Shown in pieces: positions 1 through 64,000 of a stretch of DNA of 64,000 nt. Made by a program: the position numbers and the translations under genes. Under the pieces are notes generated by a model. That model saw nothing but the letters and a program-made list of their open reading frames with translations. It was not told the DNA's origin and made no database searches. Source of the stretch: Lytechinus variegatus (lineage: Eukaryota > Echinodermata > Echinoidea > Temnopleuroida > Toxopneustidae); contig NC_054746.1 in NCBI RefSeq assembly GCF_018143015.1, forward strand, positions 42,846,201-42,910,200. Reading direction: 5' to 3'. How positions within the stretch are numbered: position 1 is the first letter of the stretch; each line of letters opens with the position of its first letter.

Positions 1-180
1 AACCAAGGAGGTATCGGTGGAACATGGACAGCCGATCTGTCAAGGACTTTACCACAAAATGTGTATTCTGCAAATCAACAACCTTCTTCTTGGTCTGGCC
101 CTCAACCCAACCAACCATCACAGCCGCCTGCAAATAATCCATTTAACAATGCTGTCAAAACCTTTGAAATCAACCTATGA
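1..180 (+). CDS. numb: Numb, last coding exon (3' part only)
   Basis: Frame 1 is open from the window edge for 59 codons and ends in TGA at 178-180. The last residues are NNPFNNAVKTFEINL. Vertebrate Numb ends in a very similar NPF...KTFEIEL, so both the EH-domain-binding NPF motif and the conserved C-terminal tail are present. The upstream part is rich in Gln, Pro, Ser and Asn, as in the Numb C-terminal region. Numb is a membrane-associated endocytic adaptor that binds AP-2 and EH proteins and antagonises Notch during asymmetric division. The N-terminal PTB domain lies outside the window, so the call rests on the C-terminal tail alone. Numb-like paralogues cannot be separated, but invertebrates usually have one gene. 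Confidence 0.85.
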   Translation, partial: NQGGIGGTWTADLSRTLPQNVYSANQQPSSWSGPQPNQPSQPPANNPFNNAVKTFEINL

Positions 181-1420
181 GGATGTAGAAGAATAGCATC
201 CCACATACAACAAAGACCTGCTGCCTTACAGATGCATACGGACAGTGTGTCTTCATTGCTTGGCACAGTAGAAGTGTATTTTCTATTAAATCAATGCATT
301 TGATGTTCAGCTTCTATTCCACCTTTATACCAACAACTGTTCAGTACTGTATGTTATCAATGCTTGAAATACATCCCTTTGACCCATCTTTGGCTGGTGA
401 CAACCCTCATCACTGTGGTATTGCCGTAGAATTCATGAATAAAAAATGGATATTTTGAGACATATTTAAAATATTGATTATAAGATAACAGAGCAGTACA
501 CTGAAAGCAAAGCAAGTCTTATAATTTTCTATTTGGAATTCCTTTTATATTGTTGTATTGATATCAGATGTCTGCAATCAAACTTAAAGCACAAATTGCT
601 CATTATGTGCCCTGAATATCACTTTTACAGTGTGCATGATGAGGAGATGAAAGAGAAAATGTTCAAGTGTAATCTATAATAAATAAATAAATCTATTTCT
701 GCATAGATGTTCTATTTATCATAGGAACTTCAAATAAGGTTAAGAGAGCATAAAATATGCTGTGTGCAAATATTAACAATTCAAGGTTTTGCAGTTTATG
801 AGAGCAATTTGTATTCATTAAAATCAAGTACAAATACATTCTACTTTGTCCCCCTTTTTAAACTGAAAAGTATAAAAAGGTAATGATTGGTGTTCTTCTA
901 GTGTGGACTAATACCAAATAAAAGAAGAATTTCAGTTTGCATTTTTATTGAATGCTGGGCTCACATTCATTATCCATGACAAAGATAAATACTTCAGATA
1001 ATTCTGTTATTATTTTTGCTCATTTCAGTACAAATTATTTCACACATTTCATACATAGTATGTACCTTGTGATTGAATTAGCAAAAACACTACTGAAAAG
1101 TGTGGATGAAATAAAAAAAAGAATACAAACAATTTAAGTATGAATATTGGCCTTCTAAAAATTATCACATATTTAATTTCATTAAATGGATAAAGAAAAC
1201 TTCCAGTGGTTAGTGCAGTACCCAGTTGATATTGAATTGAAGAGATGTATTCAGTATGTCACATATGAAATGCCAATGATAAAGGTAATCTTATTTATTT
1301 ATAAGTTTATTGAAATCATCTTGTTTAAATCCATGGGTGGCAGTACTAATCGATTGTTATTGTTATTCTTAGCTCATGTATGGTATGAATGCTTCACTTC
1401 ATGAAAACTACACTTCAACA

Positions 1421-1717
1421 TCAGAGGAGTGTTTCATCAATATTTTTATCTGACAAGTTGTCGGATCCGACATCTTTCTTTGATTCTGATTGGTCAAGAG
1501 GCACTGTTATACCTTAGTCACATTTGCTCTATGGCGGCTGTACGGCTAGTCGAAAACAGCCGTTTTATTCAAACCACCTATATGTAGCTGGTACAAAAAT
1601 TAATAACACAACTGTTTCGACTCGCCGTACCGCCACCGTAGAGCAAATGTGACCGAGGTTTTACTATGGTAAATGTCAGATAAAAGGTCTGACAGTCCTT
1701 CATGAAACACTCCCCAG
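1421..1717 (-). repeat. Short foldback element, family A (copy 1, interrupted)
   Basis: The ends are AGGAGTGTTTCATC and CATGAAACACTCCCCAG, which are inverted. Inside are the family's internal sequences, including ACAAGTTGTCGGAT and the palindromic TCTGACA/TGTCAGA blocks. The same family occurs at 6587-6720 and 28500-28662; this copy is in the opposite orientation. It is about twice as long as the others because a second element (1511-1659) sits in its middle. Confidence 0.75.
1511..1659. repeat. Hairpin element nested in family A copy 1
   Basis: Inverted arms begin ACCTTAGTCACATTTGCTCT on the left. The right arm's complement is ACCTCGGTCACATTTGCTCT. They continue through GTACGGC and GTCGAAA, giving arms of about 45 bp around a 50-bp AT-rich loop. 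The uninterrupted copies at 6.6 and 28.5 kb lack this piece, which shows that it is a secondary insertion. Confidence 0.7.
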
Positions 1718-4602
1718 ATGTCACATAGTAATAAAGATGTATTGAAAATAATGGGGGTCATATGTTTGTGAATTGAGGAGTTCACTTGAATTCATTGTAA
1801 AAGGAAAAGTGCATAGATGCTTATGTAATTTATAGAAAAAATGATGTATTCATTCTTGTTTTTAATGTGTGGATATTGCTACAATACATGTCTACAAAGA
1901 TCAGAATGTTTTAACCATTTTTATTTTGTACGCTGCTTCATCTTTAAAATTGTATATGTTTTATTACCTTATGATTTATGTTATTGATTTGTGAATTAGT
2001 TTAAAGGGAGATTTAAGTTATGGAACTGAGGGAAAATCTGGTATTATGGTGTTTTTCATAGGATTGGTCATGAAAGTAGGATTGTATTGTGATCTTTCAC
2101 ATTTAGCAGTTAACTTTGTCCTGAGATCTTTGAGTTTGGGATGACTATTTGAAATTTTTAAATAAGTAGAGGCTCATAGAATATCAAAGAGTTGGTGTCT
2201 TGCAAGAAATATTTGTAAACAGCCAATACTGACACATATTTACATATTGACCCTCTACTGTTGGTGTGTAGAAGTTCCTCTTTAACAGATAAGATGTGGT
2301 TTACATATACTGTACAGTGTTATGTATGAAAAATATACATAGAAAGTATATATTAGATTTATTTTATGACCCACTTATACATATATATATATTCTTTTAC
2401 TTTACATTTGCTATGAAACATGAGCATGTATGTTTTAATGCTGGCATATATAATTTCCCTTTAATTTAATGTGCAAGGATTTATTTGTTTTTAGTTGATG
2501 TGTGCAGTGTGATCTCTTTACATACTTTCATTCAGAAGAAATAGTGATCAATGTTGTGTCATGTACCTGTTAATAATTGGTTAGCATTTCTTGCAGATTG
2601 AAAGTATTCATTGGTCCCAGCATGCCCATGTTTATTGTATTCAGACTACTTGATCATTGTCATCACTGTTTGAAAAATAGCCATATCAGTTGAAACTTGG
2701 TTTCTATTCTTGTAGCTTTTTCAAATAATACAAAACCTTTCAAGCATTTAAGTGTACCTTTGATTATTTTCCTTAATTTTTCACCAAAAAGTACTATGAA
2801 GAAATTGTGTTTTCTATCACAACATGTATTCAATTTGAATATGTATGCATAAGAAAGTGATTTTATCTTGTGAAAAGTTTCAATCAAATGCATTATGTAC
2901 ATAATGTCATTCTGTGAAGTAAACAAATGTTGAGAATGTATGTTATACATGTATATTGTTCATGCTGATCTCATAAAATGTCTTGATACATTATTGATTC
3001 ATTACCCACATTGGCACAAGAGTTGCCATACGTTATATTATTTGGTTTGATATCTATAGCATGAGAGCTTTCACAAGCATCAATGCTGACACATTTCAAA
3101 ATGGCTTCTCATTTCCCTGGTTTAACCTTAAAATCTTGAGAAAGAAATAATGTTCATTGGTTAGTGTAAAGACATGGTTTTATTTTTACTCTCTCTATAT
3201 ATATTTATCTCTACTTGACCCTTGAATAGTGTTTTATTTTGAGTAATATTGATAAGTCCATGATGGGCTTCTTTGGTTCACAAAAAAAAAGCAATTTTCT
3301 TGCAATTTGGTGGATTTACAATACGGTGCGCCATTTATCGGTTGCAGCGGACATGGGAAAAAGTTGACATCTGTTGAGCACGCTATTACTAAAATGCATG
3401 CTTTCATGCAATTTGTCAGCACTGGCTGACACGGCCCGACCGGATATACTGTCTACTGACGTGGGATAGATATTCGGCAAAATATTTCTTTGCAAAATTA
3501 AGACCGTGTTTTGTGAATTCTTGCCATATGGTTGTCATTTTTTAAGCATCAGGCACATTACAGTACACAAGCACTGTGCTGCCTGCACCATGTCAACCCT
3601 GAATTTAAAAACTTGGTCTGTCTGCTGCAACTAATAGATAGCCCACCATTTTGCGAATCCACAGAGTTAGAATAAATGAATAATACTTTGCATAGGCCCG
3701 ATACATGATTTTGCCAAGGTTGTTTGAAAGATATCATTACCCATAAAATTACACTTTATCACTAAAAGAGTTAAAAGAACAGATTCGATATACAACACTC
3801 TTGGTAAACAAAACAGTTATTGAAGTTGATATAACTACATAACTGTAAAGGGAAATATTTAATATACATGTACAGTATGTATATAACGTCTTCAACTGTT
3901 TTAACTTGGTGAGCATGTTTACATATTGCTTTTTCTTCTGTGTAATACTGTTTTCCCTTCAGCTTATACAAAATCACATTCTAAATGTGTTTGAACTTCT
4001 CTCTTCTGGTGAGTTGTCATGACAACTATGTATTGAGTGTTATTTGTGGTTTATATAGGGAAATTTTGATGGAAGAAGTATGATAGAATCCAAAGTACTA
4101 GAAAGTTTGTTTCTAATTAAGGAAGTAGTATTTAGATGAACCTTTCCCGTTATGGACAGGAAAGTATTCCTCATTTTCTCTCTTTGAAAAATGTAAAGGG
4201 CACATTACCAAGAATTTGTATTCATTAATCATTGTCACTCAGTTGTCAAGCAGGATTGACACATTTTCATAGGTTGATTTTACCTATGCCACATTGATTT
4301 TAAGCTTTTGTTTTATTTTTCTAGATGTACATTTGATCTGCTTTGCTGAAATTGAACCTACGTGTTCAGAGACATAATTTGAAAGTATGGATGTAAGGAT
4401 CAACTGAATGTCATTGTATTCAGTAACTTTTATTGATTTTTCTTTTGTTCTGAATTATTAAGCACCATTCATTTTCTTTGAAACAGCATGTATATACACT
4501 GCTTTCTATATTGACTACCTATGCCCATTCATGTGATGTACTATTGTATGTTAAGTACCCCCTCCCCATAGTCAGTACCCGTTGAATCCCCTTTCATTCT
4601 CT

Positions 4603-4661
4603 CATTCAATGTAATATTTCTCTTTCATTTTCTCCTATTCATTCAATGTAATATTTCTCTT
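4603..4661. repeat. Two-copy direct repeat, 37-bp period
   Basis: CATTCAATGTAATATTTCTC occurs at 4603 and again at 4640 in a pyrimidine-rich stretch. It is a simple local duplication. Confidence 0.7.
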
Positions 4662-5138
4662 TTTCTCTTCCCCTGTAATGGAATTCCCCTTTTTTCTATT
4701 TACATTAACTAGTGATGATATGTAAATACATAAAAACAATGTATAAATAATCATGATAAAAGATCAATACTATTTGTTAAATAAATATATGAAAACAAAT
4801 TCAGTTTGAATGTGTTTTGTTGTCTTACATTAGAAACATGGAAGGAGAGCCAGATCCATGGTAGCATCAAAATTACATTAGTATGTAACAGGGATAATGC
4901 AAAAAAAGAGTAAAAAAAGAGTTGCATTTAACTTTTTTGTGACATTTCTGAAGTAGTAATATAAGGTTCATTTGATTTGTGTGGTTACATGCATGGGATG
5001 AAATTTTCCCCAACAACCCCCAAGTTTGCGAACAAAATGATTTTGATATTTTTAAGAAAGATTTACTGTATTGAATTGAAAAAAAAAATCAGACCGTTTT
5101 GAAATGAGTGTGACAGCTTTTAGAAGTCTTTATCTGAA

Positions 5139-5217
5139 ATGCCTGTAGTAGCATCAATCAGAGATCATGCAGAGATCATCGACAAATTATATGAAATGTT
5201 ACCCAGTTCGCTTCCAG
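5139..5217 (+). CDS. Candidate orphan first coding exon, unknown gene
   Basis: ATG at 5139 opens 26 codons, beginning MPVVASIRDHAEIIDKLYEM and ending LPSSLP, then a consensus donor CCAG|GTAAGT at 5217/5218 (phase 1). An in-frame TAG lies five codons upstream, so the ATG would be the true start. The peptide has normal soluble-helix composition and is unlike the surrounding AT-rich DNA. The pattern of a short helix followed by LP-SLP recalls the N-terminus of glycine N-acyltransferase-like proteins, but that is only a resemblance. I found no convincing second exon between 5.2 and 8.4 kb on this strand. It could be a first exon with a long intron, a relic of a lost gene, or chance. Confidence 0.35.
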
Positions 5218-8200
5218 GTAAGTCGTCGTAATTGTATTATTCTAACAAGTTTAATCAAATGGAACTCTGATTCAAATCTTTATTTTATAACCTTGTCAAA
5301 ATAAAAAATAAAATCAGTGGGAGATATGTTATAAAATAATATCAAGGCATACAGGTAATCATCACAAAATGGACAGGTCAAATATAATTTCCTCCTTTGT
5401 CTTTATTTTTTTAACAAATGTAGTTTTCCTCTTCTTGTATTGGAACATCACACTGAATACACATGTGAAAATCACATTTGATATTTCAACTGGGCAAGAC
5501 TATTCAGCATAATATGTTGGACATAAAATAAAAGAAATAACTGATATTGTATTCATTACTCTTTGGAGATTCACACACAGGTTTAATACAGAGATAAAGT
5601 TCTGAATTTTATAAGTCTCTATTTCATACTTGTGTGCTTATTGGGGATATCTGACAATCATCCAGACTTTACAGATATTGTACAGTGGTACAATTTATGA
5701 AGTCCCCCCCCCCCATCTATCCAAAATTATACCATCACGATATTATCTACCTATCATTGCAGCCTACAGAGCATGTGCAATGATCATGCAGTGCCATCTG
5801 CTATAGGTAATTGGCTACAGACTTGTGATTTTTGTAAATTTATCAAAACTTCAAACCTTCCAAAAAAAATGTCATGCGATTCCCTTTTAGGGAGCCTGTA
5901 AAGATTATACAATAATACAGTCCGAACTTGTCTTAGAAGTTATACAATATGGAAGATATGAGTTTACCATTAGGCTCTGATTGGTGGGGTCATCATTAGC
6001 CAAATGTGTGTTAAGTCTTGCAATTAAATGCAAATTTGTGTTTTATGGCAGGCATTCATCTTTTAACTAAAATTTACGTAATCACTTGCAGAGTTGAAAT
6101 TTGCAATCAAGTGCAAAGAGTATCTTGCAACAAAGACAGATGAAATCACTGATAATGCATCCATGTAATGTATTCAAAAGGCACTTATAATATGGAAGAA
6201 TAACTTCTTCATTTTAAAGCATAATACACTGTACCGATACATGTCTGTGATACATTTAATTAGCTGGTATTAAGTACTAATTTTTAACTTTTTTTCAGCA
6301 CCACAATCATTGAGATACAAAAATCTTCATAGCAATCGATATATATCTATACCTAATATCTATACACCCCCCCAAAAAAAAGGAATTAAAATCATGAAGT
6401 ATCTGAAAATGCAAACTTAACCTTCATACACATGCACTCTGAACAACTGTTGATTATTAAATGATCATCTGATTTTCCCCATTCAAAATAGAATTCTTTG
6501 CTGATGTAATGGTTTACAGATGCTTTTGTACCAGGGTTAACTAGAGGTTTATTTAACTGTGTATTAGAACAGGAACCTGGGGAGCATTTCATGAAAGGAC
6601 TTGTCGGACGCTTTATCCGACAGTTACCATAGTAACAGTGATTCTCGACCAATCAGAATCAAGGAAAGTTGTCAGTTCTGACAACTTGTCGGACAAAAAT
6701 GTTGATGAAATACTACCCTGGACAAAGAGTACAACATGAAGACAGGAGGAAATTAGAGATTAATATAACTTTGAAATGTGGAAATTATTTATACAAAGTG
6801 TAATTAAAATCATAAAAGATTATCAAAGGCATATTATAACTGAAGCAAAAACAAAAATGCTTCACTTGTTAAGAAAAGATAGATATTCATTAAATAAAAT
6901 AAACTCTATTAAGCACTTTTAAACATGAAAGGCACCTTGTATAGATTTTCATATACTGTTAGCTTTACTATAAAAACACATATTAATACCCTACACATGA
7001 CTTCAATATTTGATACAAGTCACTGAAAATTGGGAATTGCTATTAAAAATATGTGACCTTAAAAAAAAAAAAAAAACTTAAAACTGGTACAAAATACAAA
7101 TAAAATATCCTGATAAATGAAATATCTTGCTTTTGACTTGCATTATTGCAATGTATAATATATTTTCATTCCCTGTCTATTCTGGCATTAATTCTAAATT
7201 GCTCTGAAATTTAACCAGTAATATTATATCTTAACAAAGGCAAAATACTGAATAGTGATTAATTTATTGGTAAAAGACAAGAAAAGAATGTATCCACCTT
7301 GTAATAATGCTTAATGCAATTATTCATCATTAAAGCATGTCTTTAGCTTTGGTAAATCGTCAGTAATGTGAACTATACGTGATTATCATCAACCATTACA
7401 ATATAACAAGAGCTTGGTAGTCAATGAATACATATTTTATCCATTAGAAATAGAAGTATGGCATTTTCCGGCTGTTATTTTATGATTTCATCTAGCACCC
7501 TCATTAAGTAATTTTTAGAATTTTATATGGAATGGCCTTTTGAGTGTATGTTACTTTACTTATAAAGTAATTGGATATTAGAAAACAACCGACAAATATT
7601 ATATCCTGAAATTTCAGCCCATTCCATGCTCGATGAGGTATTTTATATAAACATGACAAAATACAGACATTTTTTTGATTGGGCACCAAATCAAATTAAC
7701 TCTGATGTAAATTTTGTAAATTTATCCAATAATTTTTTTTATAGTTTATATCCATCACATTACAACTGTTTTAGGACACATGCATTAATATGATCTATGA
7801 AATGGAATAGAGACATGTACTCTTAGGGGGATTTACCGAAACCAAAGATACATGTAGGCTTTAAAGGAAAAAATAAAAATTGAGTTCACCAACCAAAAAT
7901 AGCACCATACATTGAGGAGTATAATCAATAACATATTCCAATTAATATCTACCCACATAAAAATAAATATAATTATGGTTATCAAATTCGAACAGCTTTG
8001 TGTTGGATACATTTAGAATGATTATTTTTTTTTAGAAATAAAAGACTACATTTTCAGGTGCCAAAAATATACCATACCAGAGAAATGTTAGATTCTACAT
8101 ATAGACCCATATTCTCAAGAGGCTTCAATTGTTTTGTGGTACAAAATCATGGAATATGTAGATTTGAGTACATACAATGTAATACACTCATTTCATCACA

Positions 8201-8364
8201 TAAACTATAAAGAAAAGTCATATTATAAATGCCTACTTTTGGCAAATGGTGAATAATTGAGGCACAATAATACTAGAAATCTGCAGTCCACAGCTTTGTA
8301 CTATGGAAGAATTGAAACCACTTTTGAGTAGAGGGGCCATTATTTCCCTATCTATAAATTCAGC
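5218..8364. other. AT-rich intergenic DNA
   Basis: Apart from the family A element at 6587-6720 I see only AT-rich unique sequence with short poly-A, poly-T and poly-C tracts. No splice-consistent open frames were found on either strand. Confidence 0.5.
6587..6720 (+). repeat. Short foldback element, family A (copy 2)
   Basis: Starts CTGGGGAGCATTTCATGAAA and ends GTTGATGAAATACTACCCTG, so the termini are inverted. Internal blocks CTTGTCGGAC, TTATCCGACAG, TTACCATAG and ACAACTTGTCGG match the copy at 28500-28662. About 134 bp, non-coding, with no transposase. Confidence 0.8.
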
Positions 8365-8370
8365 TTTATT
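8365..8370 (-). promoter_or_regulatory. Poly(A) signal for the distal MCFD2 terminal exon
   Basis: TTTATT on the + strand reads AATAAA on the minus strand, about 105 bases past the stop at 8476. It is the nearest canonical signal that I saw. Confidence 0.5.
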
Positions 8371-8475
8371 TGACAAATACCAATATAAGTAAGCCCAGTC
8401 ATGAAAAGGAATGATGTTTAATGAAAAGTTTTAAACCTAAAAAAAAATTCATGACGTTACTGATTATTGTCATCA

Positions 8476-8773
8476 TTACGACTGTGTTGCAGCATATTCT
8501 ACATAGTCAATATACCCATCTTTATTCTTGTCATCATCTCTCAAAATAGGGTCAATCAGGTTCATAAGGTCATCTTCCTTAAGTGGCTCGGCGTTGGGGG
8601 CGCCGTCATGGTGATAATGTGTCATAGCATTGAGGAGCTCTAGACCATCAAGTCTGTTATTATGATCATAGTCATGGAGTTTGAAGTAGTGAAGTTGGAG
8701 TTGTTTCTCTGTCATCTCACTCTCTGGTATGCCATCAATGTCTATTATACCATCAAGATGCTCTCGTATGTGG
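8476..8773 (-). CDS. mcfd2: MCFD2-like EF-hand protein, distal alternative terminal exon (isoform A)
   Basis: The acceptor AATGTAG precedes 8773. The first base completes GA|C (Asp) with the signal-peptide exon, and 98 codons follow to TAA. The protein starts [14 protein letters not shown] and contains [19 protein letters not shown] and [13 protein letters not shown], almost the human MCFD2 wording. Two EF-hands are seen: [12 protein letters not shown] and [12 protein letters not shown], with acidic or Asn ligands at loop positions 1, 3, 5, 9 and 12. The joined protein is 150 residues; human MCFD2 has 146. MCFD2 is a soluble calcium-binding luminal partner of LMAN1 and carries glycoproteins from ER to Golgi. 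This is the closer of the two terminal exons to the family standard. Confidence 0.88.
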
Positions 8774-10174
8774 CTACATTAAAAGGACATGGAGACAAAG
8801 AAAACATGCCATTGCAGCCTTAATATTCTTGACTCACAACTTAAAGAACCTTCAATCTACATAGTAGGAAACATATATAGGAAATATATTTTTGATATTT
8901 ATTAGAGAAAAGTTCTATGTTCAGGGTTTCTGATAGTGAATTACAGAATCTCAACTTGTTGGAAATAAAGTCAAGAGCACTATCCACTACACTTTAAGTC
9001 AGAGCGATGTCTTTCGAATGGGGTTCTTGAAAGCATACTTCATCATGAGTGCTTAAATTTCATTAAAGACAAACAATGATAAATATGCAAGAAAGCTGCT
9101 GTAAAGAAACTTAGCACCATCATATACTGTATAGCAGGTTTCCTGATAAAAACACGTCACAGACTTTGGTAACATGCTTTAAAAAACCAAATATACATGT
9201 ACATACAAATTTTACATTCAAAGGGCAAGATGTTACTTTTTGTATTTAGATAAGCAAGAGTACTATATTTTCACTATTTTTGACACATTAAGTATATGAT
9301 CTTAATGATTTCAATGATTCTGGTGTTATTCTCATGTGTAAAATGGCAATACATTGTATATATACAGAAGTGGAAATTTGATATTGGTAGATCTAAATAT
9401 GTGAAAATAATTTCACCATAAACATTCAGCTTTTACATTATTTACATCTATGAATCTATATGTAATTATTAGAGTAAATGAAGCAATATTTCTAATGATG
9501 TATAAATAACAATACAATTAAAACATGAACTACTATACATAAAGGCATTCTATACATAATGAAAATTGAAATATGAAACAGTTATACATATATTTGAATA
9601 ATACACAGTATTGGTAGAACGATATATAAGGCTGGACTTTGTATGTCCCCAAAACCACTCGACAAAACACATTATCTTATTTACAAAGGTAAAATATAAT
9701 ACTTGTTTTTGTGATATCTACTGTCAAAAAGATTTTCAGTACATTTTACACAAATAAGCACAGATTACAGTTTGTATCTGCATATCAATATCGTTCATGT
9801 ATGAATCCTAAATTCTTCATTAGTTACATTTTTTCTGGATCATTAATCCAGGAGTATTCTAAGAGTCATAACAATGTTTATTTCTATAACTTTAGGATAT
9901 TGCTACGTATATCCATCTTTGCATCTCCTTTAGTTCTCCTACATGATGCTGAGTCCTGTGTGATAAAGACCACCCAGGAAGACAAGAAAGGTGGTACATG
10001 TATACATGTATATAGGGCCTACAGGTAAGTACCAAACTCCCTGCTTACATGTATATGGTCATATTTCTTCATCACATGCTCCAATGAGAAAACCATTGTC
10101 AGGAAAACCAGCAAATGTGGCCTATTTGGTTGCTGTTTCCGCAATCAATAATTAATATATTCATCCTAACTGTT
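8774..10174 (-). other. Interval between the two alternative MCFD2 terminal exons
   Basis: This AT-rich sequence holds the presumed 3' UTR of isoform B and the last part of the isoform A intron. I looked for a second signal-peptide exon on the minus strand, which would make the two EF-hand exons separate genes, and saw none. Confidence 0.5.
9877..9882 (-). promoter_or_regulatory. Candidate poly(A) signal for the proximal MCFD2 terminal exon
   Basis: AATAAA on the minus strand, about 295 bases downstream of the isoform B stop at 10175. It would allow isoform B to end before the distal exon. Confidence 0.4.
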
Positions 10175-10556
10175 CTAATCCTCATCATCGTAGTAATCCT
10201 GTTCCTCGCCCTCATCATAATCCTCCTCTTCATCTGTTGATCCATCATCAAGTCCCCTAGAAAACTCTATATAATCCACATAACCATCCTGGTCGATATC
10301 ATCATCCTCCAAGATCACATCAACTATCTCAATGATCCTCTCCTCTGACATCACCCCACCATGATGTCCTCCTCCTCCTCCTCCTGTATTCTTCCATCCC
10401 TCATCCACATGTAGAATAGACTGCATCAATTCCAGACCATCTAGTTTCCTGTTGTGGTCCATGTCATGGGAGTGGAAGTAATGAAACTGCAGTCTTTGAG
10501 GAGACATGTCAATGGCATCAACGTCTAATGTACCTTGAAGATGGGATCTGATGTGA
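10175..10556 (-). CDS. MCFD2-like EF-hand protein, proximal alternative terminal exon (isoform B)
   Basis: The acceptor CATACAG precedes 10556. The first base completes GA|T (Asp), the same phase as the distal exon, and 126 codons follow to TAG. The protein starts HIRSHLQGTLDVDAIDMSPQ, matching the MCFD2 wording before its first EF-hand. EF loops are DMDHNRKLDGLE and DIDQDGYVDYIE, with all calcium ligands present. It differs from isoform A by a Gly6-His2 insertion between the hands (encoded by a GGA/GGT run) and by a strongly acidic C-terminal tail of about 25 residues rich in Asp, Glu and Tyr. The joined protein would have 178 residues. It may be an alternative last exon or the body of a tandem-duplicated gene whose own first exon I missed. 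Confidence 0.8.
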
Positions 10557-11958
10557 CTGTATGGTGGATTGATGAATGAAAGAAAGGATTCCTCACTCAT
10601 CATTGTACACCATCATCCAAGTTCTTAATTCATAATGAGCACATCCTATTAACAAGTTACAAATAAACTTTATGTGTCATTCAAATACATTCCAAATACC
10701 GCACTAAAAACTGCAGTCTTTTTAAAATCACATGCTCTTATATCATATCAAACTTTTATTTGGGCAACAGCAAAAAAAGGAAAGATGAATGGTTCAATAA
10801 TCTAAACATTTAAAACTTGAAATGATCAGATAACGTCTTTCTACTTATATTTTCTCTCCTACACTAAAGAGGCCCACTCCTTGGATCAGTCCATATAATG
10901 GGCAACATGTGATTAGTTGGAAAAATCTTAGTTGAACAGAGCTGTCACAGTCAGTCAGTAAAGCGTACTTTCAGATATTGTTCTGATTTGGTCAATAATA
11001 ATTACCTATGCTAGAGAATGATAACTGTTACCAAATAATGACATATTCATTGATATGTTTCTCAGTCTGCTTCCATGATTCCTCAAATTGCTATTTAAGA
11101 TAAATTACTCTCTCTATTAATGTTTTTCTTTAGGCCAACAAACAGAATCTCACTTCACGTAGATCTAACCTTCCAACAAATAAGACAATTTTAACTTATT
11201 TTCCAAAACTAGTTTACATGTACATACTCATCATCTTCTTTGAAAAATATCTGCTCAATTGATTGTATTGATTTTTCAAACACCTACTAGACCTTATAGG
11301 TTAATACAACTTGACATTAAAAGCAAAATATGAATTGAAACTGAGTATTAGAGGTTTGACAACAATTCACCAAAGAATAACAAAGTTATGGATTTTATTC
11401 ACACAAGAGCCGCTCATTGCATCATGAGAAAAAAAATCCATACAGTCCGTAAATACTTTATTTCTCTGAAAATTCAATAAATTAGTAACATTATTTCAAA
11501 CAAGCTTCAAAATTCAAAGGGAAAATACTTTTACTCACCAGGAACTATCCCAAATGGGAATTTCTTGAAATTAAATATGTATCACATGACATGTGGACAG
11601 CTGGTCAAATGTGACCTCACAAATTTGTAAAGTTCTTATCGTTATAATTACTTTGGTGGATTTTTATCAAAACATTCATTGTCTTTAAACCAACTTGATG
11701 TTAGGGTGATCTTTCTAATCAAACCCTTGTTGATTTGTGGAAGTTGGAACATATTTAGTTGTTTCACTTAATTTCAGCAAAATTGATCAATACCTTGATC
11801 TAAAATTCTCCTTTTCTAACACTATATTCACAATTATTTTGATAAAATTTACTGTACTTGCAAATTATCCCTTTTTTTTACTGATTGACATATTTTCAAA
11901 AGGTCCTCCTGAAGCATTCAACTGAATGATAGGGGTAACAAGTGGAATGCCTCTGGCC

Positions 11959-13034
11959 GTCTCACCTGCATCATGCAGTTCAATATAGCAACAGTGCTGA
12001 CTTTGAAAACTACTCTAACTCGCACAAGATGTTCAGTGATACATGGTTACTCTTATGTCCACTTTTTATGAACTAGACCAACAAACTTACAGAGATACGA
12101 TGGTTATTCAACAAAAAACCCAACATGGCCAAAGTTCATTGACCTTACATGACCTTTGACCTTGATCATGTGACCTGAAACTCGCACAGGATGTTCAGTA
12201 ATACTTGATTACTCTTATGTCTAAGTTTCATGAATCAGATCCATAAACTTTCAAAGTTATGATGGTAATTCAACAGATACACCCAATTCGGCCAAAGTTC
12301 ATTGACCTTTGACCTTGGTCATGTGACCTGAAATGCGCACAGGATGTTTAGTGACACTTGATTACTCTAATGTCCAAGTTTAACGAACTAAACCAATAAA
12401 CTTTCAAAGTTATGTTAATTCAACAGATACCCCCAATTCGGCCAAAGTTCATTGACCCTAAATGACCTTTGACCTTAATTATGAGACCTGAAACTTGCAC
12501 AAAATGTTCAGTGATGCTTGATTACTATTATGTCCAAGTTTCATGAATCAGATCCATAAACTTTCAAAGTTATGATGGGAATTCAACAGATACCCCCAAT
12601 TCGACCAAAGTCCATTGACCCTAGGTAAATGACCTTTGACCTTGGTCATATGACATAAAACTCATGCAGGATGCTCAGTGATACTTGATTAACCTTATGT
12701 CCAAGTTTCACGAACTAGGTCCATATATTTTCTAAGTTATGATGACATTTCAAAAACTTAACCTCAGGTTAAGATTTTGATGTTGATTCCTCCAACATGG
12801 TCTAAGTTCATTGACCCTAAATGACCTTTGACCTTGGTCATGTGACATGAAACTCTAATAGGATGTTCAGTCATACTTGATTAACCTTATGACCAAGTTT
12901 CATGAACTAGGTCCATATACTTTCTAAGTTATGATGTCATTTCAAAAACTTAACCTCAGGTTAAGATTTGATGTTGACGCCGCCGCCATCGGAAAAGCGG
13001 CGCCTATAGTCTCACTCTGCTATGCAGGTGAGAC
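11959..13034. repeat. Inverted-end element with internal 150-190 bp tandem repeats
   Basis: The ends are inverted: GTCTCACCTGCATCATGCAG on the left; the complement of the right end reads GTCTCACCTGCATAGCAG. Between them are five to six degenerate units, each with GACCTTTGACCTTGGTCATG, a GCACAGGATGTTCAGTGATA block, ATGTCCAAGTTTCATGAA, CTTTCAAAGTTATGATGG and CCAAAGTTCATTGACC. The spacing between equivalent points is about 153, 161, 168 and 190 bases. The last two units share an extra block (AACTTAACCTCAGGTTAAG, itself palindromic). There is no open frame, so it is non-autonomous. Elements of this general build (short inverted ends around a tandem core) are known in molluscs and echinoderms. I cannot name the exact family. 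Confidence 0.8.
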
Positions 13035-13803
13035 AAAAATGGGGCAAGCTCTGTTAAGAACATGCATGCAGTTTGTATGACAATAAACATGATAAAAGCA
13101 AGCCAAACATATACATTATGTAAAACTAGCTTCAAACAAACAAGTACCTTAAGTGGAAATGCATATACCAATGATAAGTGTTTCGTGACAAAATTACTTA
13201 CGTATTTATGATAATTACTGAGAAGCCATTATTCACTTTTTACAAGACTACTGCATACATTAACACCAGTCATGCTTGAAAGTCATCTTTCTTGCATTTT
13301 GTTAGAAAAGACTTTGTGTTTTTTACAACTGAGGTTTACATGTATGTTTAAATATGTTTCATGCACCATGCTGTAGTAACAATATGCAATAATCATCAAT
13401 CAAGGTTCTTACATGTATATGAAAATCCATTATTTATAATCCTCTACTTCAAGCCCACAGTAAGTTGCCCAATTTTAATATAGGTGAGATTTTCATCAAA
13501 TTTTAAAAATTCTTGAGCTTTAAAATAAAGTTAGCTTGTAATAATTGGTCTACATTACAGTTCAAAAGTACATGTACTTGATTTACAATATTTAGGAGAA
13601 TTTCAGAGTTCTTTAAAGAATATGCAGGAGGAACAAGTTTGAATATTGGGTTTACCCAAAAATGGCACATTTTTACTTGCAAGCTAAGATAAATGCCCAG
13701 CAGTGTGGAAAAAGTGGCGTCAAAGAAACTTTTGTACGTGTAAAGTTTTAACTTTTAACCATGTCAAATAATGACAGAATGGAGAAAAAAGTTACTCTTT
13801 AAA

Positions 13804-14427
13804 CCCCCATTTCACAGAGAGCAAGACCTCTGAAAGACTGCTGTAAGACCATGAACTTGCTTGAACTTTCAAGGGTCTTTTAACAAACTTTCAAAGATCA
13901 CCAAGTTCTTTCATGATTCCTGAAGGATCTTCCAATGGTCTTCATGGTCCTCCCGAGTCCTAACTACTTTTGAAACAGTTCAAAACAGTCTTTCAGCAGT
14001 TACAGGAAAATTGTCTTTTGATGGTCTTCAGCAGACTTTCAGTGGTTCTTTAATGAACTTTCAAAGTTCTCTAGTCTTTCCATGATCTTTTTGTGGAGAT
14101 CACTGTAAGAATCATGAGAGATCATTGAAAGAACATTGAAAGACCAGGCAAAGTCCATGGAAAAAAATTGTGAAAGATCACTTGTTGCATAAAAGATCTC
14201 TGAAAGATACATGTAATACCATTGAGATATCTCTATAGGACTACTCTACATGTAAGACCAGTAAGACAAGAAATATCCATCAGTCTTTCAGAGTTCTTTT
14301 AGAGGTCTTTCTGAGCCATTCCTACACAGATGACAGATTTAAGTGATCTTGGAGACTGCTGTAAGACCTTGTCAGTTTTGGGTCTTTGAAATGTCCTTCA
14401 AAGGTCTCCCCTCTGTGGAATGGGGGC
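13804..14427. repeat. Foldback element, family B (GGTCTTTCA-rich), intact copy
   Basis: The termini CCCCATTTCACAGAG and CTCTGTGGAATGGGG are inverted. The body is built almost wholly from variants of a roughly 10-base motif. It reads GGTCTTTCAG/GGTCTTCA in the left half and TGAAAGATC/TGAAAGACC in the right half, so the whole element can fold on itself. The same element, split by a LINE, lies at 21872-24400. Confidence 0.8.
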
Positions 14428-15531
14428 CTTGGATTGGCTAATTTCTTAGTATGGAGTTTTGGAGACCAACTTCAGTTTGGTTTAAACAGAAAACCTACAT
14501 GTTACACATTGTGACTTATTGTAGGTTTTGAAGTAGAGCATCATACATGTACACTTTAATAAAATCAAGCAATAGTTATTTCTATCTACAGTCCTTTCTT
14601 GAGATAGATCTTCAGTACATATAGTACATCTACTCCAATGTTACGTTACGATGATTACACTATTTACAGCACACTGAGATCCTGGCTAGTGGTCATAAAG
14701 CATACACTAGATAAAACGCTTATATGATGAAGCATTGAATGAACAGTGATGCCACTCAGATTTGTTTATCCATCTTCAATGATAATTTTTTTTCCAGAAA
14801 AAAGGGTGTTTTTTACAGGCAAAATTATGTGAAAAAAGTAGTACTAGTTCCTTCTTTTGAACGAAAAGTTGCATCCTTGAACAGATACTTATGTATGTAC
14901 ACTTTGTTCCACGACTCCACATTTTGGCAGTTTTTTGTGATTTGGTATTTCAAAACATTTCACAATTTCATTTTTTACTCGATGGATATATCAAAATTTT
15001 GCTACAATGGTTCTGCTTCTACTATTCTGTTAACCTTAGTTTCATCCAAATAAACTTTTATCCAGAGCATAGGATGGATTAACTGGCCCCCTACAGTAAC
15101 AGGGTTTAAAAATACAGAGACATCTTATTTTGATGTAAATCATGGTAAATTTATGCTATAAAATACACTTCATTTTTGTATCATTCACATATTAATCATT
15201 TTAGGGCACACACATCTTGCAATTTGGAGGATTAACCAAAACTAAAGATAAGCTTAGTTAGACATGCTTGCATCCTGTAAAATATTGTTTTGTAATACCT
15301 GTATATACTTTTGTATGGTTTTTAAACTTTTTATGCAAATAAAGAGAACAATGAATTGAGTATGTATTATTTCAAATCAGTTATAAAATCATTCATACTT
15401 TAAAAATATAAACTGAATTGAAATTGAAAAAAAAAAAATTAAAAACTTTTTTCATCAAAATGTACGCAAAAAAAATATATACACAGGTATATGATATTGA
15501 TTAGTAGCAATGTTTACCAAATGTTACTTAC

Positions 15532-15686
15532 TCTCTGTCTTGAATATGAGTCCTGTCCCTGATGAGGCTAGCAGGTGGACCAACTTTGATATGGTGTTCC
15601 TCTTCTGTAAAAACTGGTTGGAATAACATCACCATAGAGATGGCTAAACACAGACCATGTAATGATGCTTGGTGAAAATTCATCAT
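15532..15686 (-). CDS. mcfd2: MCFD2-like protein, shared signal-peptide exon
   Basis: ATG at 15684-15686 begins MMNFHQASLHGLCLAISMVM followed by LFQPVFTEEEHHIK: a short polar start, a hydrophobic core and a plausible signal-peptidase site near PVFT-EEE. That is as expected for a luminal secretory-pathway protein. The exon encodes 51 codons plus GA and ends at the donor GA|GTAAGT (phase 2), matching both downstream EF-hand exons. A pyrimidine tract and CCAG lie 13 bases upstream of the ATG, so an untranslated 5' exon probably lies further upstream. A longer open frame upstream starts with TTG inside that acceptor and is not used. The last residues, HIQDR, correspond to the pre-EF-hand region of MCFD2. 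Confidence 0.82.
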
Positions 15687-17370
15687 ACTTTTTATAATTC
15701 TGGATATCAAAAGGGAAAAAAAATAAAGTAAAAATTCTCACTATAGAGAATGATGTTGTACATTTCTTTTAATAGGTGACGGCAAATTTGGATTTGTAAT
15801 GCATATGATAAATCCATCGAGGAGGTCCAATTTTACTCCAGGCCTCAAGCTTAGCATTTTCGTATAGCAAAAATTAAATGCAATATTTTTTTACAGCTAG
15901 TGAAGCAAGACAATGAAATAATGTAAGGTTTCATTATTTTTCCTAGTCGTCACTGTCAACACATACACAAAAGAAAAGATGGCGATGTACATCTGAAACT
16001 TTGAGGAAGGAGAAGACGACAGAGAAGAAAAAAGGACATGATGAAGTAAAATAACATGAAGAAAGAGAAGAAGAAGTAAAAGATAACAAAGAAAAAGAGA
16101 AAAGAAGGGGGAAAGGAAGAACTTGGGAATGGGGAGGTGGTAGAGGGAAGGATCATAAGGATGAACTAGGACTTATTAGAGGGGTGAGGAGGAGAAAAAA
16201 AATAATGAGTGGATTGTGGAAAAATACACAGATATATTAGAAAATATACCCACACAAGCCTCAAACTGGCAAGAATCTTACCAAGGATATTAAAAGAATA
16301 TAGAGCACTAGATAGATAGTCTATAATGAGTGGAGGTAGAAAAACTAGAACACTCGATTCTGCCGTATATTGCTCATGGTCAAATGGTCTAAATAAGGTG
16401 GTTAGTCCTCTACATAACTGACTAGATCTACTGTCTACAGTTCATGGATGGGTGTGAATTTAATCCTGAAATCAGATTTTTATAAAATCTATAGTGAATT
16501 TTGACAATAAAAACAAGAAACTCTACTATTTAATTGGGAAAACTTGATTTACTTTACTCCAATGATGTTGGAGGACTTGGCCTGTTCATCAATCAAATTA
16601 CAGGTGGGTTTAAGCAGCTGGTATGGCATACATGTAGTTGGCTAAATTAGCAGCAGAGGCACCGGTCAAAAATAATGACTGTCCCAAAAAACAAAGATAT
16701 CCTCATAAACCAAAACAAATCACCTCTTAATAAAAAGTACAGTTTTTTTCTTTCACTTCCCCTGCAGGACATAGATGGCAATAACAGAAATTTAGAGTGC
16801 TACATGTAGGCCTATAAGTATAGATTCTGTGACAATTTGCACCAATTTCAATTTTTTTTTTTTACTTTCCGTCTTCCTCTTAGGCTGTTGTTAAGAATCT
16901 GATATGTTTACATGACTAGTAATACTAGAACATTTGGTTGGTGTCAGTAGAAAATAGAGCTTGATATCATGATAATCATAATAATTTCTATTTATATATA
17001 TGCGCTATACACAAAAGTATCACAGCGCTTACAATTGTCAGACATTGAATGAAAGAAATAAAAAATACAAAAATAATACAAAATTCTATCTAGTTCTCTC
17101 AGTCATAGTATCATATGACTGACATAAAAAAAAATCATAGAATATTAAATTTGGTCCTGGAAGAACCTCCTACACTACAGGCAGGAGATGAGCTGGTCCC
17201 AAAATTGGGAGTGTCCCAGAAAACAAGGATATCCAAATCTTTACTCTTTATCCAAGATTCTGGAAGAGTGCTGATGATACCAGCATCCTTACTTCCAGTT
17301 CAAGGCCTTCATCCTTCTCATTAGTTGGCATCTTCATGGCAGTCTACAGGTAGCTTGGAATCTACACTGT

Positions 17371-17960
17371 CTTCGTCATTAGTAGGGTTTACCGATATTT
17401 ATCACAGGGTTAGCAGTACCGGGGGTCGCTAGTCCGCCCACACCTTGTCTAGTCTTGTCTTGAAACTATTCACTGTCTGAGCTGTGAGTGACTACCTCTT
17501 CTGGGAGCAAATTCCAGTCATTGATGACATGCTGGCTGAATACATCTTAACTGATCTTAGTCAAGCATGTGGGTTTTGAGAGCTTCAGACTATGCCCTCT
17601 AGTGTTGCCTGTTGCATACACGAAGAGAGTATCACCTGGAATCCGTTCATATCCAGGGATTAATTTGAACACCTGTATCATGTCTCCTCCTCATCTTCAA
17701 TACTCAAGAGAAGGAAGATTGAGTGCTTTAATTTCCCTTTGAATGTGCAGCATCTGATATCATTTTGCTGCTCTCTTCTGTATCTTCTCAATGACTTTAT
17801 TATCACTTTTGCTTCAGGAGTCTTGAATCTAGGATACACCAAAGTCAATAATCTGCCTGACAAGTCCTTTGTACAGTTTTGGAAATGTACATTTGTCTCT
17901 ACATTCAAGACTGGTGAAACATTCAAGACTGTGGTGAATGCATGAGTGTATCCCATTGAC
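17371..17960 (-). pseudogene. CR1/jockey-type LINE, degenerate 3' ORF fragment
   Basis: One minus-strand frame reads FPKLYKGLVRQIIDFGVS, KVIEKIQKRAAK, GGDMIQVFKLIPGYERIP, NTRGHSLKLSKPTCLTK and FSQHVINDWNLLPEEVV. These are the standard post-RT blocks of CR1/Rex/jockey-group LINEs, in order. At least seven in-frame stops interrupt it, and the RT core and 5' end are missing, so it is an old dead fragment. Confidence 0.8.
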
Positions 17961-18727
17961 AAAATGGGCGCATGTACGCATCATGATCTGTGCATATTTA
18001 ACACTCTGCGTGCTGACGTCACACTGGATGAACAGGTGATTAGGTAATCAATTATATGAAGGTATAAGCATTTTTCTCCTTATCTGCACTTACTGCAGAT
18101 CCGATGTGTTACTTTATGAAGCTAAGAATTATTCAAAGGACCATTTTTAAATTCCTCTACAATTTCAAAATACTTAACTCTGTAGTGCTCCAAAGTATGA
18201 CAAATATGACCCTGAGTTTGAATAAATGGTAGAGTGGTTTGGAATTTTTCCTCACATAGATACAAAGGTTTTTGGCATGTTTTGGGGCATTTTAAAAAGA
18301 ACATTTGCTCTAATAAAAGTACTGATAGTTTGAAAACAAGCACATGAACCCATATATTTTCATGTATGCACCTCTTAGGTATACCTTCCTCTACAACTTT
18401 GCAAAGTTTGGTGAAACTGACATGGATTTTAAATAAAGTGCAGTATTTCTTGTAGTTCTGAAGTTCGTTTTTGAAATTTTAAATGTTGAGGTCGAGTTTT
18501 TGTTATCTTTCGCGCAATTTTGAGCTAAAACCGGGGTAATAATAGCAGCGCTTTGTATCCCCAGGCAAAAAGCGCATTATAAATTGAGCTATTATTACTT
18601 CTAAGAACTGAGAGTGCTGTTAGACATAAAATAGCATGGATATGTAATAACCATCCGACCATACCTTAAAGTTTCCTTTTAATTTCATGATTTTAAGAAA
18701 TTTTATGAACTCCTGTTCTACTACTAC

Positions 18728-18882
18728 TAGAACGTAAACTAAGCTTCAGTCTCTGTTAATTGTTTCAATGTTTGTTCTGCTGAACTCCGTTGGCTCCACT
18801 CACCATTCTCACCGAATACAGAGACCGAAGTTCTAGCTCGATCTGTACAGGGTCTCAATGGCCATATGTTTATGTATTAAGT
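18728..18882 (-). repeat. Unclassified 150-bp repeat, copy 1
   Basis: The reverse complement of this segment matches 46845-46976 over most of its length. Shared blocks are ACATAAACATATGGCCATTG, CTGTACAGATCGAGCTA, GGTCTCTGTATT, GTGAGTGGAGCCAA and GGAGTTCAGC. There is no coding frame, tRNA box or inverted end that I can identify. Confidence 0.65.
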
Positions 18883-18967
18883 TCCAATAGCAAGCCATCT
18901 GTGTATACGACTACAAGGAGAAATTTTAAAAAATTAAATGTTCCATATTAGGCAGTGTATTAGGCAT

Positions 18968-19005
18968 AGCGCAGTAGTAGACATACCCATGTCTACTACT
19001 GCGCT
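18968..19005. repeat. Perfect 17-bp hairpin
   Basis: AGCGCAGTAGTAGACAT and its exact complement flank a 4-base loop (ACCC). The hairpin is at the edge of a CpG-rich patch and its role is unknown. Confidence 0.8.
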
Positions 19006-20375
19006 GCGCTAACGCTGTATGGGTCTGCCACCGCGAAGGAAGCCAGAATCGACACAAGTAGAAAAAGAGAATTTGCTGTTAAACAGACGACCGTTTGTAA
19101 CAAGACAAGAAAAGCAAGGAGAGAAGACGGTGAGAATGAAATTGAAACGATCTAAGGATATCAAAGGGGTTTAGAATGTAAGAATTTAATGAAGAAATGA
19201 GGTTATTTTGATCGTGATATAGACGGTCAGACCTACATACGGTACCGTACGTGTTTTACTGTTATTACTGGCGGCGTGTGGCGGTATCCACAGATAGGTG
19301 TTCTGGATATAACCACACGCGTGTGGCTGGATGGTAAAGACACACGCGTGTGGCTGTATACACTGCCTAAAAAAAACCTCCCGACTCCTCAATAGATGGT
19401 TGCCAGCTGTCTAACCGTAACGTTACTCACTGTCCCGAAAATAAGTAAAGACTAAATGAAGCATTATTCCAAGAAATTTCCAACAACAGCAAAAGGATTA
19501 TAAAACGGAATAAAACAAAAGTCACAAACATCTCTGATGAGCTGCTACGTGCTAGCTGAGCTGAGCCGGAGGCAAGCTCAGCTTTCGCAGGGCCTCGCCC
19601 GAGCCGAATCTCAGCCCGAGCTGACCCGGGCCAGGCCGGGCCGAACGCACGCGACGTCTCGATGACAGGCTGGAGACTGAGCAGGCGCAGGCGCAGGCTG
19701 AGGGTTAGTTGCTCTTTACTCATTGCACAATGCGTCTGACGTTTCCAAGTTAAATAAATGCTGCTTTTGGCTTTTTAGTGAAGGTAAAAAAACATTTCGA
19801 AACAAAAGAAAACTTAAGAAAACAATACTAAAATTTGGAAAGAATCTTACCTGGCAGTGCCAGTGCCAGTAAACTCATATGTACGGTACACGTATTAATG
19901 TTGAGTTTAGCCAAGGTTACATGTAGCTTATCTAAACTTTCAGGAACCAATTTAGATCTACACGATTTAGAGGTGTATTTTAATCGTTATAAAATTCGGT
20001 TATTTTTTTTGTGTTCCTTTTTAAGTACAAATTTGTATTACTGCAAATTAATTTTTTTTTCATATTTTAACAATAATATATTTTATTTGAAATATGATTT
20101 TTTAATAAACTTTTGAGCATAGCAGTAGATTATGTATTACGGTCTCTTATTCCGCATCATATGTATTCAATAATTTCAGTTACTTTGACTAGTCTTGCTT
20201 CATATACTTTTGAAACTCTACCCGGTAAAATTGATTTATGGATAATTTTCAATTATTCAATTCAGTTCAATTTATTTGTTTGACCATCAAATACGAAAAC
20301 AATACGATCAAGCTGACAAAGGAAATTTATACAAAATACAACGGTGGCAATGTGACCCTGGAGAAAGCATATTAA

Positions 20376-21027
20376 AGGACAAGCCCACCCCGCCCCCCCC
20401 CAAAAAAAAAAATAATAATAATAACAATTAGTTGATTTTTTTTAAGAGAACAATCCAACAAGCATAACACTAAAAATCTCATCGAAATCGGATGAAAAAT
20501 AAGGAAGATATGGCATTTTAAAATTTTGCTTAATTTCACAAAACAGATATATGCACATCCTGGTCGGTATTTATAAATGAGTAGACCGATGATGTTATCC
20601 ACGCACTTTTTCTTTTGTATTTTATTATATGAAATACGAAATATTCTAATTTTCTTCTCATTTTCAAGTGAAACAACAATAAATTCCTCTCTGATCATGT
20701 GGAATTAGCATTGTTTTATAATAAATGGATCAGTCAAGTTGGTCCTTGTTGTAAACTGAATCTATAATTTAAAAAATGAAATATTGTATAATTCAAACAA
20801 TAAAAAAAACAAGAAAATAGTGACATTGAGGGATATCATCGACCGTCTGCATGTCACTGAGTTGAGAATATATCAGTGTTTTTGTTTTGTTTTAATAAGC
20901 GAAAATTTAAAATGTCATAAGAAATAACTTTTTTATTGTTCATCCGATTCATTAAATTTTCAGCATGCTAGTTTGACTTTATGAATTCATATGAACATTT
21001 TTTTTGGGGGGGAGGTGGATTTGACCT
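20376..21027. repeat. TTAA-flanked foldback element, family C (copy 1)
   Basis: It follows TTAA at 20372-20375 and begins AGGACAAGCCCACCCC. The right end GGAGGTGGATTTGACCT is the degenerate inverse, followed by TTCA in place of TTAA. Internal text such as CATCCTGGTCGGTAT and TGAAATACGAAATATTCTAA matches the better preserved copy at 32600-33181. It has no open frame. A TTAA target is typical of the piggyBac superfamily. Confidence 0.7.
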
Positions 21028-21480
21028 TTCAGTTTAAAGTTCAAGGTAAAAAAAGGTAAAGTGGGCAACACACAATAATTTATCAACACTGAAAATTTTT
21101 AAAAGGAAAATAACGGACTCATGTGTTAGATAACGGTGAGAATGGAAAAAGACGGATGAATAATTAAATGTTTTTCTTATCATCCTCCCCTCAACCATGT
21201 ATATAGGCATAGCATCTCGTTTATTTCAATTACCACTCTTTTGAAACGGTCACTCATTCTTTAAAAGTATTCTTGTCCCAGACCGGTATATGATGTAAAA
21301 TAAATGTAGAGCATACAAAAGAAATGATAATTGAAATTTGGTAAATAGGCCTACCCCTAAACCCGACAAGAAATTCTTCAGTTTTTTTTTTTCAGCTCGC
21401 GCTTTGTGACTCGCATGATAGTACCCAGGGCTGCCTGACAATACTTTTATTTTTTTTATTAAAAAAAATGATTTATTTTA

Positions 21481-21560
21481 TTTAAATCATATTCTTCTTT
21501 TAATTTAGCTTTATATATATATATATATAAAGCTAAATTAAAAGAAGAATATGATTTAAA
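21481..21560. repeat. Exact 80-bp palindrome
   Basis: Each ten-base block from 21481 to 21520 has its exact complement in mirrored order from 21521 to 21560, for example TTTAAATCAT and ATGATTTAAA. The centre is an alternating AT tract. There is no loop and no mismatch. Confidence 0.95.
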
Positions 21561-21591
21561 TGAAATACATAATTTGTTTTAAATATACATA

Positions 21592-21592
21592 C

Positions 21593-21655
<63 letters not shown>

Positions 21656-21662
21656 TGTGTGT
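21592..21662. repeat. (AT)n(GT)n microsatellite
   Basis: An AT run followed by about 25 GT units with a single AT interruption. Confidence 0.95.
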
Positions 21663-22075
21663 GAAGCTATACATGTACAACAGCTTTTGCAACTCTTTTA
21701 TTTAAATATTGTAAAGAAATATATATATATATAATCCTTTACGCCTAGCATAAACTTTGAATTCATACATTCATTTTTATAATTGAATAAAGATTATAGA
21801 AAATATAATTGTCATGAAGAAGATGCTGACAATTTCAGTGGTGTCTGCGTCATAGGTAGCTCCTTTTTAAACTCCATTCCACAGAGAACAAGACTGGCGC
21901 TGAAAGACCCTTGAAAGACCATGAATTCTGGTTGATCTTTCAGAGGTCTTCGTGGTCTTCATGAGCTCCAAAACTTTTTGAAACGGTTCAAAACAGAGGC
22001 AACGGTCTTACAGGAAATTGGTCTTTCAGTGGTCTTTTGATAAAATTTCAATTTCAAAGGTCTTAGTCTTTCAAT

Positions 22076-22081
22076 GATCTT
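22076..22081. repeat. LINE target-site duplication GATCTT (left; right copy at 24042-24047)
   Basis: GATCTT ends the left family B segment and recurs exactly after the GAAGAAGAAG tail at 24042-24047. This marks the insertion boundaries. Confidence 0.8.
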
Positions 22082-23908
22082 AAGAGTGGAATTGTGATAC
22101 CAATCCATAAGGGCAAAGGCAAGAGCATTCAGGACCCCAAGAACTACAGAGGAATAACCATAACATCCTCACTCTGCAAACTACTGGAATTGGTATTGAA
22201 GCCTCATCTTGAGCTTTCACTTCACCTAAGTGACATCCCGGATGAACTCCAGTTTGGTTTTCGGAAACAGCACTCGTGCATCCTCACATCACTCTGCCTG
22301 GAACTGATTATTGAGCTTAACACCATCAACAACCAGCCTACCTTTGTGGCATTATTAGACGCAGAGAAAGCTTTTGATAAAGTTTGGCATGAGGGATTGT
22401 TCCAGAAACTAGATGCATCATACATCCATCCACAGTATGTTCACATGATCAGGTCTTTATACAATGATCTTCACATCCAAGTCCTTTGGGATGGCATCAT
22501 TAGTGAGGCCTTCCAGATAGAGCAGGGAGTGAGACAAGGAGGAGTCCTATCTCCACTCCTCTACTCGGTATTCATCGACGACCTGATGAAAGTCCTCCGG
22601 GAAAAGAACTTGGGATGCAAACTTCTGGATAGGTACTCCGGCCTCCTTGTCCTAGCAGACGACGTCGCACTGATCAGCTCATCACCAAGTGAATTACAAG
22701 AGATGTTGAATGTTACCAACAGCTATTCCCAAAGATGGAGGTACAAGATCAACCCTAATAAAAGCTGTGTAGTACCTTTCAACAATAAGGGTAAACATGC
22801 AATTCAGCTCCCGTCATGGAATCTTGGAAATGACACAGTACCAACATCTTCCCGTCATCCACATCTTGGCATCATAAAATCAAGTGACAAGAGAGACCCA
22901 ACAGAAAAGATCATCTCGAAAGGCTTACACACTTTCTATGCACTTACAGGAAGTGGAGCATACACAGGAGGCCTTCTACCACAACACTGTGCATCCCTGT
23001 GGAAGGTTTATTGCATCCCTCGTATGCTCTATGGAGCAGCTGTAGTACACCTCACGAAAGGAATGGAGAAAAGACTTGATCAGGCACAACATCAGCTGTT
23101 CAAGCAAATCCTTGGTCTGCCTAGAACAGCAGCAGATGAGGTTGTCTTCCTTCTCACTGGGCTCCTTCCTCTTCGTTCTCAAGTTGACCTTGAGAAGCTC
23201 CTCCTGATTGGACAAGCACTGGACCTCCCCCACACTAGATTTGAGTATAGGACTCTTCTACATGCTGTAGCCAAGACTACTCCCACTATCAAGTCCTGGC
23301 AGCTCATCTTAGACAAGTATAATCTCCCTGACCTTCACTCTCTTCTGCTCAAACCCATCTCCTACATCACTTGGAAGAAGATCTCAAATAGGGCAGTTAC
23401 AAACAAGGTTAAAGATGAGGTACTGGCTGCTATTGAGTCAAAATCTACTCTTTCGTTGTGGAGGAACATAGATCTACCAGCGGCAAACACACTATAACCC
23501 AGCTCCAGTAGCTCCCAGTTCCTAAGACGGGCTGTTGTCATCAGATCACAGTTAGTGAGTCAGACGTACCCAACTCAGTGCAGGCTCGTCTTGATAAAGA
23601 AGGCTACTTCTCCAACTTGTCGCCTATGTCATCAAGGTGATGAAGACACCATCCACTTCATAGCTAGATGCCATGTGTTTGACACTCAGCGTGATGAACT
23701 TCAAGAAGAAGTCAGAAAATTAGGCCTTCCTGCATCGATCTGCTCCTTATTTTCCCAAGACTGCTGTGAAGACTATGCTAAATCCATTCTATTACCTGTC
23801 CATCCAAAACTATTTTCTTCCATGCATGACAAGCTGACCACTAAACTCTTACTCTTCCTGCACAAAATCCACATCTCTCGTACCTCCTTTCTCTCTTCTC
23901 TCTCTTGA
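22082..23908 (+). pseudogene. LINE reverse-transcriptase ORF, 5'-truncated with one stop
   Basis: The frame reads KSGIVIPIHKGKG from the truncation point, then NYRGITITSSLCKLLE, LLDAEKAFDKVWH, QGVRQGGVLSPLLYSVFIDD and the catalytic block VLADDVALI (LADD where most have YADD or FADD). These are RT motifs in the usual order. A TAA at 23495-23497 interrupts the frame; downstream the same frame is open again to 23908. That part has a C-terminal zinc-knuckle-like CRLCHQGDEDTIHFIARC, found in several LINE clades. An alternative start at GTG 22094 has no significance because the 5' end is missing. The near-open frame suggests a fairly young copy. I cannot assign the clade beyond APE-type LINE. Confidence 0.85.
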
Positions 23909-24041
23909 ATGTGTATTAAATTGTATTGTATCACCGATACTACTCTGTGGAAGTGCTTTGTGCCCTTATAATCATTTATGCAACAATACAGCAACCAGCT
24001 GTAGATCTCCGGGATCAGCGGAGGAATTAGAAGAAGAAGAA
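22082..24041 (+). mobile_element. 5'-truncated non-LTR retrotransposon (LINE)
   Basis: About 1.96 kb. It starts abruptly inside the RT domain, continues through the ORF C-terminus, then a roughly 130-base 3' UTR and an AGAAGAAGAAGAAG tail. Six-base target duplications flank it. The 5' end is missing, as usual for target-primed reverse transcription that stops early. Confidence 0.85.
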
Positions 24042-24472
24042 GATCTTTCGGCATTTTCTCAAGATTTTTGCGGAGATCACTGTAAGACTCATGAGGGATC
24101 ATTGAAAGATCATTCAAAGATCATTGGAATTTGAAATACCGGGCAAAGTCCATGGAAAGAATTCTGAAAGATCACTTGTTGCATAAAAGATCTCTGAAAG
24201 ACCTTTGAAAGATCTCTACAGGACTAGTCTAAGACCATTAAGACAAGAAATATCCATGAGTCTTTCAAAGTTCTTTGAGGGGTCTTTCTGCGCCATTCCA
24301 CAGAGATGACAAATTTCAGTGATCTTAAAGACCGCTAAGACCTCACAAATGTCTTTCAGTGGTCTTTCAATGGGTTCCGTTCTGTACGTGGAATGGGGCC
24401 CGGAAATGGGGGCCTGTTACTGACTTGTTCTCCAAGTTGTGGCTTGCATATAGTTTGCATTACTATTCAAAG

Positions 24473-25648
24473 CACCGGCGTAAATCCCGGGGGGGGGTGG
24501 GGGATACATCCCCCCACTTTTCGAGGAGGGGGGATGGCCTGTACAAACATCCCCCCACTTTTTACGAAATAAACGAAAAAAAATCACAAGAGATAATTCT
24601 TTTATTGGTGAAAATTCTTCCTGAAATACAGCTTGACAAATAAAACGATATTATGAATCATAAAATGCAAATAAAGCCAGTTCACCATTTCCAAACGAAA
24701 TACTTATGTCCTTATTATAACATTGAAGAGAAACCCCCGTTTCTTCCAAAATCATCAATGCTGGGGTCTTTGGGAAGGGATTAAGATGGAATGTCAAAAT
24801 GTTTGAATGTAATCTCTATAACAAAACCATTAAACCATCATAGGGTAAAAAAGATAATGATATTGGAGGGGTATTTGCCATGTGGACATACTGGCGTAAC
24901 TACGGGAGGGGGCATAGGGTAAAAAAATTCAGCTCGCGCTTCGCACTCGCATCATTTGGTTGTATGGTCCTAGTTAATTCCTACAAAGAAACCTTAGAAT
25001 GCCCCACTTCAGGTCTGAATTATCTAAATTTTCAGCTCGCGCTTCGTGCTCACAGTATTTGATTAGTGAGATGCGTTTGATAATCATGACTGCAATGACT
25101 ACAAAAATTGTTTCATGTGTTCAGATGTAATTCTAATAAAATCAGCAAGCGCTTGGCAATCGCATTAGATGACTATGGTGAGATATGCATACTCTTATAT
25201 GGACTCCTAAAAATATATTGCTTAAAATATCGCTGTTTAGGGTCAAAATATACGTAAACTTCAGCTCGCGCTTCGCGCTCGCATTGTTTATAGCGAGACA
25301 GGTACCTATCATGATTACACAAATTTGATTATACTGATGTCCCTTTTAGGTGTGAGTATAAAACAGTTTCAGCTCGCGCTTCGCGCTTGCATTATTTGAT
25401 GAGTGAGATGCATACCCATTTAATGACATCGTCCTTAAAATGTCTCTATTGGGTCAGTATAACTGGCAACTGAGCGCGCTCACTCAGAAAAAAATTTGCT
25501 GGTGCCCCCCCCCCCATGCCGTGACCCACGGTACGCCTCTGTGGACACATCAATGACAATTCATTGCATATCTATAAACATGATTTACAAAAAAATGCCA
25601 AAATATTTCAGTCATCCCCCCACCCATTAACACGGATTTACGCCAGTG
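24473..25648. mobile_element. Non-autonomous hAT-like element with internal tandem repeats
   Basis: The inverted ends CACCGGCGTAAATCC and GGATTTACGCCAGTG are flanked by an exact 8-bp duplication ATTCAAAG (24465-24472 and 25649-25656), which is diagnostic of hAT-type transposition. Inside are five units spaced 103-119 bp, each carrying TTCAGCTCGCGCTTCGCGCT or a decayed form (starts near 24928, 25031, 25141, 25260 and 25368). No transposase frame. Poly-G and poly-C tracts adjoin the ends. Confidence 0.85.
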
Positions 25649-25836
25649 ATTCAAAGGTTTTAACATGAAATGAGGATCAGTTTCTCTGAAAGAATTCCAT
25701 GACTCTGAGACTCACATTCTCCAAAGAGAAACATTTTTATTTTCATGCTAAGGACTGCATAATATTAAACTGCATTTATTTTTCGTATATAATGTTTAAA
25801 CTTCATTTATCTTTGAGCCATATAGTTGGATCTCTT

Positions 25837-26385
25837 CCCGGGGGGCCACTTACATTGACGAGTGGATACCATGCGCGACCAAAAAAACACGTAAAAAGGA
25901 TGTCTTTTTCACGATAGGGCACGTTACGTACGTAACGTGATAAGGGTGTCAAAAACACAAAAATAATGAAAAAAGGGTATCTATTTCGCTAGGAAAATTA
26001 CGTGTTTAGGGTCGAATTTGCGGGGATGATAAAACAAAATTAAATGTTTTATAAAGGATGTCCTTTTTGCCCCAACACTACGTGTTTAGAGTCCGATTTG
26101 CGCGAGGTGTAGAAGGTGGGGTCGTACTAAACCAAAAAAGGTAAAGCCGACGACCGAAGGACCCGTGACAATAAAACATTCCTGTACTTGTTAAGGGGTT
26201 CATTTCAGGGAATATTTGCCAAGAGTATCGTTTTGTTTCCAATACTTGTTAAGGGTAGGGTTTCACACGCCAATACTTGTTGAGGGGTGCATTTTCAGAA
26301 TATGGAAATTACGTGTTTAGGGTGCTTTTCGAGACCCCATGGTCGCGCATGGTATCCACTCGTGAATGGAAGTGGCCCCCCCGGG
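25837..26385. mobile_element. Non-autonomous element with long inverted ends and 8-bp duplication
   Basis: Inverted termini of about 44 bp start CCCGGGGGGCCACTT and include GAGTGGATACCATGCGCGAC in both arms. GATCTCTT is repeated at 25829-25836 and 26386-26393. The 549-bp body has several ACGTGTTTAGGGT and TACTTGTTAAGGG units and no open frame. An 8-bp target duplication fits hAT or P-type transposases. Confidence 0.85.
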
Positions 26386-26393
26386 GATCTCTT

Positions 26394-27660
26394 TGAACAG
26401 GCGCGTCCGCAGGGGGGGGGGGTGGCAGGGGTTCACCCCCTCAGACTTTTGTGAAAGCCCTTTTTTGGCTTGTCAATTTCTTTTGTTACGAAAAGACATA
26501 TTTTTGGGGTGAAAACCTTTATACTTTTGTCAATTTTTCATCGGGTGAGAATCCTTTTTTTTTTGGCTTGGTGAGAACTTAATCATTTTTTTTATGCCTG
26601 TCAAATATTCATTCAACTCGATCGAACCACCCCCCCCCCCTTCAAAAATCCCGCTTAGGCCTCGGTATAGGCCTACGCTACTGTCTTTGACGAAAAGGCA
26701 TTGACTTGCAAAGCTCTGACACCTGGGAAAAAAAGTTGCAAGTTGATCTGAATGATTTCTTTTACAATGAACCTCGATATTTGGCAGTTCTATACTGAGC
26801 TTCAGCTTTATATAGCTACAAAATAACTCGAGTGTATACGTGCCATGTCAAAATAATATAATGTTATACATGGGTTACTAGGGGCCGCCATGTGGCTAAT
26901 GCAGATTTTATTGCACTCAATTCAACTTATTTCACTGAGAAATGTACAATTGACACAGGGCACTATAAAATATGTGTATGGTTGTTGCCATGGTCTAATG
27001 TCATAATACCTGAGCATGCATGTATTTTTTATGCATGTATGGATTACTGAACCCTTTCCCATGCAGTGGACCTGCTGAATGAAGCAAGTCTGAACAGGCA
27101 GTAGTTCAAACCGATACTTATTAGATCAGGACATATGTTGTTTTTTTGTTCTGAAGTGGCTATATGACAAATTGTTAGTGCTTAATTGAGAGCAATGTAC
27201 AAGGCCTATATAGTTCATGTGAATGATCAGAATAGAAGAACTGCAAATAACCTTTGATTTTTTTTTACTTTTATATATTCTTAAAAACATTTTTTTTTAC
27301 ATAAACGAGGACTAACTGTCTACTATAAAAGAAAATTTTCACAGGGAAAATTTTTGTAAGTCCACTTACAAAAGGAGGAGTAGTTGTATAACCGCTATAT
27401 GCTATATGTACATCTATTTTCATTATTAACTGGCTGAGTATAGCCTGATATGAAGGTTTTATTCATGTTTGGATGATATAAAGTTGACAAAATCTTCTTC
27501 TTCAGTGAGTAAAAAAAACTGCCACAAAACAAAAATCATTAATCTTTGTAAATGTTGCTGTTTGTTATAAGCAAACCAATCAGTTTTTACTATTGTTGTC
27601 TTGTTAATTTGCTTTCTTTTTTTTCAAAACAGAATAAGTTCTTTGTTAAATCTATATACC
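26394..27660. other. Intergenic, with a decayed element at about 26400-26650
   Basis: The start carries poly-G and poly-C ends with GGCTTGTCAATT and GGTGAGAA text between them, resembling the element at 27833-28077 but without clear termini. The remainder is AT-rich with no supported feature. Confidence 0.5.
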
Positions 27661-27782
27661 CAGTAGCGGACCGTGACCCGGAGGAGACAAAGCATTGCCG
27701 GGGGGGGGGGGCACTGCATTGTTTGTGAACAATGCCGTGCCCCCCCAATGCTTTGTCTCCTCGGGGTCACGGTCCGCCACTG
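27661..27782. mobile_element. hAT-type MITE, near-palindromic, perfect 8-bp duplication
   Basis: The whole 122-bp element folds: CAGTAGCGGACCGTGACCCG on the left against CAGTGGCGGACCGTGACCCC (complement) on the right, continuing through GAGGAGACAAAGCATTG. TATATACC is duplicated exactly at 27653-27660 and 27783-27790. The CAGTGGCGG start is typical of hAT ends. Confidence 0.9.
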
Positions 27783-27832
27783 TATATACCAGTTAGAAAA
27801 GTAAAGGAAAGAGAGGAAAGAACAGTTCTTGG

Positions 27833-28077
27833 CATAGGCGGCGGAAGCGGGGGGGGACGTGTCCCCCCTAAATTTGGGGAGGGGGGACGGTCCCCCCTAA
27901 ATTTGTTGTAGATGACCTTTTTTTTTTTTTTTTTTTTTTTTTTTGCTTTGCTTGTCAATTTATTTTTCTATGTCCTCCCTAAAATTTTTGGGTTGAGAAC
28001 CTTTTTGTTTTTTGTTTTGCTTGTCAAAAATTTTTAGGTTGTCCCCTCCTAAAATTTTTGGCTTCCGCCGCCAATGG
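27833..28077. mobile_element. hAT-type MITE
   Basis: The ends CATAGGCGGCGGAAGC and its inverse GCTTCCGCCGCCAATG are flanked by the exact 8-bp duplication GTTCTTGG (27825-27832 and 28078-28085). The 245-bp body has poly-G/C tracts, a 24-base T run and no frame. Confidence 0.88.
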
Positions 28078-28499
28078 TTCTTGGTGGTAAATGGTTAATA
28101 CTTTAGTGGAAGTGATTTAAATCAATGATTTTTTTAAAATCAACTGATCCGGGTGACTGTTACGCGATGTAAATTACGATTGAATAAGTCAATCTTGCAT
28201 TACCTATGTTTGTTAAAGCTACCATAATATTACTTATACTTGCCCCTAAAAAATGACTCATGATGTCATGGCGTTGACGCCTCTGACCCCCCCCCCCCCT
28301 CGCCCCGGCTCCCCTATCTACTGAATTGAATTATACAAAAAAAACTATCTCACAGAGAACAAAATTTATGTCCGTCATCTTCCAACTATGAAAATCCATC
28401 GATTCCCGTGAATAACAAAATCATAGCTGTTTCGGAGGAGCTTTTTGTCGGTTTTTTTTTTCAAAAATACTTTCTGATTTTTCAAATTTTTCTCAGGAT

Positions 28500-28662
28500 C
28501 TGGGGGGCGTTTCATGAAAGGACTTGTCAGACATTTTATCCGACAAGTCCCATTTTATCCGACAGTTACCATAGGAACAGTGCCTCTCAGCCAATCAAAA
28601 TCATGGAAAGATGTCAGAACTGACAACTTGTCGGATGAAAATATTGATGAAACGCTCCCCAG
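28500..28662 (+). repeat. Short foldback element, family A (copy 3)
   Basis: The ends CTGGGGGGCGTTTCATGAAA and GATGAAACGCTCCCCAG are inverted. The internal blocks are the same as at 6587-6720. It also carries an extra duplicated TTATCCGACA block. Confidence 0.8.
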
Positions 28663-29171
28663 GACGAAGTGGAGGAACGATGTTAAATCTGCTGAAATGC
28701 AAAGGGCGAAAGTCTATTTAAGTATTTATGTGTATTTAGATATAGGCAAACACGCAGAAGTGAAGATCCCGAAAGGTGAGAACATATTTGAATGGCTTTA
28801 ATTACCTGTAAAATTTCAGAGGTTTGCTGCAATTATTGTTATGAGTATGTAGAATCTACTAAAGAGGTTATTTGATCAAATTTTGGGATCTTAAATCACC
28901 AAAATTTACAGAGAGAACACTCGTTTTCGTAGACGTAGTCGGCTAGTTTACTCGTCACTTCGTACGGTACGGTACGGTACACTACAGCGCAGCGCAGGCG
29001 TCGTATTCGAAGCCTTACGAAGGAAACTTTGGCAGCTCCTCCGCCGAAACGAAATTGGTGGAGCTCAGCTCAGGATACTCTAACCTAGACAAGTATACTT
29101 ACCTCGCAATATTGTGTGAGTGAGCAAGACAAGAGTGAGCTCCGTCGGGGTCTCGATTCGGACAAGTCTGG

Positions 29172-29322
29172 GCATTATCGTGATATAGGGAACCACCGTT
29201 CACTTCACACAGCAGCGCTTTATTCAGTCACACGCACGGTTCCCTATTTCCACCTCCATTCACTTTGTACACAAGTGCGCGTACACAAATCTACGAGTGG
29301 TTCCCAAAACCACGATTTGGCC
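29172..29322. repeat. 150-bp repeat, copy 1 (copy 2 at 44479-44629)
   Basis: Both copies share GGGAACCAC...GTTCAC, GCACGGTTCCCTATTTCCAC, CTCCATTCACTTTGTAC, AAGTGCGCGT and CGAGTGGTT. The two lie in the same orientation. GGGAACC and GGTTCCC make a short internal hairpin. Similar text borders the foldback structure in NXF1 intron 1. Confidence 0.75.
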
Positions 29323-29616
29323 CAAGTCTGAAGCTAGCCTGGAGGTTAACAACATTATGAGGTCAAAAAAGCAAAGCCATAGCATAGCCCAGGCATAGGC
29401 ATAGCTCTTACGGCCGACCCTCCTTCCACCTAGCCAGGCAGCTTCTAGAGAGTAAAAATCATTTACTAATGTAAGGTTACTTTCATACGAAGCCAGGTCT
29501 TCCTTCTCATTGACCCACACGACGGAAGCCAAAACCTGAAACTTTCACCCCCGAGATTTCTACTTTCCTTCTAAAAGATCTAGCCCTAAATCATGTAGCC
29601 TATACCCAGTTGTTGT

Positions 29617-29840
29617 GTATCCGGACGGGTTGTGTGTCCAGACGATCAATTTTATAATGTCATTTGGAAAAATTTACCAGCGAACTTTCATCAATTTTTA
29701 GTAAAAAATGTTAGGAAATATTATAAAGAACAAAATAGAAAATGATTACAAGTAATGGATTCATATTTTTAGTGTAATCCACAGACAAAAAAGAAGGCTT
29801 CAAAAAGATAAGTGTCCGGACACCCGACCTCCCATCCTAC
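29617..29840 (+). repeat. 224-bp element, family D (copy 1)
   Basis: Starts GTATCCGGACGGGTTGTGTG and ends GTGTCCGGACACCCGACC...CATCCTAC, so GTA/TAC termini and CCGGAC blocks are inverted. It is nearly identical over its full length to 38665-38889, with only a handful of differences. Confidence 0.85.
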
Positions 29841-29959
29841 ATGGGATAAAACTTCATTTCCAACATTTCTACGCTCTCGTTGTTATTTTTGAACAAGAAT
29901 TAATAAAAAAAATGAGAAAAATATTGTGAAAAGACGGAAGAGACTTGCCCGATGTTTAC

Positions 29960-29971
29960 GCCGCCATCTTG
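29960..29971 (+). promoter_or_regulatory. YY1-like motif GCCGCCATCTTG
   Basis: An exact match to the extended YY1 consensus often found at housekeeping promoters. It lies 0.9 kb upstream of the H3.3 start codon and inside the inverted-repeat spacer. Confidence 0.4.
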
Positions 29972-29983
29972 CTTCCTATTGTT

Positions 29984-30028
29984 CTTCGCCAACGTTACCC
30001 GACGCACACGTCTGTAACGTTGGCGAAG
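29984..30028. repeat. Perfect 15-bp hairpin
   Basis: CTTCGCCAACGTTAC and GTAACGTTGGCGAAG flank a 15-base loop, at the apex of the larger inverted repeat. Confidence 0.85.
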
Positions 30029-30593
30029 TACATGATTTAGGGCTAGATCATTTAGAAGGAAAGTAGAAATCTCGGGGGTGAAAGTTTCAGGTTTTGGCGT
30101 TGTGTGGGTCAATGAGAAGGAAGACCTGGCTTCGTATGAGAGTAACCTTACGTTAGTAAATAATTTTTACTCTCTTGAAGCCGCCTGGCTACTTCCACCC
30201 AAAACTTTCCACTTAAATGCTTCAAAAAGATTCTTTTTAAGTTAGAATTAATGTTAGAAAGATAGGTAAGAGAACACTAACAGTAACCCAGGGAGCTCCG
30301 GCCCGCTTTGTCTACAAAAGTAGACCATTGTTTTTTTAAAGTAGACAGTGAAAAGGGGTTATTTTTCATGATAATTTGGAAATCACAGTTTCACTTGCTG
30401 CTAAGGCAATCCTTTTGCAGGCAATTTTAAATAAGGGAAATTGATCTCCCAAACTTGGGCTGGCCTTGGCTAGAGATTGGATACATAATTTCTTTCCAAA
30501 ATCAAAAGTCTCTGATATTTAAATGCAGTAGTCTTACACATGGGAGACAGACAGTGTCCTATATTGGCTCTTCACCTCTAGTTTGCATGCGCA

Positions 30594-30660
30594 ATGAGTT
30601 ATGCAGCGCTTAGAAACATTGTATTAAGTGCTGTGTAAATGTTGCCTATTATTATTTTTC
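30594..30660 (+). repeat. SINE/LINE-type 3' tail remnant
   Basis: GCGCTTAGAAACATTGTATT followed by AAGTGCTGTGTAAATGTTGC and TATTATTATTT. This kind of sequence occurs as the end of many dispersed retroposons in marine invertebrates; similar GCGCTT text is at about 17030 and 18550. Recalled, not verified. Confidence 0.4.
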
Positions 30661-30871
30661 ATAATAGGCTGCATGAAAAAGCCTGTCTGTTTGATTTAAT
30701 TAAGCAGACAGATGGTAAGGGTTTTAACTATATGGATCACATTTGTTTCATAAAACTTTTTCCTCAGTGAAATGTGTTGAAGAATTTTACAGTGATAGAT
30801 ATCCAGATGCATGGTTTCTACAATGTCCTTTTTGTTTAATTTACAGGTATTTATTTGGCCTAGAATCCTAA

Positions 30872-33464
<2,593 letters not shown>

Positions 33465-35067
33465 ATGCAACTTAGCGTTATTATTCAAATTCATTGTCTG
33501 CACTTTCAATTTTGTCTAGTTCACCTTGTTGGTACTTGTTTCATATTCTAGAAACTTTTTTCTTGTAAATACATTACATGAGAAATTAGTGTTTAGTCAA
33601 AGGAGAATACTGTATAGTTATCATCTACTGAGCCGACATATAATCTGTTATCACTGAGATGCTGTATTCAAAGCACCTTATGAATAATCAGATATTTTAT
33701 TACAACATTTCATACTTCAACCTGTACACTGATGTTCATATTTGCATGTGGGAAATAGGGAAAAAAAACGTTTTTCCATCTGTATGTAATTCTTGCTGGT
33801 GTACTTATACCATCAGTTTGCTCTAAATTTTCATAAGATTGAAGTCATATGGAGGAAATTACCATAAACAACCAAATATCTAGATTCTGACCAGGACTGT
33901 TGACTTTTCCAGTCTCAGACATCCCTTATATGTGTAATCTTCAGTACTTGGCAACTGGTGGTCCACATGGAGTTATTAAAGTTAACAGTATTGGGGAAAA
34001 TTACAATCCAATATGGATAGATAGTAATAAAAAATGTTTTGCTGACCAAGTAACCACAATATTGAAAACACCTACTCACCTGAAAGTCAAGACATTAAGT
34101 TAAACATAGAGCTTCATTAACATCTACGCAGTAATGACAAGGAAATCTAATGCCTTACTGCACAAACTTTTGATAATCACTGGTTACAAAAAAAGCAAAC
34201 TAAAAGACAAACTATGTGTCTGGAAGGTTGAAATTAATTGTACATACGGTATATCTCAAGTTTGTAGAATAGTGTTTTTGTGAATATGTTTGTATGGATG
34301 TATAACCTAGATCAGGTAACATAATAGATGGTGTGTTTCATATTTGTGATTGAAATAAAATGTATTAACCAGATATTGTGGGTGCTGTGTTGACAATACA
34401 AATTTTCATAGGTTGGATCTGTAATAGTGTTCTATGTATTTCTCGTTATCAAATATTTCTTTTCTTTGTTGAGGCTTTTTTTGTACAGTGGTGTTTATTC
34501 ATATATGGTACTGTATCTGTTCTTTCTCAGTCATTTCCAACAGGATTTCTGGTGATTTTTCATTTAATACCATTGAAACTCAATGATTTTAATTGCCTCT
34601 CTCATTTTTATTGTATGATTGATAGTATAAGAAGTTGGTTGCAATCTTAATAAATTGTTAATAAGCATTTGTTTGCATTTTTATCATTGACATTAAACTT
34701 CCTGTTTTCCCCAGACATTATACAGCAATGTAAAAAAATGGAATGAGGATACTTGGTTTGGAAAATAGCCTTGTTTTTAACTTGAGAGTTTTAAAATTAA
34801 TATATTACCAGATAGATGGTCTACATTCTTAAATTGGTAATGAGAAAGAAGCAAAACTATTCATTTCCCAGATGTTTGTTTTGATTTAGTATTGTCAGTA
34901 TTTTCTTAAATGTGTAGTATTCTGGTCACATTTATAAAATCAATCATGCATCAGCTATCAAGATTTTGTTTTACACCCATAATGTATATAAAATTAATAT
35001 TTCTTTTATATGTGTTGGATGCTTGAGTAATCAATTGTTAGCTACTCAATATAGTTCTGAATTGTTT

Positions 35068-35173
35068 ATTATTATTATTTGTCGTTAGCCATAGCATGTA
35101 TTGTCAACTATACACACCACCAGTTGGCTTTACATTTATAGTTGGTGCTATATGGCTAATTACAAATAATAAA
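35068..35173. repeat. Small foldback repeat
   Basis: TTATTATTATTTGTCGTTAGCCATA at the left is mirrored by TATGGCTAATTACAAATAATA at the right, with a second inner inversion around TAACTATA-like text. About 106 bp. Confidence 0.55.
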
Positions 35174-35901
35174 AAGAGTCTAGAACTAGACTAATAGAGA
35201 ACTTGCCCCCATGGCAGTTATATTTTGACTCCCCTTGGTACTTCATGTATGACCAATTCCAGATAAAATGTACTCACAAAGGACCAAATGATTTAATGCT
35301 GATGTTTGAAGTATATACCACTCATGTATGCAAGTTCGGTCAGGTCATATTTTGAATATGTGTATATTGATTTTGCCGGGGTGATTTTTTACCCACCTCT
35401 CATTCTTCACTACCTCTATGAACTTCTCTGCTGCAGGATGATATAATAGAAAGTGGAGTCTTTCAAATATGCAGACAAATATCCACAAGTATTATATTAA
35501 ATCTCCATTCAAGCAAAAGAAGATATAGTTTCCAACTGTAAGTAAAGCAAGTAAATCAACTGGCCTGTCAATCTATCTTTACTTCATACATGAACAAATT
35601 TTGTGTAAGTGGTAGTTTTACAATAAAGAAAGGTGAAGAAAGAAGTATGCTGGTGTTGGTGTATCCTATTGATTCATGGCAATTTCATCTTTACTCTGTT
35701 TTACATTGAAAAAATAACACCCCTTTTTCAAAAGCACCTAAAGTTGTTGATAAAAAAATGTTTGAAAAGGAGTCTTCCTTGTTTAATTTCTATGTGAAAT
35801 GAGAGTGACCTGTCAAGTCATGCATATATCTTGAGCGTACATAAGACCCCAAATTGTCAATATTCAGCATTTTGTTTTCTGCCAAAATAACAGTAAGTCA
35901 G

Positions 35902-36130
35902 AGCTTGACATTAGCAGTGGCCCTGGGCAACCAGAAATGAGAGTTGGGCCACCAAATTTCTGTAAAAGCCAACACTTCGTGACCCTGTTGGGCTCCCAAA
36001 GTTTTGATAAATTGTAATTTTATCTATTTTAGGACCACTAAATTTGCTTTACGGGTCACCAAATATATGAAATTGATGATTTTGGTTGACTGATCGGGCC
36101 ACTGAGAAAAAAAGTTAGTTTGGAGCCTTG
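35902..36130 (+). repeat. 230-bp repeat, family E (copy 1)
   Basis: It shares with 49503-49729 the blocks GACATTAGCAGTGGCCC, GGGCAACCAGAAATGAGA, CCCTGTTGGGCTCCCAAAGT and TTGATGATTTTGGTTGAC. The ends (GGCTCGACATTAGC in copy 2; GTTAGTGTGGAGCC) are roughly inverted. Confidence 0.7.
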
Positions 36131-37879
36131 AGTAAATAACATTGTTTTGCTTTCTTCACATTGTGTAATCTTGACCTTATTCTTTTGGCTTTTGTACATT
36201 AATGATGATTTATTTTGATGGATAAATCTCATTTTCACACAACTGAAGATCTTAGTCAATGAGTGAAAAAAATGTCAAATTCATTTAAGCAACGCACAAT
36301 CATTAAGAAGTAATGGTATTTGCAAAAACGTGAGTTAACTGAATTTTTGTTATTTTATATTTTTTAGCAAAATTATTTTCTATTTGTTTCTAATATTAAT
36401 TACATTATTTGCATAAGTCTTCTATATTAAAAATGAAATAGAGCCATGTTTCCTTTCAGTGATGATGGGGAAACTAACCCAGATCTAGCAATAGGCAAGG
36501 TCATACAATACAAATGTTCAGTAACCTAAAACAGGTATACTTAGAGTATAGTGATAAAGGATAGCGTAGGATGAGACAAAGTGGAACACAAATGACAGAG
36601 AGGGGGGAAGACATGGATGAGAGCCTGGAAACAGGAAGAGGATGATATGAAAGAGATTACTTAGTGATTTAAAGATACCTACCATTAGACAGGACCTGGT
36701 TATAGGCATATTTATTGATTAAATACAGAGAGATTCATTACTTCCATTTTAAGCCAGCTTAAAAAAATATGATGTAATTAAATGAAATACAAATTGTGTT
36801 TACTTCAATTAAATTAGGTACATAATCATGATAGAACATGGGAAAGGAGATGGATAAATAGAAATATAGGTGAAGGGAGATTGGATAGGATATGGAAGGC
36901 ATGGGGTGATTCCTTCCTCCGGGTAATTCCTTGGAAGAATTTCACTTGAAGACCCTGCCCCCCCCAACAAAAAAAAAGAAGAGAAAGAGTATCATTAGAC
37001 TATAATGTACAAATAAAAAGGAATACTCCCACTCCCCTATACTCCATTCCCCATTTTTTCTGTTGGGTTATTTTAGGGTCCAATCTTACAAAGAGTTGCT
37101 ATTGATCCGATCAATGCAATTTTGGAAAGCCAGCAACGCCAACATCTAAAATGCATCTTTCCTACATGTTGGATATTCATACATTCATTGCTTTCTTGAA
37201 AAAGTTCTGCATGTTTCTCTTTGTTTACAAAGGCCCTATTGTGGGAATTTCTTGTAGAAAAAAATATGACATAGGTGGATTTCCATACAGCTAAGGTTGA
37301 TCAGATCAATTGTACCTCTTTAATTTAGATGGGGCCCAGGTCTGAATGTCAAAATTAAGAAATAAAATGGCTGTTTATCAGTAGACTTTAATTCCATTGG
37401 CTGTTTCATCATTAATTGCTGCATATGGGATATTTGAAGAGAGCATATAGATACAAAAATTAATTATGGTACAATGGCCTAACATTAATAATTCCACTAT
37501 ATCAAAAAAGTTGTTACGGAAGGAGATAAGTGCCCTTTTCAAGGAAATGTTTTCAAGGAAATGTTTATGTCCGGGGTTTATGTCACCAATCAAGAGAACC
37601 TCTATATTCAAGGGATATAGGCCCAGGGTGAAAGGCATTCTATGGTAGTTGGGCCATTGTATATGCATAGTAATGCATAATTTCTTTTTCATTTTATAAT
37701 TTGATTGTAATAGATTCGAACCCTACAATTTGAAAAAGAGGATTATTTTGGGTGGCGCAATGGATAATTAGTCACTCCCCATCAACCTTTCAGATGTCAC
37801 TATACCACCAGGAGCTGGACAGAAGATCCTGCCAGATTGAACCTTACATGACTTTATTATTATGTAAAAATTATAAGAT

Positions 37880-38090
37880 TGGCTCAGTTGGTAGAGCGTC
37901 CGTCTCACAACCGGGAGGTCGGGGGTTCAAACCCTGGCCGCGTCAGACCAAAAGACGTTAAAAGATGGGAGTTGCTGCTACCCTAGCTGTTTGGCGTTCA
38001 ACAATTAAAGGGATAGAGCCTCGTCGACCTGGCGCTGCACGGTGGCTGCCGGGCCCACGATCAATTGGGCATAGCAAATTTTCGGAGTAT
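37880..38090 (+). repeat. tRNA-derived SINE
   Basis: The pol III box A (TGGCTCAGTTGG, 37880-37891) and box B (GGTTCAAACCC, 37924-37934) are correctly spaced, followed by a non-tRNA body (GATGGGAGTTGCTGCTACCC, then GGCGTTCAACAATTAAAGGG). The acceptor and T stems do not pair properly, so it is not a functional tRNA. The 3' limit is approximate. It lies about 400 bases upstream of the NXF1 start codon. Confidence 0.75.
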
Positions 38091-38298
38091 TTCATGTCTA
38101 TTTCGAACAATAAATTATGGATTTTCATTTCATTTTCAAAAGGGGGCTCATAAAAAGCCCCCCAGCCTCCTCCCAATGCTGCGAAGAATTGTAGCGCCAA
38201 AGAAGGTGGAATCTGTTTTCTGTTTTGACGATGGGGTGGTTTTTTTTATTTTCTTTTCTTTTTCTTTGTTTTCGCCCAAAATGCTTTGTTATATATAT

Positions 38299-38307
38299 TT
38301 TCCCGCC
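38299..38307 (+). promoter_or_regulatory. E2F-like site TTTCCCGCC upstream of NXF1
   Basis: An exact E2F consensus 166 bases before the NXF1 ATG, next to a TATATAT stretch, in the CpG-richer segment that probably holds the promoter and 5' UTR. Confidence 0.4.
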
Positions 38308-38472
38308 TTCAACGTCGGAGACGAGGCCTTGTACTTGGCAGACGTGAGATGGCGCAAGACCACTAAAATCGACGACTTCAACGAGCTCGAGTCGACCGTA
38401 TACGTAAACTGTACGTGCGCGCCCATGACGAGTCTAGCGGGCGAGATATTATAAGTCGGAAAACGGAACATC

Positions 38473-41400
38473 ATGTCGAGTTTTCAGCGTCATGGAGATT
38501 TCACAGTGACAAAATCTACTAAAGGAGGTGGTAGAAATTACTACGGTAAATATGAAAAAGCCAAAAGATGTTCTTTCTGTTTTGCATGATAAGTGTAAGA
38601 AAATATTTGTCGGTTTTCTCAATCATACTGCGTGTGAATGTTGAAAGGTAATGCCGTACGGTACGTATCCGGACGGGTTGTGTGTCCGGACGATCAATTT
38701 TAGAATGTCATTTGGAAAAAATTACCAGCAAAGTTTCATCAATTTTTAGCACAAAATGTTAGGAAATATTATAAAGAACAAAATAGAAAATGATTACAAG
38801 TAATGGATTCATATTTTTAGTGTAATCCACATACAAAAAAGAAGGCTTCAAAAAGATAAAGTGTCCGGACACCCGACCCCCCATCCTACCACTCCACTCA
38901 AGGGTTCAAATCGTCTCGTGTGTGAAGGATTCATATGCACCTGTGCACGCGAATCTTTCACACCTTTTTTACTAAAATAACTATGACTTTACATCGTAGC
39001 TAAGCATTATATTTGCGCTATGACACTTACCGAACCATATGGATCGTTTGTTGAATTCTCTTTGCTGTTTTTTTTAATAAAATAAGAGCATTTTTCGTGA
39101 TCTTCACGTAGATGCCTCTTGATCAGCGTTGATATCAACTTTTGCCTAAAGAGGGCGCGCGATATTATTTCAAAGCCGGTAGGCACTTAAGAACCAAGTT
39201 TGAAAGGATACTCGTAAAATTATGTCACTCTCGCCGATGAATATTCATTAGATCGTGGCCGTGCGTGTTCAATACACACTGAGTGCATGCATGCAGAGAG
39301 TTTGTATTGAACACGCACGACCACGATCTAATGAATATTCATCGCGACAGTGACGTAATTTTACGAGTGTCCTTTCAAACTTGGTTCTTAAGTGCCTACC
39401 GTACCTTTGTTTACGGTCTTGCAAGCTAGGCTGCTAGCTGCATTCTAGGCGATCAGCATTATTTTCTTGCTCGTTCAATCCACTTTCATCATCATCTTGT
39501 CAAAAGATGGCGTACTTTACCAATAAGTATATACGTGAGATGCAACCTGTTGATTTTTGGTACAATTTCCCATTATGCGCTGACGACTTGAATTGAGAAT
39601 GTTCGATACGAAAAATTGCTTTTCGCTTGTTGTTTGCGTACTTTCCACCGCAGTATTAAGGACGGATCGAACGGAGTATCCTGGTTGAGACTCGGAGGTA
39701 AGCGATAAAAACACTTTTATAAACAATTTCCAATTCATTTTTAAGACAAATTTAATTATTAAAATAATAATACGATAGTGGAGAAATACTGAAACGTTTG
39801 GCGTTTTTCATTCCCTCACATTCGTGTGATGAATGAAAACGTCAAAGTCCACTATGAAACCACATGCGTTGTGCGAGGTTAGTATTACTAACCTCGCATG
39901 TTGTGTGAGTGGTACGGTACATGCTGTACCGGTAATGGTAGTATGGGGGGACCTAAAGCTACGCACTTTGTTTTCAAACAATAAAAACACTCCCAATTTT
40001 AATATTTCAACAAATTATATTTCACTAATTTGTGGCAAACATTCTAAAGATCATTGACAAAGTAGAAAATATCACAAAACTCTCTAGTACGAAAATCCCG
40101 TCGTGTTTTTCGAACACCTCTTGATTTCGCGCTCCGATGTAGAAGGGGTCCTAAAGCTACGCACTCGATTTATCATGCAAAAAAATAGTATTTCCTGTGC
40201 TTCAATTTCTAAAATATATTCAAATTATTATAGGATAAAATGAAATTAAAGGGAATATAACTCCAAACTTCCTAACAGTTGTTGGTTTTCTCTGCATTTA
40301 GAGATTTACTGCAGCCTCTGTAGAAAAAATTTAATAGGAATTGTTCATCACTCTGCAGTCACAGTTCCACACACAGAGTGCGCATTTGCCATTGAAAACT
40401 GCATGCGCGATGAGTGGTGCGTAGCTTTAGGACCGGCGCAGCTTTAGGACCCCCTACCATATTTGTATGGTGGTCCCCAAGTCTGCGCACCTAATGATTT
40501 TAGTTAAGATTGAACATGAACTTCTTTTTATTTCACAAAATCTTTCTATTAATAATGTTCCTTATATTATCATGAGTAAATGTACCAAATATCTCATTAA
40601 AATTTGAAAGAAATATAGGATTTTCTTTAAAAAACCTTGGGCAGTCATTTTCAGATTGGAAAAAGAAAACGGTACCCTACCCACTCACACAACATGCGAG
40701 GTTAGTAATGCTAACCTCGCACAACGCATGTGATTTCATAGTGGACTTTGACGTTTTCATTCATCACACGAATGTGAGGGAATGAAACACGCCAAAGTCC
40801 TTGCAATATTTCTCCACTATGACTCTTGCAATTGAACATTCGTATTTTAACTTCATTCTAAAAAGGAATTATTTATAAAACTGTTTTTATCGCTTACCTC
40901 CAAATATCAAACCGTTCAATCCGTCCTTAGTTATCCTTTTATTTATTTATTTCACATCTTTATCCAGAGTAGCCTGTTCAGCTTTATACGAACAAATATG
41001 TATAATTACACAATATATACAATTAAAAAATTCATTAAAAATTGCTGGTCTTCCACAGGGCTCTGCATAAGTACCAAAAAAACCCATATAATTCATAACA
41101 TAAAGAAAACATATACACATCAAAGTAAGATTTGGCATGAGAAATTAAAAGGACATGGTAAGATAGGAAGAAAGAGATAGAGAGAGAGAGAGAAAGGGGG
41201 CAGAGGTAAACAGAGAGAGAGAGTTCAGGAGCAAAGGTAATTATGTAATATTTGACCAGTCAGGCATATTCTTATGAATAGCATAAGATAGCATAGGATA
41301 AAAACCAAATCGAGGAAGTAATCATGCATTTCTAATAAAACACGATACATGTAGCATGTGCTGTAAGTATGAGAAGTGATGTCATATTCTTATCTGTGAT

Positions 41401-44400
41401 TGCATTATATCATTTTAGGAGTAATTTAAAGGAGGCTGGCCGCTTTTCTAGTCGCGTAGCGTCCGGAAGGTTGTTCCACTTTGTGGCACCTGAATAAAGG
41501 AAAGAATTTTGATAAAAAGAGGTGGAACATTTTGGGAGTCTCAAAATCAGTTTATTTGATCGTCTAGAGTTCCTCATTAGTACGGTGTCTAGAAGTACAA
41601 TTCTACGTGAAAGTATAGGTGGGGCAAGTTCATGAATTATTCTAAACATTGTGCAGCAGGCAGATTTCCAAAAGAGTTTGTCCAATGTTGGCCAAGATAA
41701 TTTATTAAATACTTCATTGGACGGGGTTTCCCAAGTTAAGTGTGAAATTAAGTATGCTGCCCTTTTATGTAGGCGATTAAGGATATCGTAATTGACATCA
41801 CTTCTCCCTGTCCACACATTGCAACAATAGAGAATACGGGGCACTATATACCCCCAGTAAATCTGTGACAATTGTTCAGCGGAGAAGGTAGATCTCAGTC
41901 TCCTCAAAATACCCAACTTTTGCTTAACATCTTTTGCAACTTTGTTTGTATGACTCCTAAAGTCTAGATATGAGTCAATGATGACCCCAAGGCATTTATA
42001 TTCATTTACACATGCTATGGATTTTCCATCTATAATAATATCTAAGTTTTTATCTTGTAATGTGCAAACTCTTTGACGTGAACCAAGTAGCATTGTCTTA
42101 GTCTTATCGACATTGAGAATAAGCTTGTTTCGAATTAACCATTCATGTGTTCGCTTCATTACTTCATTAAGCTGTGTTTCAATGTCGTGTTTAGATGTGC
42201 CTGATACAGAAATGGTCGTATCATCAGCATACATGAACACAGATCCATTTGGAATACTCTTTCGTAGGTCATTTATAAATAAAAAAAACATTAGTGGGCC
42301 AAGTACCGACCCTTGGGGAAGACCTATATTGATATCTTTAATTGTCGACTTATTATTTTCTACAGAAACATACTGTTTGCGATGAGCAAGATACGAGTGA
42401 AACCATTTAAGACTACTTGCACTACAACCATACATTGCTAGTTTATCTAAAAGGAGTTCATGGTTCACAGTGTCGAATGCTCGACGTAAATCGAGGAAGA
42501 TAAGTCCATTCATTTTCCTATTGTCGACGTTACGAAACCATTCATCTATCATACAAAGAAGAGTCGTTTCACACGAGTGGTTTGGTCTGAAACCAAACTG
42601 GCTCAAGCATAATAGCGATCTTCTGCTTAGATAGGACATGAGTTCTGAATGGACAGCCTTTTCTATTACTTTTGATATAACAGGCAATATTGTTATTGGC
42701 CTATAGTTACTTGGGTTACTTTTATCGCCCGATTTGAAGATTGGTTGAACACGGCCAATTTTCCAAGCGTCAGGGAAGGTACACGATTCAATTGATAAAT
42801 TCAAAATGTATACAAGTGACTGTATTAAAATTGGTAGTTTACATGCATATTTCAAGAGTCTTACAGATAAATTATCATGCCCTGTGCTCTTTTTTACTCT
42901 TAATTTGTTTATTTCCGAAATAACAAATTCAGAAGAAATTGATGGCATCTCAAAAACATTGTTATCATGTACTGGTGCTTTATTTGTTGCATCCACGTCA
43001 TGCCTATGAGGTGCTAAATTATCGCTGTCAAACAGAATGCGATTGTAGTCAGATTCAGATACTTTTGCAATTTTTTCGACAGACTCAACAAAATAATCGT
43101 TCAAGTATCTGGCGACTTCATCTGCATCAGAAATAATACTTTCATTTACTTCCAGGCATATTTTATTATTCTTATTATTTTTACAAATGCTTTTAAGAAC
43201 TGTCCAGATTGCGCCAGAGTTTCCAGCGTTATTGTTTTTCTGTAACTGTATAAACTCACTTTTTGCTTCCTTGATTTTATGAGTAATAACATTTCGCATA
43301 CTGCGGTGGAAAGTACGCAAACAACAATCGAAAAGCAATTTTTCCTATCGAACATTCTCGATTCAAGTCGTCAGCGCATAATAGGAAATTGTACCAAAAA
43401 TCAACAGGTTGCATCTCATGTATATACTTATTGGTAAAGTATGCCATCTTTTGACAAGATGTTGATGAAAGTGGATTGAACGAGCAAGAAAATAATGCTG
43501 ATCGCCTAGAATGCAGCTAGCTTGCAAAGCCGTAAGTCTATGGGTACGGTAATACCATAAACAAACGGTAAGCACTTAAGAACCAAGTTTGAAAGGACAC
43601 TCGTAAAATTACGTCACTCTCGCGATGAATATTCATTAGATCGTGGTCGTGCGTGTTCAATACAAACTCTCTGCATGCATGCACTCAGTGTGTATTGAAC
43701 ACGCACAACCACGATCTAATGAATATTCATCGGCGAGAATGACATATAATTTTACGAGTATCCTTTCAAACTTGGTTCTTAAGTGCCTACCGGGCTTGTG
43801 AAAAATATCGCGCGCCCTCTTTAGGCAAAAATTGATATCTACGCTGATCCAGAGGCATCTACGTGAAGATCACGAAAAAATGCTTTTATTTTATTAAAAA
43901 AACAGCAAAGAGAAGTCAACAAACGATCCATATGGTTTGGTAAGTGTCATAGCACAATTAGAATCCGTAGCTATGATGTAAAGTCATAGTTATTTTAGCT
44001 AAAAAGGTGTGAAAGATTCGCGTGTACCAGGTGCATATGAATCCTTCACACACGAGATGATTTGAAACAATGGGTGTACCCTACCCTACCCCATGTCTGC
44101 GCACCCATTCACTTTGCACATTATTCAGGTATTTTGATGAGGAAGGCAGCATTTTGAGGCCGTCACATGAAATGCCCAAATTCATTATTTTTCCATCATA
44201 ACATATGTCTATGTGGTGCATGTGTAAATTTTGTGTTCGTTGGGTATCTTCTTTTACTAGAATCGCGCAGATATGCATGTGCACAGACAAGGGGGACTGC
44301 GCAGACTCTGGGAGCTTGCCATACTGTACCGGTACTGTTCCAGTACTGTTTTGAATGTGAGACCATTGGCATTGCCATTGATTATGAAGGGGGGGGATGT

Positions 44401-47400
44401 CTGCTCACCTAACTATTTTGAAGTTAAATTTTTATTCATGAATTTCTTTTTATTTCACAAAAAAATTAGATAATGTGAGCATTATTGTGATATTGGGAAC
44501 CACTGTTCACTTCATACAGAAGCCATTTATTCAGTCGCACGCACGGTTCCCTATTTCCACCTCCATTCACTTTGTACTCAAGTGCGCGTTTACAAATCGA
44601 CGAGTGGTTTCCGAAAGCACGATTTGGCCATAATGTTCCTTATATTTTAGTAGTAAAATATAACTACTATTTTTCTATGTTCTACTAGAAAACTACTATT
44701 TTTCTATGTTCTCTAAATTCTACTCACCAACTGTCTGACTTCTGATCCAAATTGGCACACTTGAGTTGATTCACGGAGTCCATGAATTAAGCTTCAAAGA
44801 TAATATGGAAGTGGAAGCTAGTGATTTCGGTTGTATGTTTATAAGCGATTTAGTCCGTTGAGGGCGTACAACGAATTGTGACTAGAGCTCTAGTTGAGAT
44901 ATTAAAGGGGAATGAAACCTTTGGAACCTTTGTGGGAATTTTTGTGGGAACAGAAAAATCAAAGAAACGGATCAACAAAAGTTTGAGAAAAATCAGACAA
45001 ATAATGAAAAAGTTATGAGCATTTAAATATTGCGATCACTAATGCTTTGGCGATCCTCAAATTGGCAATGCGACAAAGATGTGTGATGTCACTTGTGATC
45101 AACCCCATTACTTTAGTTTATATTTCACTTGAACTGCCTTCTTTATCACATCTATCAGTAGATCAATTTATTCTTTCTATAGGAGGGTATGTAATACAGA
45201 TTTTTAAAGAATTCATCATGGATAAAGAGTTTGTATCACCATCAGAAAAAGCAAAAAGAGACATTTTGGGGTATTTTATAGTCCATCAAAGGGAAAGTTA
45301 TTCACATGTGACATCACATATCCTTGTCGCATTGCCAATGGGAGGATCTCCATGGCATTAGTGATAGCAATATTCAAATGCTCATAACTTTCTCATTATT
45401 TGTCTGATTTTTCTCAAATTTTCTTTGTTCTTATTCTTTGATTTTTCCGTTTATACACAAGCCTACCTGTTCCAAAGGTTTCATTCCCCTTTAATCATTG
45501 CGAAAGTGAAGTCCAAAGTTATTGCACAATCCCAACACAACAGAAACTTGTTGCGTTAACTTTTTCGCGAAAAAGAAGAAAATGAATTTGAAGCTCCTCT
45601 ATGGCACACAGAAAATGCGAATAAAACAATCCACAGGTATGTCCACAGATGAAAAGATGAACTCAGAAATGCAGAACTGTATAACTCCAATATATATATA
45701 TTAAAAAAAATGTTCCAAAAATCTCATAAAGATACGGATACTGGTGTCAGTGTGTGCTGTGTAATCACAAATATGTTTTAATATGTAGGGCTTCTTCTGC
45801 TTCTTCCTGCTACTGCGGGCAAACTCATGATATAATTGCTACAGTCGTGTGTGGCTAGTGATGAATTTGAATTAATGATGATGTGCCCCCCCCCCCCCCC
45901 GATGAAAGTAGACATTTGAATTTTGCTTAAACTAATCTTAAAACTATCAACCGAAACTATCGGCAGGCTAGGGAATGTGTGATTGGTACAGAAGGTGGAT
46001 TTAGTACTGTATGGATATGGATATGGATTTCACACTCTGAAGACTGCTGAAGACTTTTCTATATGTTTACTCAAGAGTGGACTGCATTTACAGGGTCAAA
46101 TAGAATTTGTATGGTAAAGCCCTCCCCCCTGTCTGTGTGCTGTGCCCCTTGTCTGTGCATACATGTATCTGAGCTTAAGATTACTTATGATTTTGAAGTT
46201 TGAAAATGTTTTTTTTTGCCATTTTTCATCATATTTCTATTCAAATTTCCTTTGACTTTTGAAGATTGTTGCAAAGTTTTAACGTTAAGCGCAGTGGAAT
46301 TTTATACTGATACGGATTGCGCGCATTCAGTAATACAATACTGAATACATATACTGAACTAGCCAGCACATTCATTCACCACGACATACACCAAACACAA
46401 GATAATCTACTCACATGACAGTCCAAAGCAAAGAAAAGCCCCGACGTAAACTAAAAAAACCCTCCGAAAAGCAAAATTTTGTCATTAAATTAAGTGATGA
46501 ATCTGTGTCTTATTTCTGAACTATGCAGCAGGTAGACAGCTTGGCAGCCGTCTGTTTCGAGTAGTTTTTTAACATTTTTATTTATTTTTTTATTTCTCCT
46601 CTTACACAGACAGCTCGCTATCGTGCAGCCACCATTAGGGGGTTAACAATGCAAAATCCCCCTGACGGGGCTTATTGATTTTTGTCTTTATTCATTAAGA
46701 TATAAATGAAGAACTGTACCAAAATAAATTATTCCCTTTTGGCCTGAAATGCACCAAAACAAGGAAAAATAAACTTAAAAGGGAAAAAAACAGAGACTTA
46801 CTTCAGCTTTCGCGCAACTTCACTTCCGTGTTTTATCCGAACTCAATACATAAACATATGGCCATTGAGTCCCTGTACAGATCGAGCTACAACATTGGTC
46901 TCTGTATTTGGTGAGTGGAGCCAATGGAGTTCAGCGGAACAACCAACATTACAGAGACCAAAACTTTTGGTCTAGCAGTGTGTTAACTTAGACAGCGGAA
47001 ATTAGTCTGTTTGGAGGAGTTTTTAATCATTTTTTATGGCAGATTCTGTTGAGATGGCAGAGACCAACCATGATTTTTTATTCCTACGGTAGGCCTATGT
47101 ATTTTGTGCCAAGGGATAATCTAAGGATAAGCTTTAGAGTAATTGATTTTGAACTAGTTCATGTTTTGGGGTGTTTTTTTTCTCGACTTGGAAAAAAATT
47201 CCAGTGACTTGGTGAATTGAAACATTGTTTAAAATTTGATCATGAATTAGATCTGACCTTTTTATCACTTATTTTCAATGAATACTTGCAGGACATGATG
47301 ATCGCACTCGAGAAACACCAAGTGGCCACTGGCGAGGTGGAGGAAGAGGAGGGGGAGGTGGAGGAGGTGGAGGAAGAGGAGGAAGAGGCGGGGGACGAGG

Positions 47401-50400
47401 AGGAGGAGGAGGAAACAGAAACGACTGGGATCAGAGTGACAGATATGACCGAAATGATAACTTCAGAGGACAAGGACGCAATGACTATGACAGATATAAT
47501 GACAGAGATGGTGGTTATAGAGGAAGGGGTAGAGGTGGTGGACAAACAGGTGGTAACAGTGGAGGTGGAGGAAGTGGTGGTGGAGGAAAATGGAGAGGAA
47601 GTCGTGGAGGTGGTAGAAGAGATAAAAGGAGAGGAGGAGGAGGAGGTCATCGAGGGGATGGAGCTGGAGGAGGAATGAATAATAGGGATTCAGACCAAGT
47701 TCATCCAAGGTCAAGATTAGAAGATGATGATGTATCAATGGATGATGGAGACAATCCAAAAGCAAATTCGAGATTGTAAGTTCTATATATTTTTAATATT
47801 TTGAAACTAAAAAAATACCTCTGTCTCTTTCTTACTGTGTCTAATTTTGAAGAAAAAAAAATCAGTGAAGTTAAAAAGTGACAATAATAAATTGAATCTT
47901 AGTTTAAGCATCTTTAGAAAGTTGGTCACTAATACAAATATTTGTTTGTTTGTGTCTCCCTTTACCTTCTTGATAATTTTTGTACATCAGTAGCAGAAAT
48001 ATTCAGAGAATGTTATCCAATTTTCCTTCCATGCTGAACTGTTTGAAGAAAATATATGTATGTTTTGACATTGAGTTATTTATCTTAATATCAAATGTGA
48101 CATTTACCTCCTTCAGTAATCCGTATGGAAACCGTAAATCTGGAGCAAGTCAGAGGAGATCACAGAACAATGATAGAAGAGGAGGTTCATCACAAAGCTC
48201 TATGTCAAGATTAGGTTTACCATTCAAGGATGGTTCTAGGCATAGTGGAAGGGATGATGAAACATGGTGTAAAATTACTGTAAGTAGGCTTTTTATGCTC
48301 TGTTGGACATAAGGAGATAATCGGGCTGTTTTTAGAGGGGCTCTCAAATTGAATTGATGTTTCGGAATATTAAAAAAATAATGCAGTCTGACACCATTCT
48401 TTCAAAATGAGTAATAACTCTTTGTTTGTATAAGATGAAAATGAAATGGGGTGGGACAGAAATAAACATGAATAAATAACGTTGAAGAACACAAGAGGAA
48501 AGATAACTACACATGAAGGAGGTGCAGCCAATCTTTAAAGGAACATGGTCATGGATAAATGATGTTCAGGGCCAACACTTGTAAGAATCTTAGATAATCA
48601 GCAATATTACTAACAACTTTGCAAAAAAAATTCTAGTTTCCATTCTCATTTATTTCTTTTTTTTAGACATGTAGTGGTGTTCTTTAGTACTATTTTTTAG
48701 GTTTCTTTTTTTGTTGCTTTTCTATGATCAATACATTTATGTAGGTAGGTCAGTGCTAATCACAACATGTTACCCAATGGCTTGGAATCTTATAGTTGTA
48801 TGCATTTTATTAGTTAATATTTATTTATTAGTTAATATTATAAGTATCCGAATTATATTTAGAATCATTGTTTCATTTTCGTACCAGATACCATATGGGA
48901 AGAAGAGTGAGAAGGAATGGCTCATCAAAACTATCCAAGGTGCTTGTAAAGAACCTTTTATACCACAAGAGGTAATGCTAATCAACAGTCAAGAGAATAA
49001 AGGATTTTTATGTTTATCGATACTTCAGGTCAAAAGTGCATATTGATATAATGCTTTGTTACATGCTGTTACCAAATGCTTTTTCTTTCTTTTTTTTGAT
49101 GTAAATGATATATACACATGATAGGTATGGTTTCTTTCATTTTTGTCTTTGAAATTCAAGTTTTAACTTATTGAATTAAGTATTTTCCCCTATGATTATT
49201 TTTTCATGACTTGTTATGACTCGATGTCTTTCAATCATGGCAGTCTACTCCCTTTTATGATGTTTCATAAAATTGCAGATGAAAAAAAAATGACATCCTT
49301 ATTATAAGGCTGACAAATTTTTGTTAAGTACCTCATTTATCTCATTTTACTTTAGTTTAGTACCTCATTTACATGTATCTCATAATGCTAAAGCATGTTA
49401 TAAGAGGTATCAACATATTGTATATTCTTTCAACATAAAGGAGTGCCTTGAGCATTTAACAAGGTGGATGTGCATAAGTGCCCTGTATTACTTTAGACGG
49501 GGCTCGACATTAGCAGTGGCCCAGGGCAACCAGAAATGAGATTCGGGCCACTGAATTTCTGTAAAAGCCCACATGTGGTGGCCCTGTTGGGCTCCCAAAG
49601 TTTTGATGAATTGTAATGTTTTCTATTGTTTTAGGGCTACTAAATTTGCTCTGTGGGCCACTCAAAATATGATATTGATGATTTTGGTTGACCGAAATGG
49701 CCACTAAAAAAAGTTAGTGTGGAGCCTTGCTTTTAGAGGCAGTGATTTTCCCTATAAAAAATAGTCTTTTCCGTTTCTGAAAATCTGTAATTCCGTTTCA
49801 ACTTGGTCTAAGAATGGATTCCGTTTTGTCACTGAAAATGTACATAGTAAAAACCTGAAATTTGTTTTACAAAGGTGAATTCCATGAATTTTTACATGGC
49901 AAGTGTAAGACCCAAACAGAATTTCCATTTTATTTACTGGTAAAACAGAAAATAATTGTCCCTAATTAGTATCATATATTAAATTGATATGAAAAAAATC
50001 TAATTCTTTTGTTATTTTCTTTATTTTTACTCCTATTTTAGTTTACTTATGATAATCAGAATGCAATCTTTTATGTGGATGATTTAGCTACCGGTGAAGC
50101 TTTGAAAGATGTTAGCACCAGAATAACAACCCCAAGTGGATACAAGGTAATCTAAAGAATAGAATGTTTATCAGTACTGCTTCAAATGTCTTTGAAGATA
50201 TGCTGATTTCAAGCTTGTTGCTGACATTTTGGTGTTGCATGAGCTTGATTCTTACATTTTTACCAAAATTTAAAAGAAGTTTGTCCTGGGACCAATCTCA
50301 CTAGGTTTTGAGTCAATAATAATTATTTGTAAGCTCAGACTCCATGTAGGTTTCGAAAGCAGGCAATCTGCCTTGTGCTTCCAATACCAACCAATATCAC

Positions 50401-53400
50401 GGGTCGTGTGGTCCAGTGGCACGGGTCGTGTGGTCCAGTGGCACGGGTCGTGTGGTCCAGTGGTTAGAGCATAGGACTCATAATCGTAAGGTTGTGAGTT
50501 CGAATCCCAACTCTGCCATTGTCTCCACTTTGATAAAAAGGCCCGAGAGTGATATCTGTCGTCTATAACGTCAGCCACTATGACTGATTAACCTAGACGT
50601 AAAATGTTTCATAGGTAATTGGTTTTATACCAGCTTGGCGTTTACCAGCAAAATGCTGTCCTGCCGAGTTCCTACGGGAGTTACCACAAACAGAAAACAG
50701 AAAAAACCTTGAAATCACCTATTATGCAGTAGGGGAAGGCGGGGTAAGTTGAGCATAGGGGCAAGTTGAGCCACCACCCCCTGGCTAATAATGAGTGAGT
50801 CAGACATTGTGGTGGTTTCATGTATTGATGACCCATTGCATAACCCTTAACCCCACCACTTTTTTTTCAACTTTGAAACAAAAAGTACTTTTTTAGAGGG
50901 AAAAATGCAAATTTCAGCAAAAAAAGTGAAAAAGGGTTTGAAATAGATAAGTGCTTTTTACCCACACGTCTTTAAATATATTCTAGAAATAAGAACAATA
51001 TTGTTAGTCCAGTTATGGATTCTCATTCTTGTCATAATCTTTTACATGATGAATGCATAAGAAATGTGTTCATGTGAAAATATCGCAATAAGTTCGGACT
51101 GGGGTAATTTAAGCCAAATCAACATGGGGCAAGTTGAGCCATGGTAATTCTTATGGTGATGTATAACAAAAAATTAAAAAACGTAAAAAGCCATTAATAT
51201 GCAGGCAGAAAGAAGCAAATTCACATGACAGTTCTTTTACTTTTAGAAGATGTTAGTATTTATAGAGAATTAGCAAGTAAAAATACTTAAATGAAAAATT
51301 GACATCCTGGTTATTCCCGCATACATTTTGTACATAGTTTTTGTGGCTCAACTTACCCCAGACGGTGACACAACTTACCCCACATATGGGGCAAGTTGAG
51401 CCATTTGACATCGTTTTTTTCAAAGGTCACGATGACTTTCAGTGTGGGGTAGAAAGTTATATATAGGTGAAAAATATTTCCCAAGAATCAAATTTAAAGG
51501 CAAGGTACTTATTTCTACAATATTATTAGTCATATCAATTCTAACATGAAAAATGTAAAGTGTCACAACTTACCCCGCCTTCCCCTACTTATGCTTTGTT
51601 CCTTGGGTACATGGAGTGGAAGCTCCTAAAGCTCTTTAAAACACAGTGGGACAAAGAGCAAATTTGCCCTCTAACTATATAAAATAAAAGTGATTTTCAA
51701 AAAGTTGCAAAAGTGACCCTCTAAATTGATATTTGATTCTAACAATATGTAATTTTTAATTAACGGAATCAGAGTTAAAAAAAAAAAACAGTGGTTATAC
51801 AAAATATATTAGCCCCACCTGTTGGTGTGCATATGTTAAAATTGCAACACAAGGTATTCAGGCTGCGTAAATGTCACAAAACCATCTTTCTCAGAGAATT
51901 TATGATTGGGTCTAGACTGTAGAGTGTAATTAGTATTCTGAAACCTATTTCTTGAGAAGAAGTTTGATTTGTGCCGGGTAGAAGTGGGATCTTAAACAGA
52001 TTTCCCTGAATTGTGTTTTCTTTGGAAAGAGGATTCTTGAATTCAATTTTAACAATCTCTGGGTGTTTTACAAAGAGTGAAGGGTGAATTCACTTTAATT
52101 CACAGTTGCTTGCTGGATAGAACTCATCACATTACCCAGATTCAGCTTAGGGCTTTCCACTATAGACAAGTCAGCAGTGAGATCATGTGCTTAAATAACA
52201 CGTCCATGATGGCTCTAAGGCATGATTTAAATCAAGTTTAGCTCTTTTTTAAAAAGGGTTATATTTGATAAGTGATAAGCCATGCATAGATCAGAGTTGA
52301 AGTTTGGTATCCCTTTCTTTATGCTGTAAAATCAACATGATCTTGTTGCTATGAAGTGAAAAGAAGAAGTGAAGTAAATAGATGAATATTCATCATCGGT
52401 TCTAAGAAATTCATCTTGTAAGCACTTAAATTGTTTTCTTTTTACAATCACACAAAGTGTAATTTTCTGTGTAATTCCCCCGCAGATCATCATTCAGACT
52501 CGTCCATGCAGACCACCCATGAAATCGGTGTTTAATGAAAAAGATCTTGATCTACTCAAACAAGTTATGAGCAGACGTTACGATCCCTCAGCCAAATCAC
52601 TAGACCTTGGGAATCTGACAAATGATGCTGGTAAGTAGTAATGTCCCCATCTAGGACCATGTAACATAAAGAGATACAGTTAAAATTTGCTGTTGATTTA
52701 TAATATGTTGTGCAGTTGATTGTTATCTGTTATGTTCCTGGGTCCACAAGGTATACGCATGAGAGCGATGGTTCAAGATTTTGCATGAGATAAAAGAAAG
52801 ATGCTCAATTCAGTGTAGCCGAGCTGCATAGTGCTCCCTCTTTCATGAAATTTTTATGTTTGTGGGGGGGGTTTCCAAGTCAATTTATTTGACATTGAAT
52901 TCTCTGCTTCTAGTTAATCTGAATGTTGTAAAGAGACAATTGATATACTGTACTGCATTATTTTTTTTTAAACAGATTTGAAAGGGAAGCTGTTCCTCAT
53001 TGTAGAAAGACCAGCCCACTTTGCTGCAATCCTTAAAATAATTACTGAAAACATTCCAGAGGTAATTTTAATAAAAAAATGTTTTGTTTTGTTTTATGTT
53101 TATTGTATCATATTCATTTTGCTCTTACTGTTCTTCATTTGTGTTCTTGAAGTAGTAGTAAGATGTTTATCTTTTTTGAAAACATATTTACCAATTTTTT
53201 TCTGGCAGAATCTTTTCTCATGAAGGTCAAGGAAGCAGTATCATTACTGTTTTGTGGTATTTTGTAATAGATTTATAACTAATGATAATACTTCTGTCCA
53301 CTTACAAAAGGAAGCAAGTGATTCTTTTCAAAATTGATTTGAGATTAATTCTCCTTGTTCTACTTGACAATAAAGGAATTGGAGTCCCATAACCCCCATT

Positions 53401-56400
53401 TTCTAAAATATAGATGTTTCAAGAAGAAGTTATTCAAAACATTTCCAAATAAAACAGTGCCACATTTTCCTCATTTACTAAGACACTCATACCAAAGAGT
53501 TTCTGCTTTTGACAGTTCTTGGCAGAATGCTTTTTCACATTTCATTAGCTCTTATCTGTTATGCATAAAATACAATACATTCCTATAATAGGTATCTTTT
53601 TTTTGCTTGACTTTTCTATTCTGCCCTTTCAAAAAAGTATTAAATTGAGTATTTATGTTTAGATACCATTATACTGCAGTTTCAAATTGGAATAAAATGA
53701 CTAAGTTATCTTTTAAATTTATTTTGTAGATGACAATACTTCAACTTGATGCTAACAAGCTATACAATCTGAAGAGCATGTCTGATCTACCGCTTAAGAT
53801 GCCAAATATCACAACACTCAGCCTGGCACGTAACAATGTAAGTACATACGAGAAGAAAACTTCAATATTTTCGTAGATCATTTATACATATACTCCATTG
53901 GAGTGAATGTTAAAAAGAGTTAGTTATTATGTAATTGTGTAGTTTTTGTTAAGGTGAATGTATCTTGTTTTGTTCTGTTTTTTATGATGAATAGAGTAAA
54001 TGCTATAAAATCAAATCAAAATAAAATTTCTTGTTTTTTTGTATCATTTTCAAATACTATTCTTGATCATGGAAACTCTTATGAATAGAAATCAGAACAC
54101 TGGAGGAGAATTTGAGAGGGGTGCAATGTTGAACAAAAGTATCAAGTGTTGTATCTAGACATGTACAATCAAATACACGAATGAGAAATTGCCAGAGAGG
54201 AAAACAATCAATCCATATTTTTTTTAATATGTATGTTTGTAATTTGTATGTGTATAATAATCATAAGAATTTGTAATCAATATTTTCCCATAGTTGAGAT
54301 CTGAAGGAGAGCTAGACAATCTGAAAGGACTCAAGCTGAAGGAGTTAACTCTCGATGGTAACCCTCTATGTGATAACTTCAGAGAACAATCAACATATAT
54401 CAGGTATGGCTGAATGATTCCAAAGGGTTCCAAGCTGGAGGTTGGTTCCAGGAGGATAGCATCTTGTTACCAAGCAACAAGATGTCATCTGGTCCTGAGA
54501 TGCTACCGATAGGGTTTGCCTGACGTGGCAGTGCCCTTGGTTTTCATCCTAAGAGATAGAATAATAAAATAGGAATGTTGTTGGTTTTGAGTCCTTTGTA
54601 CCTTGCACTGTGCCATTCATTTGAGCCAATCAAAGTTGTATAATCCTCAATGTATTCTTATGCTTTCTCTTTCACATAAGATACTGGCATGTCTCAGTGA
54701 TTTTACAGTGTATACATTGTTTGCTTTGACAAAATGTATCCCTTGCACGTACAGTGTGTTTTATTGCCTATCTGCTCTAAGTGTAGTAAAGCTCACTACT
54801 GACTACTTGCTAGTCTATGGTCATTTGGTTTTCCTTTTCGTCTTTTGGTGAATAGATAATTGATTCCATTTGACATTACCTACATTGCATCTTTTCTTTC
54901 CACTGAATGTTCTGTCACTTGATGAAAATATATTTTTATATATTTTCATCTTCCCTTTGAAGAATTATCATTTCTGAGAGGCAGGGTTTCTCTGAAAATC
55001 AGAGAATGAAAACAGGGCTTCATTTATTTTGTTGGTTTGCATTTTTTCAGTCTTTTTTCTCCCCTCATGATAGATATAATTTTCATGTCGTATACAAACA
55101 TAAAAAGACCATTAAACTATTTGCTCATTGATCTTCAAAGGATTTTGATTTGGAAATTGCATATCATCTAGCACTATTTCATCCTGTGGTATATGTAGTG
55201 CTGTGTTTTATCCTATATATCTTATCATTTCTTCCTTCCAACTCCTTTGTAAAAATCTGTTTTAGAATGGAGTGAACTCTTTCAAATACCAGGCTTTGAT
55301 AATCTTTACAATGAAATAAATAGAAAAACCAGGAGTATACTTGCTATTTAGTATACATTGCCAAACTTTGCCCATATTCCTAATGATTCTGTAAGCCGTC
55401 TGTTGAGATACAGATGAAAATCAGCAAAAACAAGTTGAAGGATTGTAAAGATGAAAAGAAGCTGCTTTCAGTTATTATCTTACCAATTTTGGTTATTCAT
55501 CTATGCAACGGAAGCATGTCTTGAGAAGATGTTGACACAAGTTTTCCTGACATATCAACCCGATGCAAGTATGAGTGTGAAGTTACTATCGTCATTACAA
55601 CATAAGTCACTCTACTGGTATCTTCAAGATTCTTGGATTGCATCAAAGGCACAACTTAAAGCTCAAAGAGAACAACAGATGAAGATCCAGGAATGACCAT
55701 ACGTGATCATCATGTGACAATAGTCACTGCGGGTCCCGACTGTTTAGAGCGTCCATGACGGGTAAGATCCTCATTGTAAGAGGGCAACCTAAGACAGACG
55801 CTCAAACGGGGGCTTGCCATCGGTACACCTCTGCTCCTCACTGAAGAAGTAGCTCAAACGACTACACAGATGAATTAAACATCATCTTGATCTTTGTACC
55901 TGAAGTATGAGAATTATCTACAGTATAAGGTATCCAAACCCATTGGTTTGAAGAAGAAAAAATTACGAGAGCAAATAGCCCAAAATGGGTACTTCACATC
56001 ACATCCAGTCAAGATTAAGCTTTGGATAGGGCATGTTTGGCATTGTTGTACTGAGTATGCTTTGTATTAACTGGAAAAGGTCATGAAAATTTGACACTAT
56101 TTTCATCCTTGATTTTTCATTCACTGGTATTTGATGTGCTCACTTCATTCCTATTTGCTCTTATGTTATGTCTGCTTTTGTAACCTAGTCCTTTCCATTT
56201 CATTTCATCTGTTTGTTTAGTCTAGGAACAAATACTTATAATCTTTAAAATTAAACTAGGCTGGTATGTAATGTAATGTTAAAGAAAATAAGTATAAATC
56301 AGGGTTTGTACAAATTTGTTCAATTCATAGACTCTCTGGAAATATAAATTGGAAATACTTTCTCCAGAAGCAAAGCGTCTGGGACAGTCTGAGAATTCAC

Positions 56401-59400
56401 TCCAATATTTCCCTTACTATATGAATTAATGCTCAAGCTGGCCTTGAATACATGGCGCTCCATTTTAGCAAGTCCCTCATATATTTACTATTTTTCTGCT
56501 CTGGGAAATCTGTGTCAACAATATGAAGTGTAATAACCTGGTAGGAAAAAAAGTAAGACCAATATCCACAATCTTAACATAAACATTTAGAACTTAATTT
56601 GTGTTATCTACAACCATTCAGTGAGTATGGAGGTAAGTTTCTTTATTGCCATTTATTGAGCCCTTATGATCACTAGACATACCAGCTGCAGTCAACATCA
56701 CTTTGTTGCTTTGCTTTCAAGTTCATATAGAGTGTCCTTTTCATATCTGCCGTAGTCCTGTGATTTTCATAAATATTTGAGGAATGGAATAGTTGTTACA
56801 ACCTAACTATTTGATAAAATTCTGCAACTTTCACGAGGTTTCTTGTTTCTCTTTCACAATGCTAGAAATACTGATCATATTGCTTTCTTTCTATCAGTCT
56901 TACACGGTACAAGATGTATCATAACATTGGGATTTCCAGCTTCATGAATTAATTCCTTACCTTCATCTTACTCAAATCAATCACTAGGCAAAAATTATAA
57001 ACCCTTTTTTTAGCAGACTAAATTCTGTGGGTAAATATCAATTAAATCAGATATTCAGTGATTTCAAGTTTGATGTTGGGTCAAATTTTTTTATAAACAC
57101 AGCACCAAGCTTCAATTGAAGCTGGTATTAGGACTCTTATCTTGTTGAGCTATCAGTGTGATTTGGATCATCTTGGTATACTCACATTAGTTTATGGAGC
57201 TAGGTAAGGCAATCTGAATTGCCACCAACACTGAACTTGAAATCACAGGTTTCCATCCAAATTGCAACTTCATTAAATCTGCTCAAGAGCGTGCGTTATG
57301 CGGTAATGTTCAGATTCTACTAAAGAATTACTCGAATTTGCAAAGGATACTTTGGTATACTATCTAGTTGCTATTGCAGAAGCTGATCCTAATTTTTGTA
57401 TTTCTTTCAGCGCTGTTCGATCAAGATTTCCCAAGGTAGAGATCTTGGTGAGTAGATTGTTATCATCAATGTCATTTTACTTCATGATTTGTTGAAGAAT
57501 GTGAACCTCTTGCTTGTATGTTAATTTCATGGTCAAAGGTAAATGGCATTTAATAAATTTTGATATGGAGACATATATTATACAATAGACCCAACAGTGA
57601 TTTTATTTCTGTTTCTTGTCAACTCATGGAGTTTAGCTTCATATCTTATGAAACTTTCTTGAATAGTGAGAACATGTATTAATACACACCCCTGAATGAA
57701 ATCTAATGAGATTCATTCTTTTAGTTAATTTGTTTAATGATCAGTGAATCATTGATTTCTATGTATTTGTCTATTTATGCATTTTCATTCATTAATTTAT
57801 TTATTTATTTACATATGCATTTATTCAGTTAATGTATTTAAGGGGAGTAGTATTTCAGTTTATATGTTTTGAAGTATGCAATCAAACATGTTTAAGAAGA
57901 ATGATTTCAAACCATTCATATTTTTTGTAAACAGGATGGAAGCACACTACCCCCTCCTATCAACTTTGACCTGGAAGACACTGCTCCATTACCCCCTATG
58001 CAACCAAACTTCTTTGCAGGGGACCAAGTCAAAGCAATCTTGGTTCCATTCTTGGAAAGGTATTCAACATTTTTATTCTAAAATGCAAAATTTAAAGTAT
58101 TTTCTATAATTAAGTATTCTTGTTTTATTCCTGTTTTTTATTCAGGTTTTAATATAAAAATTCTAGTGTTTTAGTGATTTTAGAGTGTAGTAAGAGTCAT
58201 TAAAACATTTGGAGCCTTCTTATTTCTAAGGTTACCCGAGCTGAAGTGAGAGTTATATCATCTAAAAGTTCTAAGGAATTGCAAAAAAAATATATTAACC
58301 TGTAATGTGTTATGTATGTGCTTTGCAAGAACAGCATATATTTCTTATTGCTATAAATTTGTTTTGATGAAGTATATTGTATTATCTTGGCTATTTTTTA
58401 TGTTTGTGTATCTCAAAGGTTCTTCAAAGTATATGATTCCCATGACAGACAACCACTGCTTGAAATCTATCATGATCAGGTAAAATAAGCATTTGAGAAA
58501 TCTGAATCAATTGGTGACCATGTGGCCTATTATTTTCAAGTTTAATTAATTGTGTGTTAAAAATTCTCTTTTGTCAGACTTCATGGGGAATTTGAGACTA
58601 TTAAACTCTGTTCATTATCGGTTCTAGTTATATAACAATTAGCAGTTATGTAATGCTTATAAAAATTGCATCAAAGTGTTGAGTCATCACCTGTTTCGTC
58701 AAAAAATATCAGAAGCAGGTCAATGAATGTCTGGTGCGACAGCATAAATATTAGCTGACCCCTAAAGATAAAACGAACATTCTTTGCAATGCTTTTCACA
58801 GGTTTAATGAAATTTAGGATTGTAGATTCTACTTTCATACATACATCAGTACAGAAGGTTGTATTAGCCCATCTCCAGATTTTAGCTAATGTTTAAATGC
58901 CATTTCTTAGAGTGTAATTAATGCTGCCACGGACAGTATATGCACAATATTCTTACGAAACCTATTTAATAGTAAATCTATTTCCGGTTTATTCATTTCA
59001 ATTTAAAACTTGCCATATGAATATCAATATATACTAGTTCTAATTTGTTTATGTTGCAACTTACTCAATTGATGACTGTAAATGTGATTTCCATTTTTTT
59101 CCTACGTCCAGTCAAGTTTCTCATTATCAATACCTTTGAACATGGAGCCTGGCCAAGGGAAGACCCGTCTTAGCCGTTATTTGAGAGAACATCAAAGCCG
59201 TAATCTACTTGTCACAAAGGACCCAGGTTAGTGCGTGTTTCATTTCTAGAGATTACAGTCTGACCTTACTCAGTTGGTTGTGTTGTGATCTGGCCAGCCA
59301 GCTTCCATATATATGTTCAACATGCCTGAAAGTCTCATAACCTTAGCCCTCTTCACCCTCTATCATTGATAGGTTGCTCCATTATGTTACTCTTTTGTCC

Positions 59401-62400
59401 ATCTATATCCCTTCAATTGATAGGTACTCATCCAAGCTGGCTGTGTTAAGTAAAGTCAGACTTTACTTAAAATTTATGATATCATAGTGTGTACATGTAT
59501 TTGTCTTACCCAACTGCTAAGAAAGCATGAAAATTGTAATGAAAAAAGTGAGAAATGATGACTTTAGATAATATCCTAGTGATCTGTTACAGATGATTCA
59601 ATGCAGTATCCACAAGTTCACATTCTTTATATGAGATTGATTTCTTCAAATTGCATTTGATCACAACTTTGTGTGCAAGATGCCTCGGATCATTGATGTG
59701 TCCTTGGTATTTTATGATTAATAATTACTTTGTTTGACCTTCTTTACATGATAAGAAATATGTGGTTTTCATATGATCTTAAATTCTATTTGATAATGGT
59801 TGCCATAATTTTTCCATATTAAATCTAAGAGCATGAGATGGAAGTTTGATTCTCAATATTCTGTGTTAATTGTTGTTTAGCTCAAAGGAACAAGCTAATA
59901 AAGCAGAAGAAAGTACCTATCATAGCCTACCTTCATGATCTACCAGCCACTCAACATGATATGAATTCCCTGAGGATTGATGTATCCATGGCACAGGTAC
60001 TGTATATTAATCTTTTGATTGCTGTGGAATAGCATAATCTTGGGAGATGGGCACTCTTCTATAATGTGGTATAGCCCCGGGGGGGGGGGGGGGGCACTAA
60101 GTGTATAATGCATAGTGGGTATGTGCCGCAGAGGGGACCCCCATTTTCACACTCAAATTTCCGTTCCAAGGCATAGCATTTTTGCCTTCTTGAGAAAAAG
60201 AACAAAGAAAGCCGCTCAAAGGCATAGCATATCGAGAAAAAAAGAAGAGAGATATCCGCTCCAAAGCTTCCCATATTTTTCGTTACGCCGCTCCGATCGC
60301 ATTGAATGAGCTGCAATTTTGGTGAAAAACGGCCGTGGAGCTCCCCGGCGGAGGCCGCGCTAGCTGCATCATGCACACATGACCGTTCCATAGGGATGCA
60401 TACGCACTCACACGCTGGCGATCCGTTCCAAGGACCCCCGTTTTTACAAACATTTGTCGTTCCGAAGCCCGTTCCGAGGACCCTCCTTTTTACAATAAGC
60501 CCGCTCCAAGGCCCCCGTTTTTTGTCTCGCCCGCGGCACATCCCCACCACTTTTTTGGTCGAGTGCCCCCCCCGGTGGGTATAGCATAGGACAGCTTTAA
60601 TGGCCCGGTTATTTAGCTTCTATTTGCCTCTCAAAATATGTAAATTCTGAAAACAGCAGGAAAAATGTGCTCCTTTCGGTACACTTAATCTATTTCCCAG
60701 GGCACACCATTCTCATACTTTTACAATCTTGAAGCAGTGTCATTCCATATTTTACAATCTTGAAGCAGTGTCAACAATTTTTGTTGCTGATCTCCTCAGG
60801 GGGCTATTGCAACTCCAAAAATTAATCAGAACTTAATTTTCAACCACTAAAAATGTGTTTTGGGGACATGCACTTGAATTTTTCTAGTTGCATTTAAACT
60901 ACTATTTTTCCAACCCTGGTAGATAGCATTAACATAGAAGTTGAGTGCTGAAGGGAGATGAGGAATTAATTCGTAATATATGACTGACAGAATTCAATAT
61001 AGATATTCTGAAAGCTGAGTAAATTGTTAGGCAATGGAGTCAGATATATTAGGGTCAAATGTGAATGAAACTAGTATAAATAACTTGTAAATGTTATACA
61101 AATAATAAAAAGAATGTTCATTGATAATGAAAAGAACATTCATTATTTGGTTTGTATCACACCTTAAAAATTTATTCTTTTTCATATGAAATTTATGAAT
61201 TTCTATGCTTATGTAGTGCGAGCTTTGTGTGTTGATTATTGCGTACATACCACGGTACAACACGCATGCTGCAAACATGAGTGGTTTTACTAGTGGTGCC
61301 TGTCGCCGCGGTGCGACCATGCAATGGACAAAATCTTAGGGATCTAAAATTGCAGGATGATTGGATCCAAAATTGCCAGGTGATGACGTCATTTTAAAAT
61401 GGGCTGAATGATCAATATCAAACAACCAATCAAAAAGGATCTATCTAGGTGTCATGTAAAACACAATGTGTTATATAAGACTGAGGAATTTATATATCAA
61501 CAAATATTTATTTTCTTCCCATTTACAGGGAAATCTACTATGTTTCACAGTCAGTGGTACTTTCAAAGAAGGTAAGAATTGATGCATGACCATATCTTTC
61601 TCATTTTTTCCTTTATATTGAACACTGCTTATAACCCCCCCCCCCAAAAAAAAAAAGAAGACAAACTCTCATTGTTGATGCAGTGATGCATTCTGTCTTC
61701 TGATTTTATTTTATGTATGATATTCAACAATACTGGCACAGTATCTAAAGGTAGGCTCACAAATGTGTGTTGGTTTCTGATATGATAAGTACAATATGTA
61801 TGCATTAAATACATCTCATCACTTTAGATACATCTTTAATTCTATATTATTGTTTCTCGTGACAGTAGTTGTGAAAACAGGAATCCATTTTCTTTCCCCA
61901 GGAATATGTAAACATTCTGGATGATAGATGTATTCATATTTGAGCTGATATTTATATTCAAGTTAATATGTGTATAATACTGGAGATGTCCCAATACAGA
62001 ATGAATTCCAAAGTTATGTTATTTGTATAATTTGTCTTTAGTTACCAGCAAGTCCAACGATGAGGTAGTAATTGCATTCAGTAGGGTATTCTTAGCTACA
62101 CATCATCCTACTACGGGCCTATGTATCATCAATGATCAACTCTGCCTAAGACCAGCTACCAACCAACAAAAGGTATATATTCTAATGATATGATTAAGTG
62201 ATGGGAGAGTTAGTACATTGGTGTGCTGGAATTAACATTACATATACTGATGATCGATTATAGATTTCAGACAAAAGTGATGTTAATTCGAACAAATTTG
62301 GTGAATTGGCTAAATAAAGATATTAAGTTTGTATGACATTGCTCAAGAGTTAATGATAGAACCAATGAGTTTTATGTTTATGCGACATGTATACAACATG

Positions 62401-63461
62401 CTGGGTATCAGTACATGGGGAAATTCTAGTGTTAGTGTAGAAAGTAACAGTTTCTAATGCAGTCATTTGTATTGTACACTAAAGATATCAAGCAATCATG
62501 AATGGAATGGAATGGAATGATATTTTTATGGTTGTCAAACAATCATATTCATTCCAATCTCTACTTTGATATAACTAATGAACCTTATTTTCAATCGTAC
62601 ATTGAAATTAGATAAATGCAGTAATGTGAATACAAGATAAAGAAATTGTCATACCTCCATTAAGAAATATTTTGTTATATCATTCTAATTTGTGTAATAT
62701 AGTTACATAGTTGCATTATCCTGAGTTTTTTGAGCAGTTTGTGTATTGATTATGAATGTAATTCAAGAAATCAGTATATTTTACAGTATTGTTACCTTAC
62801 TAATCACTGTACCAATGCTTATTTCTCACCCTAAAAGAGTTCATTTGCTAGCCCTGGTCCTACACCATCTACTAGTCCTGTCAACGTTCCTCAATCAATG
62901 CCAACACCAATACCACAAGGACTTGGCCCAACACAGCAACAGATGCTTGCTGAATTCATGAGAGTCTCTGGTATGAATGCTGATTGGTCTATGAAGTAAG
63001 TACACAATATAGGGGTGGGGATAGATTATTAGTATTATATTTTGCCCTGGATTGTTTGGCTATATAGGGGTACATGCATCTGGGTGCAACATAAGATTTA
63101 TCAGTGGTAACATACACTTTTCTTTCATGTATGCTAGTTGATTAATATCAATGTATTGTATTTGTTTAGAATGCTATTTGAAAGTTTTGGTCATGCTAAA
63201 TGATATATAACTATAGCAGAAACAAAGGCATGCTGAAAGAGTGTAGCCAATTGATAATGAGGAATGTCAGTAGCACAGGAACATGATTATATTTTGTTCT
63301 CTTATATCCCATGGTTAAGAATATTTTCTTCATTAGGAGTGTAAACTCGGTTTCATCATCTATTTATGTTTCCTTTTACTTACGATTGCTTTGCACACAG
63401 GTGTCTAGAAGAGAATAACTGGAATTATGAACAATCAGGGAAGGTTTTCACAAGTTTACAG
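38473..63461 (+). CDS. nxf1: NXF1/TAP nuclear mRNA export receptor (last exon beyond window)
   Basis: Coding exons: 38473-38545, 47292-47775, 48117-48279, 48888-48971, 50042-50146, 52486-52630, 52976-53061, 53730-53837, 54294-54403, 57411-57447, 57935-58059, 58419-58479, 59112-59226, 59881-59996, 61529-61571, 62042-62172, 62838-62995, 63401-63461. Every junction has AG/GT and the phases agree, giving 735 residues in one frame. NXF1 with its partner NXT1 carries mRNPs through nuclear pores. Order: short N-terminus, RGG region (about 25-185), RBD (about 236-312), LRR (about 315-475), NTF2-like domain (about 490-662), UBA/TAP-C (about 697 onward). The first exon [10 protein letters not shown]...NYYG|HDDR joins like mammalian YNEHDDR. 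Human NXF1 has 619 residues; the excess is in the RGG region. Introns not listed separately hold no feature that I could support. Confidence 0.93.
38665..38889 (+). repeat. 225-bp element, family D (copy 2)
   Basis: Nearly identical to 29617-29840, starting GTATCCGGACGGGTTGTGTG and ending CATCCTAC. It directly abuts the left arm of the foldback structure. Confidence 0.85.
39876..39910. repeat. Short palindrome in foldback arm
   Basis: TGCGAGGTTAGTATTACTAACCTCGCA reads nearly the same on both strands. The mirrored partner lies at about 40690-40725 in the other arm. Confidence 0.75.
40930..43297 (-). mobile_element. CR1/L2-like LINE, 5'-truncated, inserted in the foldback arm
   Basis: It interrupts the right arm between CCGTCCTTA (ending 40929) and ATACTGCGG (from 43298). 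The left arm shows the uninterrupted join CCGTCCTTAATACTGCGG when complemented (39650-39670). The 3' end has an AAATAAATAAATAAAAGG-type tail. No clear target duplication is visible. Confidence 0.85.
41410..43297 (-). CDS. CR1/L2-like LINE reverse transcriptase, open from truncation point to stop
   Basis: One uninterrupted frame of about 629 codons to TGA. RT blocks in order: [68 protein letters not shown], the catalytic [10 protein letters not shown], then [12 protein letters not shown] and YKCLGVIID. The C-terminus ([18 protein letters not shown]...SFKLLLK) is the style of CR1/L2-group elements. The endonuclease domain is absent because of 5' truncation. The open frame extends a few codons upstream into foldback-arm sequence, which is not part of the element. 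The lack of stops argues for a recent insertion. Confidence 0.9.
44479..44629. repeat. 150-bp repeat, copy 2
   Basis: Matches 29172-29322 as described there. It lies 0.4 kb beyond the foldback right arm. Confidence 0.75.
44906..45490. repeat. TTAA-flanked near-palindromic element
   Basis: TTAA at 44902-44905 and 45491-45494 flank the ends AGGGGAATGAAACCTTTGGA and TCCAAAGGTTTCATTCCCCT. The inversion continues inward through AAAATCAGACAAATAATGA, AGTTATGAGCATTT, CACTAATGC, GCAATGCGACAA and GATGTCAC, so arms are about 200 bp. No frame. A piggyBac-like target but different termini from family C. Confidence 0.88.
46845..46976 (+). repeat. Unclassified 150-bp repeat, copy 2
   Basis: The inverse of 18728-18882. 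It lies 316 bases upstream of NXF1 exon 2. It ends in a small hairpin AGACCAAAACTTTTGGTCT. Confidence 0.65.
47292..47775 (+). CDS. nxf1: NXF1 exon 2: expanded RGG-type N-terminal region
   Basis: The correct frame, set by exon 1 (G|GA), reads [20 protein letters not shown], then long Gly/Arg runs, an Asp/Arg/Tyr-rich section ([13 protein letters not shown]), more RGG and KWRGSRGGG, and an acidic end [12 protein letters not shown] like the mammalian LEEDDGDVAMSD. Arg/Gly-rich N-termini bind RNA and export adaptors. The GGA-repeat DNA opens a Glu-rich frame on the same strand (47217-47678) and a Ser-rich one on the other; both are shadows. Confidence 0.9.
48117..52630 (+). CDS. nxf1: NXF1 exons 3-6: RNA-binding domain (RBD)
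   Basis: Exon 3 carries FNPYGNRK (human RYNPYTTR) and ends ETWCKIT. Exon 4 continues [17 protein letters not shown], the highly conserved start of the RBD (human [20 protein letters not shown]). Exon 5 has [20 protein letters not shown]. Exon 6 has [11 protein letters not shown] and begins the LRR part. This domain, with the LRRs, contacts CTE RNA and mRNA. Confidence 0.93.
49503..49729 (+). repeat. 230-bp repeat, family E (copy 2)
   Basis: In NXF1 intron 4. It shares long blocks with 35902-36130; the termini GGCTCGACATTAGC and GTTAGTGTGGAGCC are approximately inverted. Confidence 0.7.
50398..50700 (+). repeat. tRNA-derived SINE with triplicated 5' head
   Basis: Box A TGGTCCAGTGG (50453-50463) and box B AGTTCGAATCC (50497-50507) with a CTCATAA anticodon-like loop suggest a tRNA-Met-like ancestor. 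The 22-bp head, which starts CACGGGTCGTGTGG and ends TCCAGTGG, is present three times exactly at 50398, 50420 and 50442. The body continues GCTTGGCGTTTACCAGC... and the 3' limit is approximate. In NXF1 intron 5. Confidence 0.8.
50728..51589. repeat. Inverted-end element with GGGGCAAGTTGAGCC units
   Basis: The ends AGTAGGGGAAGGCGGGGTAA and its exact inverse at 51570-51589 are flanked by TATGC on both sides (50723-50727, 51590-51594). The interior has several GGGGCAAGTTGAGCC units near the left, at about 51127 and at about 51388, the last beside inverted forms (GGCTCAACTTACCCC). 862 bp, no frame. Confidence 0.85.
52486..57447 (+). CDS. nxf1: NXF1 exons 6-10: leucine-rich repeat domain
   Basis: Reads [80 protein letters not shown] and [13 protein letters not shown]. 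These match the four NXF1 LRRs and flanks (human [40 protein letters not shown]). Exon 10 is only 37 bases long. The join STYI|S|AVRSRF crosses the 3-kb intron 9. Confidence 0.93.
55451..55696 (+). other. 81-codon open frame in NXF1 intron 9, unknown
   Basis: ATG to TGA, beginning [20 protein letters not shown] and ending with a charged, probably helical tail [21 protein letters not shown] do not recognise a family. The amino-acid composition looks more protein-like than typical intron frames here. It might be a real exon of another transcript, part of a retained-intron message, or chance. It ends 38 bases before the CTE-like hairpin. Confidence 0.25.
55735..55810 (+). promoter_or_regulatory. 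CTE-like NXF1-binding RNA hairpin
   Basis: Outer stem: CCCG/TTT/GAGCGTC (55735-55753, with two bulges) pairs with GACGCTC/AAA/CGGG (55797-55810). Internal loop: CATGACGGGTAAGA (54-67 of 557xx) faces CAACCTAAGACA (55785-55796). Inner stem: TCCTC (55768-55772) with GAGGG (55780-55784), loop ATTGTAA. The loop sequences GACGGGTAAGA and AACCTAAGACAG are, as I recall them, those of the constitutive transport element that binds NXF1 directly and allows export of intron-containing RNA. Mammalian NXF1 carries such an element in its own intron 10. Only one of the two CTE loops is seen here. There is no retroviral sequence nearby, so this is read as a host element. Confidence 0.8.
57935..62172 (+). CDS. 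nxf1: NXF1 exons 11-16: NTF2-like domain
   Basis: Begins [14 protein letters not shown] (human DGHELPPPIAFDVE). Then [24 protein letters not shown] matches human [24 protein letters not shown]. Later [30 protein letters not shown] (human FLNELPKTQHDVNSF), [15 protein letters not shown], and [21 protein letters not shown]. This fold binds NXT1 and one FG-repeat site. All six exons keep phase. Confidence 0.93.
60076..60577. mobile_element. Non-autonomous element with poly-G ends, 8-bp duplication
   Basis: In NXF1 intron 14. GGTATAGC is duplicated at 60068-60075 and 60578-60585. The ends run from poly-G through GCACTAAGTG...GTGGGTATGTGCCGC and mirror GCGGCACATCCCCACCAC...GAGTGCCCCCCCCGG. The interior repeats GGCATAGCAT and CCGTTCCAAGG. 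No transposase. An 8-bp duplication suggests a hAT-like origin. Confidence 0.8.
62838..63461 (+). CDS. nxf1: NXF1 exons 17-18: linker and UBA/TAP-C domain (incomplete)
   Basis: Exon 17 has a Pro/Ser/Thr-rich linker followed by [20 protein letters not shown]; exon 18 reads [20 protein letters not shown]. Human has [20 protein letters not shown] and [20 protein letters not shown]. This UBA-like fold binds FG nucleoporins. The final exon (expected to encode the short GEIPE...F-K end) is not in the last 540 bases of the window. Confidence 0.92.
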
Positions 63462-64000
63462 GTTAGTCATTGATTGTTCACATTGATTACAATGTATCCA
63501 CACTGTCATTGTCACCCTATGAGCTAAGATCATATCTGCACTATTTATGGGAATATCATTGATTGGAATTGAGGGTTACATCAAATTTATTCACCAAGTC
63601 ATAAAGATCATATTGCAGGAGTCAAATAAATGTGCAGATTTAGTGATGTCAACTTCTAATGTTTCCCCCACAAAGAACCCAATGAATAATGTCATTATTG
63701 GTTAGGCAATAAAAGAAAGATGAAATCGTGACCAAATATTCTTATACATTCAATATCAAGAAGGTAATGTAAATTATAAGAACAGTATGAATAGCAGATT
63801 GCAGTTTGTTTTTTAAAGTGATGCCAGTTTATTTATTTTGGTAATTACCATACAATCTTTGATTCTGTCACTAATACATAATTGAAGGATTGTTAGATAC
63901 AGTGTATATTAACATTTTGTACATGAACTTACAAATCTATATTTTGTAATTGGGTTGTAATAATTTCTGTATCAACAAAATATATTTCTGATCTCTTTTC
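63462..64000 (+). other. Start of the last NXF1 intron
   Basis: AT-rich, no acceptor followed by the expected C-terminal sequence, so the terminal exon lies downstream. Confidence 0.6.

Follow-up and report, generated by a model that had tools for sequence, protein, structure and literature searches.

A CTE-Like Hairpin in Intron 9 of a Sea Urchin NXF1 Gene Suggests That a Self-Regulating Loop May Be Older Than Vertebrates

Introduction

Does the NXF1 gene of an invertebrate carry, within one of its own introns, an RNA element that might be recognised by the very protein that it encodes? In mammals, a constitutive transport element (CTE) has been placed in intron 10 of NXF1 (Li et al. 2006, as cited in PMC6478720, PMC5602073 and PMC5095910), and the passages of these three papers dealing with the vertebrate short form of the protein derive it from the retained intron 10 with its CTE. 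The question is raised here by a stretch of 64,000 nucleotides from the sea urchin Lytechinus variegatus (contig NC_054746.1, positions 42,846,201 to 42,910,200 of the forward strand; hereafter the window, to which all coordinates refer), in which a sequence-only reading had noticed a CTE-like hairpin, assigned it to an intron of NXF1 and proposed that the gene marks this intron for export. None of the literature matches listed describes such an element for the NXF1 of an invertebrate. The analysis of the hairpin, of its host intron and of the predicted product suggests that the self-regulating loop of NXF1 may be older than vertebrates.

The NXF1 Gene and Its Intron 9

The identity of the host gene is borne out by both the exon model and the protein matches. 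A protein search carried out with the exons of the gene returned, as its three best matches, sea urchin forms of nuclear RNA export factor 1, i.e., those of Lytechinus pictus (87%), Strongylocentrotus purpuratus (81%) and Diadema setosum (61%), the query being one exon short; exon by exon, the identity to the L. pictus protein was mostly 90-100%, and every one of the 16 NXF1 matches scored genome-wide falls at this locus. Ten coding exons, all on the + strand and with GT-AG splice sites, keep an open frame along the L. pictus protein: exons 1-4 (38473-38545, 47292-47775, 48117-48279 and 48888-48971), exons 5-8 (50042-50146, 52486-52630, 52976-53061 and 53730-53837), exon 9 (54294-54403) and exon 10 (57411-57447), with more exons downstream. 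The intron hosting the hairpin is number 9 by the count of coding exons; according to the exon model and to the tails of short isoforms, it is a phase 2 intron of 3007 nt (54404-57410, + strand). Its borders read ...STYI AG/gtatgg ... tttcag/C GCT GTT CGA (the slash marking the splice site), exon 10, of 37 nt, completing the S codon that exon 9 leaves open. The donor CAG/gtatgg agrees with a simple consensus at 7 of 9 positions, and the nine other donors score 6 to 8, so it is not weaker than these.

Other features of the window were named by eye: a 644-codon reverse transcriptase-like (retrotransposon) open frame in NXF1 intron 1 (41410-43344, - strand), a 476-codon reverse transcriptase-like one at 22067-23497 (+ strand), and, at 10175-10612 (- strand), an open frame whose calcium-binding motifs resemble EF-hands and which may belong to an exon of an adjacent gene. 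When the 64-kb window was compared with Rfam, no CTE family was recovered, and the gathering score was reached by two tRNA matches only, perhaps tRNA-derived short repeats, at 50446-50518 (+ strand, within an NXF1 intron) and 37880-37936 (+ strand), with 35 and 30.5 bits against a cut-off of 29.

Sequence and Fold of the Hairpin

All the pieces described for the hairpin in the sequence-only reading were recovered on the + strand, exactly where they had been placed. The closing stem of 7 bp is formed by the 5' arm GAGCGTC (55747-55753, + strand), which pairs with the 3' arm GACGCTC (55797-55803, + strand) with probabilities of 0.99-1.0, and beyond some bulges it reaches out to 55729-55817; the whole CTE-like hairpin, with one internal loop of the NXF1 type, thus spans 89 nt on the + strand (55729-55817). 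Inside the closing stem, the 5' loop strand CATGACGGGTAAGA (55754-55767, + strand), whose terminal part GACGGGTAAGA occupies 55757-55767 (+ strand), has its GGGT paired to ACCT. There follows the inner stem, at 55768-55784 (+ strand), whose arms TCCTC (55768-55772) and GAGGG (55780-55784) pair with a probability of 0.76-0.82 around an apical loop of 7 nt, ATTGTAA. On the other side, the 3' loop strand AACCTAAGACAG (55786-55797, + strand) carries the AAGACA motif (55791-55796, + strand) in a 6x6 internal loop, and the G at 55797 doubles as the final base of the loop strand and the first one of the GACGCTC stem. Both strands have a published counterpart: the primers printed by Katahira et al. 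for the SRV-1 half-CTE contain AACCTAAGACAG, matched at all 12 positions, and, on the complementary side, GACGGGTAA, which corresponds to the reverse complement of the reverse primer (PMC4330393).

The element is also more stable than expected by chance. The z-score of the 89-nt hairpin is -3.71, none of 200 shuffled sequences being as stable, and that of the 59-nt core is -3.54 (1/200); for a wider stretch of 151 nt the signal is weaker (z -1.60, 8/200). In the fold of these 151 nt, the arm 55729-55817 consists of 30 pairs, with probabilities above 0.9 for 19 of them and of 0.71-0.90 for the other 11. The centroid fold lacks the G-C pair adjoining the inner stem, which leaves 2 nt opposite 4 nt (1 opposite 3 in the viral half). 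The composition of the intron changes in the region 55300-56100, where it shifts from T-rich to A-rich, with an AT skew of about +0.07 to +0.20 (mostly negative elsewhere in the intron) and a GC content of up to 0.475, like that of an exon or a functional RNA block.

Rarity of the Element

The comparison with a covariance model was replaced by a test based on a loop-plus-stem descriptor, since there was no match to an Rfam CTE; in the region 55600-55950, Rfam gave three unrelated matches at E up to 10, far under their gathering scores. Moreover, the order of the strands is reversed in the half-CTE primers, which leaves no colinear alignment on which such a model could be based. The descriptor consists of 17 loop bases and a 4-bp stem, and was run on the intron and on 24,898 dinucleotide-shuffled copies of it. 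The real intron fits it with no mismatch, while none of the shuffled introns does so with 0 or 1 mismatches; their best score was 2 mismatches in 8 copies, 3 in 51, 4 in 759 and 5 in 6061, the remaining 18,019 having no site with 5 mismatches or fewer. The single loop proposed in the sequence-only reading agrees with the presence of one perfect descriptor site in the window; a second, symmetric loop like that of the two-loop viral CTE was not found either in the window or in the intron, where the next best site has 4 mismatches.

The loop was then searched for in the whole genome (869,567,369 bases in 33 contigs), with the same pattern read backwards as the control. The full loop pair, with 23 fixed bases and a free gap, occurs once, and the control never does. 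A looser core of 16 fixed bases (GGGTAA...ACCTAAGACA) occurs twice in the genome against 27 times in the backwards control, a difference for which composition may account, and the second genomic copy has no closing stem; the opposite strand order of the core gave no matches in the genome and two in the control. Within the window, single loop strands with mismatches allowed are no commoner than in shuffled sequences, and the exact pair is found once, against 0 of 100 shuffles.

The core was also met at 12 other loci, of which four lie in viral contigs, seven in prokaryote genomes and one in the urchin genome itself. There, the closing stem has 0-1 bp and the inner stem 0-3 bp, counted in one register and without bulges, compared with 7 and 5 bp in the urchin element. 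The four stretches from viral contigs, which represent two distinct sequences (L001, L003 and L004 being identical), lack the stems of the urchin element and were discarded as candidates; the seven prokaryotic ones, with closing stems of 0-1 bp, served as a chance control.

Position of the Intron Relative to Vertebrate Short NXF1

The sequence-only reading placed the hairpin one intron further upstream than in mammals. This is wrong and depends on how introns are counted: urchin coding intron 9 agrees, in both codon and phase, with the point at which vertebrate short NXF1 proteins diverge (STYI/R). Thus, of the interpretation originally given, the CTE-like identity, the NXF1 intron and the single loop stand, and the displaced position has to be abandoned.

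This conclusion comes from the comparison of at least 238 NXF1-type proteins (the best 120 of 142 matches and the best 120 of 298), 139 of which are shorter than 560 aa. Among the latter, 28 diverge right after STYI, usually continuing as STYI-R-S-V, 54 have the normal next exon, and 57 show neither pattern. The 28 include mouse NXF1 isoform 2 (P0126) and elephant shark NXF1 (P0162), and several are NXF2-type paralogues. Five further proteins (P0144, P0149, P0188, P0205 and P0238) have R at the divergence codon, yet fall outside the search pattern; P0114 and P0132 are cut near the STYI codon but keep S there, contrary to our reading of the position. The change from S to R at the divergence codon is explained by AG/G being read across a phase 2 donor, and, since the urchin read-through yields the same change as the short isoforms, position and phase coincide. 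From the papers cited in the Introduction, we infer that the vertebrate intron at this codon is number 10, and the short proteins compared here would represent the isoform retaining it. Judged by these comparisons, urchin intron 9 is orthologous in position to the intron into which vertebrate short NXF1 is read.

The Predicted Read-Through Product

In the urchin, reading across the donor gives AG/G TAT GGC TGA, that is, the retained-intron codons R-Y-G (54404-54413 including the stop, + strand) followed by TGA at 54411-54413. The predicted protein has 455 aa, ends with STYIRYG, and still has two Pfam domains, Tap RNA-binding and LRR_NXF1-5, with all the parts encoded downstream gone; the two RNA-binding domains are together named the CTE-binding module in PMC4330393. 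A search with the urchin short form retrieved two proteins, the vertebrate-like P0223 and the insect-like P0238, neither of them from an urchin. Among the best 120 of 142 matches of the protein search with the exons there is likewise no urchin NXF1 from the 'lgn' source, so the absence of an urchin short form says little. P0238 is a short NXF1 of 316 aa from a contig of 3345 bases, 41% identical to a katydid protein, ending with STYIRYNFQVF and diverging at the same codon.

The residues that would contact the RNA are neither better nor worse conserved than the rest. Of the 20 CTE-contact residues listed for human NXF1 (PMC4330390), the urchin has an identical residue at 9 and a similar one at 12, the identity over the region being 47%; in zebrafish the corresponding values are 13, 18 and 60%. 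As the identity at the urchin contact residues is no higher than that of the region, this conservation is average and the evidence neutral.

Discussion

The most convincing explanation of these data, which in our opinion is likely to be correct, is that the urchin NXF1 gene carries a genuine, single-site cellular CTE through which the message retaining intron 9 would be exported to give a short NXF1. In a transcript from which intron 9 has not been removed, the hairpin would offer a single internal loop (an ACCU/GGGU helix beside a 6x6 loop with AAGACA), the NXF1-NXT1 complex would bind this loop and take the unspliced message to the cytoplasm, and translation there would produce a short NXF1 whose stop is located three residues (R-Y-G) beyond the last whole codon of exon 9. 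Such a protein should keep the Tap RNA-binding and LRR domains and lose the NTF2-like and UBA regions, and might act in a feedback or as a cofactor. A stop placed far upstream of later exons ordinarily invites nonsense-mediated decay, and this weighs against the explanation, as do the donor of intron 9, which is no weaker than the others scored, and the junction of the centroid fold, which departs from that of the viral half.

It can also be imagined that the hairpin does bind NXF1, but that the outcome is a negative feedback with no functional short protein, an excess of NXF1 holding or exporting the unspliced RNA, which would then either undergo nonsense-mediated decay or be kept untranslated. 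The fact that retention sets a stop three codons on, with more exons downstream, fits this idea, as does the addition of RYG only, compared with the 18 residues following STYI in the P0121-type short form; on the other hand, the truncation point is that of annotated vertebrate short NXF1 isoforms, including mouse isoform 2, and the CTE-binding module is kept in the read-through product, so that we consider this outcome rather unlikely. A quite different possibility is that a retrovirus or retrotransposon inserted in the intron brought with it a viral-type CTE, the match reflecting insertion and not descent. Retroviruses are known to carry such elements (PMC4330393, PMC7551171), and reverse transcriptase-like open frames, named by eye, do occur elsewhere in the window. 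Against this, the 721 bases at 55380-56100 gave no second copy when searched for in the genome, the one candidate scored being the block itself, and hence do not belong to any dispersed repeat visible to that search, and the loop pair is single-copy as well; in the region 54400-57420 the direct repeats are pairs of 17-25 nt only, with no flanking LTRs or other copies found, and the intron has no ORF of at least 120 aa, no tandem array and no match elsewhere in the window. Furthermore, the insertion would have had to land by chance in the one orthologous intron. An insertion appears very improbable, though one that is old, decayed and has no other copies is conceivable. The idea that a random hairpin simply happens to contain the loop strands is harder still to believe: the data do come from one species only, but the loop pair is unique in the genome and unmatched in shuffled sequences, the matches elsewhere have no stems, and the element sits in the one gene and intron where it would be expected.

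If a genuine cellular CTE is indeed the correct explanation, a further question concerns its age and origin. One paper reportedly describes CTEs in zebrafish and coelacanth and conservation of the NXF1 CTE from fish to man. It is quite possible, although we would stop short of calling it probable, that an NXF1-binding element has resided in the same NXF1 intron since before the split between echinoderms and vertebrates, and that the loop is host-borne, having been captured or copied by type D retroviruses and not donated by them. Were this confirmed, the best understood gene exporting its own unspliced message would date back to the deuterostome ancestor, not to fish; it would follow that a loop of about 20 nt can persist unaltered over such a span even when its stems do not; and it would become possible to test whether the transfer ran from host NXF1 to type D retroviruses or the other way. 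Sea urchin embryos would represent a simple system in which to test the role of a short NXF1.

Comparison with Known Systems

The CTE-like identity originally proposed for the hairpin is strongly supported by the comparison with the type D simian retroviruses (SRV-1/MPMV), in that both loop strands are those of the published SRV-1 half-CTE primers (12/12 nt for AACCTAAGACAG and 9/9 nt for GACGGGTAA) and the two sequences, folded as two strands, adopt a very similar scheme. In these two-strand folds, the succession is a stem, a lone A facing 2-3 nt, the ACCU-GGGU helix, AAGACA opposite NNNGAC, and another stem. The differences concern the junction opposite the single A, where the urchin has two unpaired nucleotides, a G-C pair and a bulged A, the last two setting the junction apart from the inner stem, whereas the viral half has three unpaired nucleotides; and the side of GACGGGTAA, which is 5' in the urchin and 3' in the primer-defined half. 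Moreover, the urchin has one loop and the virus two, the sequences of the flanking stems differ, and viral genes are absent from the urchin element. The AAGACA motif is reported to bind NXF1 in the MPMV and NXF1 CTEs (PMC4174252, PMC4330393). It is also shared with the stem-loop of the gammaretroviral gamma-CTE, a comparison concerning the short motif alone; that element is located in the viral pol and, as described in the same source, is active as 4-8 tandem copies, a changed AAGACA having served there as a control (PMC4174252).

The closest likeness in terms of genomic context is that with the CTE of mammalian NXF1 intron 10: the same gene, a single loop, AAGACA, and an intron following the divergence codon of short NXF1. 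The size is also near, since the human CTE is described as a single-loop element of 96 nt (PMC6478720) and the urchin one has 89 nt. The host is a vertebrate in one case and an echinoderm in the other, and the comparison was made through the described features of the mammalian element.

Finally, an intron-containing transcript of an invertebrate NXF1 gene is already on record for Drosophila sbr (Dm NXF1), where it is called analogous to the vertebrate one (PMC8151460); it differs from the urchin case in that the relevant passages of that paper mention no CTE for this transcript and give its targeting by SBR as unknown. A hint that the intron read-through may be older even than the split between echinoderms and vertebrates comes from the insect-like P0238, truncated at this very codon, and, taken together with the Drosophila transcript, this is in agreement with the idea that reading into the intron at the STYI site may predate deuterostomes.
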